Of a stretch of 64,000 nucleotides of DNA, positions 1 through 64,000 are shown one piece after another. Every line of letters starts with the position of its first letter. Position 1 is the first letter of the stretch. The stretch lies in contig NZ_JAGHQU010000001.1 of the NCBI RefSeq assembly GCF_017744135.1, forward strand, positions 434,001-498,000, written 5' to 3'. A model generated the notes under the pieces. The model had not been told where the DNA came from, did not search any database, and worked only from the letters and a program-made list of their open reading frames with translations. Source of the stretch: Endozoicomonas sp. G2_2 (GTDB taxonomy: Bacteria; Pseudomonadota; Gammaproteobacteria; Nevskiales; Salinisphaeraceae). Position numbers and translations under genes: made by a program.

Positions 1-284
1 CTCATGCCGGGTGCCAGTTCGTCGACGCCCTGGAACGCATCGCGGCTGACCTTCTGCACGAGTTCTTCACGGTAGGGGCCGTAGCCGTCTTCCGGCTCGA
101 TGGTCGCCTTGACCTCTTCGCCTTCGGCGTGGCCTTCGATCGCCTTCTCGAGACCCGGCACGATATTGCCGTGGCCGTGAAGATACGACAGCGGCTGTTC
201 CTCGCCGGACTGATCGATGATTTCGCCCTCGGTGTCGCGCAGCACGTAATGAATGCTGACGACGCTGTCCTGCTTGGCTTGCAT
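1..284 (-). CDS. slyD: FKBP-type peptidyl-prolyl cis-trans isomerase, SlyD-like (3' end beyond the window)
   Basis: The visible 94 N-terminal residues read as an FKBP-type prolyl isomerase of the SlyD class, a cytoplasmic folding helper that speeds proline isomerisation. Seen directly: the LHGHG motif near residue 35, the GLEKAIEGH segment, the YGPYREELVQ stretch and GVDEL..GM, all in SlyD order. The gene runs off the left edge, so the insert-in-flap domain and any His-rich metal-binding tail cannot be checked. The start is the ATG preceded by GAGAAAAG. Assignment to SlyD rather than the smaller FkpB rests on overall resemblance to the E. coli SlyD N-terminus. Confidence 0.85.
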   Translation of the reverse strand, partial: MQAKQDSVVSIHYVLRDTEGEIIDQSGEEQPLSYLHGHGNIVPGLEKAIEGHAEGEEVKATIEPEDGYGPYREELVQKVSRDAFQGVDELAPGM

Positions 285-448
285 GCTTTTCTCGCTTGAA
301 TATTGGCGCGTATGAAAGACAAGACCTTGCGACGATAAGTGAAAAAACAATGCCCGCCGCGCCAAAATCATGGTTTTCGCCGCTCACCGGGCCCATGCGA
401 GCGGGTGCGCTGTCGGTCGGCCGGCGTTCGGGCGCGACAAGCCGGCAT

Positions 449-474
449 AAAAAAGCCGGGCGCTGGGCCCGGCT
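449..474 (-). terminator. Rho-independent terminator downstream of the OsmC gene
   Basis: Read on the minus strand, an AGCCGGGC stem, a short loop and GCCCGGCT are followed by a run of six T. It lies 34 bases after the OsmC stop codon and before the SlyD gene, so it separates the two transcription units. Confidence 0.8.
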
Positions 475-507
475 ATCATGAAGACACGCGTGACCGCGCG
501 AAGGTGT

Positions 508-933
508 TCAGCCTTCGAGCGCGGCGTCGAGCGTGATTTCAGCGCCCTTGTAGAGACGGGAAACCGGGCAGGCGTCCTTCGCCTTGGCCGCGATGTCCTT
601 GAACTGCGCGTCGTCCATGCCGGGCACCTTGCCGCGGGTGATGAGCTCGATGCGCTCGATCGTGGGCGTATTCTCGACCGAGAAATGCACTTTTGCCTCG
701 GTCTGGACCGAATCCGGCGCATGGCCTTCCTCGGCGAGCATGGCCGAGAACTGCATGGAAAAGCAGCCGGCGTGGGCAGCACCGACGAGTTCTTCCGGGT
801 TGGTGCCGTTGCCTTCCTCGAAACGCGTCTTGAACGAGAACTGGCCTTCATAGGCCCCGCTGTCCAGCGCCATGTTGCCCTTGCCGGACTTCAGATCACC
901 TTGCCACTGCGCATTTGCCTTGCGAACGGGCAT
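508..933 (-). CDS. osmC: OsmC family peroxiredoxin (organic hydroperoxide reductase)
   Basis: A 141-residue protein, the usual OsmC length. OsmC/Ohr proteins reduce organic hydroperoxides in the cytoplasm using two cysteines. Both are visible: Cys57 in the AHAGCFSM motif and Cys122 in DACPVS. The sequence [15 protein letters not shown] is typical of OsmC rather than Ohr. It is a single-gene unit with its own terminator. Its family is usually induced by osmotic or stationary-phase stress, which fits the stress genes elsewhere in the window, but no promoter signature was identified here. Confidence 0.93.
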
Positions 934-1110
934 ACATCACTCCTTGTTTGTCAATGACATGTCTGACGGTAAGGCCGTTGGATGGCAAAGACAAGTATTG
1001 TGCACAATCGAAATGCGCGCTGGTGGCGGTGAATACCGGGATATCTTGGCCGGCTGACCGCGGGCCGAATGCCCGCGCGCAGGGTTGATCGGATCCGTGG
1101 CTCGTGATTT

Positions 1111-1899
1111 CTAGTGCTGGTAGATCATCTTGCGGGTCATGCCGCCGTCGGCGACCAGCGTCTGGCCGGTGATGAAACCGGCGTCCGGGCTGCAGAGGAA
1201 GGCCACCAGGCCCGAGATGTCGTCACCACCGCCGACACGGCCGCCCGGGTGTTGTGCATGGTCGACTGCGCGTAGTGGCGCCGGCGTGTCGTCGCCCGGC
1301 TGCTGGTCACGGACGTCGATCCAGCCGGGCGCGACCGCGTTCACGCGCACGTCCGGGCCGAGGCTTATCGACAACGCATGGGTGAGGGCGACGATGCCGC
1401 CCTTGCTGGCGGCATAGGCTTCGGTTTCGGCTTCGGACTGGTAGGCCCGGCTCGATGCCATGTTGACGATGCAGCCCCGGCGCCGACGCAGCAGCGGCGC
1501 GGCGTGTTTCGTGCACAGGAAATAGCCGGTGAGATTGGTGCCGATGACACGATTCCAGTCGGCGAGCGACAGCGACTCGATCGGGCCGTTGAACGGATCG
1601 GCGATCCCGGCATTATTGACCAGTACGTCGAGCTGGCCGTGCGTCGAAACCAGCTGCTCGATCGCACTCTGCACCGCCGACTCGTCGGCCACGTCGGCAA
1701 CCAGCGTCTGACAGTGCGCGCGCAGACCCGCCGCGAGGCCGGTCTGCAGATCGGCCAGCGCGCTGGCGTCGTGGTCGAGCGCGCCCACGTGATAACCGTC
1801 GCCCAGCAACCGGCGCGTGACGGCGCGGCCGATGCCGCGTGCGGCGCCGGTCACCAGCGCGACCGGCGGGGTTAACGAAGCATCCTGATCGTTCGTCAT
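1111..1899 (-). CDS. SDR family NAD(P)-dependent oxidoreductase
   Basis: A 262-residue classical short-chain dehydrogenase. Seen directly: the cofactor motif TGAARGIG at residues 17-24, NNAG near residue 95, a catalytic Ser in NMASS, and YAASK carrying the Tyr and Lys of the active site. The C-terminus ends in the common ITGQTLVADGG pattern. The ATG at 1899 was chosen because upstream in-frame sequence (to 1989) overlaps a terminator and does not resemble an SDR N-terminus. The substrate cannot be read from sequence; family members act on sugars, steroids, acyl chains and short alcohols. It stands alone between two unrelated minus-strand genes. Confidence 0.88.
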   Translation of the reverse strand: MTNDQDASLTPPVALVTGAARGIGRAVTRRLLGDGYHVGALDHDASALADLQTGLAAGLRAHCQTLVADVADESAVQSAIEQLVSTHGQLDVLVNNAGIADPFNGPIESLSLADWNRVIGTNLTGYFLCTKHAAPLLRRRRGCIVNMASSRAYQSEAETEAYAASKGGIVALTHALSISLGPDVRVNAVAPGWIDVRDQQPGDDTPAPLRAVDHAQHPGGRVGGGDDISGLVAFLCSPDAGFITGQTLVADGGMTRKMIYQH

Positions 1900-1948
1900 T
1901 GAATCGACTCTCCCGATTGAGCGGGCCACGCCCACCCCATGGCGCCCA

Positions 1949-1984
1949 TTAAAAAGGCCCGCCGCGGATCGCGACGGGCCTTCT
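1949..1984 (-). terminator. Rho-independent terminator downstream of the acidic lipoprotein gene
   Basis: On the minus strand the sequence forms a GC-rich stem (AGGCCCGTCGCG pairing with CGCGGCGGGCCT, one G:T pair) around a three-base loop, followed by TTTTTAA. It lies 30 bases after the lipoprotein stop codon and before the SDR start. Confidence 0.8.
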
Positions 1985-2013
1985 GGCAATACGAGATTGC
2001 GCGGAAAAACAGC

Positions 2014-2238
2014 TTAGCTGTTGTCGTCGGCCGCGTCTTCCATCTCGTCACCGGCTTCTTCCATGCTGTCCTGCATGCTGTCGCCGGCTTCTTCCATGCT
2101 GTCCTGGGCATTGTCGGTGGCGTTGTCGATGCTTTCGCCCGCGTTCTCGGCCGGGCCGTCTTCTTCACAGGCGGCCAGGCTGAGGGTGCCCAGGCCAAGC
2201 AGCATGGCCAGGAGAATGGTGGTCAGTTTCTTTTGCAT
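2014..2238 (-). CDS. Small acidic lipoprotein with 11-residue repeats
   Basis: A 74-residue predicted lipoprotein. The N-terminus is a signal peptide (two Lys, then a hydrophobic run) ending in the lipobox LAAC with the lipidated Cys at position 24. The mature part is about 50 residues of Glu/Asp/Ala/Ser/Met/Gly/Asn and contains two copies of DSMEEAGD spaced exactly 11 residues. This gives an amphipathic, strongly acidic helix. At DNA level the 23-base segments 2051-2073 and 2084-2106 are identical. The size and lipobox recall entericidin-type lipoproteins, but the acidic repeat is not typical of them. Function is unknown; an envelope role is inferred. A clear terminator follows. Confidence 0.8.
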   Translation of the reverse strand: MQKKLTTILLAMLLGLGTLSLAACEEDGPAENAGESIDNATDNAQDSMEEAGDSMQDSMEEAGDEMEDAADDNS

Positions 2239-2385
2239 GATCGACTCCTTGAGTTCGGTAAATGAAGCTCTGTGTCGTGCGCGCGAGTATCGCGCCCCCT
2301 GTCAGAACTTGGACGAAAGTATAAAGGAAAGGCAGCTTTCCCGTATCTGAATCGAGCATAAGACCCTTGCTCGACATCAGGCTCG

Positions 2386-3576
2386 TCAATAGTCGATCTG
2401 GATCGCCGCCGCGCTCGTGCGCGCCTTGTCGCGTGCCTGCTCGACGTTTTCGCCGCGGGCGAGCGCGACGCCGAGCCTGCGTGCGCCGTCGATGGTCGGC
2501 TTGCCGAACAGGCGCAGTTCGGTATCCGGCGCGGTCAGCGCGTGTTCGAGCCCGTTGTAGCGCATCGACTCGCTCTGGCCTTCGCCCAGGATCACCGCGG
2601 ACGCGGACGGCCCGCGCGGGTCGATCAGCGGCACCGGCAGCCCGAGAATGGCCCGCGCGTGGAGCGCGAACTCGGACAGGTTCTGGCTGATGAGCGTCAC
2701 GAGCCCGGTGTCGTGCGGACGCGGCGAGACTTCGGAAAACCAGACCCGATCGCCGGCCACGAACAGCTCGACCCCGAACAACCCGTATCCGCCCAGCGCG
2801 TCGGTGATCGCCCGCGCCTGTCGCTGGGATTCGGCCAGCGCGGCATCGCTCATCGCCTGCGGCTGCCAGGATTCATGGTAGTCGCCGTCGACCTGGCGGT
2901 GGCCGATCGGCGCACAGAAGCTCGTGCCGCCGACGTGACGCACGGTCAACAGCGTGATCTCGTAATCGAATTCGACGAAACCCTCGACGATCACACGCGA
3001 GTTCTCGCCCCTGCGGCCGCGCCCGCCCGACTGTGAATACGCCCAGGCCGCGTCGATATCGGCGTCACCGCGTACCGTGCTCTGGCCCTTGCCCGACGAG
3101 GACATCACCGGCTTGACCACGCAGGGCAGGCCGATGGCCCGGATAGCGTCGCGATAGTCGGCCTCGGTTTCGGCGAAACGATAAGGCGATGTGGGCAGCC
3201 CCAGTTCCTCGGCCGCCAGCCGCCGGATGCCCTCGCGGTCCATGGTCAGCTGCGCCGCGCGCGCGGTGGGGACCACCTGAAACCCTTCGGATTCGAGTTC
3301 GACGAGGGTCGCCGTGGCGATGGCCTCGATTTCGGGCACGATGAGCGCGGGGCGTTCCTGTTCGACGATTGCGCGTATCGCGGCGCCATCGGTCATGTCG
3401 ACGATGTGATGACGATGCGCCACCTGCATGGCCGGCGCGCGCGCATAGCGATCGACCGCGATCACCTCGCAGCCGAGCCGTGACAGTTCGATGGCGACTT
3501 CCTTGCCGAGTTCGCCGCTGCCCAGCAGCATGATGCGGGTAGCGGAATCCGAGCCTGGGGTGCCGAGCGTGGTCAT
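2386..3576 (-). CDS. purT: Formate-dependent phosphoribosylglycinamide formyltransferase (PurT)
   Basis: PurT, the ATP-grasp enzyme that makes formyl-GAR from GAR, formate and ATP in purine synthesis, an alternative to the folate-dependent PurN. The 396-residue length is normal. Seen directly: the N-terminal [24 protein letters not shown] nucleotide-binding start (pieces shown), [11 protein letters not shown] in the ATP-grasp region near residue 160, and the [12 protein letters not shown] metal/ATP site near residue 286. The ATG at 3576 starts a normal PurT N-terminus. It is transcribed divergently from the CoA-transferase gene and is monocistronic as far as can be seen. Confidence 0.96.
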
Positions 3577-3689
3577 GTCGATCCTTGATGGTGGGCGGGC
3601 GAACCTGGCCGGCTATTGTCGCCGCCCGGACGCACCGAGAAAAGCGTGCCGCTTTCGCGCCCCTTACGGCTCGCATTAAACTCTCGCGC

Positions 3690-4898
3690 ATGAAACAACC
3701 GCTGTCCGGCTATCGCGTCATCGACCTTACGGCCATGGTTTCGGGCCCGCTTGCGACCATGCAGCTCGCCGACCAGGGCGCGGAAGTACTCAAGATCGAG
3801 CGTCCCGATGTGGGCGACTACACCCGGCTCGCGTCGAACCAGCGCCACGGCTTCTCGGCGAGCTATCTGAACAACAACCGGAACAAGCGCTCGGTCGCGC
3901 TCGACCTCAAGGCGCCGGCCGGCCGCGAGGCGCTGTTGCGGCTGTGCGAGAACGCCGACGTGTTCGTACAGAATTTCCGCCCGGGCGTAGTCGAGCGCAT
4001 GGGCCTTGGCGAGGAGGCTATTCGGGCCGTGGCGCCGGACATCGTCTACTGCTCGATCAGCGGTTTCGGGGCCGCCGGCCCCTATGCGACCTATCCGGTG
4101 TACGACCCGCTTGTGCAGGCGCTGTCGAGCCTGGCGAGCATCCAGGGGGGCGCGGATACGGCGCGCCCGCGCCTGGTGCGTACGATCGTGCCGGACAAGC
4201 TCACCGGCTATGTCGCCGCCCAGGCCATCACCGCGGCCCTGCTGGCGCGCGCCAATGGCGCGCCCGGTCAGCATGTGCATGTCTCCATGCTCGATGCGGT
4301 GATCGATTTTCTCTGGCATTCGGACATGAACAGCCAGACCTTCGTCGGCGACGAGTTCGACCAGGCCAAGGCCGCCAGCTTCATCGATCTGATCTACGAA
4401 ACAACCACGGGCTATATCAGCGTCGCGGTGCAGACCGACAAGGAATGGCAGGCGCTGCTCGCCGCGCTCGGCACACCGGAATGGAACGACGACCCGCGTT
4501 TCGCCACACCGGCCGCGCGTCAGGACAACATCAACGCACGGCTGGAGATGACCCAGGCACAGCTTGTTGAAAACAGCGCCGAGCACTGGCTCGAGCGGCT
4601 GACCGCGCATGGCGTGCCCTGTGCGCCGGTGCTGACCCGTACGGATCTGCTGTCGCACGAGCAGATCGCGGCCAACGCGATCCTCGTCGAAACCGATCAC
4701 GAACAGGCCGGCCGCCTGCGTCAGGCGCGCCCGGCCGCACGCTTTTCGGCCATGCCGCAGCCGGACTTTCGTGGCGCGCCGCCGCTGGGCGCCGACACGG
4801 CCGCCGCGCTGCGCGAGAGCGGCTACGATGCCGATGCCATTCAGGCCTTGTTTGACGACGGGGCTGCCGCCGACGGCAAGGACGCGCCTACGCCATGA
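3690..4898 (+). CDS. CaiB/BaiF (class III) CoA-transferase family protein
   Basis: A 402-residue class III CoA-transferase, a family that moves CoA between carboxylic acids through an aspartyl-CoA thioester. Seen directly: the N-terminal GYRVIDLTAMVSGPLATMQLAD, NRNKRSVALDLK and the segment VPDKLTGY, whose Asp falls at residue 169, the position of the catalytic Asp in formyl-CoA transferase. The ATG at 3690 was chosen because it begins the family-typical N-terminus; the open frame to 3585 overlaps the purT promoter region. The next gene, a GST, overlaps by four bases (ATGA), so the two are co-translated. Substrate unknown; the GST partner hints at degradation or detoxification of an acyl compound, which is inference. 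Confidence 0.9.
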   Translation: MKQPLSGYRVIDLTAMVSGPLATMQLADQGAEVLKIERPDVGDYTRLASNQRHGFSASYLNNNRNKRSVALDLKAPAGREALLRLCENADVFVQNFRPGVVERMGLGEEAIRAVAPDIVYCSISGFGAAGPYATYPVYDPLVQALSSLASIQGGADTARPRLVRTIVPDKLTGYVAAQAITAALLARANGAPGQHVHVSMLDAVIDFLWHSDMNSQTFVGDEFDQAKAASFIDLIYETTTGYISVAVQTDKEWQALLAALGTPEWNDDPRFATPAARQDNINARLEMTQAQLVENSAEHWLERLTAHGVPCAPVLTRTDLLSHEQIAANAILVETDHEQAGRLRQARPAARFSAMPQPDFRGAPPLGADTAAALRESGYDADAIQALFDDGAAADGKDAPTP

Positions 4899-5605
4899 TC
4901 GACTTCTACTACTGGCCGACACCCAACGGCTGGAAAATCTCGATTCTGCTCGAGGAACTGGGTCTGGACTACAAGCTGATCCCGGTGGATATCAATGCCG
5001 GCGATCAGTTCGAGCCGGCCTTTCTCGCCATATCGCCGAACAACCGCATGCCGGCCATCGTCGACCACGAGCCGGCGCCGGGTTACGGCGATCAACCGTT
5101 GCCGATCTTCGAGTCCGGCGCGATCGCGCGCTATCTCGCCGACAAGGCCGGCCAGTTCCTGCCCGCAGATCCGCGGCAGCGAAAGGAAGTCGACGAGTGG
5201 CTGTTCTGGCAGGTCGGCAATCTGGGCCCGATGGGCGGCCAGATGAGCCATTTCGTCAATTACGCGCCCGGCGACCATCCGTACTCCTACAAGCGTTACA
5301 CCGGCGAATATCATCGCTGTCTGGGTGTGCTGGAACGCCGTCTGGAAGGGCGTGACTATCTGGTGGGCGGGGTCTACACCATCGCCGATATCGTCAACTG
5401 GCCCTGGGTGCTGATCGCGAAGGCCATGGGCCAGCCGCTGGACGATTTCCCGAATGTTGCCGCCTGGCGGCAGCGGGTCAAGACACGTCCGGCCGTACAG
5501 CGCGGCGTCGATCTGGGCAAGCAGTGGCGGGGCGGCCAGCCGAAAAGCGAGGAGGCCCGCCAGCGTCTGTTCAACCAGACCGCCGACACCGCACGCGGGC
5601 GCTAG
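4895..5605 (+). CDS. Glutathione S-transferase / disulfide-bond oxidoreductase, nu-class (YfcG/YghU-like)
   Basis: A 236-residue GST with an N-terminal thioredoxin-like domain and an all-helical C-terminal domain. Thr9 and Asn11 in WPTPNGWK match the residues that bind glutathione in the nu-class enzymes YfcG and YghU, which reduce disulfides rather than conjugate electrophiles. The FESGAIARYLADK motif near residue 72 contacts the glutathione gamma-glutamyl group, and YTIADIVNWPW is the C-terminal N-capping box. The start overlaps the CoA-transferase stop by four bases. Predicted cytoplasmic. Confidence 0.9.
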   Translation: MIDFYYWPTPNGWKISILLEELGLDYKLIPVDINAGDQFEPAFLAISPNNRMPAIVDHEPAPGYGDQPLPIFESGAIARYLADKAGQFLPADPRQRKEVDEWLFWQVGNLGPMGGQMSHFVNYAPGDHPYSYKRYTGEYHRCLGVLERRLEGRDYLVGGVYTIADIVNWPWVLIAKAMGQPLDDFPNVAAWRQRVKTRPAVQRGVDLGKQWRGGQPKSEEARQRLFNQTADTARGR

Positions 5606-5644
5606 ACGCGCCGCATATCTCGTTCAATTCACACAAGGCTGTTC

Positions 5645-6070
5645 ATGTTCGCGTACATCAAGGCATTCGTCGCCGGCTTCGTTTCCACGCTCACGTTTCA
5701 CCAAGGCCTGCTCTGGGTGTTCGACAATGCCGGGCTGCGCGCGGCGAGCGTATGGAATATGGCGCCGGTGCCGCCGCTGGGCGTGCCGGCGGTGGTGTCG
5801 CTGGCGTTCTGGGGTGGTCTCTGGGGTGTGCTGCTGTGGCTGCTTATCCGGCGCGCGCTCGCTGCAGGCTACTACGTGGGCGCGTTCATTCTCGGCGCCG
5901 TCGGTCCGACGCTGGCGTATCTGTTCGTCGTTCAGTGGCTCAAGGGTCAGCCAATGCCCGCGATTCTCGACGGCCTGAGCCTGCACGGTGTGGGTCTTGG
6001 CCTGGCGCTCAACGGCACCTGGGGGCTCGGCGTGGCCATCCTGATGCGGGTGATGCACCCGCCGCGCTAG
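5645..6070 (+). CDS. Small integral membrane protein of unknown function
   Basis: A 141-residue protein with four likely membrane segments (roughly residues 8-28, 48-70, 76-98 and 112-135) and Gly-rich helices. The sequence is typical of a conserved proteobacterial inner-membrane protein family, but I cannot name it. It follows the GST by 39 bases on the same strand and could be in the same transcript. The start ATG at 5645 directly precedes a plausible signal-anchor. No catalytic motif is visible. Confidence 0.75.
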   Translation: MFAYIKAFVAGFVSTLTFHQGLLWVFDNAGLRAASVWNMAPVPPLGVPAVVSLAFWGGLWGVLLWLLIRRALAAGYYVGAFILGAVGPTLAYLFVVQWLKGQPMPAILDGLSLHGVGLGLALNGTWGLGVAILMRVMHPPR

Positions 6071-6091
6071 CCCGGAATGCGTTGCCCCGTG

Positions 6092-6113
6092 CGCGCGGTC
6101 CTCTAACCGCGCG
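6092..6113. terminator. Possible bidirectional hairpin between convergent genes
   Basis: CGCGCGGT and ACCGCGCG form a perfect 8-base-pair stem around a six-base loop. The loop contains the stop codon of the minus-strand kinase gene, and the stem sits 22 bases after the plus-strand membrane-protein stop. There is no T run on either side, so termination is only a guess from position. Confidence 0.35.
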
Positions 6114-7344
6114 GCAGGCGCAGTGCGAATGTCGTGCGCGCATCGCGGTCGTCGCTGTTGGCCGCGCGCCCGCGGTCGAGTAGCAGCAGATCGCCGCCGT
6201 GGCTGCGGGCCAGTGTTCGGCTCACGGCCAGCCCGAGACCGACGCCTTCGGACTTGGTGGTCATGAACGGTTCGAAGATTTCCACGTCTTCGGCGATGCC
6301 CGGCCCGTTGTCGCTGACTTCGATATCGACATACTCGTCGTGGTCGGCGTTCACGCGAACGAAGACCTCGTGCAGCTCGTCGTCGGCCTCGCTGTCGCCA
6401 AAGGCATCCATGGCATTGGTCACAAGATTGCGCAGGATCTGCTGCACGAAGATCTCGTCCACCGGCAATTCGAGATGCTCGACTGTGTCGATGGCGGGGC
6501 CGTTGTAGCGCACGTTGGCCCCGCGCAGCGCCGGGTCGAGCAGCTGATGCACGTCGTCGATGATCGGCTGCACTGACTGTGACTTGCAGGTGGGCTTGCC
6601 CTGGCGCGCGAAGTCGCGCAGATGATGAATCACCGAGACGGCGCGCGAGATCTCGTGATCGGCGCGCTCGAGCGTCGTTCGTACCTCGTCGCCGCTGGCG
6701 GTGAAGCCCATGCGCGCACGCGCGATGAAATTGCGTGCCGCGGTCAGCGGCTGGCTCAGGTCGTGCGCGAGACCGGTGCCCAGCGCGGCGAATACGCTGA
6801 CCCGGTCGTGGGTATCGATGCTGGTATGCAGCTTGGCGATCCGATCGTTGAACTCGATGCGGTCGGTCACGTCGAGCGCAAAGCCCGCCAGGCGATAGAG
6901 CTCGCCTTCGTCGTCGAGCACCGGAAAGGCGCGATCCCGAATCCAGCGGATTTCGCCGTCCGGCCGGTTGATGCGGAAGGTCTTGTCGTACTCGCCGTCG
7001 GCGGCGTCGCGCTTGAAGGCCTTGAGGACTTCTTCACGATCGGCGTCGTGCACCCACGCCAGGCGCCGACCCGGATCGTCGTAAAGACTCTGGCAGGTCT
7101 GGCCCCAGATCTGCTCGTAGGCCGGGCTGATATAGACCAGTTCGTCGCCGAGCGGATTGGTCATCCAGAACACTTCGCGAATATGCTCGGCCAGCTCGCG
7201 AAAACAGCGCTCGTTGTTCTCGGCGCGACAGCGTAGTTCGTTTTCTTCAGCCAGTCGACGTTCGAGCTGTTCGATACGCGAGTGGGCTGCCTCCAGTGTC
7301 TCGGGGCGCGTGTTGTCGAGATTTTCTGGATCGCGGTCGCTCAT
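6103..7344 (-). CDS. PAS domain sensor histidine kinase, FixL-like
   Basis: A 413-residue cytoplasmic sensor kinase with no membrane segment. Order: a charged coiled coil (about residues 15-55), a PAS domain (about 55-165, ending LAGFALDVTDR), a dimerisation/phosphoacceptor domain with GLAHDLSQPLTAARNF and the phosphorylated His near residue 194, and an HATPase domain with NLVTNAMDA, DNGPGI and GVGLGLAVS. The HDLSQPL box is the FixL/DctB/NtrB-type H-box. The ATG at 7344 has AGGA eight bases upstream and is preferred to a TTG at 7398. It is divergent from the FixJ-like regulator, its probable partner. No heme-binding His was confirmed in the PAS domain, so an oxygen-sensing role is not claimed. 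Confidence 0.88.
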   Translation of the reverse strand: MSDRDPENLDNTRPETLEAAHSRIEQLERRLAEENELRCRAENNERCFRELAEHIREVFWMTNPLGDELVYISPAYEQIWGQTCQSLYDDPGRRLAWVHDADREEVLKAFKRDAADGEYDKTFRINRPDGEIRWIRDRAFPVLDDEGELYRLAGFALDVTDRIEFNDRIAKLHTSIDTHDRVSVFAALGTGLAHDLSQPLTAARNFIARARMGFTASGDEVRTTLERADHEISRAVSVIHHLRDFARQGKPTCKSQSVQPIIDDVHQLLDPALRGANVRYNGPAIDTVEHLELPVDEIFVQQILRNLVTNAMDAFGDSEADDELHEVFVRVNADHDEYVDIEVSDNGPGIAEDVEIFEPFMTTKSEGVGLGLAVSRTLARSHGGDLLLLDRGRAANSDDRDARTTFALRLPRG

Positions 7345-7404
7345 TTGACGGGTCCTGGATCTTTGGGAAAGGCGGGCCACCGAAAGGTTATCGGCCAAAG
7401 CGCC

Positions 7405-7433
7405 TTGTCAAACAGAGTGCAATAAACTAAAAA
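7405..7433 (+). promoter_or_regulatory. Candidate sigma70 promoter for the FixJ-like regulator
   Basis: TTGTCA, 17 bases, then TAAAAA, in an AT-rich stretch inside the 109-base divergent gap between the kinase and regulator genes. The predicted transcript start would be near 7440, just before the ATG at 7454. This is a consensus match only. Confidence 0.4.
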
Positions 7434-7453
7434 GATGGGCGTTAAAGCCCTTT

Positions 7454-8104
7454 ATGTGTCCTGCGAAGAGGAATCAGCGCCAGGTGCCTTTTGTCGTTCA
7501 CGTTGTCGATGATGATCCTGCGATCCGCGAATCGCTAAAGGCGCTTTTGTGCGACGCGGGGTATGAGGTCGACTGCTACTCCAGCGCCGAGGCATTTCTG
7601 CAGGTCCGTGCGCCACGCCGCGGCTGTGCGTTGATCGATCTGTGGCTCAAGGGAACTGACGGTATCACGTTGCAGAAAGAGCTGATTGCCAGCAACGCCG
7701 CGCTCAGCGTGATCATGATGAGTGCCTATGGTGATATCGAACATGCCGTGACCGCGATGCGTCTCGGCGCGGTCGATTTCGTGCAGAAGCCGTTCTCGCC
7801 GGAGAACATGCTCGAAAAGATCGATCGCCTGGCCAAGGCCACCGACAGCGACGACACGTCGATGCGCGAGGCTCGGCAGCATGCGGCTCTGATCGAACTG
7901 CTTACGCCGCGTGAAAAGCAGGTTCTGTCGATGATTGTCGACGGCTTGGCCAACAAACAGGTCGCCGGCCAGCTCGGTATCAGCGCACGCACGGTGGAGA
8001 CGCATCGGGTGCATATTATGCAAAAGCTCAATGCCGAGTCGCTGCCGCATCTCGTCAGAATCTGGATTTCAGCCGGTAATTTGATCGAAGTCCCGGAATA
8101 CTGA
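7454..8104 (+). CDS. FixJ/NarL-type response regulator
   Basis: A 216-residue two-domain regulator. The receiver domain (about residues 12-130) has the acidic pocket VVDDDP, the phosphoacceptor Asp62 in LIDLWLKGTDG, a Ser/Thr switch in MMSAYGD and the Lys in QKPFSPE. The C-terminal LuxR-type helix-turn-helix (about 150-210) reads LTPREKQVLSMIVDGLANKQVAGQLGIS (in part), as in FixJ. The usual Pro four residues after the phospho-Asp is Lys66 here. Start choice: ATG 7454 has little Shine-Dalgarno; a GTG at 7484 has GAGGA about eleven bases upstream and also gives a full receiver. Divergent neighbour is the FixL-like kinase. Predicted cytoplasmic DNA-binding protein; targets unknown. Confidence 0.9.
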   Translation: MCPAKRNQRQVPFVVHVVDDDPAIRESLKALLCDAGYEVDCYSSAEAFLQVRAPRRGCALIDLWLKGTDGITLQKELIASNAALSVIMMSAYGDIEHAVTAMRLGAVDFVQKPFSPENMLEKIDRLAKATDSDDTSMREARQHAALIELLTPREKQVLSMIVDGLANKQVAGQLGISARTVETHRVHIMQKLNAESLPHLVRIWISAGNLIEVPEY

Positions 8105-8108
8105 AGCG

Positions 8109-8148
8109 AAAAAAGGCGCCGCCGGAAAAGGGGGAAACCGACGACGCC
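8109..8148 (-). terminator. Rho-independent terminator for the DUF1328 gene
   Basis: On the minus strand GGCGTCGTCGG pairs with CCGGCGGCGCC (two G:T pairs) around a 12-base pyrimidine loop and is followed by six T. It lies between the convergent FixJ-like and DUF1328 stop codons. On the plus strand the stem forms too but lacks a T run. Confidence 0.75.
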
Positions 8149-8180
8149 ATCCAAAACTTCAGGTTGTCGGCACCCCGACG

Positions 8181-8357
8181 CTAGATTTTCGGGCCTCTGC
8201 CTCTGACCGCGTTCGAGACCAGTGCGATCACGAACAGCACGAGGAAGATGAAGAACAGTATCTTCGCGATACCCGCAGCGCCGGAGGCGATGCCGCCGAA
8301 GCCAAACAGCGCCGCGACGATTGCGACGATGAAAAACGTAATAGCCCAACCCAGCAT
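8181..8357 (-). CDS. DUF1328 family small membrane protein (YtjA-like)
   Basis: A 58-residue protein with two membrane helices (about residues 2-24 and 31-50) and a short basic tail. The start [12 protein letters not shown] and the [23 protein letters not shown] pattern (seen in pieces) are characteristic of DUF1328/YtjA proteins, small stress-associated membrane proteins of unknown activity. ATG at 8357 is chosen over an upstream in-frame codon because it gives the family N-terminus and has AAGGAG seven bases before it. It heads a group of stress-type genes on the minus strand, each apparently with its own leader. Confidence 0.85.
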
Positions 8358-8514
8358 GGCGTACTCCTTGTAGCGGTGTGCTCTGGTTCGCAACCTTATG
8401 CTTCAAGGCTATGGCAGGTACGTGACGCTGCCTATCCGTAGAAGCACTCAACTCGCTACCTGCAGTATGAACGGAAAATCGCGGGTGCCAATGCTGTGCT
8501 CGTCGCAGTCTCTG

Positions 8515-8949
8515 TTACAGCTGATTGTCCAGCTGTTTCTCGATCTGCTGCTGGTCGTGCTGCGCCCAGTTCTTGTCCAACGTCTTGCGCACCGTGTCCC
8601 GTAGCGGGTTGTCCATATGGTCACGAAGACGCCCCAGAAACGACGGGTCGGCCACAATGACCAGTTCCTTGAAGGCGTCGTCGTTGAGCCCGCTCTTGAG
8701 CCGTTCGGTCACCTGCTTGGCAAAGATGTCGGCGTGCTTTTCGCTGGTGGTGGTCTGCGGATCCGCCTGATGCTGACCCGAGCCGCCACTGTCGTGAATT
8801 TCGCCCTTGCCGCCGGTGCGCAGGTCGCCTTCATGGGCTTCGCTTTCACTGTGCTTGAGCGTATCGACGAGGGTCAGCTTGTGTTCGGCGTCTCGGGAGA
8901 ACAGCCGCGCACGCGCGGCGTCGCTGACAACGATCCATTGATTGCTCAT
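8515..8949 (-). CDS. Host attachment protein family (AtsE-type)
   Basis: A 144-residue protein with the family start MSNQWIVVSDAARARLF and the conserved C-terminal half FAKQVTERLKSGLNDDAFKELVIVADPSFLGRLRDHM (seen in parts). The family is named for a protein needed for Agrobacterium attachment to plants, but its fold resembles eRF1/peptide-release-factor-like domains and the biochemical role is not established. It is found widely in non-symbiotic bacteria, so the name should not be taken literally. Middle residues 50-75 are a flexible Gly/Gln/His-rich linker. It lies between DUF1328 and ectD on the same strand. Confidence 0.82.
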   Translation of the reverse strand: MSNQWIVVSDAARARLFSRDAEHKLTLVDTLKHSESEAHEGDLRTGGKGEIHDSGGSGQHQADPQTTTSEKHADIFAKQVTERLKSGLNDDAFKELVIVADPSFLGRLRDHMDNPLRDTVRKTLDKNWAQHDQQQIEKQLDNQL

Positions 8950-9032
8950 GACATTCTTCCTTTCGGGATGACCCGATCACTATGGATGACAGCCGTCGCG
9001 GCTCGAAAGGGCCGCGGGCTGACGAACGTGAG

Positions 9033-9968
9033 CTACGCCGATTTCGCGTACTGATACTCGGTGTACGGGTCGTGCATCTCCAGCGCCCGGGGTGTGTCCC
9101 GGTTAGCCAGAAACGACGGCCGCGGGTTATCGGCGGCGTAGGGCGCGCCGAGTGCGTTCTCGACACTGTTGTAGACGAAGAACAGGTTCGAGCGCGGCCA
9201 CGGCGACATGTTCGAGTTGGATGCGTGCAGCACGTTGCACTCGAACAACAGCAGCGAGCCGGCCGGCCCCTTCGGCGCCTGGATGCCGCCCCGGTTGACC
9301 AGATCCTGCAGGTTCTTCTGGCTCGGTACGCCGGCTTCCTGGGCCTTGAGCGAGCTCTTCCAGTTGTCGTCCGGCGTGGCGCCCTGGCAGGGCACGAACT
9401 GATGGTGCGAGCCCGGAATCAACATCAACGGGCCGTTGAACTCGTTGTTGTCGGTGAGCATGATCGACGCGCTGATGGCGCGCATGCGCGGCATGCCGTC
9501 CTCGGCGTGCCAGGTCTCGAAGTCCGAGTGCCAGTCGAAGCCGGCGCCCTGGAAGCCGTACTTGTCGTTGATGCGTGACTGGTGGATATAGACATCGCCA
9601 CCCAGCAGCTGGCGCACCATGCCGAGAATACGCGGATCACGCGTGAGCTCGGCGAAACGGCTCGAAATGCGGTGCATGTCGAACACCGAACGGATCGCGC
9701 CGGATTTCGGGTCGCGAATCACGCCGTCCTGCTTGAGCAGGTCCTGGTCATGACTCATGTCCTCGAGTTCCTCGAAGAACGGCGCCATGCGTTCCTGGGA
9801 GAAGAACCCCTCGAACCACAGGTAACCGTCGCGTTCGAAGTTGGAGAGGGCGACTTCGCCCAGCGGGCCGTTCCAGCGGTTGTCCGGTGCGGCATGCACC
9901 ACCGGGTCGCGGCGCATGAAGCGTTCTGCAGGTTTGCTCGTACGCGTCACATAATCGTCGTGTCGCAT
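9033..9968 (-). CDS. ectD: Ectoine hydroxylase (EctD)
   Basis: A 311-residue Fe(II)/2-oxoglutarate dioxygenase that converts the compatible solute ectoine to 5-hydroxyectoine. The EctD signature is present: FDWHSDFETWHAEDGMP, residues 144-160. The iron triad is His147, Asp149 and His248. Length and the SRINDKYGFQG segment are as expected. An AGGAGGT Shine-Dalgarno sits three bases before the ATG. The leader contains CCGACAGAGGA, also present before the neighbouring csbD gene (plus-strand positions 9975-9985 and 10251-10261). No ectA, ectB or ectC is in this window, so the gene is separated from ectoine synthesis or the cell imports ectoine. Confidence 0.95.
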   Translation of the reverse strand: MRHDDYVTRTSKPAERFMRRDPVVHAAPDNRWNGPLGEVALSNFERDGYLWFEGFFSQERMAPFFEELEDMSHDQDLLKQDGVIRDPKSGAIRSVFDMHRISSRFAELTRDPRILGMVRQLLGGDVYIHQSRINDKYGFQGAGFDWHSDFETWHAEDGMPRMRAISASIMLTDNNEFNGPLMLIPGSHHQFVPCQGATPDDNWKSSLKAQEAGVPSQKNLQDLVNRGGIQAPKGPAGSLLLFECNVLHASNSNMSPWPRSNLFFVYNSVENALGAPYAADNPRPSFLANRDTPRALEMHDPYTEYQYAKSA

Positions 9969-10007
9969 ATGACCTCCTCTGTCGGGTTCGCTCGTCCAGT
10001 CGCGAGT

Positions 10008-10032
10008 GCCCGGCGCCGCAATGGCGCCGGGC
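10008..10032 (-). terminator. Strong hairpin downstream of csbD, without T run
   Basis: GCCCGGCGCC and GGCGCCGGGC form a perfect 10-base-pair stem around GCAAT. It is 11 bases after the csbD stop codon and before ectD on the minus strand. The missing T tract makes intrinsic termination uncertain. Confidence 0.45.
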
Positions 10033-10043
10033 CGGTCGCGCTT

Positions 10044-10241
10044 TTAGAACTTGCGTTCGAAGTCCTTGAGTTTCTCTTCGGCGGCTTCCTTGGTGTCGCC
10101 GTATTTTTCCTGGATTTTCGCCAGCATGTTCTGGCGTTTGCCGTGGACCTGTTCAACATCGTCATCCGTCAGGCGGCCCCAGTGCTCGCGGACCTTGCCC
10201 TTCATGCGATCCCATTTGCCTTCGAATTGATCTTCGTTCAT
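10044..10241 (-). CDS. CsbD family stress protein
   Basis: A 65-residue, highly charged, soluble helical protein. MNEDQFEGKWDRMKGKVREHWG, seen in part, and KIQEKYGDTKEAAEEKLKDF are the CsbD family pattern; the Bacillus founder is a sigma-B general-stress protein, E. coli YjbJ is a homologue. The biochemical role is unknown. ATG 10241 gives the conserved N-terminus and has AGAGGA nine bases upstream; the open frame to 10310 is not family-like. It shares a leader motif with ectD, the next gene, which suggests similar control. Confidence 0.9.
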   Translation of the reverse strand: MNEDQFEGKWDRMKGKVREHWGRLTDDDVEQVHGKRQNMLAKIQEKYGDTKEAAEEKLKDFERKF

Positions 10242-10395
10242 GACGTTCTGTCCTCTGTCGGTTTGTGTCGTGACAGTCGAGAACGTAAGCGCGACACGGG
10301 ACGCCCTCAATACGGGCTAATACCTAAGCAGACGTCTCGCCTTGCCCGGCTTAACGTGTAAGCTCGCGGTCTGGCTCAAACCTTCACATTCGCGC

Positions 10396-11436
10396 ATGAC
10401 ACAGTCCAAGACGATGAACAAGTCCGCACAGGCGCTATTCGAGGCCCATGTCGCGTTCGAGCTCGACCAGTGGCGCGGCAAGGGCGCGGCCAAACGTCTC
10501 AAGGCCGAAGTCGACGCGATCTGGCAGTGGGCCGGCGACACGACGCTCGAGTCGCTGGTTTCGGTGGATACGGTGCGGGGTGCGGCCGAACGCCTGGCCC
10601 TGGACATGCGCCTGCCGGACGATCTCGCCGGCGTGATCGGCAGCATCGCCGACGACCTCATCCGGCTGGAGCTGAACAAGAAGACCCGCGTACAGGACGT
10701 CATCGACGAGAGCCTGTTCGAGGAGGGCGTGAACCTGTTCGTGGAGCTCGAGGCGCTTCGGGCGCGCCTGATCGAGCGGCTGCTGGACAGCCCGGTCTAT
10801 ACCGCGCTCGCCTCGGACGTGCTCTATCAGGGCATCAAGGACTACATCTTCTCCGATACCGGCGCAATCAAATCGATTCCGGGCGTGTCGTCGCTGATCA
10901 AGGGCTCGAGCAGCGCGATCAGCAAACGCATGCCGGGCCTGGAAGCGCAGGTGGAAAAGCGCGTGCGTGCTTATATCGAGAACAACACGGCCAAGACGCT
11001 CGCGCGCAGCCAGGAGCTGCTGATCGAGTCGCTCGACGAGGAACGCATCCGCGCCATCGCCGCCGAGATCTGGGCCGAGGTGCACGACAAGAAGCTGTCG
11101 ATCGACGACGTTGTCGACACGGACGAACTCCAGAAGCTCGTCGACTATGGCCTGCGTGTCTGGCAGGAACTGCGCGAGACCCAGTGCATCGGTGACCTGG
11201 TCGATGCCGCCGTGGTGTCCTATTTCGAGCGCAACGGCAGCCGCTCGCTCACCGACGTACTCGGCGACGTGGGCGTGGATCTCGATCTGCTGCACCAGGA
11301 GGCCGAGACGCTCGCGCCGGTGGTCATCGAGGGGCTGTCGGAAAGCGGGTTGCTGGAAGACCTGGTGCGTCGACGCCTGGCTGCGTTCTATTCGTCCAAG
11401 GTGTTCGAGAAGGCGCTGGGCGAAGCCACCGAGTAG
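10396..11436 (+). CDS. Conserved helical protein of unknown function
   Basis: A 346-residue, acidic, predicted all-helical protein without signal peptide. I do not recognise a named domain. Residues 140-190 include the weakly hydrophobic segment VLYQGIKDYIFSDTGAIKSIPG, followed by the Ser-rich KGSSSAISKRMPGLE, and the rest is charged helices rich in Leu, Glu, Asp and Arg. Start: ATG 10396; a second ATG at 10414 (MNKSAQALF) is equally possible and neither has a strong Shine-Dalgarno. It is monocistronic, divergent from csbD and convergent with speE, with a hairpin between. Codon use looks like its neighbours, so it appears native. Confidence 0.75.
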   Translation: MTQSKTMNKSAQALFEAHVAFELDQWRGKGAAKRLKAEVDAIWQWAGDTTLESLVSVDTVRGAAERLALDMRLPDDLAGVIGSIADDLIRLELNKKTRVQDVIDESLFEEGVNLFVELEALRARLIERLLDSPVYTALASDVLYQGIKDYIFSDTGAIKSIPGVSSLIKGSSSAISKRMPGLEAQVEKRVRAYIENNTAKTLARSQELLIESLDEERIRAIAAEIWAEVHDKKLSIDDVVDTDELQKLVDYGLRVWQELRETQCIGDLVDAAVVSYFERNGSRSLTDVLGDVGVDLDLLHQEAETLAPVVIEGLSESGLLEDLVRRRLAAFYSSKVFEKALGEATE

Positions 11437-11446
11437 CGATTGGCGT

Positions 11447-11473
11447 GCGCGGCGCCCGCGATCGGCGCCGCGC
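11447..11473. terminator. Hairpin between convergent genes
   Basis: GCGCGGCGCC and GGCGCCGCGC form a perfect 10-base-pair stem around CGCGATC, lying between the stop codons of the unknown plus-strand gene and speE. No T run on either strand. Confidence 0.45.
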
Positions 11474-11489
11474 TACCCTTCCGGTGCCT

Positions 11490-12335
11490 TCAGCCGCCGA
11501 GAATACGGGCCATGAAGGCCGGCTGGGCGAAGGCCGCGTTGTGCATGGCCGGCGTGTAGTAGAAGGTTTCGAAATCCAGCTCGCCCTGCGGCGCATACAG
11601 CGTGCGCGTATCGCGCGCTGCCAGCGTGGCGGACCACCAGCCGGTCGGGTAGCTCGGCTGTGGGAAACTCAACAGCTGCGTATCGGCAAAACCGCTGTTG
11701 CGCAGGCCGTCGTGCATCTCGCCGATCAGTTCGCTGTGCACCAGCGGGGATTCGCTCTGCTGCACCAGCAGGCCGCCATTGCCGAGCACGCGGTGGCACT
11801 GCTTGTAGAACGCTTCGTTGAACAGCCCCTCGGCCGGGCCGATGGGGTCGGTACTGTCGATGATGATCAGGTCGACGCTGGCGTCCGGCGCATTCTTCAT
11901 CCAGGCCACGCCGTCCTCGAAGGCCAGGGTCGCGCGCGGATCGTCGTTCGAATCGCACAGCGCCGGGAAGTATGCCTCGGCGATGCGGGTGACCCGTTCA
12001 TCGATCTCGATCTGGGTGGCGGACTCGACGCTGTCATGCTTGAGCACTTCGCGCAGGGTGCCGCAATCGCCGCCGCCGATGATCACCACGTTCCTGGCTG
12101 CGCCGTGGGCGAACAGGGCAGGGTGGGTCATCATCTCGTGGTAGACGAAGTTGTCGCGGTCGGTGAGCATCACCAGCCCGTCGATGGTGAGCAGCCGGCC
12201 GAAGGTGTCGGTCTCGTAGACCGCGATCTCCTGGTAGGGCGAGGTTTCCTCGTGCAGCCTGGCCTTGATTCGGAGCGAAAAGCCCAGCCCCAGCGTGTCG
12301 CTTGCTTCGGTATACCAGTTGCCGTCGAGTACCAT
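11490..12335 (-). CDS. speE: Polyamine aminopropyltransferase (spermidine synthase)
   Basis: A 281-residue SpeE-type enzyme that transfers the aminopropyl group of decarboxylated S-adenosylmethionine to putrescine. Seen directly: an N-terminal beta domain (YQEIAVYET), the YHEMMTHPAL motif near residue 66, the nucleotide-binding GGGDCGTLREVLKH at about 87-100, an acidic residue in QIEIDE binding dcSAM, and DSTDPIGPAEGLF near 160 containing the catalytic Asp. The length fits E. coli SpeE. It diverges from speA across an 85-base gap, so two steps of polyamine synthesis share a control region. S-adenosylmethionine decarboxylase and agmatinase genes are not in the window. An aminopropyltransferase acting on agmatine cannot be excluded by sequence alone. 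Confidence 0.94.
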   Translation of the reverse strand: MVLDGNWYTEASDTLGLGFSLRIKARLHEETSPYQEIAVYETDTFGRLLTIDGLVMLTDRDNFVYHEMMTHPALFAHGAARNVVIIGGGDCGTLREVLKHDSVESATQIEIDERVTRIAEAYFPALCDSNDDPRATLAFEDGVAWMKNAPDASVDLIIIDSTDPIGPAEGLFNEAFYKQCHRVLGNGGLLVQQSESPLVHSELIGEMHDGLRNSGFADTQLLSFPQPSYPTGWWSATLAARDTRTLYAPQGELDFETFYYTPAMHNAAFAQPAFMARILGG

Positions 12336-12382
12336 GCGTTTCCCTTGTGCGCGCTCAAGCGCAGCCGTCGAGCCAAACAGGC

Positions 12383-12415
12383 CACGCAGTATATCGCCCA
12401 GTCACGCAGTATAAA
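12383..12415 (+). promoter_or_regulatory. Two 11-base direct repeats and a -10-like box just before speA
   Basis: CACGCAGTATA occurs at 12383-12393 and again at 12403-12413, start to start exactly 20 bases. The second copy runs into TATAAA (12410-12415), a good -10 element placed five bases before the speA ATG. The bases between it and the ATG contain no Shine-Dalgarno. The repeats look like a protein-binding site in the speA/speE divergent gap, and the -10 position suggests a very short or absent leader. Confidence 0.5.
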
Positions 12416-12420
12416 TATCC

Positions 12421-14274
12421 ATGTCGCAACACAATCAACGCACGGCCAGCGTGCCGGCCTGGCAGATCGACGATGCCCGCGCACTCTATCGTGTGAAGAC
12501 CTGGGGCGAGGGTTATTTCGATATCAACGAGCGCGGCGCGGTCACGGTCATCCCGAAGGCTGGCGGCCCGGCCATCGATCTCGACGCGCTCACCGACGAG
12601 ATTCAGCGCGCGGGCCTGCGGCTGCCGGTACTGGCGCGCTTCACCGATATCCTCGGTGATCGCATCAACCGGCTCTGCGATGCGTTCGAGGCCGCCCGCG
12701 AGCGCCACGACTACGGTGGGCGCTATACGGTCGTCTACCCGGTCAAGGTCAATCAGCAGCGGGCCGTGGTCGAACAACTGGTCGCTGTCGGCGGTGAGCG
12801 TGCGGGCCTGGAAGCCGGCAGCAAGCCGGAGCTGATGGCCGTGCTCGCACTCGCCGCGCCGGGCAGCATTATCGTGTGCAACGGCTACAAGGACCGCGCG
12901 TTCCTGCGGCTGGCGATGATCGGCCAGCAGCTCGGCCATCGCGTGCATATCGTGGTCGAGAAGCCTTCCGAGCTGGAGCCGATCGCCGAGATCGCCGACG
13001 ATCTGGGGCTGCGCCCGAACATCGGGCTACGCGTGCGCCTGGCCAGTGTGGCCGCCGGCCACTGGCAGAACACCGGCGGCGAAAAATCCAAGTTCGGCCT
13101 GACCGCGTCGCAGGTGGTCGACGCGCTGGCGTGCCTGGAACGACTGGGCTTTGCCGACTGCGTGCAGATGCTGCACGTGCATGTCGGCTCGCAGGTAGCC
13201 GATCATGCGGCCCTGGCGCGCGCGATGGATGAAACCGCTCATCTCTATCGCGGCCTGCGCGCGCTTGGCGCGCCGGTGAGCGTGGTCGATGTCGGCGGCG
13301 GGCTGGCCGTGGACTATGAAGGCCGCGGCGCGCGTTCGTTCTGTTCCATGAACTACGGTGTGCCGGACTATGCCGACGTCGTGATCGGCGCACTGGCGCG
13401 GGTCTGTCGCAGCTTCGAGCTGCCCATGCCCGACGTGATCAGCGAATCTGGCCGGGCGCTGACTGCGCATCACGCCGTGCTGCTCACCCAGGTCATCGAC
13501 AGCGAATCCGCGGGCGACGACAGCCTCGCCGCGCTGGAGGGCAGTATGTCGCCGAGCGCCACGCTGGACCGCGCCGAGCGGCATATGGCCGACGTGCAGG
13601 CGCGGTTTCTGGCGGGCGATGTCGGCCTGGCAGAACGTGCGGCCGCCGAGGCCGAGGTGTCGGCCATCTATCGCGCGCTCGCCGCCCACGCGCCCGACAA
13701 CGACGACGAACGCGCGGCGATTGTCTTGGCGCAGGAAAAGCTCGCCTCGAAATATTTCGTGAATTTCTCGGTGTTTCAGTCGGTGCCGGATGTCTGGGCG
13801 CTGGACCAGATCTTTCCCGTCATGCCGCTGGCACGGCTCAACGAGCGGCCGGACGAACGCGCGCGCCTGTGCGACCTGACCTGCGACTCCGACGGGCGCC
13901 TGGACCGCTATGTCGACGAAAACGGCGTCGACAGCACGCTGCCGTTGCATGCGCTGCGCGCGGGCGAATCCTATCGACTGGGCATCTTCATGGTCGGCGC
14001 CTATCAGGAGAATCTGGGCGACATGCACAACCTGTTCGGCGATACCGACGTGGTCAACGTCGAGATCGACCACCGGGGCGGCTGGCGCCTGGCCGATGCC
14101 GAGCAGGGCGACCGCGCCGACGAACTGCTGCGCTATGTCCACTTCGAGCCGGATGACCTGCGCGCGGCCTATCGGCGCAAGCTGGCGGCATCGAAGCTCG
14201 ATACCCGAACGAAGCGCGAGACCGAAACACTGCTCGAGGCCGGTCTGTCGGGCTATACCTACCTGCTGGAGTAG
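12421..14274 (+). CDS. speA: Biosynthetic arginine decarboxylase
   Basis: A 617-residue PLP-dependent, alanine-racemase-fold decarboxylase converting arginine to agmatine. It aligns by eye with E. coli SpeA throughout: YPVKVNQQR near residue 105 (PLP Lys), GLEAGSKPELMAVLA, ICNGYKDR, GGEKSKFGL, HVHVGSQ, DVGGGLAVDYEG near 297, SESGRALTAHH, the catalytic CDSDGRLD near 490 and the C-terminal AYQENLGDMHNLFGD. It is slightly shorter than the 658-residue E. coli protein at the N-terminus. The ATG at 12421 lacks a ribosome-binding site; a GTG at 12451 also lacks one. Divergent from speE. Confidence 0.96.
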   Translation: MSQHNQRTASVPAWQIDDARALYRVKTWGEGYFDINERGAVTVIPKAGGPAIDLDALTDEIQRAGLRLPVLARFTDILGDRINRLCDAFEAARERHDYGGRYTVVYPVKVNQQRAVVEQLVAVGGERAGLEAGSKPELMAVLALAAPGSIIVCNGYKDRAFLRLAMIGQQLGHRVHIVVEKPSELEPIAEIADDLGLRPNIGLRVRLASVAAGHWQNTGGEKSKFGLTASQVVDALACLERLGFADCVQMLHVHVGSQVADHAALARAMDETAHLYRGLRALGAPVSVVDVGGGLAVDYEGRGARSFCSMNYGVPDYADVVIGALARVCRSFELPMPDVISESGRALTAHHAVLLTQVIDSESAGDDSLAALEGSMSPSATLDRAERHMADVQARFLAGDVGLAERAAAEAEVSAIYRALAAHAPDNDDERAAIVLAQEKLASKYFVNFSVFQSVPDVWALDQIFPVMPLARLNERPDERARLCDLTCDSDGRLDRYVDENGVDSTLPLHALRAGESYRLGIFMVGAYQENLGDMHNLFGDTDVVNVEIDHRGGWRLADAEQGDRADELLRYVHFEPDDLRAAYRRKLAASKLDTRTKRETETLLEAGLSGYTYLLE

Positions 14275-14296
14275 GCGCCTTTTACTTGCGTCGACG

Positions 14297-17200
14297 CTAC
14301 TTGCCGGTGAGCGAAAACGTCGCCCGGGGCTGGGCATCGGCGGCACGGTCGATGACCGAATCGGCGAGGGTAATGCGATCCGGCGGCACATCGCGCGCGG
14401 CGAGATAGTCGCGCACCGCGGACGCGCGGCTGTCGGCGAGCTGGCGTAGCGCGGGGATATTGCCGTTGTCGATCGTGTCGCCGCCGAACAGCGACATCGC
14501 ATCGGCATCCTGCGGCGTCGCGTTGGCCTGGACGGTCAGGCGCAGTCCCGGTTTCTCGCGCATGGATTGCGCGATGTTGCCCAGATAGCCGCGATCGTCG
14601 GGCTGGATGTAATGCTTGCCGGCGACGAACACCACCGGCTTGGACACCAGCGAGCGCCCCAGATTGAGCAGCGCGTTCTTGGCCTTGTTGAGCAGGCCGA
14701 GCGGCGAGTAATCGCTCATGATCGTGGTGCGCAGACCGGCAAGCACCGCCTCGCGTACGAGGTTGCGGATCGAGAAGTAGGGGTTGGTTACGTCGCCCAG
14801 GATGGCGGTCTCGAACTGGATGGTGTCGTCCTGGCCGCGCACCAGGCTTAACGCGGTATCCATGGAAATGCCGAATACGATTTCGGTCTCCTCGCCCGGC
14901 GTGTCCACCAGCCGGAAATTCGACAGCGTGGTATCTAGATTGCCATCGAGCTGGCCATCGGTGGCTTCCAGATTCAGCGTGCCGTCGGCCACGCCGCGTG
15001 CGATCCGCCGGCCCATGGCCGCGTTGAGATAGCCTGACATCGGCGCCAGCGCGAGTGAACGCATCCAGGCGTCCAGATCCATGTTCATGCCGCCGCTTGC
15101 CAGCGGCGCGATCGTGCCGCGGCTGTCCAGGTGGCCGTACTCGCCCACGTCCAGCGCCAGTCGATAGTTCGCGTCCTGTTCGGGGCTGGCCGTGTCGAGA
15201 CCGTCGATCGTGAGTTCCAGCGCCGAGCCGCTGAGTTGCACGGGCGGGCGGACCGCGACATCCGTGAAGCCGATCGAGGGCCCGGTCAGGGTCAGATGAT
15301 CGATGGCATAGGTCGACGGCGCACCGGCGGTGTCGGACGCCCCCGCCGCATCGGCGCCCGATGCGTTCTCGCCGCCGAAATAGAGTGCCATGACGCCCAT
15401 GCCGGATGCGTCGCGCCGAACGTGAATGTCGGCGCCGTCGATATCGAGATTCGACAGCCGATAGGCGCGCAGGTCGTCTAGCGCAAAACCGCGCGCGGTC
15501 GCGTTGGTGGCGTCGAGCACAGCCGCGCTGGTGTCGTTGTCGCCCAGAAAGCGCACGCCGGTGGCCTGAAGTGTGTCGAAGGCGATGGCGTTCAGACCGT
15601 CGATGGCGAGATTGTCCAGTTCGGCGTCGCGCAGCGCGATCCAGGGCGCGCCGATCGCGGTATTTGTGAGCGCGAATGCCTGGCTGGCGATATCGCCGGC
15701 GACGCGCAACCGAAGGCCGGTGCCATCGACGGGCTGTTCGCTGTAATCGCCGTTGAACACGATGCGCTCCGACGACAGGGCGAGCGGTTGGCCGGGCAGG
15801 GCGAGGCGGGCATGGTTTGCGATGAGGCGCCCCTGCATGCGCCGGGCGAACCGGGCGCCGATGTCGAAAGCCATCGTGCCGTTGTAGCGTGCGGCGTCGG
15901 CCTCGAACGTGGCGGTGGCCGGCACGGCGAAGGTCAGCGCGCCGCTATCGAGGCCGCCGTCGCTGCGCACGCGAATACGCTGATTAGCCGTCACGTCGAT
16001 CGCGCCGTTCCAGCTCAGAGGCGCCATATTCAGGCCGAGGCTGCCGGGCACGCGCAGATCGGCGTCGTCGGCTTTGAGCGTGCCGTCGCTATCGATCTGC
16101 AGGTCGTCGGCTGCGGTCGTGGTGACGGTACCCTGCCAGTCCAGCGCACGGGCCTGGAAACGGCTGTCGCCGGCCAGGGCGACGTCCAGCGTCTGCGCAC
16201 GCAGGCGGCCATCGTTGTCGACGGCGACGGTATTGCCGAGCGTGGTTTCGTTTACGCCCTGCCAATGCAGATCGCGGCCGTCGATGCGCGTGTCGCCCGC
16301 GAGGCTCATCGTCAGGTGATCGGCGTCGAGCGCGCCGTCTCCCGTGATGGTGGTATCGCGGCTTGCGACGCGAACGTTCGTCTGCCCCTGCCAGTCGAGG
16401 CGCGGCGTCTGCAGCCGTGTTTCGCTGGCGTTGCTGTTCAGGTCAAGGTCTTTCGCGATCAGCGTGCCATCGGTGTCGATACGGGTGGCGTCGGCGGCGA
16501 GGGTAAGCGCGGTGCGCCCCTGCCAGTCGCCGCTGGCCTGGGTGAGGCTGAACGCATCGCCGTGCTTCAGCGCCATCGCGGTGGCCTGTAGCTGGCCATC
16601 GCTGGTGAGCGTGCCGGGTTGACCGTCGGGACGCAGCAGCGCGAATTGCAGGGCGCCCTGCCAGTTGAAGCGCTCGCCGGAAAGCGTCAGGCCGTTGGCC
16701 AGCGCCAGGGCGGATTGGCGCCAATCCGCCTTGCCGTCGATGGCGAGGGTCAGATCCCGGGCCGGGTCGTAACGCAGGTCGATCTGCTGCTTGCTGTCGA
16801 CGGTGCCGGTCAGGCGCTGCAGGCCGCCGGCGCGCGTGATGGGCGAGAGCAGGTCGAGTTCGAAATTCGTGGTCTCGATCTCGAAGTGGCCCGAGACGGT
16901 ATCGCCGAATGGCGTGATGCGGCCTTGGACGCGGAGATGGCTGTCGTCCACGCGCATGTCGGCGTCGAGCGGCACGTCGTTGTCCTTCTGCCAGGTCACC
17001 ACGTCGCGCGCGCTGGATTCGTTGAGCACCAGTTCGCGATCGACCGCCGGCTGGTCGCCGTTGGCCGGCTGCCGGTAGTGCAGACGCAGCTTGCCGAGCG
17101 TGAGCTGCTGGAGTGCCAGCCCCCATTCAAGCGGCTGCGAATCGTCTGCGTCGTTCGGGGCCACCGGCACGCCGGCCACCCGCAGAGTGTTGTCGGCCGT

Positions 17201-17536
17201 GCGTCGTATGTCCGCGGCCGCGTCTTCGAGCACCAGGCGCGAGACATGCAGGCGCTTGGACAGCAGCGGGGCGTAGTCGATGGATACGAGCAGTCGGCCG
17301 ACCGAAAAACCGTCGCCCGCTTCGCCCTGGCCTTCGGCATCCTCGAACACCACGGTGCCGCTGAATACGTCGACATCGACGTTGCCGAAAGAGGCCGTTA
17401 CACCGGCTTGGGCGAGGTAGCGGCGCGTCAGCTGTCGGGCCGCCACTTCAGGAAGCCACAGCAGCGCGAGACCGACGAGCGCGGCCAGCACGCCGAGCGC
17501 CACGATTGCGCGTTTCGCGCGGCGGGAAAGATTCAT
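14297..17536 (-). CDS. Large AsmA-like / DUF748 envelope protein
   Basis: A 1079-residue protein anchored by one N-terminal membrane helix (about residues 8-30, after MNLSRRAKRA) with the rest in the periplasm. The beginning ARQLTRRYLAQAGVTASFGNVDVDVFSGTVVFED (in part) and the central TPFGDTVSGHFEIE-type segments are those of DUF748/AsmA-like proteins, long beta-groove proteins thought to support lipid transport to the outer membrane. Residues about 290-595 form a tandem repeat with W-[QN]-G. The region near 850-950 resembles DUF748 (MDLDAWMRSLALAPMSGYLN), and the last 80 residues resemble an OmpA-like peptidoglycan-binding fold (ADSRASAVRDYLAARDVPPDRI). ATG 17536 begins the membrane anchor; the upstream frame is unlikely. 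Confidence 0.85.
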   Translation of the reverse strand: MNLSRRAKRAIVALGVLAALVGLALLWLPEVAARQLTRRYLAQAGVTASFGNVDVDVFSGTVVFEDAEGQGEAGDGFSVGRLLVSIDYAPLLSKRLHVSRLVLEDAAADIRRTADNTLRVAGVPVAPNDADDSQPLEWGLALQQLTLGKLRLHYRQPANGDQPAVDRELVLNESSARDVVTWQKDNDVPLDADMRVDDSHLRVQGRITPFGDTVSGHFEIETTNFELDLLSPITRAGGLQRLTGTVDSKQQIDLRYDPARDLTLAIDGKADWRQSALALANGLTLSGERFNWQGALQFALLRPDGQPGTLTSDGQLQATAMALKHGDAFSLTQASGDWQGRTALTLAADATRIDTDGTLIAKDLDLNSNASETRLQTPRLDWQGQTNVRVASRDTTITGDGALDADHLTMSLAGDTRIDGRDLHWQGVNETTLGNTVAVDNDGRLRAQTLDVALAGDSRFQARALDWQGTVTTTAADDLQIDSDGTLKADDADLRVPGSLGLNMAPLSWNGAIDVTANQRIRVRSDGGLDSGALTFAVPATATFEADAARYNGTMAFDIGARFARRMQGRLIANHARLALPGQPLALSSERIVFNGDYSEQPVDGTGLRLRVAGDIASQAFALTNTAIGAPWIALRDAELDNLAIDGLNAIAFDTLQATGVRFLGDNDTSAAVLDATNATARGFALDDLRAYRLSNLDIDGADIHVRRDASGMGVMALYFGGENASGADAAGASDTAGAPSTYAIDHLTLTGPSIGFTDVAVRPPVQLSGSALELTIDGLDTASPEQDANYRLALDVGEYGHLDSRGTIAPLASGGMNMDLDAWMRSLALAPMSGYLNAAMGRRIARGVADGTLNLEATDGQLDGNLDTTLSNFRLVDTPGEETEIVFGISMDTALSLVRGQDDTIQFETAILGDVTNPYFSIRNLVREAVLAGLRTTIMSDYSPLGLLNKAKNALLNLGRSLVSKPVVFVAGKHYIQPDDRGYLGNIAQSMREKPGLRLTVQANATPQDADAMSLFGGDTIDNGNIPALRQLADSRASAVRDYLAARDVPPDRITLADSVIDRAADAQPRATFSLTGK
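15749..16663 (-). repeat. In-gene tandem repeat, 42-46 residues per unit, marked W-[QN]-G
   Basis: Within the DUF748-like protein eight successive units carry an aromatic-[QN]-G mark: FNWQGAL, GDWQGRT, LDWQGQT, LHWQGVN, LDWQGTV, LSWNGAI, ARYNGTM and IVFNGDY. From the first W, spacings are 46, 44, 43, 42, 42 and 42 residues; the last interval was not counted exactly. A second mark, D-x-DG-x-L, falls 15-20 residues after most W-Q-G. The units diverge at DNA level, so this is an old repeat. Confidence 0.8.
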
Positions 17537-17732
17537 AGCGACATACGACCGGCCACCCCAATAGGCCCGTTTTCCGCAACAGGCGTGCCCCGGCACCGTG
17601 CGGGCGCCATCGTGGCGTGCGCCGCCGCGGTGTGCGCCCATACGGCCGCGCCGTTCGGCGCTTCGCACGCGTATTTGGAAAACAGGCTCCAGACTTTATC
17701 ATCGGGTCTTCGTTTCCCGACAAACGCACGAC

Positions 17733-18599
17733 ATGAAAACAGCATTCATCGGCCTCGGCGGCATGGGCCACGGCATGGCCGCCAACCTGCAGGCCGCCGG
17801 GCTGCTCACCGCGGTCTACAACCGCACGGCGGCAAAGGCCGAGGCCTTCGCCAGCGAGTACGGGGTCAAGGCCGTCGACTCGCCGGCGGCCACTGTTGCC
17901 GAAGCCGAGGCGATCGTGATTTGCGTGAGCGCCGACGAAGACGTGCTCGCGATGATCGACGCGATCACGCCGGAACTGACCGATCGTCATGTCGTGATCG
18001 ATTGCTCCACCGTCGCCAGCGATACCGCACGCGAAGCGGCCAAGCGCGTTGGTGTAAAGGGTGCGGGCTTCGTGGATGCGCCGGTGTCCGGCGGCACGGA
18101 AGGCGCCAAGAACGGCACGCTCTCGATCATGGCCGGCGGTAGCGAGTCGGATTTCGAGCGGGCCGGGCCGGTACTCGATGCGATGGGCAAGAGCATCACC
18201 CATATGGGCGAGGTCGGCACCGGCCAGGCCACCAAGGCGGTCAACCAGATCCTGTGCGCCGGTATCAACCAGGCGGTTTGTGAGGGCATGCGCTTCGCGG
18301 CCGCGCTGGATCTGCCGCTGGACAAGGTGGTCGACGTGGTCGGTTCCGGTGCGGCCGGCAACTGGTTCGTCAATCACCGCGGCAAGACCATGGTGAAGGA
18401 CATCTTCGATCCCGGCTTCAAGATGAAGCATCACCACAAGGATCTCGGCATCTGCCTGCATATGGCCGAGCTCAACGGCGGTAAGCTGCCGTTGTCGGCG
18501 CAGACGCGCGAGGAATACGAAACGCTCATGGCCGAAGGCCACGGCGAGGAGGATATTTCGGCGCTGTATCGCGCCCGGCGTGATCTGTTCGACCGCTGA
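17733..18599 (+). CDS. NAD(P)-dependent beta-hydroxyacid dehydrogenase (3-hydroxyisobutyrate dehydrogenase / tartronate semialdehyde reductase type)
   Basis: A 288-residue member of the 6-phosphogluconate-dehydrogenase-like family. Seen: the Rossmann motif FIGLGGMGHGMAANL at residues 5-19, the substrate loop DAPVSGGTEGAKNGTLSIMAGG near 115-136 (in part), the catalytic Lys in GQATKAVNQIL near 166-176, and KDLGICL near the C-terminus. Family reactions include oxidation of 3-hydroxyisobutyrate and reduction of tartronate semialdehyde; sequence alone does not choose. ATG 17733 is chosen because it starts the Rossmann fold; upstream frame overlaps the divergent gene. Followed by a bidirectional terminator. 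Confidence 0.9.
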   Translation: MKTAFIGLGGMGHGMAANLQAAGLLTAVYNRTAAKAEAFASEYGVKAVDSPAATVAEAEAIVICVSADEDVLAMIDAITPELTDRHVVIDCSTVASDTAREAAKRVGVKGAGFVDAPVSGGTEGAKNGTLSIMAGGSESDFERAGPVLDAMGKSITHMGEVGTGQATKAVNQILCAGINQAVCEGMRFAAALDLPLDKVVDVVGSGAAGNWFVNHRGKTMVKDIFDPGFKMKHHHKDLGICLHMAELNGGKLPLSAQTREEYETLMAEGHGEEDISALYRARRDLFDR

Positions 18600-18618
18600 C
18601 ACGCCCCGCGGCGTCCAC

Positions 18619-18650
18619 AAAAAAGGCCGGCATCGATGCCGGCCTTTTTT
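18619..18650. terminator. Bidirectional Rho-independent terminator
   Basis: A perfect palindrome: six A, GGCCGGCATC, GATGCCGGCC and six T. It lies 20 bases after the dehydrogenase stop and 42 bases after the stop of the minus-strand glycine-zipper gene, and can serve both. Confidence 0.9.
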
Positions 18651-18692
18651 ATGCGCGATTCGGCGTGCGAAAGCGGCGCTGTCTGCAGGCCG

Positions 18693-19193
18693 CTACTTCT
18701 GCGCCTCGGTGCCCTCGATTTGCGTGTCGGGTGCCGCTTCGCGGATTACGCGCTCCATCTCGGCCACGCGTTCCGCCTCGGCATCGACCATCATGAGCAC
18801 CTGACCCTGCTCGATCGCGTTTTCGTAGGCCTCGATCTGCGAGTTGTCGTGGCGGATACCGATCATGCTCGATGCCCAGGCACCAAAGCCGGCGCCGGCC
18901 ACGCCGGTGGCCGCGACCAGCCCGCCGCCGATCGCGAGTCCCGCCGGCGGAAAAGCCATCGCCGCGAGGCCGGCCACCACGCCGGTCACGCCGCCCGCAG
19001 CCGCGCCGCGCTCCGCCGAACCGACCAGATCGGAGGTTTCGGTCACGCTCGGCTCCGGCAGATCGCGGGTCTGGGTTTCGTCGCGGGCGACGACAGACAT
19101 GTCGTCTTCCGAGACCTTGTTTCGTTTAAGCGTGTCCACGACCTGATGGGCCGTATCGATATCCGGAAGCAGAAAGTAAAGACGACGTTGCAT
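18693..19193 (-). CDS. Glycine-zipper protein of unknown function, DUF1269-like
   Basis: A 166-residue protein starting MQRRLYFLLPDIDTAHQVV, a beta-alpha ferredoxin-like start seen in DUF1269-type proteins, then a Gly/Ala-rich hydrophobic hairpin (residues about 62-110, GSAERGAAAGGVTGVVAGLA, then further Gly/Ala to GAWASSMIG) that could insert in a membrane, and a second charged alpha-beta segment including VLMMVDAEAERVAEME. Function unknown; related proteins appear near general-stress genes. It is an independent unit with the shared terminator downstream. Confidence 0.72.
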   Translation of the reverse strand: MQRRLYFLLPDIDTAHQVVDTLKRNKVSEDDMSVVARDETQTRDLPEPSVTETSDLVGSAERGAAAGGVTGVVAGLAAMAFPPAGLAIGGGLVAATGVAGAGFGAWASSMIGIRHDNSQIEAYENAIEQGQVLMMVDAEAERVAEMERVIREAAPDTQIEGTEAQK

Positions 19194-19288
19194 GATGACC
19201 TTTATTGTCAGTTACACGTTGTTGACTGTGACCGTCACGCGATGCCGATGTTCCGATACACGCCGGTGCCGCCGGGTTCGCGCGGCGC

Positions 19289-20689
19289 CTAGCCGAGCGC
19301 AGATCTAGCGCGGGCGGCCGCGGCGCGTACCTGGTTAGGCGCGGTGCCGCCGATGTGGTCACGCGCGGCGACAGAGCCTTCCAGCGTGAGCACCTCGTAG
19401 ACATCCTCGCCGATCGCATCCGAAAACCCGCGCAGGGTGTCCAGATCGAGCTCGGCCAGATCACAGCCGGCGCCGATCGCGTGCTGCACGCTCTTGCCGA
19501 CGATTTCATGGGCATCGCGAAACGCCACGTCATGACGTACGAGATAATCGGCGAGATCGGTTGCAGTGGAGAAGCCCTTGCGCGCCGCCTCGCGGCAGGT
19601 TTCGGCATGCACGGTCACGTGCGGCATCATGTCGGCATAGAGGGCGACGCTGTTCATAACCGTGTCGACCACGTCGAAGATCGGTTCCTTGTCTTCCTGA
19701 TTGTCGCGGTTGTAGGCCAGCGGCTGGCCTTTCATGAGCGTGAGCAGCGATACCAGATGCCCGTTCACGCGCGCGGTCTTGCCGCGCACCAGTTCGGCCA
19801 CGTCGGGGTTCTTCTTCTGCGGCATGATCGAGCTGCCGGTGCAGTAGCGATCGGGCAGGTCGACAAAGCCGAAGGCCGGGCTCATCCACAGCACCAGTTC
19901 CTCGGAATGGCGCGACAGATGCGTCATCACCAGTGCGGCCGCGGAGACGAACTCAATGGCGAAGTCGCGATCCGATACCGCATCGAGCGAGTTGTCGATC
20001 ACGCTGTCGAAACCCAGTTCGGCGGCGACCATTTCGCGGTCGATGGGAAAGGTTGTGCCGGCAAGTGCGGCCGAGCCCAGCGGCAGGCGGTTCACGCGCC
20101 GGCGGATATCGCGCAGGCGCTCGGTATCGCGGGCGAGCATCGCCTCCCAAGCCAGCATGTGATGGCCGAAGGTCACCGGCTGGGCCACCTGCATGTGGGT
20201 GAAGCCGGGCATGATCGTGTCGGCCTCGCGCTCGGCGAGCCCGATCAGCGCGCCGCGCAGGCGTTCCAGCTCGCCGATCAGCGCGTCGATGGCATCCCGC
20301 AGCCACAGGCGGATATCGGTGGCGATCTGGTCGTTGCGGCTACGGCCCGTATGCAGCTTTTTGCCAAGCGCGCCGATGTCGTCGGTCAGGCGCGCCTCGA
20401 TGTTCATGTGCACGTCTTCGAGCGCTTCGTCCCAGGCGAAATCACCCGCGGCGATACGCTCGCCGATGGCGGTCAGCCCGGCCTCGATCCGGGCGAACTC
20501 GTCGTTGCTGAGCACGCCGACCTTCGCCAGCATCCGGGCATGGGCGATCGAACCGCGGATGTCGTGGGCGTACAGACGCGCGTCGAAGGAAACGGATTCC
20601 GTAAAGGCGGCCACGCGTGCGTCCGGACCTTCGGAGAATCGGCCGCCCCAGGTCTGGTGGCCGGATGCGTTGCTGGCGTCGCTGCTCAT
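19289..20689 (-). CDS. argH: Argininosuccinate lyase
   Basis: A 466-residue ArgH, the last enzyme of arginine synthesis, splitting argininosuccinate into arginine and fumarate. Seen: [10 protein letters not shown] at the start, [13 protein letters not shown] near residue 116, [16 protein letters not shown] near 160, and the superfamily signature [12 protein letters not shown] near 286 with the catalytic Ser. The ATG at 20689 is chosen because the normal ArgH N-terminus begins there. It is divergent from algZ, the same arrangement as in Pseudomonas. An extended -10 box lies about 57 bases before the start codon. Confidence 0.96.
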
Positions 20690-21088
20690 GATGATCGCTC
20701 GTTGTTGCCTCGAAACCTGTGCGGTGGATGCCGCCCGGGCGCGCGAGTATAGCAACGCCCCGGCTCGTGCTTGCCGCGGGGCAGCTGGCCTCGAACACGA
20801 AGACCTCGTCGTTCATGAATCGTCGCTATTGTGTCGGCATGCGATCGGGGCGGCCGGCAACGAAGGGCGGGCGCGGCGTGCTTGTTGTACGGTAGCGAGG
20901 GCTGAGGCTGTCTTGGCCGGCGCCAGGCGTTGCTCCTTGTCGCTTTGCCGGAAGCGTTCGGCCGAACATGAGCGACGGTGATACCGGCTTCGAATCGGCG
21001 ATGCGCCGGGCGCTTCACGCGGCGCCCGGTATCAACATCTTTGGGACAGGAACGCGATCCGCGAGGATTCACCATCAGAGATTCCCCG
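20690..21088. other. 399-base divergent gap between argH and algZ
   Basis: No convincing gene. The open frames here are short, lack ribosome-binding sites and show no family features. The argH-proximal part contains the candidate promoter at 20746-20754. The algZ-proximal part has no recognisable box. A GGGCGC..GCGCCC imperfect inverted repeat (near 21008-21027) is the only other structure noted. Confidence 0.5.
20746..20754 (-). promoter_or_regulatory. Candidate extended -10 promoter for argH
   Basis: On the minus strand TGCTATACT gives an extended -10 (TGnTATACT), about 57 bases before the argH ATG. No good -35 is seen at normal spacing, which is acceptable for extended -10 promoters. Consensus match only. 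Confidence 0.35.
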
Positions 21089-22138
21089 ATGCAGCCCGAG
21101 CGCGAACCCGTCGAATTCCTGCCGGATTTCTGTACCGGCGCGCGGGTCTTGCGCGTGCTCGTGGTCTGCGAGGCGGTGGCCGTGGTGTTGGCCCTGGGCG
21201 GCTCGCTTACGACGGCACTGGGCGAGCGTTTCCTGTTGCTGTCGATCTATCTGCAGTGGATCGGCATCTGCAGCGCTGCGGCACTGTGCCTGATCAAGCG
21301 CTATGCCAGCCGGCTTTCGGCGCGCGGCGTGGCATTGCTGGCTTACCTGACGCTGCTGGCGGTCACCTTCGCCATTACCGAAATCACCTATGTGGCGGGC
21401 CGTTATTCCGGTTTCGCGCTGCTGCTCGAGGACGCGTCGCACGACGGCTTCGTGGCGCGCAGCCTGGGGATCTGTGCGGTGGTGTCCGCACTGGCCCTGC
21501 GCTATTTCTGGCTGCGCTCGGCCTGGCAGAACCAGGCGCAGGCCGAGATGCGCGCGCGTCTGGAAGCGCTCCAGGCGCGTATCGAACCGCACTTTTTATT
21601 CAATAGCCTCAACAGCATCGCTGCGCTGATCGCCGTTCGCCCCGACGATGCCGAAAACGCGCTCGAGGACCTGGCCGTGTTGCTGCGCGCGCGCCTGGCC
21701 ACGAGCACGCCGGAAAGCGTGACGCTCGACGAGGAAATGACGATGGTCGACGCCTATGTGCGTATCGAATCGCTGCGCCTGGGCGAGCGTTTGCACGTGG
21801 ACGTGCAGATCGAGGACGGCGCGCGTTCGTGTCGGCTGCCGGCGCTGTCGCTGCAGCCCTTGGTGGAGAACGCGATCGGTCATGGCGTTGCCCGCCTGCC
21901 GGAGGGGGGCACGGTAACGCTGCAGGCGCGCCGCGAGCGCGATGCGCTGGTGCTGCAGGTAGCCAATCCGCTGGCGGGAGACGCGCCGCCCGTTCCGGGC
22001 AATCGCCAGGCGTTGGCCAACATCCGCCATCGCCTGGCGCTGCGGTACGAGGGCGCGGCCGAGCTGCGGGTGCACGCGCAGACCGCGCGGTTCACGGTCG
22101 ACATGGTCGTGCCGCAGCGGGCAGAGTCCGTTTCGTGA
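21089..22138 (+). CDS. algZ: AlgZ/FimS-type sensor kinase (LytS family)
   Basis: A 349-residue membrane kinase. It starts with the FLPDFC motif typical of AlgZ, then four membrane helices (about residues 22-135), then the histidine-kinase segment ARIEPHFLFNSLNSI with His168 and PLVENAIGHGV as the ATP-lid N box. The later glycine boxes are weak: where typical kinases have DxGxG this one has VANPLAG, as AlgZ/FimS relatives often do. AlgZ pairs with AlgR and in Pseudomonas controls alginate and twitching; targets here are unknown. The gene lies directly before algR and the heme genes, matching Pseudomonas gene order. ATG 21089 begins the conserved N-terminus. Confidence 0.88.
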   Translation: MQPEREPVEFLPDFCTGARVLRVLVVCEAVAVVLALGGSLTTALGERFLLLSIYLQWIGICSAAALCLIKRYASRLSARGVALLAYLTLLAVTFAITEITYVAGRYSGFALLLEDASHDGFVARSLGICAVVSALALRYFWLRSAWQNQAQAEMRARLEALQARIEPHFLFNSLNSIAALIAVRPDDAENALEDLAVLLRARLATSTPESVTLDEEMTMVDAYVRIESLRLGERLHVDVQIEDGARSCRLPALSLQPLVENAIGHGVARLPEGGTVTLQARRERDALVLQVANPLAGDAPPVPGNRQALANIRHRLALRYEGAAELRVHAQTARFTVDMVVPQRAESVS

Positions 22139-22181
22139 ACGACCTGAACGTGAACGGTTTCAAGACGATGGCAGCACCGGC

Positions 22182-22910
22182 ATGAAAATCGTGATCGTCG
22201 ACGACGAGCCGCTGGCGCGCGAACGCCTGCGCCGCATGATCGAACCGTTTCCCGGCTACGAGGTGGTCGGCGAGGCGGGCGACGGCGAAAGCGCGTTGCG
22301 CTGCTTGCACAATACCGCCGCCGATACGGTGCTGCTCGACGTGCACATGCCCGGCATGGACGGGCTTCAGGTGGCGCGCGCTCTGGCCGAATCCGACGTG
22401 CCGCCGGCCGTGATCTTCATCACCGCACACAGCGAGCATGCGCTGTCGGCGCACAACAGCCACGCCGCGGGTTATCTGCTCAAGCCCGTGCGCCGCGACG
22501 ATCTGGCGGCGGCGCTGTCGCGCGCGCGCCGACCGAGCCGCGCCCAGCTGGCCGCGCTCGAAGACAATGCCTCAACCGATCGCCCGGCGTTCGTCAGCGC
22601 GCGGACCCGCGACGGCATCGAGCGCGTCGCGGTCGCCGACATTCTCTACTTCTGGGCCGACCAGAAATACACCACGGTCTATCATATGCAGGGCGAACTG
22701 CTGATCGAGCAGTCGTTGCTCACGCTGGAGCAATCGCTGGGCGGGGCGTTCATGCGCGTGCACCGCAAGGCGCTGGTTGCGTGCCGCCATATCACCGGCC
22801 TGCGCCTGGATGGCCCGGACGGCGCGAGCCTCACGCTGCGCCACGTGCGCGATGGTGTGCCGGTCAGCCGGCGACGGCTGGCCGACGTGCGCGCGCTGCT
22901 CGAAAAGTAG
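22182..22910 (+). CDS. algR: AlgR-type LytTR response regulator
   Basis: A 242-residue regulator with a receiver domain (about residues 1-115: VDDEPLARERLR, phospho-Asp53 in LLDVHMPGMDG, TAHSEHAL, Lys in LLKPVRRDD) and a LytTR DNA-binding domain (about 135-240: YFWADQKYTTVYH, FMRVHRKALV). It follows algZ by 43 bases and precedes hemC by 65 bases on the same strand, so read-through into the heme genes is plausible. The LytTR domain binds direct repeats in DNA; targets are not identified here. Confidence 0.93.
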   Translation: MKIVIVDDEPLARERLRRMIEPFPGYEVVGEAGDGESALRCLHNTAADTVLLDVHMPGMDGLQVARALAESDVPPAVIFITAHSEHALSAHNSHAAGYLLKPVRRDDLAAALSRARRPSRAQLAALEDNASTDRPAFVSARTRDGIERVAVADILYFWADQKYTTVYHMQGELLIEQSLLTLEQSLGGAFMRVHRKALVACRHITGLRLDGPDGASLTLRHVRDGVPVSRRRLADVRALLEK

Positions 22911-22975
22911 AATCGCGCCCGGCGCGACCGCACGCATCGACACCGCATCCGAATTACCGACACAAGGCTTCGTAC

Positions 22976-23896
22976 ATGTCCAAAACGCTTCGTATCGCCA
23001 CCCGCCAGTCGCAGCTTGCGATGTGGCAGGCCGAGCATGTCCAGGTTCGCCTGCAGACGGCACTGCCGGAAGTCGAGGTGGTGTTGTTGCCGATCCGAAC
23101 CCTGGGCGATCGCGTGCTCGACCGACCGCTCGCGGAGATCGGCGGCAAGGGCTTGTTTCTCAAGGAGTTGGAAGCGGCGATCGAAGCCGGCGAAGCCGAT
23201 CTGGCCGTGCATTCGATGAAGGACGTGCCCGCCGAGCTGCCGCCGGGCTTTGCGCTGCCGACCGTGCTCGCCCCCGGCAGTCCGCTGGATGCCTTTGTAT
23301 CCAACGATTACGACACCCTCGAATCCCTGCCCGATGGGGCGCGGGTCGGCACCTCCAGCCTGCGTCGGGCGGCAATGATCAAGCACCTGCGTCCGGACCT
23401 GGAAATCCTGAGTCTGCGCGGCAATGTGCAGACCCGGCTCGCCAAGCTCGATCGCGGCGATTTCGACGCCATCGTGCTCGCCTGTGCGGGCCTGGAACGG
23501 CTGGAACTGGCCTCGCGTATCGCCAGCGAGCTCACGGTAGAGCAGAGTCTGCCCGCGATCGGCCAGGGGGTGCTGGGCATCGAGATCCGTGCCGACGACG
23601 ACGAGACCGCAGCACACATCGCCGCACTCGATGACGAGTACACGCATATTCGTATCGATGCGGAACGCGCCGTCAACGCTCGGCTGGAAGGCAGCTGCCA
23701 CCTGCCGATCGCGGCCCATGCGACCCACGACGGCCAGACGCTGCGCCTGCGCGCCTGTGTCGGCAAGCCGGATGGCAGCGTCATGGTGCGCGACGAGATC
23801 TCGGGCCCGACCGGCGAGGCCGCCGAACTGGGTCATCGTCTGGCCGATCGGTTGCTGGCCGCCGGTGCCGACAAGATCCTCGCGGATCTGAGCTAG
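22976..23896 (+). CDS. hemC: Hydroxymethylbilane synthase (porphobilinogen deaminase)
   Basis: A 306-residue HemC, joining four porphobilinogen units into hydroxymethylbilane in heme synthesis. Seen: LRIATRQSQLAMWQA at the start, GGKGLFLKELE near residue 57, HSMKDVP near 80, GTSSLRR near 125 and LEGSCHLPIAAHA with Cys241, the residue carrying the dipyrromethane cofactor (Cys242 in E. coli). ATG 22976 gives the family start; the open frame from 22781 overlaps algR in another frame. First gene of hemCDXY. Confidence 0.97.
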   Translation: MSKTLRIATRQSQLAMWQAEHVQVRLQTALPEVEVVLLPIRTLGDRVLDRPLAEIGGKGLFLKELEAAIEAGEADLAVHSMKDVPAELPPGFALPTVLAPGSPLDAFVSNDYDTLESLPDGARVGTSSLRRAAMIKHLRPDLEILSLRGNVQTRLAKLDRGDFDAIVLACAGLERLELASRIASELTVEQSLPAIGQGVLGIEIRADDDETAAHIAALDDEYTHIRIDAERAVNARLEGSCHLPIAAHATHDGQTLRLRACVGKPDGSVMVRDEISGPTGEAAELGHRLADRLLAAGADKILADLS

Positions 23897-23902
23897 AGCC
23901 GG

Positions 23903-24685
23903 ATGAGCGCGCCGCTGTCCGGCCGCTGCATCTGGCTCACGCGGGCGGCACACCAGGCCGAACCCTGGGCGCGTGCGCTGGAGAACGCGGGCGCGAAAGT
24001 CCTGCGTGAACCGCTCATGGCGATCGAGCCGCCTGCGGATCGCGATGCGGCCCGGCGTGGCCTGGCGGTGGCGGCCGATGCAGACATCGTTTTTGCAACC
24101 AGCAGCAACGCGGTGCAGGCCGCGTGGCGGCTCGACCCCGGCTTTGCGCCGACGGGGCATCTTTACGCGGTCGGCGCGGCCACGGGCGCGGCATTCGAGA
24201 CCGCGAGCGGGCGGCCGGTCGCGCGTCCCCACGGTGGTTTTTCCACCGAAGGTCTGCTGGCAATGCCGTCGCTTTCGGACATCGCCGGTCGGCGGGTCGT
24301 GATTCTCGCAGGCGAGGGCGGGCGCACGACGCTTGCGGCCGCGTTGGCCGAGCGGGGCGCAGAAGTACACAAGGTCGCGCTTTATCGCCGCAAATGGTTG
24401 CAGATCGACCCTGAACGGCTGGCCGCGTCGATCGACGCCGTCGATGCAGTGATCGTGACCAGCGGCGAGGCGCTCACGCATCTGCTCGACCAGGTGTTTG
24501 CCACGAATGCAGACGCGCTCGCGGCGCGATTGGCCGAATGTCGGTTGGTGGCGCCGAGCGCCCGTGTGGTAAAACAGGCCAATCAGCGCCTGAGCTGGAC
24601 CCACACGCCAGTAATCGTCGAGAGAATCGGTGGCGACGCCATCGTCGCCTCGCTTGCGCGGGTCTGGAAGGGCGACCGACAATAG
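23903..24685 (+). CDS. hemD: Uroporphyrinogen-III synthase
   Basis: A 260-residue HemD that inverts ring D and cyclises hydroxymethylbilane. The family is very divergent; recognition rests on position six bases after hemC and on the two-domain pattern: IWLTRAAHQAEPWARAL at the start, FATSSNAVQAAW near 65, the hinge, ILAGEGGRTTLAAALAERGAEVHKVALYRR (in part) near 133-162, and TSGEALTHLL near 188. It is followed by hemX. Confidence comes mainly from synteny plus these motifs. Confidence 0.9.
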   Translation: MSAPLSGRCIWLTRAAHQAEPWARALENAGAKVLREPLMAIEPPADRDAARRGLAVAADADIVFATSSNAVQAAWRLDPGFAPTGHLYAVGAATGAAFETASGRPVARPHGGFSTEGLLAMPSLSDIAGRRVVILAGEGGRTTLAAALAERGAEVHKVALYRRKWLQIDPERLAASIDAVDAVIVTSGEALTHLLDQVFATNADALAARLAECRLVAPSARVVKQANQRLSWTHTPVIVERIGGDAIVASLARVWKGDRQ

Positions 24686-24717
24686 CGGCTATCGGTACCG
24701 GGGGAATCCGCCATCAC

Positions 24718-26292
24718 ATGAGCGAAGAAAAGCGTAACGACGCGCCGTCCAGAACGGGCGCCGACAAGGACAAGAGCGCGGCATCCGCCTCGAAACCGGA
24801 CCAGACCAGCGGCACGCCGAGCAAGACGTCATCCGCGGCATCGTCGGGTGCGGCATCCGCGCCGGCGACCGATCCCGCGCCGGCCAAGGCGGCCGACAAG
24901 AACGCGGCCGCGGGCGGCAAGTCCAAGAACGGGTCGAGCAAGAATGCAGCCGGCTCGGGCAAGGGCGGTGCGAAGCCGGCCTCGACTGGCGGAACCGGCA
25001 AGCCGGCATCGAAGCCGGCCGACAAGTCGTCGGCCTCGGAAACCGACAAGAGCACGGGCGCTGCCGCGTCCGCGTCGCGGGCATCCAGCGGCGGCAGTGC
25101 CGGCACGCCGAACCGGGCCGCGCCGTCGACCGGCGGTGGCAATGGCGGCAGCGGCGCGAGCAAGATCATAGCTATCGTCGCCGTGGTGATCGCGATCATC
25201 GCGCTGATCCTGTCGGGCTGGCTGTTTTCGCGCGGCCAGAGCCGCCTGGCGTCACTGGATTCGCGCCTGAACACGGTGGAAAACGGCATGGAATCGAACG
25301 TGCAGGACGTGGTCATGCCGCGTCTGAAGCGTTTCGACTCCCGCCTGCAATCGGTCAGCGGCGACGTGGCGCAACAGAGCGACACCCTGTCGTCGCTGCA
25401 GCAGTCGGTGCAGCAGACTCAGACCCAGATGGCCGACGTGGCCGACAAGGTCGCGGGCAGCAATAACCGTTGGGATCTCAATCAGATCGAGTCGCTGCTG
25501 CGCGCTGCGAATCAGCGTCTGCAGCTGTACGACGATCCGGAAGGTGCGCGCCAGGCGCTCGAACTCGCCAGCGACGCGATCCGGCGCAAGAACGACCCGC
25601 GTCTGTTCGATCTGCGTGGCGAGATCGTCAACGAAATCGCCGCGCTCGATGCGCTGCCGAACCCCGATGTCGAAGGCATGTCGCTCACGCTCGCGGCGAT
25701 GATCGAACAGGTGCCCAAGCTGCCGCTGGCGTCCAACGTGCCCGGCGAGTTCCAGCCCGACGGCGAAGCGGCCGGTGACGAGTCGTCGCCAGAAGGCGGT
25801 GACGACTCCGGCATGTCCATGGCGCAGTTCCAGGCCGAGTTCAGCCAGGGCTGGGATCACTTCGTGGACTCGGTCGGCGAGGCCATGTCGGGCATGTTCA
25901 CGATCCGCCGCGCCGATGGCACACAGCGCGCGCTGCTGCCGCCGGATCAGGCGTTCTTCCTGAATCAGAACCTCCAGCTGGAGCTGCGCGCGGCGCGCCT
26001 GGCGCTGCTCGAGCGCGATACGCAGAACTATCGCGACAGCCTCGCGAATGCCCGGCAGTGGCTCGAGGACTATTACGATACCGGTGCCGCGCCGGTCTCC
26101 AACATGGCCGAGCGTCTGGATCAGATGAGCAACGTCAAGCTCGACTGGGACGCACCCGACATCACGGCGAGCCTCGTGAACCTGCGCGAAATGATGTCGC
26201 AGCGTACGGGTAGCGCGAGCGCCGGCAACGGCGCCCAGGCGAATGAACAGAACACGAGCGACGGCGAGGCAGCCGCGCAGGACGGTCAGTGA
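24718..26292 (+). CDS. hemX: HemX-like membrane protein (uroporphyrinogen-III C-methyltransferase family)
   Basis: A 524-residue single-pass membrane protein. Residues 1-145 are low-complexity Ser/Ala/Lys/Gly with no predicted fold; one membrane helix follows (about 149-170, IIAIVAVVIAIIALILSGWL); then a coiled coil (about 175-240, SLDSRLNTVENGM) and the HemX domain with NNRWDLNQIESLLRAANQRL near 248, FFLNQNLQLELRAARLALLERD near 418 (both in part). HemX lacks methyltransferase motifs; its role is unclear, possibly scaffolding of the heme pathway. The ATG at 24718 is used; upstream frame overlaps hemD. The N-terminal tail is unusually long. Confidence 0.88.
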   Translation: MSEEKRNDAPSRTGADKDKSAASASKPDQTSGTPSKTSSAASSGAASAPATDPAPAKAADKNAAAGGKSKNGSSKNAAGSGKGGAKPASTGGTGKPASKPADKSSASETDKSTGAAASASRASSGGSAGTPNRAAPSTGGGNGGSGASKIIAIVAVVIAIIALILSGWLFSRGQSRLASLDSRLNTVENGMESNVQDVVMPRLKRFDSRLQSVSGDVAQQSDTLSSLQQSVQQTQTQMADVADKVAGSNNRWDLNQIESLLRAANQRLQLYDDPEGARQALELASDAIRRKNDPRLFDLRGEIVNEIAALDALPNPDVEGMSLTLAAMIEQVPKLPLASNVPGEFQPDGEAAGDESSPEGGDDSGMSMAQFQAEFSQGWDHFVDSVGEAMSGMFTIRRADGTQRALLPPDQAFFLNQNLQLELRAARLALLERDTQNYRDSLANARQWLEDYYDTGAAPVSNMAERLDQMSNVKLDWDAPDITASLVNLREMMSQRTGSASAGNGAQANEQNTSDGEAAAQDGQ

Positions 26293-27479
26293 TGCGACGT
26301 CTGCTGCTGGTCTTCTCGCTGTTCGTCATCGTCGGGATCACCGTCGCGCTGGTCTTTCGCGACCAGCAGGGCTATCTGCTGCTGTCTTTCGGCGGCTGGC
26401 AGATTGAAACCTCGCTGCTGTTCGCGGTCGGTGTGCTGCTGGTCGCGCTGTGGGTGGCGATCACGGTCTGGAAGCTGATCGTGGCCGGCGTGTTGCTGCC
26501 CAGTTCCCTGCGCAACCGGCTTGCAGCCCGGCGCGAGCGCAAGGCGCGCAACTCGCTTTACGACGGCCTGCTGCTGTTGATGGAAGGCCGCTGGTCGCGA
26601 GCCGAAACAGAGCTCGCGCGTCTGGCCGACCGCCACGAAGCGCCGGGTCTGAACTACCTGCTGGCCTCGCGTGCCGCCCAGTTCCAGGGCCATGTCTCGG
26701 ATCGCGATCGCTATCTGGAAATGGCCTCGTCCAAGCGTGGTGCGAGTGAACTCGCCGTGCTGCTGACCCAGGCCCAGATGCAGATCCAGCAGGGCCAGAG
26801 TGCCGAGGCGATGGCCAGTCTGGCGCGTCTCTATCAGATGGAACCCACGCATCCGCAGGTGCTGCAGCTCTACAGCGCGCAGGCCGCGAGCGTGGGCGAC
26901 TACAAGCAGCTGCGCGCGCTGGTGCCCGCGCTCTACAAGCATGGCGACATGCCCACCGAGAACATCGACCGGCTGGCTGTGGACGCCTGGAACGACGAAC
27001 TCGCGAATCACCAGCAAAAGGATGCGATCGCGCTGAGCACCGCCTGGAAACGGGTGCCCAAGCGCCTGCGTTCCCAGCCGGGCATGGTCGAGCGCTATGC
27101 CAAGCTGCTCAAGCGTGCCGGCGCCGACGATCAGGCCGCCGACGTGATCCGTGATGCGCTCAAGCACGAATGGAGCGCGTCGCTGGTGCTGCTGTTCGGT
27201 GATCTGCAGTGCAACGATCGGACCGCGCAGCTGGCCACGGCGGAAGGCTGGCTCAAGCAGTACGGCGAAGAGCCGGAGCTGCTGCTGGTTGCCGGTCGGC
27301 TGTGTCTGCGCAACCGTCTCTGGGGGCGTGCGCGCAGCTACTTCGAGGCCAGCCAGAAGAATCAGTCGCGCCCGGATGCGCTGCTCGAACTCGGCCGTCT
27401 GTTCGAAGAGATCAACGAAAAGGAAGAGGCCCGGTCGGCCTATCGTCAGGGCCTGGAGTTGCGCGGCAACGACAGCTGA
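26292..27479 (+). CDS. hemY: HemY-like membrane protein with TPR repeats
   Basis: A 395-residue HemY (not the protoporphyrinogen oxidase of the same name). Two N-terminal membrane helices (about 4-22 and 38-62) flank YLLLSFGGWQIETSL, the family mark; then TPR-type helices (about 85-390) beginning LYDGLLLLMEGRWSRAETEL. Start: the sequence GTGATG gives either GTG 26289 or ATG 26292; ATG shares one base with the hemX stop, so the pair is translationally coupled. Role in heme synthesis is unproven; it may stabilise pathway proteins at the membrane. Confidence 0.9.
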   Translation: MRRLLLVFSLFVIVGITVALVFRDQQGYLLLSFGGWQIETSLLFAVGVLLVALWVAITVWKLIVAGVLLPSSLRNRLAARRERKARNSLYDGLLLLMEGRWSRAETELARLADRHEAPGLNYLLASRAAQFQGHVSDRDRYLEMASSKRGASELAVLLTQAQMQIQQGQSAEAMASLARLYQMEPTHPQVLQLYSAQAASVGDYKQLRALVPALYKHGDMPTENIDRLAVDAWNDELANHQQKDAIALSTAWKRVPKRLRSQPGMVERYAKLLKRAGADDQAADVIRDALKHEWSASLVLLFGDLQCNDRTAQLATAEGWLKQYGEEPELLLVAGRLCLRNRLWGRARSYFEASQKNQSRPDALLELGRLFEEINEKEEARSAYRQGLELRGNDS

Positions 27480-27491
27480 TCGTTGCGCATC

Positions 27492-28355
27492 ATGCAGACC
27501 CTGATCATCGGTTGCGGGGATACCGGCGTGCGCGTCGCGGCGCGCGCCGTGGCGGCGGGCGACACGGTCACCGGCGTGGTCCGCAGCGACGCCAGTGCTG
27601 CGCGCGTACGCGCCGTGGGCGCCCATGCCCGCGTTCTCGATCTGGACAACGACCCGCTCGACGACCTGCCACAGGTGGATCGCCTGTTCTACTTCGCGCC
27701 GCCGCCGCGCGAGGGCACGGCCGATACCCGCATGGCAGGCGTGCTCGATGCGCTGGCCGATTCGATGCCGCAGCGCGCCGTCTATATCAGCACCAGCGGC
27801 GTGTACGGCGATTGTGGTGGCGCCTGGGTCGATGAAAATCGCCGGGTGAATGCCGAAAGCGAGCGCGCCAAGCGTCGCGTCGACGCCGAGACGCGCATGC
27901 TCGCCTACTGCGGCCACGCCTGCATACTGCGTGCGCCGGGCATCTACGGGCCGAACCGGCTACCGATCCAGCGCGTGCTCGATGGCACGCCGATCCTGGA
28001 CGATGCCGACGGCGGCTGGAGCAACCGGATTCATATCGACGATCTGGCCGGGATCGCATGGCTGGCGGGTACGCGCGCGATGCCGCACAGCGTCTACAAC
28101 GCCTGCGACGGTAACCCCACCGGCCTCGGCGTCTACTACGACACGCTCGCCCACATGCTGGGTGCAGCACCGCCACCGCGTATTTCCTGGACTCAGGCGC
28201 AAGCGCGCTTTTCGGCCATGCGGTTGTCGTTTCTGCGCGAATCGCGTCGACTGACCAATCAGCGGCTGCTCGCCGATACCGATTACGTCTTCAGTTTCGC
28301 GGATTTTCGCGACGGCCTTGCGGCCAGCCTGCGTGCCGAACCGCCTCTGGACTGA
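27492..28355 (+). CDS. NAD(P)-binding epimerase-like protein (YeeZ-type extended SDR)
   Basis: A 287-residue Rossmann protein: TLIIGCGDTGVRVAAR (residues 3-18) binds the cofactor, YISTSGVYGD near 97 is the active-site strand, and ILRAPGIYGPNRLP near 145 is the typical extended-SDR segment. The usual catalytic YxxxK is not clear (NAESERAKRRVDAE at the expected place), so dehydrogenase or epimerase activity may be lost or altered. It begins 12 bases after hemY and probably ends the hem transcript. ATG 27492 is preferred over a TTG at 27483. Confidence 0.82.
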   Translation: MQTLIIGCGDTGVRVAARAVAAGDTVTGVVRSDASAARVRAVGAHARVLDLDNDPLDDLPQVDRLFYFAPPPREGTADTRMAGVLDALADSMPQRAVYISTSGVYGDCGGAWVDENRRVNAESERAKRRVDAETRMLAYCGHACILRAPGIYGPNRLPIQRVLDGTPILDDADGGWSNRIHIDDLAGIAWLAGTRAMPHSVYNACDGNPTGLGVYYDTLAHMLGAAPPPRISWTQAQARFSAMRLSFLRESRRLTNQRLLADTDYVFSFADFRDGLAASLRAEPPLD

Positions 28356-28361
28356 CCGCGG

Positions 28362-28823
28362 CTAACCCCCGGCGCCGACTGTCGGGATGACCAGCGCCTT
28401 GCGATCCAGCCCCTCGGCAAACCGGGTGACGGTGGTATCGAGACAGTTCGCGCCGGTGAGGCCGAGCTGGACATCGCCGGTGGCGTTCTCGATCACGGCG
28501 ATGTTGTACAGGAAACTGGGCGTGCCGCCCCGGCAGTTGCCGATCCGATCGCCCGAAAGCGTGAGCCGGTACTTCGCTTGACGGGCAAGCCCGGCGTAGC
28601 CGCGGTTTCGTGCCAGCGCGTCGGCGTCGTATTCCAGCAAAGACCAGCCGCGCTCGCGCAGTTCGTCGCGCAGCCCGCGCGCGAGCATGCCGTCGTCCTG
28701 CGGTATGGCCATGGCCCGCGATGCGCCGTTGTCTGCCGGGGGCAGCGGCGCACCTGCACAGGCGGTCAGCATCCCGTAGAGCAGGATCGCGACGGCGGAA
28801 TGGGCAATCTGGCGAAGCTTCAT
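28362..28823 (-). CDS. Lipoprotein of unknown function
   Basis: A 153-residue predicted lipoprotein: basic start MKLRQIAHS, a hydrophobic run, then the lipobox LTAC with the lipidated Cys22. The mature part includes GLRDELRERGWSLLEYDADALA, AKYRLTLSGD and IGNCRGG, and a late conserved-looking NATGDVQLGLTGANC, giving several Cys that could pair. Proteins of this layout are found as small envelope lipoproteins but I do not recognise a named family. It converges with the epimerase-like gene with only six bases between stop codons. Confidence 0.72.
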   Translation of the reverse strand: MKLRQIAHSAVAILLYGMLTACAGAPLPPADNGASRAMAIPQDDGMLARGLRDELRERGWSLLEYDADALARNRGYAGLARQAKYRLTLSGDRIGNCRGGTPSFLYNIAVIENATGDVQLGLTGANCLDTTVTRFAEGLDRKALVIPTVGAGG

Positions 28824-28905
28824 CGGTTTCTTGGCGCGCAGGGCACTACAGCATAACCGCTGACGGGCAGGGTCCGCAGGCAAAGCGCAATCCGCCGGCG
28901 TGGGT

Positions 28906-31900
28906 TTACGCCGTGTCGGGTGTTTCGACGAGCGCCCGCGGCAGCAGGCGGCTGCGCAGATCCTCGACGATCACATAGAAACAGGGCACCAGCACCAGCG
29001 TGATGCCGGTCGCGAACAGGATGCCGAAGCCCAGGGAAATGGCCATCGGGATCATGAAGCGCGCCTGCAGCGATGTCTCGAAGATCATCGGGGCCAGACC
29101 GCCGAAAGTCGTGAGCGTGGTCAGCAGGATGGGCCGGAAACGGCGCACGGCGGCCAAGCGTACCGCGTCTGCCGCGTTTTCGCCGCGCTGACGCAGCGTG
29201 TTGGCGTAGTGGATGAGCACCAGCGAGTCGTTCACCACCACGCCGGCCAGGGCGAGCATGCCCATGAGGCTGATCACCGACAGTGAATAGCCCATGATTT
29301 CGTGGCCGATGATGGCGCCGACCACGGCAAACGGAATGGCGACCATCACGATGACCGGCTGCAGATAGCTCGCGAACGGAATCGCGAGCAGCATGTAGAT
29401 GCCGGCCAGCGAGAGCACGAACCCCACGAACAGCGCGTGCAGCGAATCGGCCGTGTCTTCCTGGCGCCCGGAATAGCCGTAGGTCAGGCCCGGGTAGTCC
29501 TCGGCCAGTTGCGGCAGCGTCTGCGCATTCAGCGTCTGGGTAATGCGGCTGGTGGCATCGAAGGGTGTGACGTTGGCGGTGACTTCGACGCTGCGTCGGC
29601 CGTTGCGGCGCGTGATCTGGGTGAAGGCGCGGCTGTAGTCGATATCGGCGACCTGATGCAGCGGCACATAGGTCGCATCCGGCGTGCGGATGAGCAGGTT
29701 GCGAATCGCCGCCGCGCTGTCGCGCTGCGCTTCGGGCAGCGTCACCATGATCTTCACCTCGTTGCGCCCCTGCAGCTGGCGCAGCGCCTCCGCGCCGTAG
29801 AAGGCCGCGCGCACCTGCGACCCCACGTCCGCATTGGTCAGGCCCAGCGAACGCCCGGCGTCGTTGAGCGTGAAACTGACCTGGTTCTTGCCCTGGGCCA
29901 CGCCGCTGTCGATATCGGTGGCGCCGGCGAATTCTCCCAGCCGCGCGGCCAGCGATTCCGCGGCGCGATCCAGCGTATCGGTATCGCGATGCGACAGCTC
30001 GACGGTGATCGCCTTGCCGGCGCCCGGCCCGCCCGCATCGGACTGGAACTGGGCCGACTGCAGACCGGCGACCTCGCCGAGCTGCTCGCGCCAGGCCTGG
30101 ACGAAGGCAGCGGTGCTGATCGGCCGCACGTCGGCCGGCTGCAGATAGACGCGCATCTCGATCGTGTTTTCCTCGATGGTGGCGAACACGCCGGTGGCGA
30201 GATTGTCGCCGCCGTTGTCTGCGATCACCTGCTCGGCTGCGGCTTCGAGGCGGTCGCGGGTTTCGGTCATGCGCGGCATCGGGCTGCCGTAGGGCAGCGT
30301 GAGCGTGGCCTGCGCGCGATCGGATTCCACCTTCGGCATAAGCGTGAAACCCATGCGCCCCGACATTGCCCAGGCGAGCACGACGAGCAGTACCGCGACG
30401 CCGAACGCCGAGGTGACATAGCGGTGGACGACCAGCTTCGAAGCAAACGGTGCGTAATAGTCGGACACCAGCCGCGAAAAGCCGCGCGAAAACGCCTGCT
30501 GGCGCCGGTGAATGGCGGCCGACAGCCGGTTGCGCTGGCGCGGCCGGCCGTGGGCCAGATGCGCCGGCATAATGAACAGCGCTTCCACCCACGACACCAG
30601 GAACACGGTGATCACCACCAGCGGGATCACGCCGAACAGCTTGCCAAGAAACCCCGGGACCAGCAGCAGGGGCAGGAAGGCCACGATGTTGGTCAGAATG
30701 GAGAAGGAGATGGGCATCGCCACATCGCGCGCGCCGGCCATCGCCGCTTCGAGCACGCCGGCGCCACGTTCGCGATGTTCATAGATGTTCTCGCCGGCCA
30801 CGATCGCGTCATCGACCACGATGCCCAGCGCGATGATGAAGGCGAACATGGAGATCATGTTGATGGTCACGCCCATCAACGGCAGGAACAGGAATGCGCC
30901 CAGGAACGCGGTGGGAATGCCCATCGTCACCCAGAACGCCAGGCGCATTTCCAGGAACAGGCTGAGTACGACGAGCACGAGCACCAGGCCCATGAACGCG
31001 TTCTTGAGCAACAGTTCGAGGCGCTGCTGATAGATCTCGGAGCTGTCGCCGTTGATTGCGTACTGCAGCGACGGCGGCAGGTCGGCTTCGAGATCATCCA
31101 TGACCTCGCGCGTGGCCTCCGATACCGAGATCGGCGTCTGCTTGCCGACCCGGAATACCTCGATCCCGATCGAGCGCGCGCCGTCGTAGGTGGCCTCGGT
31201 CTTACTGTCCTCGAACCCGTTTTCGACATCCGCCACGTCGCCCAGACGTACCACCGTGCCCTCGGGCGTGGTGAGCAGCGGGATGCGCTCGAACTCGCGT
31301 GCGGCGTCGCGCCGGCCTTCCAGGCGCAGCAGCACCTCGCCCGACGCGGTATCGGCGCTGCCGCCGGCCACGTCCACGGCGGATGCGGCGACGGTATCGG
31401 CCACCTCGCCGAGCGTCAGGCCATAGCTGCGCAGGCGCTCCTGCGCGATGGCGATGCGGATCACGTAGTCGCGCACGCCCTCGAGTTCCACCTGGGTGAT
31501 GTCCGGCGACTGCAGCAGCCGGTCGCGCACCTCTTCGGCGTAGGCACGCAGCGCCGTCTCGCTCACATCGCCATAAATCTGGATATCGAGCACGTCGCGC
31601 TGGTGATCCGACAACGAGATCACCGGCTGTTCGGCATCGTCCGGGAAAGTCGTGATCTGGCTGATCGCCTGCTGCACGTCCTGAAATACGGCCTGGCCGT
31701 CGGCGGACTCCGATAGCTCCAGTGTGACCGTACCGCTGCCTTCCGAGGCGGTCGCGGTCATCTCGTCGATGCCGGAGACATCGCGCACCTTCTCCTCGAT
31801 GGCGAGCACGATGTTCTGTTCCACCTGCTCGGGCGTCGCGCCCGGATACGACACGGACACCGTGACCATGTCCAGGCTGAACTCGGGAAAGACTTCCTGC

Positions 31901-32016
31901 TTGATCAGCGTCGTCATCAGCAGGCCGCCGGCCAGCAGCGCGAGCATCAGCAGGTTCGGGGTGACCCGGTTGGCCACCATCCAGGCCATCGGTCCGCGAC
32001 GGTTGGCATCGCTCAC
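28906..32016 (-). CDS. RND efflux pump, inner-membrane subunit (HAE1 family)
   Basis: A 1036-residue AcrB-type proton-driven drug exporter. Two halves each with a periplasmic porter region and 12 membrane helices in total. Seen: the N-terminal helix (MAWMVANRVTPNLLMLALLAGG start, in part), FPEFSLDMVTVSVSYPGATPEQVE (in part) in the porter region, and ALGIVVDDAIVAGENIYEH in helix 4, which holds the pair of Asp that carry protons. It starts with GTG overlapping the adaptor stop by four bases (GTGA). Substrates cannot be predicted; several such pumps (MexF-, AcrF-like) export drugs, detergents or fatty acids. Confidence 0.95.
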   Translation of the reverse strand: MSDANRRGPMAWMVANRVTPNLLMLALLAGGLLMTTLIKQEVFPEFSLDMVTVSVSYPGATPEQVEQNIVLAIEEKVRDVSGIDEMTATASEGSGTVTLELSESADGQAVFQDVQQAISQITTFPDDAEQPVISLSDHQRDVLDIQIYGDVSETALRAYAEEVRDRLLQSPDITQVELEGVRDYVIRIAIAQERLRSYGLTLGEVADTVAASAVDVAGGSADTASGEVLLRLEGRRDAAREFERIPLLTTPEGTVVRLGDVADVENGFEDSKTEATYDGARSIGIEVFRVGKQTPISVSEATREVMDDLEADLPPSLQYAINGDSSEIYQQRLELLLKNAFMGLVLVLVVLSLFLEMRLAFWVTMGIPTAFLGAFLFLPLMGVTINMISMFAFIIALGIVVDDAIVAGENIYEHRERGAGVLEAAMAGARDVAMPISFSILTNIVAFLPLLLVPGFLGKLFGVIPLVVITVFLVSWVEALFIMPAHLAHGRPRQRNRLSAAIHRRQQAFSRGFSRLVSDYYAPFASKLVVHRYVTSAFGVAVLLVVLAWAMSGRMGFTLMPKVESDRAQATLTLPYGSPMPRMTETRDRLEAAAEQVIADNGGDNLATGVFATIEENTIEMRVYLQPADVRPISTAAFVQAWREQLGEVAGLQSAQFQSDAGGPGAGKAITVELSHRDTDTLDRAAESLAARLGEFAGATDIDSGVAQGKNQVSFTLNDAGRSLGLTNADVGSQVRAAFYGAEALRQLQGRNEVKIMVTLPEAQRDSAAAIRNLLIRTPDATYVPLHQVADIDYSRAFTQITRRNGRRSVEVTANVTPFDATSRITQTLNAQTLPQLAEDYPGLTYGYSGRQEDTADSLHALFVGFVLSLAGIYMLLAIPFASYLQPVIVMVAIPFAVVGAIIGHEIMGYSLSVISLMGMLALAGVVVNDSLVLIHYANTLRQRGENAADAVRLAAVRRFRPILLTTLTTFGGLAPMIFETSLQARFMIPMAISLGFGILFATGITLVLVPCFYVIVEDLRSRLLPRALVETPDTA

Positions 32017-33401
32017 GAGCGCGGCTCCGTGGCGTGGGCCCGGGCACGCGCCTGGCGGCTGCCATCGACGGCATCCCCGGCGTCGGCCGGCGGACCGGTC
32101 AGGCGCAGTGAACGCGCTACGCCTTCAACTGCGTGGTCGGCCTCGTTGCCCGTTTGGTCGGCCAGCGACGTGGCTTCGCGGTCGGGCGCGTCATCCGGCG
32201 CCTGCTCGTCGACCGTGGCGGATTCAACCCGGATCGGCAGCCCCTGGATCGGCGCGGTCAGTTCGCTGGTGATCACGGCGTCGCCCGGCGCCAGTCCGCT
32301 GGCGATGACGGTCTGGTTGGCATCGCGGTAGAGGATATCGACGCTGCGGATATCCAGCCGGTTCTCGTCGGTCATCACCCAGACGTTGTTGTTCTCGTGC
32401 ACGAACGCCGAATCGACGAGCACGCTGCCGGTCGGAATCCGGGCCTCGAGGGCGGCGCGCACATAGGCGCCGATCAGCAGGCGGCTGTCTGCCGGCGTGT
32501 TGTCGCCGAGCGGGTCGGGCACCTGCAGCAGCACCCGTGCCATGCGCCCGGAGGTTTCCAGCGCCGGCTGGATGCGCAGCACCTCGGCGGGCAGGAACGC
32601 ATCGTCGCCCCAGGCGTCGGGGTAATAGATCTGTGCCGGCGTGCCGGCGCGGTCGCTACCGGCGGCATGAATGAAGCGCAGCTGATCGACGGGCAGCGAG
32701 ACGTTGACCCAGTACGCCTCGGTGGCGGCGAGCGTGGCGAGGGTGTCGCTGGTGGCAACCACGTCGCCGAGCGAGGCGCTGCGTTCGGTCACGATGCCGG
32801 TGAACGGCGCGCGTACCGTGGTGCGATCGAGATCCAGCTGCGCCTGCTCGACGGCGGTACGGGCGGCCTCGACGTCTGCCTTGGCCTGTTCCAGCTGCGG
32901 GCCGCGCAGGGCCAGGTCGCGCTCGTCGGCGCTGACCTCGGTGCCGACCAGAGACAGTTCGCGTTCGGCGACCGCCTGCTGGCCCTGTTCCACGCGCAGT
33001 GCGGCCCGGGCGTTGGCGAGATCGGTGCGCGTGCTGTTGAGCGCGAGCCGGTAGTCGGCATCGTCGATGCGCGCGAGCACCTCGTCTTTTTCAAAGCGCG
33101 TGCCCGGAGCGAGCTTGTCGGTGAGGGCCACGATCTGGCCGGAGACGCGAGCGCGCAGGGTGGTGGCATCCGCGGCTTCGACCGTGCCGTTGGCATCGAA
33201 ATCCAGCGTGGCCGGCGCGGCCTCGGCCGGCGTGACCGTCACCAGCCGGGCCTGGCGCTGCTGCGCCTTGGCGCGCGGCGCGCTCGGCTGGCTTTCGAGC
33301 AGCCACAGGGCCGCGATCACGCCGACGGCGAGAATCAGCAGCGGCAGCGCGAGCCAGACCGTGCGGCGCGTAAGGCGGGAAACATTGCGCGAGGTGTTCA
33401 T
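32013..33401 (-). CDS. RND efflux periplasmic adaptor subunit
   Basis: A 462-residue membrane-fusion protein. One N-terminal helix (about 15-33) anchors it; then the lipoyl/beta-barrel scaffold with GTVEAADATTLRARVSGQIVAL (in part) near 70, an alpha-helical hairpin rich in Ala/Glu/Gln (about 110-190, ARAALRVEQGQQAVAEREL), and DRTTVRAPFTGIVTERSASLGD near 193, typical adaptor motifs. The last 60 residues are a charged, probably disordered tail that is longer than usual. It overlaps both neighbours by four bases, so the three pump genes are translated as a unit. Confidence 0.93.
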   Translation of the reverse strand: MNTSRNVSRLTRRTVWLALPLLILAVGVIAALWLLESQPSAPRAKAQQRQARLVTVTPAEAAPATLDFDANGTVEAADATTLRARVSGQIVALTDKLAPGTRFEKDEVLARIDDADYRLALNSTRTDLANARAALRVEQGQQAVAERELSLVGTEVSADERDLALRGPQLEQAKADVEAARTAVEQAQLDLDRTTVRAPFTGIVTERSASLGDVVATSDTLATLAATEAYWVNVSLPVDQLRFIHAAGSDRAGTPAQIYYPDAWGDDAFLPAEVLRIQPALETSGRMARVLLQVPDPLGDNTPADSRLLIGAYVRAALEARIPTGSVLVDSAFVHENNNVWVMTDENRLDIRSVDILYRDANQTVIASGLAPGDAVITSELTAPIQGLPIRVESATVDEQAPDDAPDREATSLADQTGNEADHAVEGVARSLRLTGPPADAGDAVDGSRQARARAHATEPRS

Positions 33402-34915
33402 AAGGCGTTGTCGCTGGAGGAACGGGCAAGCGGCACGGCCGGCGCGTCGATATCGGGGCGCGGGCCGCTTTCGATATCACCCGCAAGGGCACGATAGAGA
33501 TTGATGCGGTAGTCGAGCAGCTGACGGCGAGCGGTCAGGTATTCGACCTGCAGGTCCTGGCGCGTGAGCAGAGCGTCGAGTACGTCGAGGTAGTCGGTCG
33601 CGCCGCGCAGATAGCGCAGACGCAGGTTGTCGACGGTCTCGCGCGAAAGACGCAGCTGCTCGTCGAGACGTTCGAGGTAACGCTGCTGGCGGTATTCGTT
33701 GGTGAGCGCGTCCTCGGTCTCCTGCAACGCTTCGAGAAGCGTCTGCTGGTAGTCGGCGACCGCCTCGGCGACCACGGCCTCGGTGCGGTCGACCTCGGCC
33801 GCGCGCGAGCCGGCATCGAAGATCGGCTGGGTGATATTCGCGGCAAGCTGGGTAATCCAGTTGCTGAACAGCGCCGCCGAATCGGTGGTGGTCGACAGGC
33901 TGGCCGACAGCGACAGCTGCGGATACCGATCGGCCACGGCCACGGCCACGCGGCGATCCGCCGCGGCGAGCGCATAGAACTGCTGGCGGACATCCGGGCG
34001 GCGCATGAGCACGCCCGCCGGCACGCCGGTGTTGGGGATTGCGGGCAGGTCCACGAGCTCACCCTCGGGGGCGTTGAAATCGTTGGCCGGTACGCCCACC
34101 AGCGTGGCCAGTGCATTTTCCACCACGGCCGCGCTGGCCTGGGTCTGTTCGAACTGGCCGCGTACCGACTCGACGGCCTGACGCTGGCGCAGCACGTCGG
34201 CGGCCTGGGCCTGGCCGTGCGTGAAGGCATAGGTGGTCAGGTCGAGCACGTCGCGATTGGTCTGGATCTGGCTGCGCAGCAGCGCGATGCGTGCCTCGAG
34301 CTCCTGGAGCTGATACCAGTTGCTGGCGATATCGCCGGCCAGCGTGATTGCGGCGGCCTGCAGATCGGCCGCGCTGGCGCTGGCCTCGAACGCGGCAGCG
34401 TCACGCGCGTTGCGCAATCGCCCCCAGAGATCGAGCTCGTAGGCGGCCGAGAACTGGAACGTGCGCGTGTCGCTCCAGTTGCCGTTGTCCTGATCGATGC
34501 TGAACCCGTTGTTGCCGGTGGTAGTGGCGAGATCGGAGTCGCCGTTGGCGCGGCGAGTCGCGCTCTGCTCGAAGCTGGCGTCGACACTCGGGAACAGGTC
34601 GGCGCGCGCGCTGCCCAGCGTCGCCCGGGCCTGTTCGACCCGGGCATAGGCCGAAGCGAGGGTGAAATTGTGCGCCAGTGCACGGTTCACCAGATGGTCG
34701 AGTTCCGGATCGTCGAAGGCTTGCCACCAGTCGGCGCGCATGTCGGCGCTGCCGGTCTGGGCGAAGCGCGCCGGCATCTCGAACCGCGGCCGGGCGAGCT
34801 CGTTCAGCGGCGTCGTCGCGCAGCCGGCGGCGAGCAGTACAAGCGCGCTGGCGCATGCAACACGAACGACGCCGGCGCGTGTGCGCCGGCGTCGCGGGGC
34901 GAAGGTCTCGCGCAC
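33398..34915 (-). CDS. RND outer-membrane efflux lipoprotein (NodT family)
   Basis: A 505-residue TolC-like outer-membrane channel. The signal peptide ends in the lipobox LAAGC (Cys near residue 32), so it is lipid-anchored as in NodT/OprM. Two OEP repeats follow: PELDHLVNRALAHNFTLASAYARVEQARA (in part) near 70 and the second beginning near 280; conserved LDLWGRLRNARDAA near 163 and RRPDVRQQFYALAAADRRV (in part) near 310. The start is GTG, two bases after the stop of the EF-hand gene, indicating coupling. It forms the exit duct of the pump. Confidence 0.93.
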   Translation of the reverse strand: MRETFAPRRRRTRAGVVRVACASALVLLAAGCATTPLNELARPRFEMPARFAQTGSADMRADWWQAFDDPELDHLVNRALAHNFTLASAYARVEQARATLGSARADLFPSVDASFEQSATRRANGDSDLATTTGNNGFSIDQDNGNWSDTRTFQFSAAYELDLWGRLRNARDAAAFEASASAADLQAAAITLAGDIASNWYQLQELEARIALLRSQIQTNRDVLDLTTYAFTHGQAQAADVLRQRQAVESVRGQFEQTQASAAVVENALATLVGVPANDFNAPEGELVDLPAIPNTGVPAGVLMRRPDVRQQFYALAAADRRVAVAVADRYPQLSLSASLSTTTDSAALFSNWITQLAANITQPIFDAGSRAAEVDRTEAVVAEAVADYQQTLLEALQETEDALTNEYRQQRYLERLDEQLRLSRETVDNLRLRYLRGATDYLDVLDALLTRQDLQVEYLTARRQLLDYRINLYRALAGDIESGPRPDIDAPAVPLARSSSDNAL

Positions 34916-34917
34916 GT

Positions 34918-35451
34918 TTACTGTGCGTCCTTCATCTCTTCGCGGCGCTCATGGTGGCGCGCCATCGCGCTGTCCCACTCGGCCTTGGACACGCTGCCGT
35001 TGCCGTCGCTGTCCATGCGCTCGAGCATCTTGTCGTGGCGCTTGCTCTTGGCATGGTCGCGCTTGTCGCTCTTGGCATGGTCGCCGTGGCCCTTGTCGCC
35101 ATGATGCTTGCCGTGGTGTTTGCCGTGACGGGGCGGCTGGGCCTCGTCGGCATCGAGCGTGCCGTTCTCGTCGGCGTCCATATGCTTGAACATGCGCGCG
35201 GCGCGCTCCTCGGCCTTGGCCATGAACTCGTCCTTGTCGATCTGGCCGTCGCTGTTGGTGTCGGCGGCGTCGAAGCGCATTTTCGCCATGGTCTCGCGCA
35301 TGTTGGACAGTTCCTGCTGGCTTAGCTCGCCGTTTTTGTCGGCGTCGAGGGCGGTGAACATCTCGCCCTTGTCGTGCATGGGCTTGGCCTGGGCGGTCGT
35401 CATGCCGATCAGCCCGGCCGTGATCGCCGTCATCAGTACCCGATATTTCAT
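34918..35451 (-). CDS. Secreted EF-hand calcium-binding protein with His/Lys-rich linker
   Basis: A 177-residue exported protein. A signal peptide ends near AQA (residues about 1-22); four EF-hand loops follow with normal acidic pattern: DADKNGELSQQE, DTNSDGQIDKDE, DADENGTLDADE and DSDGNGSVSKAE. Between loops three and four lies a stretch rich in His, Lys, Asp and Gly (RHGKHHGKHHGDKGHGDHAK) that could bind metal. Start: an AGGAG six bases before the ATG at 35451 decides for this codon over ATG 35457. It is the first gene of the efflux operon, with two bases to the next start codon. Probably periplasmic; a calcium or metal sensing role for the pump is inference. Confidence 0.88.
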   Translation of the reverse strand: MKYRVLMTAITAGLIGMTTAQAKPMHDKGEMFTALDADKNGELSQQELSNMRETMAKMRFDAADTNSDGQIDKDEFMAKAEERAARMFKHMDADENGTLDADEAQPPRHGKHHGKHHGDKGHGDHAKSDKRDHAKSKRHDKMLERMDSDGNGSVSKAEWDSAMARHHERREEMKDAQ

Positions 35452-35522
35452 GGTCATCTCCTTTGAGGGGTGTCGTTCGTGGGCCGTTCGACCACACGTC
35501 GAGGGTTATTAACGCGCAGAAA

Positions 35523-35571
35523 TGTCGTGGAAATCTGTCGGCGGGCGACGATTTTGTCGCAAAGTGTGTCA
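35523..35571. promoter_or_regulatory. TGTCG direct repeats in the divergent efflux/two-component gap
   Basis: TGTCG occurs at 35523, 35536 and 35555, with TGTCA at 35567. Start spacings are 13, 19 and 12 bases, so two pairs about one helical turn apart. The site lies between the efflux operon and the two-component system. OmpR-type regulators bind tandem half-sites about ten to eleven bases apart; here they are somewhat wider. Candidate operator only. Confidence 0.35.
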
Positions 35572-35666
35572 GAGCGCGGTACGCGCCAGAATCCGATACA
35601 CACCCAGCCGAAACGCGGATGCGGCGCGCGTTATATTGACGCCGTCACCCGTGTAGGCACGCATTC

Positions 35667-36389
35667 ATGGCCGATCCCCAGCCGCATGTTCTCGTGGTCG
35701 ATGACCACCGCGACATCCGCGAATCGCTCACGCGGTATCTGCGTGATCACGGCTTTCGTCTGTCCGCGGCGCCGGATGCGGCGGCCGCACGGCGGGTGAT
35801 TCGCGACGGCGCGCCGGATCTGGTGGTGCTGGATATCATGATGCCCGGTGAGGACGGTCTGAGCCTGTGTCGCTGGCTGCGCGAAACCACGAACGTACCC
35901 GTGGTGCTGCTCACCGCAGTCGCCGACGAGACCGATCGCATCATCGGTCTGGAAATGGGCGCCGACGACTACGTCACCAAACCGTTTTCGCCGCGCGAAC
36001 TGCTGGCCCGCATTCGCGCCGTGCTGCGGCGGGCGAGCGCGCTGCCCGCGCAGCGCAACCAGCCCGAGAGCGCGGCCGTGTGTTTCGACCGCTGGACGTT
36101 CAATACCGCCCAGCAGGAACTCGTCGATGAGGATGGTGTGGCGGTGGCGCTGTCGACCGGCGAGTACCGGCTGCTGCTGGCGTTCGTGAATCATCCCAAC
36201 CATGTGCTTTCGCGCGAGCAGCTGCTCGATCTCACCCAGGGGCGCGATGCCGAGGTCTTCGACCGCAGTGTGGACAATCAGGTCAGCCGGCTGCGCCGCA
36301 AGATCGAGTCGGACCCGGCCAACCCCCGCCTGATCATGACCGTCTGGGGCGGCGGCTATCGTTTCACCGCCACCTGCGAGCCGGCCTGA
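35667..36389 (+). CDS. OmpR-family response regulator
   Basis: A 240-residue regulator: receiver (about residues 6-120) with VVDDHRD, phospho-Asp56 in VVLDIMMPGEDG, the switch residue in LLTAVAD and Lys in VTKPFSP; winged-helix DNA-binding domain (about 135-235) with LSTGEYRLLLAFVNHPNHVLSREQLL (in part) and DNQVSRLRRKIE. It overlaps the following kinase by one base. The divergent efflux operon is the likely target, judged from the usual arrangement of such systems. Confidence 0.94.
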   Translation: MADPQPHVLVVDDHRDIRESLTRYLRDHGFRLSAAPDAAAARRVIRDGAPDLVVLDIMMPGEDGLSLCRWLRETTNVPVVLLTAVADETDRIIGLEMGADDYVTKPFSPRELLARIRAVLRRASALPAQRNQPESAAVCFDRWTFNTAQQELVDEDGVAVALSTGEYRLLLAFVNHPNHVLSREQLLDLTQGRDAEVFDRSVDNQVSRLRRKIESDPANPRLIMTVWGGGYRFTATCEPA

Positions 36390-37738
36390 TGCGCCTCTGG
36401 CCGCGCAGTCTGTCGGGACGGATCGTGCTGCTCACGCTGCTGGCGCTCGTGGTGTCGCAGCTGGTGAGTTTTGCGATCTGGACACACGAACGCGATCGAT
36501 TTCTCGAACGCGTGATCGTCGGCAACATGAGCGAGAGCGTGGCCAGCGCCATACGCACCATCGACTTCGTGCCGATGGCCGATCGCGGGCAGGCACTCGC
36601 CGCGATGTCGACCGACGACCTGCGTTACCGGCTGGCGCCCGGCCCGGGGCGCGGGTTCACCAACGAGGACAACGACAACCGCGATCAGGCGCGCGGCTTC
36701 GAGCAGGAGTTCGCGCGCCGGGTCGGTGTGGATGTCGAGCGCGTACGGGTCGCGATCGGCCCCGGGCTGGCGCATGGGCCGAGCCGGCGCGCGGGCGATG
36801 CGCTGCGCGTGGCCGTGCAGCTCGACGATGGCGCCTGGCTGCGGGCGCGCCAGCGTCTGTTCGACCCGACCCGGCGCTGGGCGCGTTTTTCGCTGATCAC
36901 GCTGGTCGTCAGCGGTCTGTTGATGGCCGGCATCGTGATCGTGACCAGCCGGCGGATGACCCGGCCATTGCGCGATCTCGCGCGGGCTGCCGAGCGCTTC
37001 GGCCGGGGCGAAGCCGTGGCACCCTTGCCGGAGACGGGCGCCGAGGAAATCCGGCGTTCGGTCGCCGCCTTCAATCGCATGCGCGAACGCCTGGCCCGTT
37101 TCGTGGCCGAGCGCACCCGTATGGTTGCCGCCCTGGCGCACGATCTGCGCACGCCGATCACCGCGCTGCGTCTGCGCCTGGAGTTTCTGCCCGACGACGA
37201 CAATACTCGCGCCATGGCCGCCACGCTCGACGACATGGCCAACATGAGCGAGGCGTCGCTGACCTTCATGCGCGAGGAAGCGGCCAACGAAGCCACGCGC
37301 AACGTGGATCTGTCGGCACTGATCGATGCGCTCTGCGAGGATTACCGCGCCAGCGGGGCGACCGTAACCTTCGAACCCGAGACGCGTATCGCACTGGTCT
37401 GTCGCCCGGTCGCCATCCGGCGCGCACTGCGCAACATCATCGACAACGCGCTCGCCTATGGCGACGAAGCGCGCATCGTGCTGGCCGATGGCGACCAGGC
37501 GATCACGGTGGACATCGTCGATGCCGGACCGGGCATCAAGGAGGCGGACATGAAACGGGTGTTCGATCCGTTCGTGCGTCTGGAGTCGTCACGCAGCCGA
37601 GACACGGGCGGCACTGGCCTGGGGCTTTCGATCGCGCGTTCGGTCATCCAGGGCCACGGCGGCGAGATCGTGCTGATCAATCATCAAAAAGGCGGCCTGC
37701 GCGTTCAGATCCGCTTGCCGCGAGACGGGCTGGCCTGA
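36389..37738 (+). CDS. EnvZ-like sensor histidine kinase
   Basis: A 449-residue membrane kinase. Two membrane helices (about 11-31 and 170-190) bracket a periplasmic domain of about 135 residues; then HAMP (about 190-245), phosphoacceptor AALAHDLRTPITALRLRL with His251, and an HATPase domain with NIIDNALAYG, DAGPGI, FDPFVRLE and GGTGLGLSIARS. It is EnvZ/RstB-like. Its start codon overlaps the regulator stop. The periplasmic domain could sense a pump substrate or envelope state. Confidence 0.94.
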   Translation: MRLWPRSLSGRIVLLTLLALVVSQLVSFAIWTHERDRFLERVIVGNMSESVASAIRTIDFVPMADRGQALAAMSTDDLRYRLAPGPGRGFTNEDNDNRDQARGFEQEFARRVGVDVERVRVAIGPGLAHGPSRRAGDALRVAVQLDDGAWLRARQRLFDPTRRWARFSLITLVVSGLLMAGIVIVTSRRMTRPLRDLARAAERFGRGEAVAPLPETGAEEIRRSVAAFNRMRERLARFVAERTRMVAALAHDLRTPITALRLRLEFLPDDDNTRAMAATLDDMANMSEASLTFMREEAANEATRNVDLSALIDALCEDYRASGATVTFEPETRIALVCRPVAIRRALRNIIDNALAYGDEARIVLADGDQAITVDIVDAGPGIKEADMKRVFDPFVRLESSRSRDTGGTGLGLSIARSVIQGHGGEIVLINHQKGGLRVQIRLPRDGLA

Positions 37739-37897
37739 CCGCGGCTTGATTTGGCGGTCGATCGGCACCATCGATCGCTGCATGGCGCAGTAATCGTTGC
37801 GCCGAGCGTATCGATTTATTTCCCCGTTCGATCGTATCGCGCGGCGTACGACTCTCATCAAGACTGCGGCAGCAATGGCGCCGCGGAAGGAACCCAC

Positions 37898-38890
37898 ATG
37901 ACCCAGGCAATTCGTTTCCACGAGACCGGCGGCCCGGACGTGCTCAAGTTCGAGGACGTCGAGGTCGGCAACCCCTGCGAGGGTGAAGTACGCGTACGCG
38001 TCGAGGCGATCGGCCTCAATCGCGCCGAGGTGATGTTTCGCTACGGTGAGTATTTGGAAGACCCGAAGCTACCCGCGGGCCTCGGCTATGAGGGCGCGGG
38101 CGTCGTCGAGGCCGTCGGATCCGGCGTCGACGGTATCGCCGAAGGCGATGAAGTCAGCGTCATGCCGGCGTTCTCGATGAACGATTACCACTTCTATGCC
38201 GAACAGGCCGTTGTGCCGGCCTACGCGGTCACCCCGCGCCCGAATGGTCTGGATGCGGTGCAGGCATCGGCGGTTTGGATGCCGTATCTGACTGCCTATG
38301 GCGCGCTGGTGGATATCGGTGGCCTGTCGAAGGGTGAGGCCGTGCTCATCCCGGCGGCCTCCAGCAGTGTCGGTCTGGCAGCGATCCAGATCGCCAACCA
38401 TATCGGCGCGATCTCGATCGCGGCCACGCGCACCGCGGCCAAAGCGGACGCCCTACGCAAGGCGGGCGCGGCGTATGTGATCGTTACCGAAGAGCAGGAT
38501 CTGGCCGCCGAGGTGATGAGAATCACTGGTGACGCTGGCGCGCGCCTGGCCTTCGACCCCGTGGCCGGACCGATGGTCGATACCCTGGCCAACGCCATGG
38601 GCCCGGGCGGTACGATCTTCGAATACGGTGCGCTCAGCGGTGATGCCACGCCGTTCCCGCTGTTTGCCGCGCTCGGCAAGGGCCTGTCGGTCCGCGGCTA
38701 TACCCTGTTCGAAGTAATCGGCGACGCCGAGCGTCTGGAACGCGCCAAGGGCTTCATCTACGAGGGCGTTGAGGCCGGCGATCTGGTGCCTACCGTGGAT
38801 CGTACGTTCGACTTCGCCGAGATGGTCGACGCGCACAGGTATATGGAATCCAACCAGCAGCTCGGCAAGATTGTGGTGACGGTCGGTTAG
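37898..38890 (+). CDS. Zinc-independent quinone oxidoreductase-like MDR protein
   Basis: A 330-residue medium-chain dehydrogenase/reductase. The N-terminal GroES-like domain has GLGYEGAGVVEAVGSG near 66 and the Rossmann domain has AASSSVGLAAIQIANHIGA near 149, with VLIPAASSSVG replacing the common GASGGVG. The Cys/Asp ligands of structural zinc are absent, typical of NADPH:quinone reductase-like enzymes. ATG 37898 has GGAAGG seven bases before it. Substrate unknown. A monocistronic gene just after the two-component system. Confidence 0.87.
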   Translation: MTQAIRFHETGGPDVLKFEDVEVGNPCEGEVRVRVEAIGLNRAEVMFRYGEYLEDPKLPAGLGYEGAGVVEAVGSGVDGIAEGDEVSVMPAFSMNDYHFYAEQAVVPAYAVTPRPNGLDAVQASAVWMPYLTAYGALVDIGGLSKGEAVLIPAASSSVGLAAIQIANHIGAISIAATRTAAKADALRKAGAAYVIVTEEQDLAAEVMRITGDAGARLAFDPVAGPMVDTLANAMGPGGTIFEYGALSGDATPFPLFAALGKGLSVRGYTLFEVIGDAERLERAKGFIYEGVEAGDLVPTVDRTFDFAEMVDAHRYMESNQQLGKIVVTVG

Positions 38891-39089
38891 CCGGATCTCG
38901 CCCGCCCTACAGATCGCGTTGGTCGGCGGCTCGGTGCGGCCGGCATGGCAACGCCGAGGTTCGACGGGCCTGGCCGAAACGACGCCGGCACGGATTGCGT
39001 GGGCGTTTGTTCGAAGCCTCAAATAAATGCTTGCCTTTAGCGATGGGCGGCCGCATTTAACGCCTGTCAATCAAAGCCCGAGTGCGCTC

Positions 39090-39773
39090 ATGAAGATTCT
39101 GATGGTACTCACCTCGCACGACACGCTCGGCGATACCGGCAAGCCCACCGGGTTCTGGCTGGAGGAGTTCGCCGCGCCTTATTATGTGTTCGTCGACGGC
39201 GGTGCCGACGTGGTGCTGGCGTCTCCGGCCGGCGGGGCGCCGCCGCTGGATCCGGCCAGCGACGGCGACGACGCCCAGACCGACGCGACCCGGCGCTTCA
39301 AGGCCGATACAGCAGCCCGGCAGGCACTCGCGAATACGCACGAGCTCGCTGCGGTCTCTGGGCAGCGATTCGATGCGGTGTTCTATCCGGGCGGCCACGG
39401 CCCGCTCTGGGATCTCGCCGAAAATCGCGACTCCATCGCGCTGATCGAACGCAGCCATGCGCAGGGCACGCCGCTCGGGCTCGTTTGCCATGCGCCGGGC
39501 GTGCTGCGGCATGCAAAGAACGCCAGCGGCGGGCCGCTGGTGCACGGCTTGAAGGTGACCGGGTTCACCAACAGCGAGGAGCAGGCCGTGGGGCTGTCCG
39601 ATGTGGTGCCGTTCCGCGTCGAGGACATGCTGACCGACAACGGCGGCCAGTTCACCCGCGGCAAGGACTGGGCATCGCATGTGGCGATCGCGGGCAATCT
39701 GGTCACCGGCCAGAATCCGGCATCGTCCGCCGCGGCCGCGCGTATGCTGCTGAGTCAGCTGCAGCCGAAGTAG
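39090..39773 (+). CDS. DJ-1/PfpI family protein (Hsp31/glyoxalase III-like)
   Basis: A 227-residue type 1 glutamine-amidotransferase-like protein. Seen: FWLEEFAAPYY near residue 24 (conserved Glu), FYPGGHGPLWDLAE near 98, and the nucleophile elbow GLVCHAPGVL with Cys133 and a following His. Members include the stress chaperone/deglycase Hsp31 and fungal Hsp31-like glyoxalases. No amidotransferase partner is near, so this is a stand-alone stress or carbonyl-detoxification protein. ATG 39090 starts the fold. Confidence 0.88.
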   Translation: MKILMVLTSHDTLGDTGKPTGFWLEEFAAPYYVFVDGGADVVLASPAGGAPPLDPASDGDDAQTDATRRFKADTAARQALANTHELAAVSGQRFDAVFYPGGHGPLWDLAENRDSIALIERSHAQGTPLGLVCHAPGVLRHAKNASGGPLVHGLKVTGFTNSEEQAVGLSDVVPFRVEDMLTDNGGQFTRGKDWASHVAIAGNLVTGQNPASSAAAARMLLSQLQPK

Positions 39774-39850
39774 GCGCCCCCCCCCGCGCGCGTATTTGCA
39801 GCGCCTGAAAATCCGTTTGCGGCGCATGCGCCCGGCGTATACTCAAGCCA

Positions 39851-40324
39851 ATGGCAGCGCATGATGACTGTGTGATCCGGCCGGCGACTCTCGCCGACCT
39901 CGACGGCGTGCATGCGCTCGAAAAAGCCTGTTTCGATATCGACGCGCAAAGCCGCCGCAGCCTGCGCTATCTAGCCTCTCGCGCTCAGGCGGACTTTCTT
40001 GTCGCGCTCGATGGTGCGTGCATCGTCGCGGATGCGGTCGTGCTCTATCGCCGCAACAGCGGCGTCGCCCGCCTGTATTCGATCGCGGTCGGCGCGTCGG
40101 CACGCGGGCGCGGCGTGGCGAGCGCGCTGCTTCGCGAATGCGAGACGGGCGCGCAGCGGCGGGGATGTCGCGTAATGCGCGCCGAGGCGCGGCTGTCCAA
40201 CCTGGCATCGCGCGGTCTGTTCCAGCGCGCGGGCTATCGCGAAAACGCCAGCCTGCCAAGCTATTACGCGGGCCGCGATGGCCGGCGTGAAGACGGCGTG
40301 CGTCTGGAAAAACCTCTTACCTGA
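39851..40324 (+). CDS. GNAT family N-acetyltransferase
   Basis: A 157-residue GNAT protein. Conserved acetyl-CoA core: RLYSIAVGASARGRGVASALL (in part) near residues 74-94, with the R/Q-x-x-G-x-G/A loop ARGRGVA; then AEARLSNLASRGLFQRAGY near 119, a RimI-like pattern. It precedes the RimK-like ATP-grasp gene by 19 bases. This pairing, a GNAT protein followed by an ATP-grasp ligase with a RLAN-type N-terminus, recurs in bacteria, where the GNAT is often fused to a C39-like peptidase. That fusion is missing here. Substrate unknown. Confidence 0.87.
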   Translation: MAAHDDCVIRPATLADLDGVHALEKACFDIDAQSRRSLRYLASRAQADFLVALDGACIVADAVVLYRRNSGVARLYSIAVGASARGRGVASALLRECETGAQRRGCRVMRAEARLSNLASRGLFQRAGYRENASLPSYYAGRDGRREDGVRLEKPLT

Positions 40325-40343
40325 ACCCGAGAACACCGAGCCC

Positions 40344-41825
40344 ATGGCAGAACCGATCGTGGTCGTTGAATCGCTGCGCGACTGGAAGGCCCCGCTGCCC
40401 GCCATGCGACTGGTGCTGGCGGACGATTACCTGAGCGACCCGGCTTTTGCCGAGGCCGAGCTGCACGTGATCAATCTCTGCCGCAGCACCCGTTACCAAA
40501 GTCTGGGTTATTACTGTTCGTTGCTGGCCGAGGCGCGCGGCCATCGCGTGCTCGCATCCGTGGCCACGCTGCAGGATCTGTCGCGCAAGATTCTCTACGG
40601 CAGCGAGATTCCGGCGCTGGCCCAGTATCTCGATACGCTCGACGACGCCCAGCGCGCGGCCCTGCCGCGCGAGTTCAATGTGTATCTCGGCCAGTGCGCG
40701 GAACCGCTGCTTGCGCCGCTGGCACGTCGATTGTTCGAGCAGTTTGCCGTGCCGCTGCTGCATGTCGAACTACGCCACCGGCAGGGCCGTGTGGCGGTCG
40801 CGGGTCTGCGTACGCTGTCGATGCGGTCGCTCGAGGCCGACCAGGTGGATTTTCTGAGTCAGGCGCTGGAGGCGCACGTCGCCCAGGGCTGGCGCAGCGC
40901 ACGCAAGCGCCGCCCGGCGCGTTTCGATGTCGCCATGCTCGTGGACCCGGATGACCCGCAGCCGCCGTCGAACAACGAAGCGCTGGATAAATTCGTCGCG
41001 GCCGGGCGGCGACTCGGCCTTGAAGTGGAAACCGTTACCCGCCGCGACTTCGGCCGGCTGGCGGAGTTCGATGCGCTGTTCATTCGCGAAACCACGCGGC
41101 TGGGTCACCATACCTACGCGTTCTCGCGTCGTGCCGAGCGCGAAGGCCTGGTCGTCATGGACGACCCGACCTCGATTCTGCGATGCACCAACAAGGTCTA
41201 TCTCGCCGAATTGCTCACGCGCTACAAGGTGGCCGCGCCGAAGGCCTGTATCTTCGGCGAGCGCGAGGTCCACCGGCTGCCCGATCTGCTCGGTTTCCCG
41301 ATGGTGCTCAAGGCACCCGAAGGCGCGTTCTCGAAGGGCGTATTCAAGGCGGCCAATCACGCCGAACTGGTCGAGATCGCGGCACGTCTGCTGGACGACT
41401 CCGAGCTCGCGCTGGCCCAGGAGTTCATGCCCACCGAGTTCGACTGGCGGGTTGGCGTGCTTGGCGGAAAGGCGCTGTATGTGTGCCAGTACGCCATGGC
41501 GGGCGGGCACTGGCAGATCGTCAAGCACGGCGAGGACGGTGACTTCAGCGAGGGCGATTCGGCCACACTGGCCGTCGAGGATGCGCCGGCCGACGTGGTC
41601 GAGACCGCCGTGCGTGCCGCGAATCTGATCGGCGACGGTCTCTACGGCGTCGATCTCAAGCAGACGGCCGACGGCATTCGCGTGATCGAGGTCAACGACA
41701 ATCCGAGCATCGATGCCGGTATCGAGGACGCGGTGCTCGGTGATGCCCTGTATGACCGCATCATGGATGAATTCCTGCAGCGGCTGCGACGCCGCACCCG
41801 TAAACGCGCACGCCGCAGCGCCTAG
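40344..41825 (+). CDS. RimK-like ATP-grasp amidoligase with RLAN-type N-terminal domain
   Basis: A 493-residue protein. Residues 1-180 are an extra N-terminal domain (SDPAFAEAELHVINLCRSTRYQS and YYCSLLAEARGHRV, in part), matching the RimK-like ATP-grasp N-terminal (RLAN) type; residues about 290-480 are ATP-grasp, with FPMVLKAPEGAFSKGVFKA near 313, a metal/ATP site in VIEVNDNPSID near 456 and HGEDGDFS. ATP-grasp ligases of this class join amino acids to a peptide or small-molecule carboxylate. ATG 40344 gives the conserved start. Co-transcribed with the GNAT; product unknown. Confidence 0.87.
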   Translation: MAEPIVVVESLRDWKAPLPAMRLVLADDYLSDPAFAEAELHVINLCRSTRYQSLGYYCSLLAEARGHRVLASVATLQDLSRKILYGSEIPALAQYLDTLDDAQRAALPREFNVYLGQCAEPLLAPLARRLFEQFAVPLLHVELRHRQGRVAVAGLRTLSMRSLEADQVDFLSQALEAHVAQGWRSARKRRPARFDVAMLVDPDDPQPPSNNEALDKFVAAGRRLGLEVETVTRRDFGRLAEFDALFIRETTRLGHHTYAFSRRAEREGLVVMDDPTSILRCTNKVYLAELLTRYKVAAPKACIFGEREVHRLPDLLGFPMVLKAPEGAFSKGVFKAANHAELVEIAARLLDDSELALAQEFMPTEFDWRVGVLGGKALYVCQYAMAGGHWQIVKHGEDGDFSEGDSATLAVEDAPADVVETAVRAANLIGDGLYGVDLKQTADGIRVIEVNDNPSIDAGIEDAVLGDALYDRIMDEFLQRLRRRTRKRARRSA

Positions 41826-41867
41826 CGGCACGCCCGCAAGCGCTGCGCACCTTGCTCCACGGGGCTT

Positions 41868-41876
41868 TGTTATGAT
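41868..41876 (+). promoter_or_regulatory. Candidate extended -10 promoter for glcB
   Basis: TGTTATGAT matches TGnTATAAT with one mismatch, 68 bases before the glcB ATG. No good -35 is seen at 17 bases. Consensus match only. Confidence 0.35.
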
Positions 41877-41944
41877 GCGCGTCTGTTGAATCTGCGTAGC
41901 CGACGGCGAACGCGGCTGCGATTGGCACAAGTGAAAGGCGTTTT

Positions 41945-44113
41945 ATGACTGACCGTATCGAAAAAGCGGGCCTGCAGATCGGCAAGCCCCTGCATGATCT
42001 GATCGAGAAGGCCCTGCCGGGCACCGGTGTCGATCCCGACACGTTCTGGCAGACGCTGGCTTCGCTGGTTGCCGATTTCGGCCCGCGCAACGCGCAACTG
42101 CTGCGTCACCGCGAAGACATTCAGGAAACCCTCGACAAGTGGCACCGCGAACACCGCGGCGATGCCTTCGACGCGGGTGAGTACCGCAAGCTGCTGGAAG
42201 AGCTCGATTATCTGGTCGGCGATGTCGAAGACTTCAAGGTGTCCACCGACAATGTCGATCCGGAAATCGCCACCGTGCCGGGCCCGCAGCTGGTCGTACC
42301 GATCACCAACGCGCGTTTCTCGCTCAACGCCGCAAACGCGCGCTGGGGCAGCCTCTATGACGCGCTTTACGGCGCCGACATCATTCCCGAGGACAACGGC
42401 GCCGAGAAGGGCACGAGCTACAATCCCAAGCGTGGCGCGAAGGTGGTCGAATGGGCGGCCAAGTTCCTCGACGATACCTTCCCGCTGGCCGACGGTTCGC
42501 ACGCGGATGCGACCGCGTATCGCATCGACAACAACACGCTGGCCGTGGACGTGGGCGACAGCCACACCACGCTCAAGGACAGCAAGCAGTTCGCCGGTTA
42601 TCAGGGCGATCCGTCCGCGCCCAAGGCCGTGCTGCTGACCCATAACGGCCTGCACGCCGAGATCCAGATCGACTCGGAACACCCGATCGGCAAGGACCAC
42701 GCCGCCGGTGTGAAGGACGTGCTCATGGAAGCCGCCGTCACCGCGATCCAGGACTGCGAGGACTCGGTCGCTGCGGTCGACGCCGAAGACAAGGCACTGG
42801 TCTACGGCAACTGGCTCGGCCTGATGAAGGGCGATCTCGAAGAGAAGCTCGAGAAGGGCGGCAAGACGATCACCCGCAAGCTCAACGACGACCGCGAGTA
42901 CACCGGCGCCGATGGCTCCAAGCTGACCTTGCCGGGCCGCAGCCTCATGCTGGTACGCAATGTCGGCCATCTGATGACCACGCCGGCGGTGCTGGACGCC
43001 GACGGCAACGAGATTCCGGAAGGCATTCTCGACGCCCTGTGCACCGGCACCATCGCGCTGCACGACCTCAAGCGCAACGGCCCGCGTACCAACAGCCGCG
43101 CCGGCAGCGTGTATATCGTCAAGCCGAAGATGCACGGCCCGGCCGAAGTCAATTTCACGGTCGAGCTGTTCGAAGCCGTCGAAAAGGCGATCGGCATGGC
43201 GCCGAACACGCTCAAGATGGGCATCATGGACGAGGAGCGGCGCACCACCGTCAACCTCAAGGCCTGCATCAGGGAAGCGCGCGAGCGCACCATCTTCATC
43301 AACACCGGCTTCCTCGATCGCACCGGCGACGAGATGCACACGTCGATGGAAGCCGGCCCGATGCTGCCCAAGGGCGAGATGAAGTCGCAGCCCTGGCTCA
43401 AGGCTTATGAGGACAACAACGTCGATACCGGTCTGAAGGTCGGCCTGCGTGGCAAGGCGCAGATCGGCAAGGGCATGTGGCCCGCGCCGGACAACATGGC
43501 CGACATGATGGAAGCCAAGATCGGCCACCCGAACGCCGGTGCCAACTGTGCCTGGGTGCCGTCGCCCACCGCCGCGACACTGCACGCCATTCACTATCAT
43601 CGCTGTGACGTGCTGGCCCGGCAGGCCGAGCTGGAATCGCGCAACGAGGATTACATCAGCGATCTGCTTACGATTCCGCTGCTGGAACGCGAGCTGTCGG
43701 CCGACGAAATCCAGAAGGAACTCGACAACAACTGCCAGGGCATCTTGGGCTATGTCGTGCGCTGGGTGGATCACGGCGTGGGCTGCTCGAAGGTGCCGGA
43801 CATCAGCGACACCCAGCTCATGGAAGATCGGGCGACCTGCCGGATCTCGTCGCAGCATGTGGCCAACTGGCTGCATCACGGCGTGACCAACGAAAAGCAG
43901 GTGCGCGAAACGCTGGAGCGCATGGCTGAAGTGGTGGACCGCCAGAACGAGGGCGATTCGAGCTATCAGAACATGGCGCCGAACTTCGACGATTCGGTCG
44001 CCTTCCAGGCCGCTTCCGACCTGATCTTCAAGGGTCTTGAACAGCCCTCTGGCTACACCGAGCCGGTTCTGCATGCGCGTCGCCGCGAGCTCAAGGCCAA
44101 GCGCGCCGGCTGA
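41945..44113 (+). CDS. glcB: Malate synthase G
   Basis: A 722-residue monomeric malate synthase that condenses glyoxylate with acetyl-CoA (E. coli GlcB is 723 residues). The G isoform is marked by a long alpha/beta insertion and by [15 protein letters not shown] near 130, then [16 protein letters not shown] near 460 and [23 protein letters not shown] (in part) near 528, [10 protein letters not shown] near 612 and [10 protein letters not shown] near 638 with catalytic-region His. Monocistronic with its own terminator, upstream of the sodium:solute symporter. It serves the glyoxylate bypass or glycolate use; no isocitrate lyase is in the window. Confidence 0.97.
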
Positions 44114-44140
44114 TCGACTCCGCGATCGTCGATGCGAAAA

Positions 44141-44168
44141 AGCCCGGCTTCGGCCGGGCTTTTTTTTT
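44141..44168 (+). terminator. Rho-independent terminator of glcB
   Basis: AGCCCGGC, a TTCG loop, GCCGGGCT and a run of nine T. The stem begins 27 bases after the glcB stop. Confidence 0.95.
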
Positions 44169-44393
44169 GTGCCCGTGGTCTGCAAAAAGTGGCACCGCGT
44201 GGACGGCGAATCGTCCCGCGCCTTAGCCAGTAGGGCCGAGTTGGTCGAGCTCGCTGCACTGTGCACTAAAATTGATAAACAGACCCTCAATCTGGCTGCT
44301 TGCACAAATGGTTGAATAGCCGAAAGTCTCATTGCCGCTTACCGGCTGCTGAACGAGGATGATCGCGGACAATTCATAACAACGGAGGGGGAT

Positions 44394-44663
44394 ATGTCCG
44401 AACAGTCGTCCGGTGCGGCGGCTGCCTATTGGCAGGCCAATATCCGGTTATTGCTCAAGCTCCTCGTCGTCTGGTTCGTCGTCTCCTACGGCTGCGGGAT
44501 TCTGCTCGTGGACGTGTTGAACAACTTTCAGATCGGCGGCTACCCACTGGGCTATTTCTTTGCTCAGCAGGGGGCAATCTACGTCTTCCTGTTCCTGATC
44601 TTTTTCTATGCCTGGCGCATGAACAAGATCGACCGGGAATTCGGCGTCGAAGAAAAAGAATAG
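44394..44663 (+). CDS. DUF4212 small subunit of sodium:solute symporter
   Basis: An 89-residue protein with two membrane helices (about 18-40 and 55-76). It begins AAAAYWQANIRLLLKLLVVWFVVSYG (in part), the DUF4212 mark, and is the usual small partner of VC_2705-type sodium symporters, the arrangement seen here (next gene nine bases on). A very strong GGAGGGGGAT Shine-Dalgarno precedes ATG 44394. Proposed as a regulatory or stabilising subunit; the exact role is unsettled. Confidence 0.92.
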   Translation: MSEQSSGAAAAYWQANIRLLLKLLVVWFVVSYGCGILLVDVLNNFQIGGYPLGYFFAQQGAIYVFLFLIFFYAWRMNKIDREFGVEEKE

Positions 44664-44672
44664 GGAAGGGGC

Positions 44673-46445
44673 ATGGATACACAAACCTGGATTTACCTGA
44701 TGGTGGGCGGCAGTTTTCTGCTGTACTTCATCATCGCAATCGCGTCTCGTGCGGGGAGCACGGACGAGTTCTATGTCGCCGGCGGCGGCGTGGGCCCGGT
44801 CGCCAACGGCATGGCCACCGCCGCGGACTGGATGAGCGCGGCGTCGTTCATCTCGATGGCTGGCCTGATCGCCTTCCTCGGCTATAACGCATCGCCGTAC
44901 CTGATGGGCTGGACCGGTGGCTTCGTGCTGCTGGCGCTGCTGCTTGCGCCGTATCTGCGCAAGTTCGGCAGCTTCACGGTTCCGGCCTTCGTCGGTGCCC
45001 GCTACTACTCGAACGTCGCACGTACCGTGGCGGTGATCTGCCTGATCGTGGCCTCCATCACCTATGTGATCGGCCAGATGAAGGGCGTGGGCGTGGCCTT
45101 CGGCCGCTTCCTTGAAGTCGAGTTCGAGACCGGCGTGCTGATCGGCATGTTCGTGGTCTTCGTCTATGCCGTGCTGGGCGGCATGAAGGGCATTACCTAC
45201 ACCCAGATCGCGCAGTACATCGTGCTGATCTTCGCGTTCACGGTGCCGGCGGTGTTCATCTCCATTCAGCTCACGGGCGTGCCGCTGCCGCAGATCGGCC
45301 TCGGTTCGACCATGGCCGACGGTTCCGGCGTCTATCTGCTGGAAAAACTCGACGGGGTGATAACGGAGCTCGGCTTCGACAAGTTCACGTCGCCAGAGCA
45401 TTCGACGCTGAACGTGTTCATGCTCACGCTGTCGCTGATGATCGGTACCGCGGGTCTGCCGCACGTGATCATCCGCTTCTTCACCGTGCGCAAGGTCACC
45501 GACGCGCGCAAGTCGGTGGGCTGGGCGCTGTTCTTCATCGCCATCCTCTACACCACGGCCCCGGCTGTGGGCGCCATGGCGCGTCTCAACCTGATGGAAA
45601 CGGTGCAGACCGGTCCGGTCGGTGAACAGACCGCCAACCTGCGTTACGAAGACCGTCCGCAGTGGTTCAAGACCTGGGAAGGCACGGGCCTGCTCGGCTT
45701 CGAGGACAAGAACGGCGACGGCCGGATTCAGTACTACAACGACAAGAATCCGGAATTCCAGGCCACGGCCGACAGCTACGGCTGGGAAGGCAACGAAATG
45801 GTCAACGTCGACCGCGACATCATGGTGCTCGCCAATCCGGAGATCGCACAGTTGCCGGCATGGGTGATCGCGCTCGTGGCTGCGGGCGGTGTGGCCGCCG
45901 CGTTGTCGACGGCCGCCGGTCTGTTGCTCGCGATCTCGTCGGCGATATCGCATGACCTGCTCAAGAGCATGCTCAAGCCGGATATTTCCGAGAAGGGCGA
46001 ACTCATGGCCGGACGTATCGCCATGACGGGGTCGATTCTGGTCGCGGGCTATCTGGGGATCAATCCACCAGGCTTCGCGGCCGAGGTGGTGGCACTGGCC
46101 TTCGGCCTGGCCGCTTCCTCGATCTTCCCGGCGCTGCTGATGGGTGTGTTCTCCAAGCGCATGAACCGTGAGGGCGCCATTGCCGGCATGCTCGCGGGTC
46201 TGCTGGCGACGATCACCTATATCTTCATCTTCAAGGGCTTCTTCTTCATCCCGGGCACCAACGTGTTCCCGGATGACGCGAGTGCCTGGTTCATGGGGAT
46301 CCAGCCGGAGTCCTTCGGCGCGCTCGGTGCGCTGATCAACTTCGTGGTGGCTTTCCTGGTCTCGCGCGCGACGGCACCGCCGCCCGCCGATGTCCAGGCG
46401 CTGATCGAGGACGTCCGCGTGCCGGGCGCCCTGCGCCACAGCTGA
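44673..46445 (+). CDS. Sodium:solute symporter (VC_2705 subfamily, acetate-type)
   Basis: A 590-residue SSS-family transporter with about 13 membrane segments. Seen: DEFYVAGGGVGPVANGMATAADWMSAASF (in part) near residue 30, the sodium-binding helix, and ATAADWMSAASFISMAG. It pairs with the DUF4212 subunit; such pairs include acetate permease-like proteins. An unusual extramembrane loop (about residues 305-400) carries an EF-hand-like DKNGDGRIQYYN near 346. The last residues are hydrophilic (PPADVQALIEDVRVPG). The neighbouring malate synthase suggests a two-carbon acid as substrate, which is inference. A terminator follows. Confidence 0.92.
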   Translation: MDTQTWIYLMVGGSFLLYFIIAIASRAGSTDEFYVAGGGVGPVANGMATAADWMSAASFISMAGLIAFLGYNASPYLMGWTGGFVLLALLLAPYLRKFGSFTVPAFVGARYYSNVARTVAVICLIVASITYVIGQMKGVGVAFGRFLEVEFETGVLIGMFVVFVYAVLGGMKGITYTQIAQYIVLIFAFTVPAVFISIQLTGVPLPQIGLGSTMADGSGVYLLEKLDGVITELGFDKFTSPEHSTLNVFMLTLSLMIGTAGLPHVIIRFFTVRKVTDARKSVGWALFFIAILYTTAPAVGAMARLNLMETVQTGPVGEQTANLRYEDRPQWFKTWEGTGLLGFEDKNGDGRIQYYNDKNPEFQATADSYGWEGNEMVNVDRDIMVLANPEIAQLPAWVIALVAAGGVAAALSTAAGLLLAISSAISHDLLKSMLKPDISEKGELMAGRIAMTGSILVAGYLGINPPGFAAEVVALAFGLAASSIFPALLMGVFSKRMNREGAIAGMLAGLLATITYIFIFKGFFFIPGTNVFPDDASAWFMGIQPESFGALGALINFVVAFLVSRATAPPPADVQALIEDVRVPGALRHS

Positions 46446-46470
46446 AACGCCACGCCCTAGGTTGGCATCA

Positions 46471-46498
46471 AGGCCCCGCTCCGGCGGGGCCTTTTTTT
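46471..46498 (+). terminator. Rho-independent terminator of the symporter operon
   Basis: AGGCCCCGC, TCCG loop, GCGGGGCCT and a run of seven T, 26 bases after the symporter stop codon. Confidence 0.95.
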
Positions 46499-46667
46499 GT
46501 GGCCGTCCCCTGCTTCGGCGCGGTCCGAGCAGCGAACGAATGCACGGGACAGCGGCGGTCGATCACTGTATGTTGATCCGAAACGCGATCTTTTCGATCA
46601 GCCGCGCGGTCGATCGGTCGCCACAAAGAAAATGCCCGCATAGCGCACACTGGAGGAGACGGGCCGC

Positions 46668-47924
46668 ATGATCGATCTGGCATTTCTCGGAACGGCCACG
46701 TTCTGGAAGTATGCGTCCATGCCGTTTATCAGCGCGATAATCGGCTATATCACCAACCGCGTCGCGATCTGGATGATGTTTCATCCGATCGAGTTCTTCG
46801 GCGTCTGGAAACCGTTTCTCGGCTGGCAGGGCATCGTCCCGCGCAAGGCGGCGAAGATGTCGGCGATCGCGACCGACACCATCACCCAGAACCTCATCGA
46901 CAGCGAAGAGATCTTCTCGCGTCTGGACCCGGAGGAGGTGGCCGAAAAGCTCAAGGTGCCGCTGAACGAAATGACCGAGGATCTCGTCGCTGAGGTCATG
47001 CGCAGCCACCACTCGGATGTCTGGGAGCGTACGCCGCTCGCCGCCCGCGAAACCATAGTCGCGCGCGTACAGGCCGCGGTACCGCAGGCCATTGCGGATA
47101 CGGTGCGCGACCTGCGTACGGACGTGAATCAGGTCTTCGACCTCAAGGATATGGTGGTCACCAACCTGGTGCATCACAAGGAGCTGATGAACCGGATATT
47201 TCTCGAGACGGGCAAGGAGGAGTTCAAGTTCATCGCGCGCTCGGGGGCGTATTTCGGTTTTCCGCTCGGCATGATCCAGATGTTCGTGTGGATGTTCTTT
47301 CAGCCCTGGTGGCTGTTGCCGCTGTTCGGAATGCTCGTGGGCTGGCTCACCAACTGGGCCGCGCTGAAGATGATCTTCAACCCGAAGGAAAAATACCGCG
47401 TGGGGCCATTCACGCTGCACGGGTTGTTTTTCAAGCGCCAGGAAGACGTCGCACGCGCCTATGGCGATCTCGTCGCCAACGAGGTGCTCGCGCCGGCGAA
47501 CATTCTTCAGCAGGTGCTCAAGGGGCCGTATTCCGATCGCATCTTCGCGATCATCGCCCATCACGTCGGCGAGGCGATCGACGAAAGCGCGGGGCCGATA
47601 CGGTCGTTCGTGAGCTGGACGGTCGGCGACGTGAACTATATTCGTCTCAAGCAGACCGCCGTGGACCGGCTGATCGAGTACACGCCCGACGCGCAGGGCA
47701 GCGCCTCGCCTGCCATGCAGGAATTCATCCGCTATACGAACGAGACCATGGCGATCGAGGAAACCCTCGTGGACCGCATGCGCCAGCTTCCGCCGCGCAA
47801 GTTCGAAGGTATGCTGCGGCCGGCGTTCGAAGAGGATGAATGGATCCTGATCGCCGTCGGCGCGGCGCTCGGTTTCGCGGTCGGCGTGTTCCAGTTCATC
47901 GTGCTTTTCGGCGGCGGTTCCTAA
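46668..47924 (+). CDS. DUF445 family membrane protein
   Basis: A 418-residue protein: N-terminal membrane segment with SAIIGYITNRVAIWMMFHPIEF (in part) near residue 20, a charged helical core (about 50-185), two central helices (about 205-235) with GMLVGWLTNWAALKMIFNP, a repeat of the first motif, a second charged part and a C-terminal helix (about 390-415). The repeated G-[YW]-[IL]-TN-x-x-A is the DUF445 mark. Relatives are found across proteobacteria; function unknown, a lipid or envelope role is guessed. GGAGGAG lies 11 bases before the ATG. The next gene begins 32 bases downstream. Confidence 0.9.
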   Translation: MIDLAFLGTATFWKYASMPFISAIIGYITNRVAIWMMFHPIEFFGVWKPFLGWQGIVPRKAAKMSAIATDTITQNLIDSEEIFSRLDPEEVAEKLKVPLNEMTEDLVAEVMRSHHSDVWERTPLAARETIVARVQAAVPQAIADTVRDLRTDVNQVFDLKDMVVTNLVHHKELMNRIFLETGKEEFKFIARSGAYFGFPLGMIQMFVWMFFQPWWLLPLFGMLVGWLTNWAALKMIFNPKEKYRVGPFTLHGLFFKRQEDVARAYGDLVANEVLAPANILQQVLKGPYSDRIFAIIAHHVGEAIDESAGPIRSFVSWTVGDVNYIRLKQTAVDRLIEYTPDAQGSASPAMQEFIRYTNETMAIEETLVDRMRQLPPRKFEGMLRPAFEEDEWILIAVGAALGFAVGVFQFIVLFGGGS

Positions 47925-47955
47925 CCGCGTCCAGTTCATCAAGGAGTTCGACAAC

Positions 47956-48708
47956 GTGGCATCGAGGGATTACGAAAAGCAGCGTTACGACGCCTTCGCG
48001 CCCGAGTTCCAGGCCGAGGACAAACCGCCGCTGCCGCTTCATCTGTTGCGACGCACCGCGCTCTGGCTCGGTCGACGGCCGGTCGCGGGCATCGGGATTC
48101 GTGCCCTGCGGCGCGCCGAGTACATGGCCCTCAAGGGACTGGGCGAACGCCTGGACCGCGCCGGCGTGACGCCGGCGGATCCGCTCGGCAACGTGCCGGC
48201 CAGCGACAGTTCGAGCCTGCCGGCCCAGATATTCGCCGAGTTGCTCGACGCCTCTCGCGGCACCGACCAGGAGGCTATCGAGCAGGATTTCTATGTCCGC
48301 CTGCTGCGCCAGCTCAATCCTTCGCAGGCGCGCATCCTGGTGCTCATGGCCGACGGCAGCGTGTGGCCCATGGTCCACGTCAACGCCGGCATGCTGCCCG
48401 GCGTGGGCTCGCACCGGGTTCTGTCGTATGCGTCGAGCGTCGGCAAGGAAGCCGGCGTGCTTCTGCGTGCGCAGGTGCCGAACTTCATCGCGCACATGTT
48501 CGCGCTCGGCCTGATCTCGGTGGGCGGCGAGGACAGCGACCTGGAGCCCGACTACGAGATTCTCGAGGCCGATACCCTCGTGCGCGATGCCATGGCGCAG
48601 GTCGAAACAGACCTGAATCAGTATCCGAACATCGAGCGCTGCACCATCCGGCTCAGCGAATTCGGCGAGGCACTGTGCAATGTGGCACTGCCCCATGCAG
48701 AGCCCTGA
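47956..48708 (+). CDS. Uncharacterised protein, possibly DUF4393-like (Abi-alpha)
   Basis: A 250-residue protein starting at GTG with AAGGAG nine bases before. Seen: a basic/amphipathic N-terminal half with RRAEYMALKGLGERLD, then DFYVRLLRQLNPSQARILVLMADGS (in part) near residues 111-135, the kind of segment found in DUF4393 proteins, and a C-terminal half with a VQVETDLNQ-like helix and CTIRLSEFGEAL. DUF4393 includes the abortive-infection protein Abi-alpha, but proof here is weak. It probably forms a unit with the DUF445 gene. No toxin or enzyme motif seen. Confidence 0.6.
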   Translation: MASRDYEKQRYDAFAPEFQAEDKPPLPLHLLRRTALWLGRRPVAGIGIRALRRAEYMALKGLGERLDRAGVTPADPLGNVPASDSSSLPAQIFAELLDASRGTDQEAIEQDFYVRLLRQLNPSQARILVLMADGSVWPMVHVNAGMLPGVGSHRVLSYASSVGKEAGVLLRAQVPNFIAHMFALGLISVGGEDSDLEPDYEILEADTLVRDAMAQVETDLNQYPNIERCTIRLSEFGEALCNVALPHAEP

Positions 48709-48891
48709 TCGGGGCCGACATGGGCCTGTCCCTATAAACACGATAGAATCTGCGTAACGAACGGAAGCTGGACTCCGTGCAGGATTGGCGTCTGCCGCAG
48801 CGACCCGGCGTTGTGCCGCTGCCGGCACGCGCGCGTGTTCGCCGCCACGCGATGCGATCTGCACGCCTCGACCGGCAGGTAAAGGTAACGC

Positions 48892-51759
48892 ATGCATCAG
48901 GTCGGAATCGAAGTGCTCGAACGCCACGCACGTGGCGGGACCTGGTGGTACGACACCGAAACCGGCGTGATCTACTGGTCGGACGGGATCTACACGCTGC
49001 ATGGGCTGACCCGCGAGGAATACACCCCGGATCTCGAATCGGCGCTGTCGTTCTATACCGAAGCGTCTCGCACGCAGTTGGAGGCGGCGCTGGAACGCGC
49101 CACGTCCGAGGGGTCGGGATACAGCGTAACCGCCGAGATCTGTCGCAGTAATGGCACGCGCCGCTACGTGCAGGCGATCGGCCAGGTTGAGGTTCGCGAA
49201 GGCCGGCCGCCACTGATTGCCGGTGCGTTGCTGGACGTCCATGACCAGGTCGTCAGCCAGAACGAGAGCACCGAGCGCGAGCGCCGCTTGCTCGAAGAAA
49301 CCGCGCGGTGGCGTACGGCCGGCGAGAACGCCGGTCTCGGGCTGATCGATATCGACATGGATCGCGATATTTACCGTATCTACGGACGGTTCAATTCGCG
49401 TGCAGGGCTCAGCGAGGCGGCCGAGGCCACGCTTGCCCGCGACCAGTGGCTGGCCTGGATTCACGAAGACGACCGGGCCGAGCGCAAGCGCCAGATCGAT
49501 GCGCACCTGGCCGGCAACTCGCCGTCCTATCTCACGGAATACCGCCTCAACGTCCCGGATCGCGACGAGATATGGATCAAGGAGGCTGGCCAGAAGCTCG
49601 ATGACGCCGCCGACCGAAGGATTGTCGGCACGTTATCCGACATCACCGCGCGTAAACGCAGCCAGGCGGCATTGCACCAGTCACAGCGTCGCCTCAAGGA
49701 AACGATCAGCCACGCCCCGACCGGCATTGCGCTGGTATCGCCGGATGGCCGTTGGCTGTCGGTCAACCGCGCGCTGTGCGAAATCGTCGGCTATGGCGAA
49801 GTCGAACTGCTGCGCACGACGTTTCAGGAGATCACCCATCCGGACGATCTCGAGACCGACCTGACCTATGTCCAGGAACTGCTCGACGGTCGCCGTGTCG
49901 GCTATCGGATGGAAAAGCGGTACTTCCACAAACAGGGTCACGTCGTCGACATTCAGCTCGATGTCTCGCTGCTGCGCGACGAGCAGGGCGAGCCGCTGTA
50001 TTTCATATCCCATATCCAGGACATCTCCGAGCGCAAGCGCGCGCATCGCGAGTTGTTCGAAGCCAAGGAGCTGGCCGACGTCACCTTCGAGGCTATCGGT
50101 GAAGGCGTGATCCGGGTCGATGCGAACGCGATCGTCTCCGAACTCAACAGCGCGGCGGCCCAGCTGCTGGGCGTGCCGCGTTCGCAGATCATCGGCAAGC
50201 CGTTCGGCGAAACGGTTCGTTTTTTCGATGCCGATGAGGATCGCCAGCTGCCCGATCCCTTGCCCGGTGTGCTGAGTATCGGCGACCGCGTGCGGGTGCC
50301 GATCTTCACGCGGCTCCAGCGCGCCGACGGCGACTATATTTCGATCGTGGACTCGATCTCGCCCATCCACGACGACACCGGCGAGATTCAGGGCGCAGTG
50401 TTCGTGTTCCAGGACATCAGCGAAGCGCGTCGCATGACCGACGAGCTGGTCCACCAGGCCAGCCACGATGCGCTGACCGGACTGCCGAATCGGCGCGGGT
50501 TCCAGGAGGCGCTGGACCATACCTGGGCGCGCGTGAAGCAGGGCGCGTTGCGTGCCTTCGTGCTGTATCTGGATCTGGATCACTTCAAGACCATCAACGA
50601 CACCGGCGGTCACTCGGCGGGCGACGAACTGCTGCGCCAGATCGGGCTGCGCCTGCGCGCGCTGCTGCGTGGGAGTGACGTGCTTGCCCGACTGGGCGGT
50701 GATGAATTTGCAGCCATCGTGCACAGCGAGGACGCCGAAGGCGCGCGTATCGTGGCCGACAAGATCGTCGATACGGTCTCGTCGCTCGATTTTGTGCATG
50801 AAGGGCGAGGCTACGCGGTGGGCGTGAGCATCGGTATCGCCGCCCTGGATCGGCGGCTGGCGTCGACCGAAGTCGCGCTCATCCACGCCGACGCTGCGCT
50901 TTACGTATCCAAGGATACGGGGCGCAATCGTTACCATGTCTATAGCGACAGCAACGAAGCCGGCGCCGAAGCGTCGCGCTATGTCGATACGGCGGAACTG
51001 CTGCGAAGCGGCCTGGAACAGGACCGGTTCACCCTTTACCTTCAGGCGATTGTCGACGAACACGGCAAGCGGCTAGGTTACGAGGCACTGCTGCGATTCA
51101 ACGCCGACGACGGCGTAATCGGGCCGGATGCCTTTCTGCCGACAGCGAAGCGTCTGGGTTTGATGAGCCGTATTGATCGCTGGGTGATCACGCAGGCGAT
51201 CGCGTTGATCAAGCACTACGAGCGCCGCGGCCTCTGGCCAAAGCATTGCGTTCTCAGCGTCAATCTCAGCCCTGTCAGTGTGGCCGATCCGAAATTCCAT
51301 GCAGAGCTGATGGTGTTGCTCGAACAACAGCACGCGAGCGCGAGTCAGCTCATCTTCGAGATTACGGAGAGCGAGGCCCTCTATGGGGAGCACTACCCGC
51401 AGCTGATCCAGAGCCTGCGGGACCGCGGCTACGGCGTCTGGCTCGACGACTTCGCGAGCGGCTACAACAGCTTCGACATGCTCAAGCGGGCCTCGGTCGA
51501 TGGCATAAAGATCGACCGTTCATTCGTCGGGGGTCTTGAGAAGGATCCGATCGATCGAGCCGTTGTGCGCTCCATAGGCGCGGTGTCGCGTGCCCTCGAT
51601 ATTGGCGTTACGGCAGAAGGCGTAGAGACCGAAGCCGTGCTCGCCCTGCTGCGGCGCGCCGGCATGCGCCGCTTCCAGGGCTATCTCTTTCATCGCCCTG
51701 AGCCTGCCGAGCGCGCGCTCGGCGGTGACGATGATCTCGACGGGCTCGCGAACGGCTGA
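48892..51759 (+). CDS. Four-PAS GGDEF-EAL c-di-GMP signalling protein
   Basis: A 955-residue soluble protein. Domains: four PAS modules (about residues 1-120, 135-250, 265-385 and 390-515), the second and third ending in DITARK and DISERK; GGDEF (about 525-690) with intact GGDEF near 602; EAL (about 700-945) with EALLRF near 731, ESEALYG, and DDFASGYNSF near 851. Both catalytic motifs are present, so it could make or break c-di-GMP; such hybrids are often one-way. GGDEF I-site RxxD is not evident. The ATG at 48892 is preceded by a weak GGTAA. No membrane segment, hence a cytoplasmic sensor. Confidence 0.92.
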   Translation: MHQVGIEVLERHARGGTWWYDTETGVIYWSDGIYTLHGLTREEYTPDLESALSFYTEASRTQLEAALERATSEGSGYSVTAEICRSNGTRRYVQAIGQVEVREGRPPLIAGALLDVHDQVVSQNESTERERRLLEETARWRTAGENAGLGLIDIDMDRDIYRIYGRFNSRAGLSEAAEATLARDQWLAWIHEDDRAERKRQIDAHLAGNSPSYLTEYRLNVPDRDEIWIKEAGQKLDDAADRRIVGTLSDITARKRSQAALHQSQRRLKETISHAPTGIALVSPDGRWLSVNRALCEIVGYGEVELLRTTFQEITHPDDLETDLTYVQELLDGRRVGYRMEKRYFHKQGHVVDIQLDVSLLRDEQGEPLYFISHIQDISERKRAHRELFEAKELADVTFEAIGEGVIRVDANAIVSELNSAAAQLLGVPRSQIIGKPFGETVRFFDADEDRQLPDPLPGVLSIGDRVRVPIFTRLQRADGDYISIVDSISPIHDDTGEIQGAVFVFQDISEARRMTDELVHQASHDALTGLPNRRGFQEALDHTWARVKQGALRAFVLYLDLDHFKTINDTGGHSAGDELLRQIGLRLRALLRGSDVLARLGGDEFAAIVHSEDAEGARIVADKIVDTVSSLDFVHEGRGYAVGVSIGIAALDRRLASTEVALIHADAALYVSKDTGRNRYHVYSDSNEAGAEASRYVDTAELLRSGLEQDRFTLYLQAIVDEHGKRLGYEALLRFNADDGVIGPDAFLPTAKRLGLMSRIDRWVITQAIALIKHYERRGLWPKHCVLSVNLSPVSVADPKFHAELMVLLEQQHASASQLIFEITESEALYGEHYPQLIQSLRDRGYGVWLDDFASGYNSFDMLKRASVDGIKIDRSFVGGLEKDPIDRAVVRSIGAVSRALDIGVTAEGVETEAVLALLRRAGMRRFQGYLFHRPEPAERALGGDDDLDGLANG

Positions 51760-51963
51760 TTGCGCGACGCGTCTCTCTGAACGATATCGACACTGCCGAT
51801 ACCGGCGGATTCCTGTTGCGCCACGCCAATAACCCGAGGGGTTGAAGCGCGTTTGATTATCCGGCCGAGTCATCATGCGGCGTCGATACTCATGTGCCGG
51901 ATTACCGCCACGCGGCGCGTATCATCGCGCTATACAACTCCCTCCACGACCTAAACGCCACTG

Positions 51964-52812
51964 ATGATCGAATCAAAAGCCCTGTATCGGCGCCGCTGCC
52001 GTTCGTTTTTCATAACGTGTCTCGGCGCCGTGTTGTCTTTCGCCGGCACGGCCCTTGCTGCAACCGACGAGGTGGTCCTCCCGGCGCATGTGCAGCAGGG
52101 CGCGATGGTAATTGGCAAGGTCCCGGCCGGCAGCCGTGTGGTCTACGACGGCCGTACGCTGGACGTCACCGACTACGGCACCATCGTGTTCGGCGTCGGG
52201 CGCGATGCCCGGGGAAGCGCCCGCGTGGCGGTAACCCCGCCCAATGGCCAACCCCGCCGGGTCGCGGTCGAGATACGCCCCCGGGATTTTCCGGTCGAAC
52301 GTATCAATGGCGTGCCGCCCAAGACCGTCTCGCCGCCACCGGCCATCGCCGAACGCATCGCTCGCGAACAGCAGGCCGTGAGTCGCGCGCGGGCGACGAG
52401 CAATAATGGCCTGGGTTTTGCCCAGCATTTCATCTGGCCGGTTGAAGGTCGTATCAGCGGCCGGTTCGGCAACCAGCGCATATACAACGGCACACCTGGC
52501 TCGGCTCATTCCGGCATGGATATCGCCGCGGCGACCGGTACGCCGGTCAAGGCGCCGGCCTCGGGTGAAGTCGTGCTCGCCGAGCCTGATCTGTATCTCA
52601 CCGGCGGCACCGTGCTCATCGACCACGGCTACGGTATCGGGTCGAATTTCCTGCACCTGTCGCGGCTCGACGTGGCTGTGGGCGATACCGTGGAGCAGGG
52701 TGAAATCATCGGCGCGGTCGGCGCCACCGGACGTGCCACCGGCCCGCATCTGCACTGGGGCATGACCTGGTTCAGTACCCGGATCGATCCGCTGCTCGTG
52801 CTGCAGCGATAG
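51964..52812 (+). CDS. M23 (LytM) family peptidoglycan endopeptidase
   Basis: A 282-residue exported metallopeptidase. A signal peptide (about 1-32) ends in a typical ALA-A site; a beta-rich N-terminal part (about 40-110) resembles the fibronectin-like domain of other M23 enzymes; a short linker helix (about 115-145); and the catalytic LytM domain (about 155-270) with HSGMDIAAATGTPV (zinc His and Asp) near residue 180 and HLHWGMTWF near 259 (zinc His). All ligands are present, so it is likely an active cell-wall hydrolase of the periplasm. Convergent with the diguanylate cyclase. Confidence 0.93.
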   Translation: MIESKALYRRRCRSFFITCLGAVLSFAGTALAATDEVVLPAHVQQGAMVIGKVPAGSRVVYDGRTLDVTDYGTIVFGVGRDARGSARVAVTPPNGQPRRVAVEIRPRDFPVERINGVPPKTVSPPPAIAERIAREQQAVSRARATSNNGLGFAQHFIWPVEGRISGRFGNQRIYNGTPGSAHSGMDIAAATGTPVKAPASGEVVLAEPDLYLTGGTVLIDHGYGIGSNFLHLSRLDVAVGDTVEQGEIIGAVGATGRATGPHLHWGMTWFSTRIDPLLVLQR

Positions 52813-52840
52813 GCGGCGCGAGGCCCGGGCGGTGAGGCCT

Positions 52841-54301
52841 TCAGCCGGCCGTGGTCCGCAGCGTACCCAACGGTACGCTAGGATTACCGCCGAGCCAGCG
52901 CACGCAGCCGCGCCCGTCGGATTTGGCGGTGTAGAGTGCCTCGTCGGCACGGGCGATCACGGTCTCGATGGCCTCTTCGCCGCTGGAGATGGTCACGCCG
53001 ATACTGACGCTCAGCGCAACGCTCTCGCCGCCGTCCGTTTCGAGCGTGGCTTCGCCAATTCGGTCGGCCAGGCGTTGCGCGATCGTGAGTGCGCCTTCCA
53101 TCGTGGTATTGGGCAGTAGGATCAGAAATTCTTCGCCGCCCCAGCGCCCGGCCGTATCCACGGCGCGCAGGAGCTTCTTCGCGATGCCGGCGAACTCGAC
53201 AAGTGCGGCGTCGCCCGTGGCATGGCCGTACTGATCATTGAGCTTCTTGAAGTGGTCGAAATCGACCAGCGCCACCGCGAAGCTGCCGCCATAACGGTTC
53301 ATGCGCTGGCGCTCGGCCTGAAGGCGATCGCCGAGCAGACGGCGGTTGGCGAGCCCAGTGAGTTCGTCGGTCGTGGCGGCACGGCGTAGCAGCAGTTGCG
53401 CGGCCTGAAGCGCCTGAAGATCGGCCTCTCGCGCAAGCTCATGGCCGAGCCATTGCGCGAACAGGCCGATGAGTTCCAGATCCTGTCGATTGAAGGGGCG
53501 GGTCGGTGCCGGGCTCGAAAAATTGAGCGTGCCGTAAAGCTCGCCGTCGACCGTGATCGGGCTGCCGAGATAGCTTTCCAACTGGAAGCCCTTGTAGCAG
53601 GGATGGTCGCGAATTTCGCTGCGCCCGGCGTGATGAAATCCGATCGGCTGGTCGGCCGCCAGGGTATGGCAGCAATAGGTCTCGCCGAGTTCGAATGTCG
53701 CCCCCGGCGGAATCGCGTCTTCCGGATGAATCGCTTCGAGGACTTCGTAGCGATCCCCGTCGATATGGCTCACGATGCCGATCGGCAGGCCGAAATGACG
53801 ACAGCCGAGACGCAGGATTTCGGTGCGACGGGCGTCGAACTCCAGCGAGCGGTCCGATGTGACCCGGTGCAACTGGTTGAGTACCGTTTCGGCAGACAGT
53901 CGCGTCGTGACGTCGCGCACGATGCCGAGATAGAGCACGCGCCCCGTGCCCGGCTCGTGAATGGGGCCGCCGGTGGTTTCGCCGTCGAAGACCGTGCCGT
54001 CCTTGCGTCGATAGCGGGTGACGTAGGTCTGGTGGTCGTCAGACGCGGTCGGGTTGAAACGCTTCGCACCCTGCACGGCGAACTCATCGCTGTTCGCGTA
54101 CAGCGTACTGGTGCTCTGGCCCACGAGTTCGGCCTCGCCGTAGCCGAACATCTGGTCGGTGGCCTCGTTGGTGAAGATGATGCGCCGGTTCTCGTCAGTC
54201 AGGACCACGCCGTCGGCGATGTTGGCAAAGATCTGCGTGGCCGCGGCATCAAGCGCGCGGCCGCTGATCACATCGGAAACGCGTGCGTTATGGTCACTCA
54301 T
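52841..54301 (-). CDS. PAS-GAF diguanylate cyclase
   Basis: A 486-residue soluble protein. PAS (about residues 15-135, NIADGVVLTDENRRIIFTNEATDQMFG in part, ending YLGIVRDVTTR), GAF-like (about 150-290, HFGLPIGIVSHIDGD; FNRQDLELIGLFAQWLG) and GGDEF (about 310-470) with GGEEF near 388-392, a functional variant of the signature. No EAL domain, so it makes c-di-GMP. An I-site-like RxxD is not clear. Second c-di-GMP protein in 6 kb. Confidence 0.93.
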   Translation of the reverse strand: MSDHNARVSDVISGRALDAAATQIFANIADGVVLTDENRRIIFTNEATDQMFGYGEAELVGQSTSTLYANSDEFAVQGAKRFNPTASDDHQTYVTRYRRKDGTVFDGETTGGPIHEPGTGRVLYLGIVRDVTTRLSAETVLNQLHRVTSDRSLEFDARRTEILRLGCRHFGLPIGIVSHIDGDRYEVLEAIHPEDAIPPGATFELGETYCCHTLAADQPIGFHHAGRSEIRDHPCYKGFQLESYLGSPITVDGELYGTLNFSSPAPTRPFNRQDLELIGLFAQWLGHELAREADLQALQAAQLLLRRAATTDELTGLANRRLLGDRLQAERQRMNRYGGSFAVALVDFDHFKKLNDQYGHATGDAALVEFAGIAKKLLRAVDTAGRWGGEEFLILLPNTTMEGALTIAQRLADRIGEATLETDGGESVALSVSIGVTISSGEEAIETVIARADEALYTAKSDGRGCVRWLGGNPSVPLGTLRTTAG

Positions 54302-54985
54302 GAGCCCGCTCCCCTGGGGGTGAACGTTTGTCCAGCTCTCCGAGCGTCGGCTGTGGCCAGCGCTCGGACAGGCTCTGACATTATCGGCCGTCGTGCGCGT
54401 TACCGTAGGAGATCTTTGGCCAGTCGACCGCGTGCGCTGTGGCAGTTGAACCGTAAAACGATTGTGCGCCTGCTGGTACCACGCGGTTCGCAGCGAACGA
54501 CTGCTAGTAGGTCAAAATAGGGCGAAGAAATCTGATTCAGCCCACAGGGGGTTTCGACAGCAGCGCCGTTCGCGAGGCCAACAGCTATCCGCTTAACTAT
54601 TGGTCGTCAGCTCTATTATTGTCGACAGTCGCACAGAGCAGGGGATTGTTCCGCTAAGAACTGGCCCATTTGCGAATGTGAGGCGATCAAATGGCTTAAT
54701 TCTCAAACCAGGGGCTCGATGCCTGCGCCGCATTGTCAACAGGCGTTCAAATTCTGGCTACATCGGAAACGGCGTCTCTCCTGCCGATATGATAATTCGG
54801 CGGCGTGGTCGAAGATCCACTAATGCTGAGTGTGCCCGTTTGGTTGTGCCATCAGAGTATCGGCCGCCTACTGGACAAGAAATGCGAAAAACTCTCGGGT
54901 GAACATTTCAGTCCATGCCGATTCCGTTGGCAGTCAAAGCGCGCCGCTCTATTGGTGCTGGCGGGTAGGTTGGACGACGGCTGCC
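54302..54985. other. Lower-GC gap of 684 bases without a supported gene
   Basis: Hand count of positions 54601-54900 gives 157 G+C in 300 (52 percent), against about 68 percent in a coding line checked for comparison (42901-42960). Open frames here are short, in different frames and without ribosome-binding sites or recognisable motifs. No hairpin with T run and no tRNA-like structure were seen. It separates the c-di-GMP genes from the iron locus. Confidence 0.55.
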
Positions 54986-56017
54986 TCAATCGGCCACGTG
55001 GTGACGAAGCCGGCTTGGAGTCTCGCCGAACATGCGTTTGAATGCCGTGGTGAAGTTGGCGGCATTTGTATAGCCTGCAATCTCAGCGGCCGTAGCCACG
55101 CTGCAGTCAGTGTCCGCCAGCGCTCGTCGGGCCCGCTGCAAGCGCTGGTGGCGGGCGTACTGCTGTACGCTCATGTCATAGCAGCGGCGGAAATGACGCT
55201 GCAGGCTTGCGCGGCTCATGCCGGTCTCACGCGCGATTTCATCCAGCGTCATTCGTTCCATGCGTCCGCTGTCGGCTAGATCGCGCATGCGTCGCGTGCG
55301 CCGATTGTCGATCGCCGTCTCCGGTTTGACCGGGACCGGCGTATCGATCAATGCCGGCCAGGCTGCGGCCGCCATCGCCAAGGCGAGGCTTTCGCAATGG
55401 AGCAGCCAAGCCGCGTCGATCACGGCCGGGCGCTGGTCGAATAGCGTCTGCGCGAGTGCGCACAGTGTGTCGCTCGGCTGCCACGGCGCCATTGCGAGAT
55501 GGGCCAGTCCGCAGCCCAAGCGCGGCACGGCGCGACTCAGGCGTGCCGCGCGCCGTTCTAGCCAGTCGCCGGGCAACGTGAGCGTCAGGCTTTTTTCATG
55601 GGTGCCGGCTCGCGCGCGGCGCTCGAAATCGGTGGGTTGGGTCAGGTTTACGACGACCCCGAAGCAACACTGCCGCCCGTCGGTCGGTAAGGGTTGACCG
55701 CCGAAGCGCACGTCGACCTCGCCGTCGAGTACCAGCACGATCTTGATCCCGGGGCTGAGCCGGGCGAAACACCGCATGTCCTGGGTGTTGTGTACTTGGG
55801 CGCGGCGCAGCAAAAGACCGCCCGCCAAAGCATCGACCCCGACATCGCCTTCCAGTGGGGCGGCGGCGCGGCCGGCAGATGTCTGCGTTCGGTAGCTATG
55901 GCCCAACTGGGCGGCATGGTGAGACAACTCGGCCTCACGGATCGCTCGGCCGCCAGCAAGGGTAGAAGGCTCGTGGCCGGCGGTAACTTGCGCCGAGGTA
56001 TCCGATTGCAAAAACAT
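54986..56017 (-). CDS. AraC-family transcriptional regulator of the siderophore locus
   Basis: A 343-residue AraC protein. The C-terminal double helix-turn-helix (about residues 245-340) has MTLDEIARETGMSRASLQRHFRRCY (in part) and AAEIAGYTNAANFTTAFKRMFGETPSRLR (in part). The N-terminal half is a sensor domain with GIKIVLVLDGEVDVRFGGQ near 110. It diverges from a TonB-dependent receptor across 147 bases, as PchR-type regulators do, so it probably senses a ferric siderophore. ATG 56017 chosen; an open frame to 56326 overlaps the receptor and lacks family features. Confidence 0.88.
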   Translation of the reverse strand: MFLQSDTSAQVTAGHEPSTLAGGRAIREAELSHHAAQLGHSYRTQTSAGRAAAPLEGDVGVDALAGGLLLRRAQVHNTQDMRCFARLSPGIKIVLVLDGEVDVRFGGQPLPTDGRQCCFGVVVNLTQPTDFERRARAGTHEKSLTLTLPGDWLERRAARLSRAVPRLGCGLAHLAMAPWQPSDTLCALAQTLFDQRPAVIDAAWLLHCESLALAMAAAAWPALIDTPVPVKPETAIDNRRTRRMRDLADSGRMERMTLDEIARETGMSRASLQRHFRRCYDMSVQQYARHQRLQRARRALADTDCSVATAAEIAGYTNAANFTTAFKRMFGETPSRLRHHVAD

Positions 56018-56100
56018 TTGATCCGAGGGCAAAGGTGCGAGTGCAAAACGTCTGAAATAATGCAGCGCTGACGCTGCAAATGCAAAAGATTCGCATTTGC
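56007..56100. promoter_or_regulatory. Inverted and direct repeats in the AraC/receptor divergent region
   Basis: GCAAATGC (56076-56083) and GCATTTGC (56093-56100) form a perfect 8-base inverted repeat with a 9-base spacer. TGCAAAA occurs at 56007, 56042 and 56081 on the plus strand, 35 and 39 bases apart; the first overlaps the regulator start codon. The palindrome is also AT-rich enough to be compared with a Fur box, though the match to GATAATGATAATCATTATC is partial. Candidate binding sites only. Confidence 0.5.
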
Positions 56101-56164
56101 GATCACGCCGAATGCCTACGCCCGACTTACGGCTGAGGGCCTTGCACAAGGGGACTCGCTGCAC

Positions 56165-58279
56165 ATGACGCAAATGCTTCGCCATATCGCTACGACCGGA
56201 CTGACCAGTTGTCTGCTGTGGGCCGGTTGTTCGGCCCATGCCCAGGACAATGAGGCCGACGCGCTGACGCTCGAAATGGTCACGGTGGAAGGCAACCTTC
56301 TCTACGACATGCTGCCCTCCGAACAAACCCGCGGTTATGCGGTGGACGCCGCCACCGTGGGCACGAAGACGCCGGCGGCGCTGCGTGACATCCCGCAGTC
56401 GGTTACGGTGGTGACGCGCGACGCGATCGAGGATCGCAACCTCGACACCCTCGACGAACTCGCCCGGCGCACGCCAGGCCTGCGGGTCTTGACCAACGAC
56501 GCTGGACGCTCATCTATTTACGCGCGCGGCTACGAGTACGATGAATACAACATCGACGGTCTGCCCGCGCCGATGGCCAGTATCAACGGCACGCTGCCCA
56601 ATCTCGCCGCCTTTGATCGCGTCGAGGTCATGCGCGGGCCTTCGGGTCTGTTCAACAGCACCAGCGAAATGGGCGGCATCGTCAATCTCGTGCGCAAGCG
56701 CCCGACCGATACCTTCCAGGGCCACATCACCGGCCGCTATGGACGTTGGAACCAGCATTATCTGGAAGCCGACGTCGGCGGGCCGATCACCGAAGACGGG
56801 CGGCTGCGTGGACGCGCAGTGGCCGCCGACAGCGACACCGACGGCTTCGTCGATCACAACGACAACGCCAGCCAGACCTTCTACGGCACGCTCGAGTACG
56901 ACATCGACCCGGACACTACCGTGTCGCTGGCCTATCTGCGTCAGGAGCGCGATATTACCGTCAACAACGGCCTGGCCACCGACGCCGACGGCAATCTGTT
57001 GGACATCGACCGTTCCACGTTCTTCGGCGCCGACTGGAACGATTTTTCCATGGACAGCGACGACGTCATTGGCGAACTCACCCACCGTTTCGAAAATGGC
57101 GGCTACGGGCGCGTCGCCGCGCGCTATTCCGACCGCAACGCCGACTACAACTACGCCTTCGGCGGCGGGCCGCTCGGCGACGACGGGACCGTCACTGTGG
57201 CCGGAACGGCCGGCGACATCGACGAAACCGCGTTTTCCGCCGACGCGAGCTACAGCCAGCCGTTCGAGGCGCTCGGACAGGTTAGCGAATTCGTGATTGG
57301 CTCGGACTACAAGCACTACGACACCGATTCGATCCGTGCGCGCGCGCGGTTGCCCGCCACCCAGCTGGAGGATTTCGACGAGATCGCTTACGTCGATTTT
57401 CTCGAAACCGGCGCGTTATCCGCCAATAACCAGAAACTCGAGGAGATCGGCGTCTATTCCAAGCTGACCTTCCGCCCGATCGAGCGCCTGGCTCTGATCG
57501 GCGGCGCGCGTGTGAGTGATTACAAGGTCGAACTCACCGATCTCGAGACAGGTGCCACCAGCGAGCGTGACCGCAATGGCAAGCTCACCCCCTACGGCGG
57601 CCTCGTGTTTGACCTGGATGCCCACCACTCGCTTTACGCGAGCTATTCGGAGGTTTTCAAACCGCAGACGGCGAACGACGAGAACAACGATCTGATCGAG
57701 CCGCGCGAGGGCACCCAATACGAAGCGGGCATCAAGGGCAGCTATTTCGCAGGCAACCTGAACGCGCGGGTCAGCGCCTTCAATCTCACCGATCGAAACT
57801 ACGCCGCCGGCGTGCCGGGCGAAACCTATTCCGCGGCTATCGGCAAGCGTACGATCAAGGGGGCTGAAGTCGAGATCAGCGGTTCGCCGATCGAGCAGTT
57901 CGATCTGATCGCCGGTTATACCTATATGGATACCGAGGTCGAGCGCGGCGACCCGGACGCCACCTTCCTGCTCATGCCCGATCACATCCTCAACCTATGG
58001 GCGCAATACGGTTTCGAAGGCGGGACCCTCGACGGCTTCAGCGTTGGCGGCGGCGTGACCGCGCTTAGCGACTTCAGCTCGTCGCAGGGGGTCGAGGCGC
58101 CCGGCTATGCGGTGGTCGACGCCATGCTCGGCTACGAATTCACCGATCAGCTGTCCGGCCAGCTCAACGTCAACAACCTGCTAGACAAGGCGTATTACAA
58201 CCGCGTCGGCAGCACCGGCACGTTCAACTTCTACGGCGCGCCGCGCAGTCTGGTGGCGTCGCTGCGCTACGACTTCTGA
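56165..58279 (+). CDS. TonB-dependent siderophore receptor
   Basis: A 704-residue outer-membrane receptor. Signal peptide (about 1-26, ending AHA-Q); a plug domain (about 55-165) with TPAALRDIPQSVTVVTRDAI (in part) and VEVMRGPSGLFNSTSEMGGIVNLVRKRP (in part) near 155-180; a 22-strand barrel to the terminal aromatic Phe704. LTLEMVTVEG near 35 is a plausible TonB box. The pattern is of FpvA/FhuE-type siderophore receptors; ligand not deducible. No signalling (STN) domain seems present. Followed by an esterase and a siderophore reductase. Confidence 0.94.
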   Translation: MTQMLRHIATTGLTSCLLWAGCSAHAQDNEADALTLEMVTVEGNLLYDMLPSEQTRGYAVDAATVGTKTPAALRDIPQSVTVVTRDAIEDRNLDTLDELARRTPGLRVLTNDAGRSSIYARGYEYDEYNIDGLPAPMASINGTLPNLAAFDRVEVMRGPSGLFNSTSEMGGIVNLVRKRPTDTFQGHITGRYGRWNQHYLEADVGGPITEDGRLRGRAVAADSDTDGFVDHNDNASQTFYGTLEYDIDPDTTVSLAYLRQERDITVNNGLATDADGNLLDIDRSTFFGADWNDFSMDSDDVIGELTHRFENGGYGRVAARYSDRNADYNYAFGGGPLGDDGTVTVAGTAGDIDETAFSADASYSQPFEALGQVSEFVIGSDYKHYDTDSIRARARLPATQLEDFDEIAYVDFLETGALSANNQKLEEIGVYSKLTFRPIERLALIGGARVSDYKVELTDLETGATSERDRNGKLTPYGGLVFDLDAHHSLYASYSEVFKPQTANDENNDLIEPREGTQYEAGIKGSYFAGNLNARVSAFNLTDRNYAAGVPGETYSAAIGKRTIKGAEVEISGSPIEQFDLIAGYTYMDTEVERGDPDATFLLMPDHILNLWAQYGFEGGTLDGFSVGGGVTALSDFSSSQGVEAPGYAVVDAMLGYEFTDQLSGQLNVNNLLDKAYYNRVGSTGTFNFYGAPRSLVASLRYDF

Positions 58280-58285
58280 TCGCGC

Positions 58286-59200
58286 GTGGCCGGTCGCAAG
58301 CGGCAAGCTCTGGTGGCGATCATGCGTGTGGCTTCGGTCGGCCTGGCGCTGGGTGTCGTGGGCAGCGTCCAGGCGCGGACGCCCGCGGGCTTCGATATCA
58401 CGAACGTGGTCGATCGGGTTGGCGGCGAGACCTATCAGCTGCTCGTCTCGCGGCCGACCGCGCCGCCGCCGCCCGCCGGTTATCCGGCAATCTATCTGCT
58501 CGATGGCAATGCCACCGCGCCGCTGGCGCGACAGTGGCTGGCCGATCACGGACTCGCGGGCCGTGTGTTGGTCGTGGGCATCGGTTATCCGGATACGGAC
58601 AACTTCAATATCCCGCGTCGTTTCGTCGATCTCACCCCGGTTTCGGGGGCCGAACACGCCGGCAGTGGTCGGGCGGATGCGTTTCTCGATTTTGTTGCCC
58701 GACAGGTGCGCCGGCGCATCGCCGAACGCTTTGCCCTCGACGAAGCGCGTCAGGCGTTGTACGGGCATTCGCTCGGCGGGTTGACGGTGCTGGCCCAGCT
58801 GGTGCGCGACCCAACGGCGTTTTCTGCCTACTTCGCCGCGAGCCCCTCGCTTTGGTGGGGAGAGGGGGCCTTCAAGCCCCGGCTGGCGGCGTTCGCGGCG
58901 GGCGGCTGTGGCGAAGCAGCGCAGTCACAACAGGTCACACTCACGGTCGGTCGTAACGAGCAGCCCGTGGATCGTGACGTCCGTGCGCGGCTGGGAAAAG
59001 CGCGTGTTGAGCGTCTGGCAACACGTCGGATGGTGGACAATACGCGCTGGGCGGCACGCGAGCTGCGTCGCTGCGGTGGACTGGACGTGGCCCAGCGCGT
59101 GCTCGCCCAGGCCGGCCATCGCGACGCCCTGCGCGCGGGGCTATTCGCCGCTCTCGACCGTTGGCTGGGTGATGCGCCCCGCGGTACGAACGGAAACTGA
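58286..59200 (+). CDS. Exported alpha/beta hydrolase, siderophore-esterase-like (IroE/Fes family)
   Basis: A 304-residue hydrolase. N-terminal signal peptide ending near VQA-R, nucleophile YGHSLGGLTVLAQL near residue 154 and esterase-type blocks IYLLDGNA near 67, VVGIGYPD near 94 and YFAASPSLWWG near 176, the pattern of IroE and other enterobactin/salmochelin esterases. It may cut a tri-ester siderophore in the periplasm to release iron. Start codon: GTG 58286, or ATG 58322, which gives a shorter, more standard signal peptide. Seven bases after the receptor gene. Confidence 0.85.
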   Translation: MAGRKRQALVAIMRVASVGLALGVVGSVQARTPAGFDITNVVDRVGGETYQLLVSRPTAPPPPAGYPAIYLLDGNATAPLARQWLADHGLAGRVLVVGIGYPDTDNFNIPRRFVDLTPVSGAEHAGSGRADAFLDFVARQVRRRIAERFALDEARQALYGHSLGGLTVLAQLVRDPTAFSAYFAASPSLWWGEGAFKPRLAAFAAGGCGEAAQSQQVTLTVGRNEQPVDRDVRARLGKARVERLATRRMVDNTRWAARELRRCGGLDVAQRVLAQAGHRDALRAGLFAALDRWLGDAPRGTNGN

Positions 59201-59210
59201 GGAAGCAGGG

Positions 59211-60056
59211 ATGGTCGACGAAGCACGCAAAGAGGTTGGCCGCTCGCGGCTCGAGCCGACATTGTTGACCGTGACCGCGGTTATGCGCGTGAGCCCGAGG
59301 ATGGCCCGCGTGCGTCTAACCGGCGGACCATTGGTCGCGCTGCCGCAAGACTGCGCCGGTGCCCACATCAAGCTGTTCTTTGCGCGCGCGGGCCAGCGCG
59401 TGCCGTGTCTGCCCGAATTGGGGCCGAATGGGCTGGTCTGGCCGGGTGCCGACGCAAGGCCGATCACGCGGACTTATTCGATCCGCCGCTTCGATGCTGC
59501 CGCGCCCGCCGTCGAGGTCGATTTCGTGCTTCACGGCGACGATGGCCCCGCCTCGGCCTGGGCCGCGCGGGCGGCGCCCGGCGATGTCATCGGCTTCGCC
59601 GGCCCCGGCGGGCCTTACCCGCTGCTCGCGGCGACGAATGACGTGCTGCTGGCCGGCGACATGAGCGCGCTACCGGCGATCAGTGCGCTGCTGGAATCGT
59701 TGCCGGCCAGCGCGACCGGCCGGGCTTTCATCGAAATTCCCCACGCTGACGATCGGCAGTCGCTGGTTTACGAGGCCGATGTGCCGATCACCTGGTTGGT
59801 GTCGGATACGCTCCCGGGTGCGTTGGATACCGCACTTATACGCGCGGTGCGTGCCGACGTCGCCCCGGTCGGCAGCGCAGCGTGGGTGGCGGGGGAAAAC
59901 GCGACAGTGTTAGCGCTGCGCGATCATTTGCTCCGCGTGCGTGGCTACGATCGGCGCTGTATCTACACCGTGCCGTACTGGAAGGCCGCGGCGGCCGAGG
60001 AGCACTACCACGGCGAGCGTCATCGCGTGATGGACGCGTTCAACGCGGCGGACTGA
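59211..60056 (+). CDS. Siderophore-interacting protein, FAD-binding ferric reductase
   Basis: A 281-residue SIP-family flavoprotein that reduces ferric siderophores in the cytoplasm. Seen: the FAD-binding RTYSIRRFD near residue 85, HGDDGPASAWAARAAPGD near 105, FAGPGGPY near 127 and the NAD(P)H-domain pieces LLAGDMSALPAISALLESLP (in part) near 145. Ends with YKRRxIYTVPYWK-type segment (here YDRRCIYTVPYWKAA). ATG 59211 has GAGGAAGCAGGG before it; the longer open frame overlaps the esterase. Last gene of the receptor-esterase-SIP unit. Confidence 0.93.
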   Translation: MVDEARKEVGRSRLEPTLLTVTAVMRVSPRMARVRLTGGPLVALPQDCAGAHIKLFFARAGQRVPCLPELGPNGLVWPGADARPITRTYSIRRFDAAAPAVEVDFVLHGDDGPASAWAARAAPGDVIGFAGPGGPYPLLAATNDVLLAGDMSALPAISALLESLPASATGRAFIEIPHADDRQSLVYEADVPITWLVSDTLPGALDTALIRAVRADVAPVGSAAWVAGENATVLALRDHLLRVRGYDRRCIYTVPYWKAAAAEEHYHGERHRVMDAFNAAD

Positions 60057-60074
60057 ATACCTTGGCGCGGGCGG

Positions 60075-60629
60075 TTAGCCCAGCTCGTCGCCCTTTGTCA
60101 TGCGCGCGATCAGCGGCTCTTTCCACGCGTAGGTGTGCATGAACGCCATCGCGATGTGCCCAGCGATGAGCGCGAACAGGGTCCAGCCGAGGAAGCCGTG
60201 CCAGGCGCCGCCGAGATCGGTCATCCATGCGATCTCGTTTGCGCGGCTCGCGAAGATGTCGATGCCCAGCGCCGAGAAGGGGCGGGTGGAACCGTAGGCG
60301 CGGATTATCGCGACCACGGGGACGGCGATCAGCAGCAAATACATCGCGACATGACCGAGAGCGGCGAGCCTGTTGAGCGCGCCCGCGTGTGACGGGCGGC
60401 GGGAAAGATTGAGTAGGCCCCAGGCACCGCGCAGCACGGCAAGGACCAGAATCAGTACGCCGTTGGAAAAATGAAAGCCAAAGAAGAAGTCCGTAATCGC
60501 CGTGTCGTCTAGAGCGTAGTGCAGTACCGCCGAGGTGATCTGCCAGAGCAGCAGCAAAAACATCGACCAGTGGAAAAAACGGCTGGCGAGCCCGTAGCCG
60601 TGTTCGTGGTCCATTACGCGCGTGTCCAT
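60075..60629 (-). CDS. Cytochrome b561 family membrane protein
   Basis: A 184-residue four-helix membrane protein. Conserved His are in FFHWSMFLLLLW (near residue 20), FHFSNGVLI (near 53) and WHGFLGWTLFALIAGHIAMAFMH (near 143-165), a cytochrome b561 pattern binding two hemes. These proteins move electrons across the inner membrane. It converges with the siderophore-reductase gene; linkage to iron reduction is possible but inferred. Confidence 0.92.
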   Translation of the reverse strand: MDTRVMDHEHGYGLASRFFHWSMFLLLLWQITSAVLHYALDDTAITDFFFGFHFSNGVLILVLAVLRGAWGLLNLSRRPSHAGALNRLAALGHVAMYLLLIAVPVVAIIRAYGSTRPFSALGIDIFASRANEIAWMTDLGGAWHGFLGWTLFALIAGHIAMAFMHTYAWKEPLIARMTKGDELG

Positions 60630-60803
60630 CGTCTTTTTCCGTTCTTGACCTCGCGATCAGGCGCGGGGTCGTGTTGAAGCAGTCGTTATTTCGTTCTAGC
60701 GCAGATTTTGGTTCGGTTCGTTTGCGTTGCACAACCGACGCAGACGCAACGGCGCGTTGTAAAATCCGCAACATGCGGCTACCGCGACAGCGCGGCCGAC
60801 CGC

Positions 60804-61424
60804 TCAGGCCGATGCGAGACGGCTGACTTCGAGTCCGGAGCCCACCGGCAGCAATACGCTGTCGATGCCCGCCTTGGCGCGCACGGCCTGGCCATAGCGC
60901 TGCACGTTCTCGCCACCCGGCCGCAGCATGTTGTCCGCCACGACGATCGCGCCGGGCGCCAGCTTCGGATAGAAGGCCTTCAGGCAGGGCATGTAGAGAT
61001 CCTTCCAGAGATCCAGCAGCACGAAATCGATCGGATCGGTCAGCTCGTCGATCATCTCGACCGCATCGCCGACCTGGAAGTCGATATGGCTGTCCAGTCC
61101 GGCGCGTGCTGCCATATCGCGGGCGTATCGCGATTTGTAGTCCTGCATTTCCATGGTCGTCACGCGGCCGCCGGCGGCGCGTGCCGCCTCGCCGAGCCAG
61201 ATCGTGGAGTAGCCGTAGGAGGTGCCCAGCTCGAGAATATGCGGGGCGTCGAGGCTGCGCGCGAGCACGTTGATCAGCCGGCCGGTATGCGGACCGACGG
61301 CGAGCAGACGGCGGTCGCGGTCGGTATGTCGGTCGCGTTGTACCGCGGGATCGTCGCGGTGGGCACGCTCTTCGCGCAGCAGTTCGTCGTAGTGTGCGAG
61401 CACGTCCTCAATGCGTTCGCCCAT
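60804..61424 (-). CDS. SAM-dependent O-methyltransferase (class I, COMT-like)
   Basis: A 206-residue methyltransferase. Seen: SAM-binding HILELGTSYGYSTIWLGEAARA (in part) near residue 62, DFVLLDLWKDLYMP near 130 with acidic metal ligands and VVADNMLRPGG near 160, the pattern of catechol O-methyltransferase-type enzymes. ATG 61424 has GAGG seven bases upstream; a TTG at 61442 is less likely. It is alone in the iron locus; catechol is a siderophore-type substrate, but that link is speculation. Confidence 0.88.
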   Translation of the reverse strand: MGERIEDVLAHYDELLREERAHRDDPAVQRDRHTDRDRRLLAVGPHTGRLINVLARSLDAPHILELGTSYGYSTIWLGEAARAAGGRVTTMEMQDYKSRYARDMAARAGLDSHIDFQVGDAVEMIDELTDPIDFVLLDLWKDLYMPCLKAFYPKLAPGAIVVADNMLRPGGENVQRYGQAVRAKAGIDSVLLPVGSGLEVSRLASA

Positions 61425-61490
61425 GGTCACCTCGCGTAACAATGAAGTCGGATACGGCGGTCAGATGGTCGGCGTTCGATACCTGACCAT

Positions 61491-62339
61491 TCATCGACTT
61501 ACGGCGCACGCGGGTGCAGGTTCGCGCGTGCGCCGAAGGTTCGTGAGCACGGGCGAGCCGGTGCCCGGGTCGGCGAGCAGCGTGCAGTCGATACCGTAGA
61601 GTTCGCGCACGAGATCAGTTGTCACAACCTCGCTCGGTGCGCCGGCGGCGATGATCTCGCCGGCGCGCATCGCGATCAGGTGATCGGCGTAGCGGCAGGC
61701 GTTGACCAGGTCGTGCAGTACCATGACGACGGTCTTGCCGGCCGCTGCGAGCTCGCGGATCAGTTCGAAGACCTCGATGGCATGGCCGAGATCGAGCGCG
61801 GTCGTAGGCTCGTCGAGCAGCAGCAGCGGTGTCTGCTGGGCAACGGTCATGGCGATCCAGGCCCGCTGGCGCTGACCACCCGACATGGCGTCCAGCGGAC
61901 GATCGGCCAGCGCCTCGAGATCGGCGGCGGCCAGTGCTGCTGAGACCACGCGCGCGTCCTCGGCTGACCAGTGGCGCAGCCAACCCTGATGCGGCTGCCG
62001 GCCGAAGCGGATGAGCTCTGCGGCGGTCAACCCCTCCGGCGCGCTCACGCTCTGCGGCAGCAGGGCGAGCGCGCGGGCCAGCTCACGCCCGCCGAATTCG
62101 CGTATATCCCGCCCGTCAAGCGTCACGTGGCCCGTTTCGGGCGTATGCAGGCGCGCGAGACCCGCGAGCAGCGTCGACTTGCCGCAGCCGTTTGGGCCGA
62201 CGATCGCGGTCACGCGCCGCGCGGGCAGGGCCAGATCCAGGTTCCGGATGACGGCGCGCTTGCCGTAGGCCAGCGTCAGGCCCTGCGCACCGAGCGGGCT
62301 CGACGCGAGCGCCGACGAGTCGAAGGCTGGATCGTTCAT
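61491..62339 (-). CDS. Ferric-siderophore ABC transporter ATP-binding protein (FecE/FepC-like)
   Basis: A 282-residue ABC ATPase. Walker A GPNGCGKST near residue 49, Q-loop LLPQSVS near 93, signature MSGGQRQRAWIAMTVAQ near 153, Walker B LLLLDEPTTALDLG near 173 and the H-loop near 207 are all present. It overlaps the permease by four bases (ATGA) and ends the minus-strand operon. The family imports ferric siderophores, heme or cobalamin; FecE/FepC-like sequence and the neighbours favour a siderophore. Confidence 0.95.
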   Translation of the reverse strand: MNDPAFDSSALASSPLGAQGLTLAYGKRAVIRNLDLALPARRVTAIVGPNGCGKSTLLAGLARLHTPETGHVTLDGRDIREFGGRELARALALLPQSVSAPEGLTAAELIRFGRQPHQGWLRHWSAEDARVVSAALAAADLEALADRPLDAMSGGQRQRAWIAMTVAQQTPLLLLDEPTTALDLGHAIEVFELIRELAAAGKTVVMVLHDLVNACRYADHLIAMRAGEIIAAGAPSEVVTTDLVRELYGIDCTLLADPGTGSPVLTNLRRTREPAPACAVSR

Positions 62340-63427
62340 GGCGCTATTCTGTGGCCCGGACGCAGGAGTATCCAGAGCAGGAACGGCCCGCCCACCACCG
62401 CCGTGACCAGCCCCACGGGAATCTCGATCGGCGCGAGCAGCAGGCGCCCGGCCAAGTCTGCCGCGGTCATGATCGCAGCCCCCGCGAGCGCGGCGCCGAC
62501 CAGCGGCACGCCACGATGCGAGGACAGGTGCCGCGCGATCTCCGGGCCCATGAGCGCGACCAGCGCGACCGGACCGGCTACCGCCACCGCCAGCGCGCTG
62601 AGCACGACCGCAATCGCAAGTGCGGCGAGCCGGCAGCCGCGCACGTTGATACCCAGCGTCTGCGCCGTCGCGTCGGAAAAACGCAGCACGGCCAGCGAGC
62701 GTGCCAGCATGAGCGCCGCGACCATTCCGACGACCAGCCCAGCAGCGAGCAGCGCGATCGAGCCGGCCTCGGGCGCGTTCAGGCTGCCGACCGTCCAGGC
62801 GTAGGCCGCGTTGGCATCATCAATGGGCGCGCGGGCGAGCATGAGATGGGTGACCGCGCGAAAGGCCGCACCAACGCCCAGGCCGGCAACGATGAAGCGA
62901 TAGCCGCGCGTGCCGATGCCGCCGGCCAGGGAGAACGTGACGGCGGTGGCGGTCGCCGCCCCGGCCAGTGCCATTACCGCCGGCGCGAAATGCGCGCTCA
63001 CGCCGGTGACTGTGGCTACGGCGAAGGCGGTCGCCCCGTTATCGATGCCGATGATGCCCGGGGTGGCGAGTCGGTTGCGCGCCAGCGTCTGAGTCAAACA
63101 GCCTGCCAGCGAAAATGCCGCGCCGGTCAGCAGCGCGGCCTCCACACGGGCGAGCCGCAGTTCCTGGATCACGAACACGTCCATCGCATCGCCCTGGCCG
63201 AAAATCGCCCGCAGCGCAGCCTGCGGTGCGATCGGCACGCTGCCGAGACATAGCGAGGCCAGCGCGACAGCGGCCAGAAGCAGGGCGAGCAGCCCGTTTG
63301 CGGCGACGGTTCGCCGGTCGATCAGTACCGCGCGCTGGGTCGGACCGCGCGAAAGGCCAATCCGCCATGTCCCGGCCGGTGGCGCGACGGGGTCGCGCGC
63401 GTTAGAGAGCGTTCGCACCGTGCTCAC
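62336..63427 (-). CDS. Ferric-siderophore ABC transporter permease (FecCD family)
   Basis: A 363-residue permease with about ten membrane helices, GVSAHFAPAVMALAG and GPVALVALMGPEIARHLSSH (in part, the ATPase-contact segment) near residue 285. The start is GTG at 63427, whose GTGA overlaps the stop of the upstream permease, showing coupling. A GTG nine bases later is an alternative. The N-terminal 50 or so residues are hydrophilic and longer than usual for the family. Two such permeases form a heterodimer. Confidence 0.92.
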   Translation of the reverse strand: MSTVRTLSNARDPVAPPAGTWRIGLSRGPTQRAVLIDRRTVAANGLLALLLAAVALASLCLGSVPIAPQAALRAIFGQGDAMDVFVIQELRLARVEAALLTGAAFSLAGCLTQTLARNRLATPGIIGIDNGATAFAVATVTGVSAHFAPAVMALAGAATATAVTFSLAGGIGTRGYRFIVAGLGVGAAFRAVTHLMLARAPIDDANAAYAWTVGSLNAPEAGSIALLAAGLVVGMVAALMLARSLAVLRFSDATAQTLGINVRGCRLAALAIAVVLSALAVAVAGPVALVALMGPEIARHLSSHRGVPLVGAALAGAAIMTAADLAGRLLLAPIEIPVGLVTAVVGGPFLLWILLRPGHRIAP

Positions 63428-64000
63428 AGGCTTGGCAGCCGCCGCAGCCGCACTACCGCAACAAGAACGGGCGCGCCGATGAGTGCGGTCAGCACACCGA
63501 TCGGTAGCTCCGAAGGGCGCACCACCAGGCGCGAGACGATATCGGCGGTCACAACCATGAGCGCGCCCGCGGGCAGGCACAGCCAGAGCGTACGGCGCAC
63601 GTCGGGGCCGGCGAGCGCGCGGGCGGCGAACGGGGCGACCAGACCCACGAACGCGATCAGCCCGGCGATGGCAGTGGCCGACCCCACCAGCAATGCAACC
63701 GCGATCACGACCATGAAGCGCACGAGGCGTGGTCGGTGGCCAAGCCCTGTGGCCACGCGTTCGCCGAGCGCGAGTGCGGCCAGCGGACGGGCGATCGCAA
63801 CCACGATCGCAGCCGCGATCGCGAGTCCCGGCAGCAGCGCCGTGACATCTGTCAGGCGACGGCCCGCCAGACTGCCGACGATCCAGAAGCGGATCTCGTC
63901 GGCGGTGCGCTCGTCGACGAGCAGAATCATGTAGGTCAGCGCATCGAGCACGCCCGAAAGCACTGCGCCGGCCAGCACCAGCCGGACCGGGTCGTTGCCC
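63424..64000 (-). CDS. Ferric-siderophore ABC transporter permease, first subunit (5' end beyond the window)
   Basis: The visible 191 codons are the C-terminal half of a FecCD/BtuC permease: LVLAGAVLSGVLDALTYM, FWIVGSLAGRRLTDV, GLVAPFAARAL (the ATPase-contact motif) and DIVSRLVVRPSELPIGVLTALIGAPV (in part). The frame stays open to the right edge, so the start and probably the periplasmic binding protein gene lie outside. Upstream partner of the second permease. Confidence 0.92.
   Translation of the reverse strand, partial: GNDPVRLVLAGAVLSGVLDALTYMILLVDERTADEIRFWIVGSLAGRRLTDVTALLPGLAIAAAIVVAIARPLAALALGERVATGLGHRPRLVRFMVVIAVALLVGSATAIAGLIAFVGLVAPFAARALAGPDVRRTLWLCLPAGALMVVTADIVSRLVVRPSELPIGVLTALIGAPVLVAVVRLRRLPSL

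Follow-up and report, generated by a model that had tools for sequence, protein, structure and literature searches.

The DUF748 gene, its domains and its neighbours

We analysed a stretch of 64,000 nucleotides (the window) from a genome that groups with the salt-loving genus Salinisphaera. At 14297..17536 on the minus strand, the list of open reading frames contains a gene for a 1079-amino-acid protein of the DUF748/AsmA superfamily. Its start was set by alignment at the ATG at 17536; the relatives align from about this codon, and an upstream GTG at 17668 is therefore probably not the start. The GC3 of the gene is 0.83 to 0.85 along its length, indicating that the reading frame is correct. An antisense open frame of 267 amino acids (15788-16591, plus strand) lies over the repeat array described below, but it is probably not a gene, as its GC by codon position (0.85/0.52/0.70) resembles a mirror image of that on the coding strand. 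Pfam DUF748 (PF05359) matched residues 3-1013 of the 1078-residue query with an E value of 4e-51 and 174.6 bits, above the membership cut-off of 50, and the match covered positions 12-928 of the 1037 in the model. The protein scored 159.7 bits in the genome search, as opposed to up to 929 for the best DUF748 matches in 143 genomes of the class, and thus represents a distant DUF748 subfamily.

The full-length AlphaFold2 model showed an N-terminal helix, probably a membrane helix, followed by strands up to residue 870, which is the layout of the AsmA superfamily. The helix (residues 5-43, 17408..17524, minus strand, like all the parts of the gene given here) is hydrophobic in sequence and was modelled with a local pLDDT of about 46 to 77; it is a probable inner-membrane anchor. 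The N-terminal groove part (residues 44-238, 16823..17407) consists of model strands, and the Foldseek matches of the full model include the Vps13 N-terminal fragment 6cbc_B. Behind the array, the groove part at residues 633-706 (15419..15640) comprises model strands 630-646, 650-665, 672-687, 691-700 and 703-706. The C-terminal residues 956-1079 (14300..14671) form an OmpA/Pal-like domain, which VIA-align superimposed on 4g4v with a Z of 14.2 and an rmsd of 2.1 over 102 residues; Pfam OmpA gave 19.7 bits there, under its cut-off of 27.2. In an alignment with 2kgw and 2lca, the Arg was kept, while the Asp column held another residue and an Asp stood three places further on. We take these Asp and Arg to be the peptidoglycan-holding residues of OmpA/Pal domains.

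Both speA and a gene resembling 3-hydroxyisobutyrate dehydrogenase flanked the DUF748 gene in 7 of the 12 named loci of the genus, and one of them did so in 4 more. Seven of the 12 loci also have, close to the DUF748 gene, a gene for a small protein in which Pfam recognised a YflT heat-stress domain (2.9e-06; 18693-19193, minus strand in the window). A histidine kinase and a LytTR response regulator (20978-22910, plus strand) lie beside argH and were kept in the genus loci that reach that far. The genome itself also encodes TamB, YhdP and two AsmA proteins, and a search for YdbH gave no YdbH-like match in it. According to passages of PMC10900882, EpaF/PA4735 of Pseudomonas aeruginosa, a PF05359 protein of 1,088 amino acids with a predicted tube-like beta structure and an N-terminal helix, shares a redundant essential role with TamB, YhdP and YdbH. 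The presence of TamB, YhdP and two AsmA proteins suggests that the DUF748 protein could likewise belong to a redundant set; its likeness to EpaF/PA4735 is one of Pfam family.

Eight tandem units with one modelled fold and two faces

Eight consecutive units, each opening with an aromatic-[QN]-G step, were found in the middle of the protein. They are unit 1 (WQG; residues 288-333, 16538..16675; motif at residue 292, first base 16663), unit 2 (WQG; 334-377, 16406..16537; 338, 16525), unit 3 (WQG; 378-420, 16277..16405; 382, 16393), unit 4 (WQG; 421-462, 16151..16276; 425, 16264), unit 5 (WQG; 463-504, 16025..16150; 467, 16138), unit 6 (WNG; 505-546, 15899..16024; 509, 16012), unit 7 (YNG; 547-589, 15770..15898; 551, 15886) and unit 8 (FNG; 590-632, 15641..15769; 594, 15757). 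Units 3 and 4 lie within the part that varies in number among relatives. The successive steps are 46, 44, 43, 42, 42, 42 and 43 residues apart, and a chain of 8 motifs at spacings of 38 to 50 compares with a longest chain of 2 when the residues of the whole protein were shuffled 20,000 times, bearing out the eight units of 42 to 46 residues that the first-pass annotation had described. The self-similarity of the array was highest at lag 42 (BLOSUM mean of +0.094) and second highest at lag 84, whereas 2,000 shuffles reached a maximum of -0.289 for lags 42, 43, 84 and 126. The annotation had also placed a D-x-DG-x-L mark 15 to 20 residues on in each unit. Its exact form was present in only three of the eight units, and the shorter DG-x-L held for six, with QGRL and AGDI in its place in units 7 and 8, the last two; the offset from the aromatic was 17 to 21 residues. 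Tandem Repeats Finder detected no repeat at the DNA level at score 30, and the pairwise identity among units was only 7 to 50%, indicating that the copies are old.

AlphaFold2 models were built of the full-length protein and of residues 227-705 alone, from 13 input sequences only. The former had a mean pLDDT of 69.1 and a pTM of 0.49, with block values of 64 to 93 over residues 241-660 and below 50 over residues 811-963, and the latter had a mean pLDDT of 81.8 and a pTM of 0.74. Each unit was modelled in both as one antiparallel beta-hairpin with two strands of about 17 to 19 residues, so that the units share one predicted fold. The aromatic-x-G lies within the first strand near its middle and the DG within the second, neither of them in a turn; in units 5-6, the two models alike have fragmented strands, made up of short pieces. 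The strands that flank the array on both sides have the same length and order as those of the array, so that the hairpins continue the flanking sheet, and the array looks like added rungs in the groove of the protein itself rather than like a foreign domain. The rung-like arrangement that had been proposed from sequence accordingly agrees with the AlphaFold2 models.

The two faces of the hairpins differed in character. In the window's eight units, the face that carries the aromatic averaged +0.69 on the Eisenberg scale and the opposite face -0.51, a difference reached by none of 10,000 shuffles, and the same apolar/polar alternation was seen over 102 motifs of 15 proteins of the genus. The alternation slips at mid-strand, close to the motif (a few residues away) and at the point at which the modelled strand is interrupted, and this slip may mark a bend of the sheet.

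A Foldseek search with the full model ranked the lipid bridge LPD-3 (9cap_A) first, with an E value of 8.9e-8 but a TM-score of 0.14 and an rmsd of 26.6. The 13 matches at E ≤ 0.001 included 6cbc_B (E 6.9e-4), and those besides LPD-3 and Vps13 were OmpA/Pal-type domains. With the array alone, the Foldseek matches at E ≤ 0.001 were to six chains of LptD and one siderophore receptor, all at low TM; proteins of the Vps13/ATG2 type were absent from the best 50 rows. VIA-align of the array alone gave ApoB-100 with a Z of 12.3 but an rmsd of 10.1, then the hairpin sheets Morn1, with a Z of 10.8 and an rmsd of 4.0 over 206 residues, and OspA, with a Z of 10.1, neither of which is a groove, and also porins; repeats with a Z under about 13 may share only a common arrangement. 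The N-terminal part of LptD, the beta-belt of ApoB-100, MORN proteins and OspA are also long antiparallel sheets, but the resemblance came with low TM or large rmsd. A family absent from these lists, such as TamB, is not thereby ruled out.

Unit number and motif among relatives

The number of units varies within the genus, as the first-pass annotation had anticipated, although there for strains and here between species. The relatives include Salinisphaera shabanensis, orenii, halophila, hydrothermalis and japonica and further species or MAGs. The 14 genomes of the genus encode 15 such proteins, of which six have 8 units (the window's protein and L006-L010), one has 7 (L011) and eight have 6 (L012-L018 and L029). 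The stretch aligned with residues 227-705 of the window's protein is 472-483 residues long in the five further 8-unit proteins compared and 395-396 in the seven 6-unit proteins compared, the latter being 83-84 fewer, which equals two units. The unit model found fewer stretches in some proteins (5-6 in 6-unit proteins and 7 in L007), owing to one unit that lacks its aromatic or has diverged. Units 7 and 8 kept their positional best match, and are orthologous, in all 14 relatives; unit 1 kept its position in 13 relatives and unit 2 did in 11, while the best matches of the middle units were random as to position. In the 7-unit protein, the first unit is interrupted by a linker rich in proline, alanine and serine, some 50 residues long, at about frame residues 318-385.

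The shared flanking genes indicate that most of these proteins are orthologues in place that differ by the gain or loss of whole units in the middle. The identity to the window's own proteins was 40-56% for the DUF748 protein, 71-86% for speA and 78-92% for argH. Isolate GH4, a Salinisphaera MAG, has two DUF748 copies (L040 and L043), both with 6 units, and L043, the second copy of its isolate, was found beside neither speA nor the 3-hydroxyisobutyrate-dehydrogenase-like gene. The 6-unit paralogue L029 fell outside the 6-unit group (7 rows, support 90/94) in a tree whose outgroup branch is very long and whose base is not firm, and the tree does not fix the direction of the change, from 6 to 8 or from 8 to 6.

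Searched by sequence at E ≤ 0.001, the array matched all 14 genus genomes and none of the 71 other genomes of the order that the search covered. The full protein matched in 24 of 61 relatives, with no match in any of the three genomes of other genera of the same family. The viral contigs searched contained no relative, and the only match on the plasmids searched was to a distantly related DUF748 protein from Methylomagnum (27% of the query). An 800-residue protein from another family (L019) was without the array.

We then compared the mid-regions of DUF748 proteins outside the genus that share N- and C-terminal parts, and the mid-region motif, with the window's protein. Of 41 places at 235 bits or more, 40 were used (G367, frame 639, was left out) and L019 was added, giving 41 anchored proteins; L128 and L130, with short N anchors, were dropped before the gap analysis, and L118, L122 and L151, with short mid-regions, were also dropped before the motif count, leaving 36. 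A broadened motif, [WYF]-[QNKRDEHST]-G, occurred 54 times in the mid-regions of these 36 proteins, compared with 10.9 expected by shuffling. There were 0-3 copies each in 34 of them, compared with 5-9 regex matches in Salinisphaera, and 9 of 26 motif spacings were 45-49 residues. At i-E ≤ 0.1, the unit model matched 12 of the 46 ORFs from outside the genus, against 1 match in 230 shuffled sequences. By comparison, aromatic-x-G was not enriched in seven high-scoring DUF748 proteins of another branch (p 0.09-0.85), which indicates that the motif belongs to the present branch of DUF748 and was expanded in Salinisphaera. It was not enriched in TamB (partial frame), YhdP and one AsmA of the same genome either; the second AsmA gave an unadjusted p of 0.034.

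The hairpins with aromatic-x-G in the same place and at a spacing of about 45 in other DUF748 proteins indicate that the array arose by multiplying a rung which the family already has. An insert of a separate kind is therefore not supported, as these hairpins also occur, in fewer copies, elsewhere in the family. The first-pass annotation had named relatives with the same W-Q-G spacing, already described as part of DUF748, as a refutation, and the result comes near to this condition: a similar spacing of about 45 is present there, but a literature search on the family, partly from passages, turned up no description of it.

The lengths of the mid-regions relative to the anchors ranged from -50 to 480 residues, apart from one misanchored case; 7 proteins cluster at about 64 residues and 16 at about 108, 44 apart, and the genus lies at 281-377. 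With clusters collapsed (15 from 39 proteins), steps of unit size across DUF748 did not exceed chance, 0.60 of 5,000 random sets showing a periodicity as strong. Motif number correlated with mid-region length in the 36 proteins at r 0.68, and at 0.33 (p 0.05) without L150. In L154 (gap 287) there was one motif copy and in L124 (gap 195) none, so the mid-region can also grow in length by other means. L150 (G274), with 1232 amino acids and from another family of the class, had 8 regex matches at irregular spacing, and the Salinisphaera unit model found 2 weak stretches in it; this series is likely an independent expansion.

Probable extra rungs of a proposed lipid groove and the meaning of their number

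We consider it rather likely that the array adds eight rungs to the beta-groove that the protein already has, that the protein is a bridge-like lipid carrier anchored in the inner membrane, and that its central units are gained and lost whole. The eight units would extend the groove, each unit of 42 to 46 residues contributing one antiparallel beta-hairpin, with the aromatic-x-G and the DG stacked from unit to unit near mid-strand and one face of the sheet apolar. The sheet would curl into a groove, the N-terminal helix would hold the protein in the inner membrane, with the OmpA/Pal-like domain at the other end, and acyl chains would be held along the apolar face during their passage through the periplasm. 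In the history of the genus, the gain or loss of whole central units would have made the sheet longer or shorter by two strands per unit and left the ends unchanged. Given the spacing of beta strands, two strands correspond to about 1 nm.

The sheet itself might be of another kind. The array-only fold matches are weak and mixed, so that the array could be a flat single-layer sheet, and Morn1 and OspA are both tandem hairpin sheets; a MORN- or OspA-like sheet would serve as a binding or scaffold surface instead of a lipid groove. However, its apolar face would then stand open, the array continues DUF748 strands on both sides, and its strands of about 18 residues are longer than those of MORN repeats, in which the whole repeat has about 23 residues. 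The Pfam scan of the protein gave no MORN family at E ≤ 1. We regard such a surface as unlikely, and the separate binding surface that the first-pass annotation had offered as its other option found no support in the analysis. An adhesin-like beta-helix inserted separately is very improbable: the hint comes from Pfam DUF2807 over residues 391-488 (E 0.0052), whose 17 bits are below the cut-off of 24.2, whereas the model consists of antiparallel hairpins with 18-residue strands and the same motif is present in ordinary DUF748 proteins.

What governs the number of rungs is a question of its own, and the answers to it and the groove do not exclude one another. Any number above a minimum might work, with units coming and going by recombination between repeats; we give this near-neutral drift in length a substantial, though somewhat less than even, chance. 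The DUF748 gene changes faster than its neighbours speA and argH, the middle units are freely exchanged, and the mid-regions of the family span a wide range of lengths, all of which fit drift. However, the number has stayed constant in eight 6-unit and six 8-unit proteins despite deep divergence, and the lack of a recent copy at the DNA level points to a pace slower than slippage would give. The variation in whole units between conserved ends would also suit an adjustable ruler, in which the unit number is selected to match the distance from the inner membrane to the peptidoglycan or outer membrane and follows the width of the periplasm in each species. For eukaryotic bridges, a passage of PMC7613979 suggests that the number of RBG domains follows the contact width, and marks this as unstudied. 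However, YhdP, which should have the same gap to cross, is no shorter where the DUF748 protein has 6 units: its matched coordinates, divided by 3, come to 1258-1263 residues for five genomes with 8 units, 1263 for the one with 7 and 1263-1280 for six with 6. These are 12 of the 14 genomes; in the remaining two, the match is split between contigs. For TamB, the match covered no more than the C-terminal 342 residues and yielded no clean length. The periplasm-width reading is thus unsupported, and we hold a ruler to be improbable; since YhdP does not follow the unit number and the test for steps across the family was negative, drift was weighted above it.

The extra rungs have a precedent in the eukaryotic RBG bridges VPS13, ATG2 and Tweek/LPD-3, to which the window's protein is alike in its full-model Foldseek matches to LPD-3 and Vps13 and in its central growth. 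In VPS13, central duplication lengthens the groove and the ends are conserved, and an RBG repeat has five strands and a loop (both from passages of PMC7613979). By contrast, the unit here is a two-strand hairpin and does not qualify as an RBG repeat, and the protein is bacterial with an OmpA-like end. DUF748 had been placed near TamB and AsmA in 2015, according to a passage of PMC4494059. Our literature search found no account of an AsmA-type groove in bacteria whose length changes one motif-bearing hairpin at a time, and nothing that joins Salinisphaera and AsmA. Growth of a groove by central duplication is therefore already known from VPS13, whereas change by single hairpins marked by a motif appears new among the literature searched.

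The hairpin with aromatic-x-G and DG could be a portable rung of bacterial bridge proteins, added in steps of about 43 residues and tuning reach or capacity, a generalisation that we regard as doubtful; if it were true, Salinisphaera would offer a natural series of 6, 7 and 8 rungs at one locus. For DUF748, the pattern aromatic-x-G ... DG-x-L provides a sequence hallmark by which rungs can be found. The 6, 7 and 8 repeats in related species, mostly at the same chromosomal place, bear on what sets the length of a lipid bridge across the periplasm: they supply a graded set of lengths and a defined unit that can be put in or taken out, so that whether length matters becomes an ordinary genetic test.
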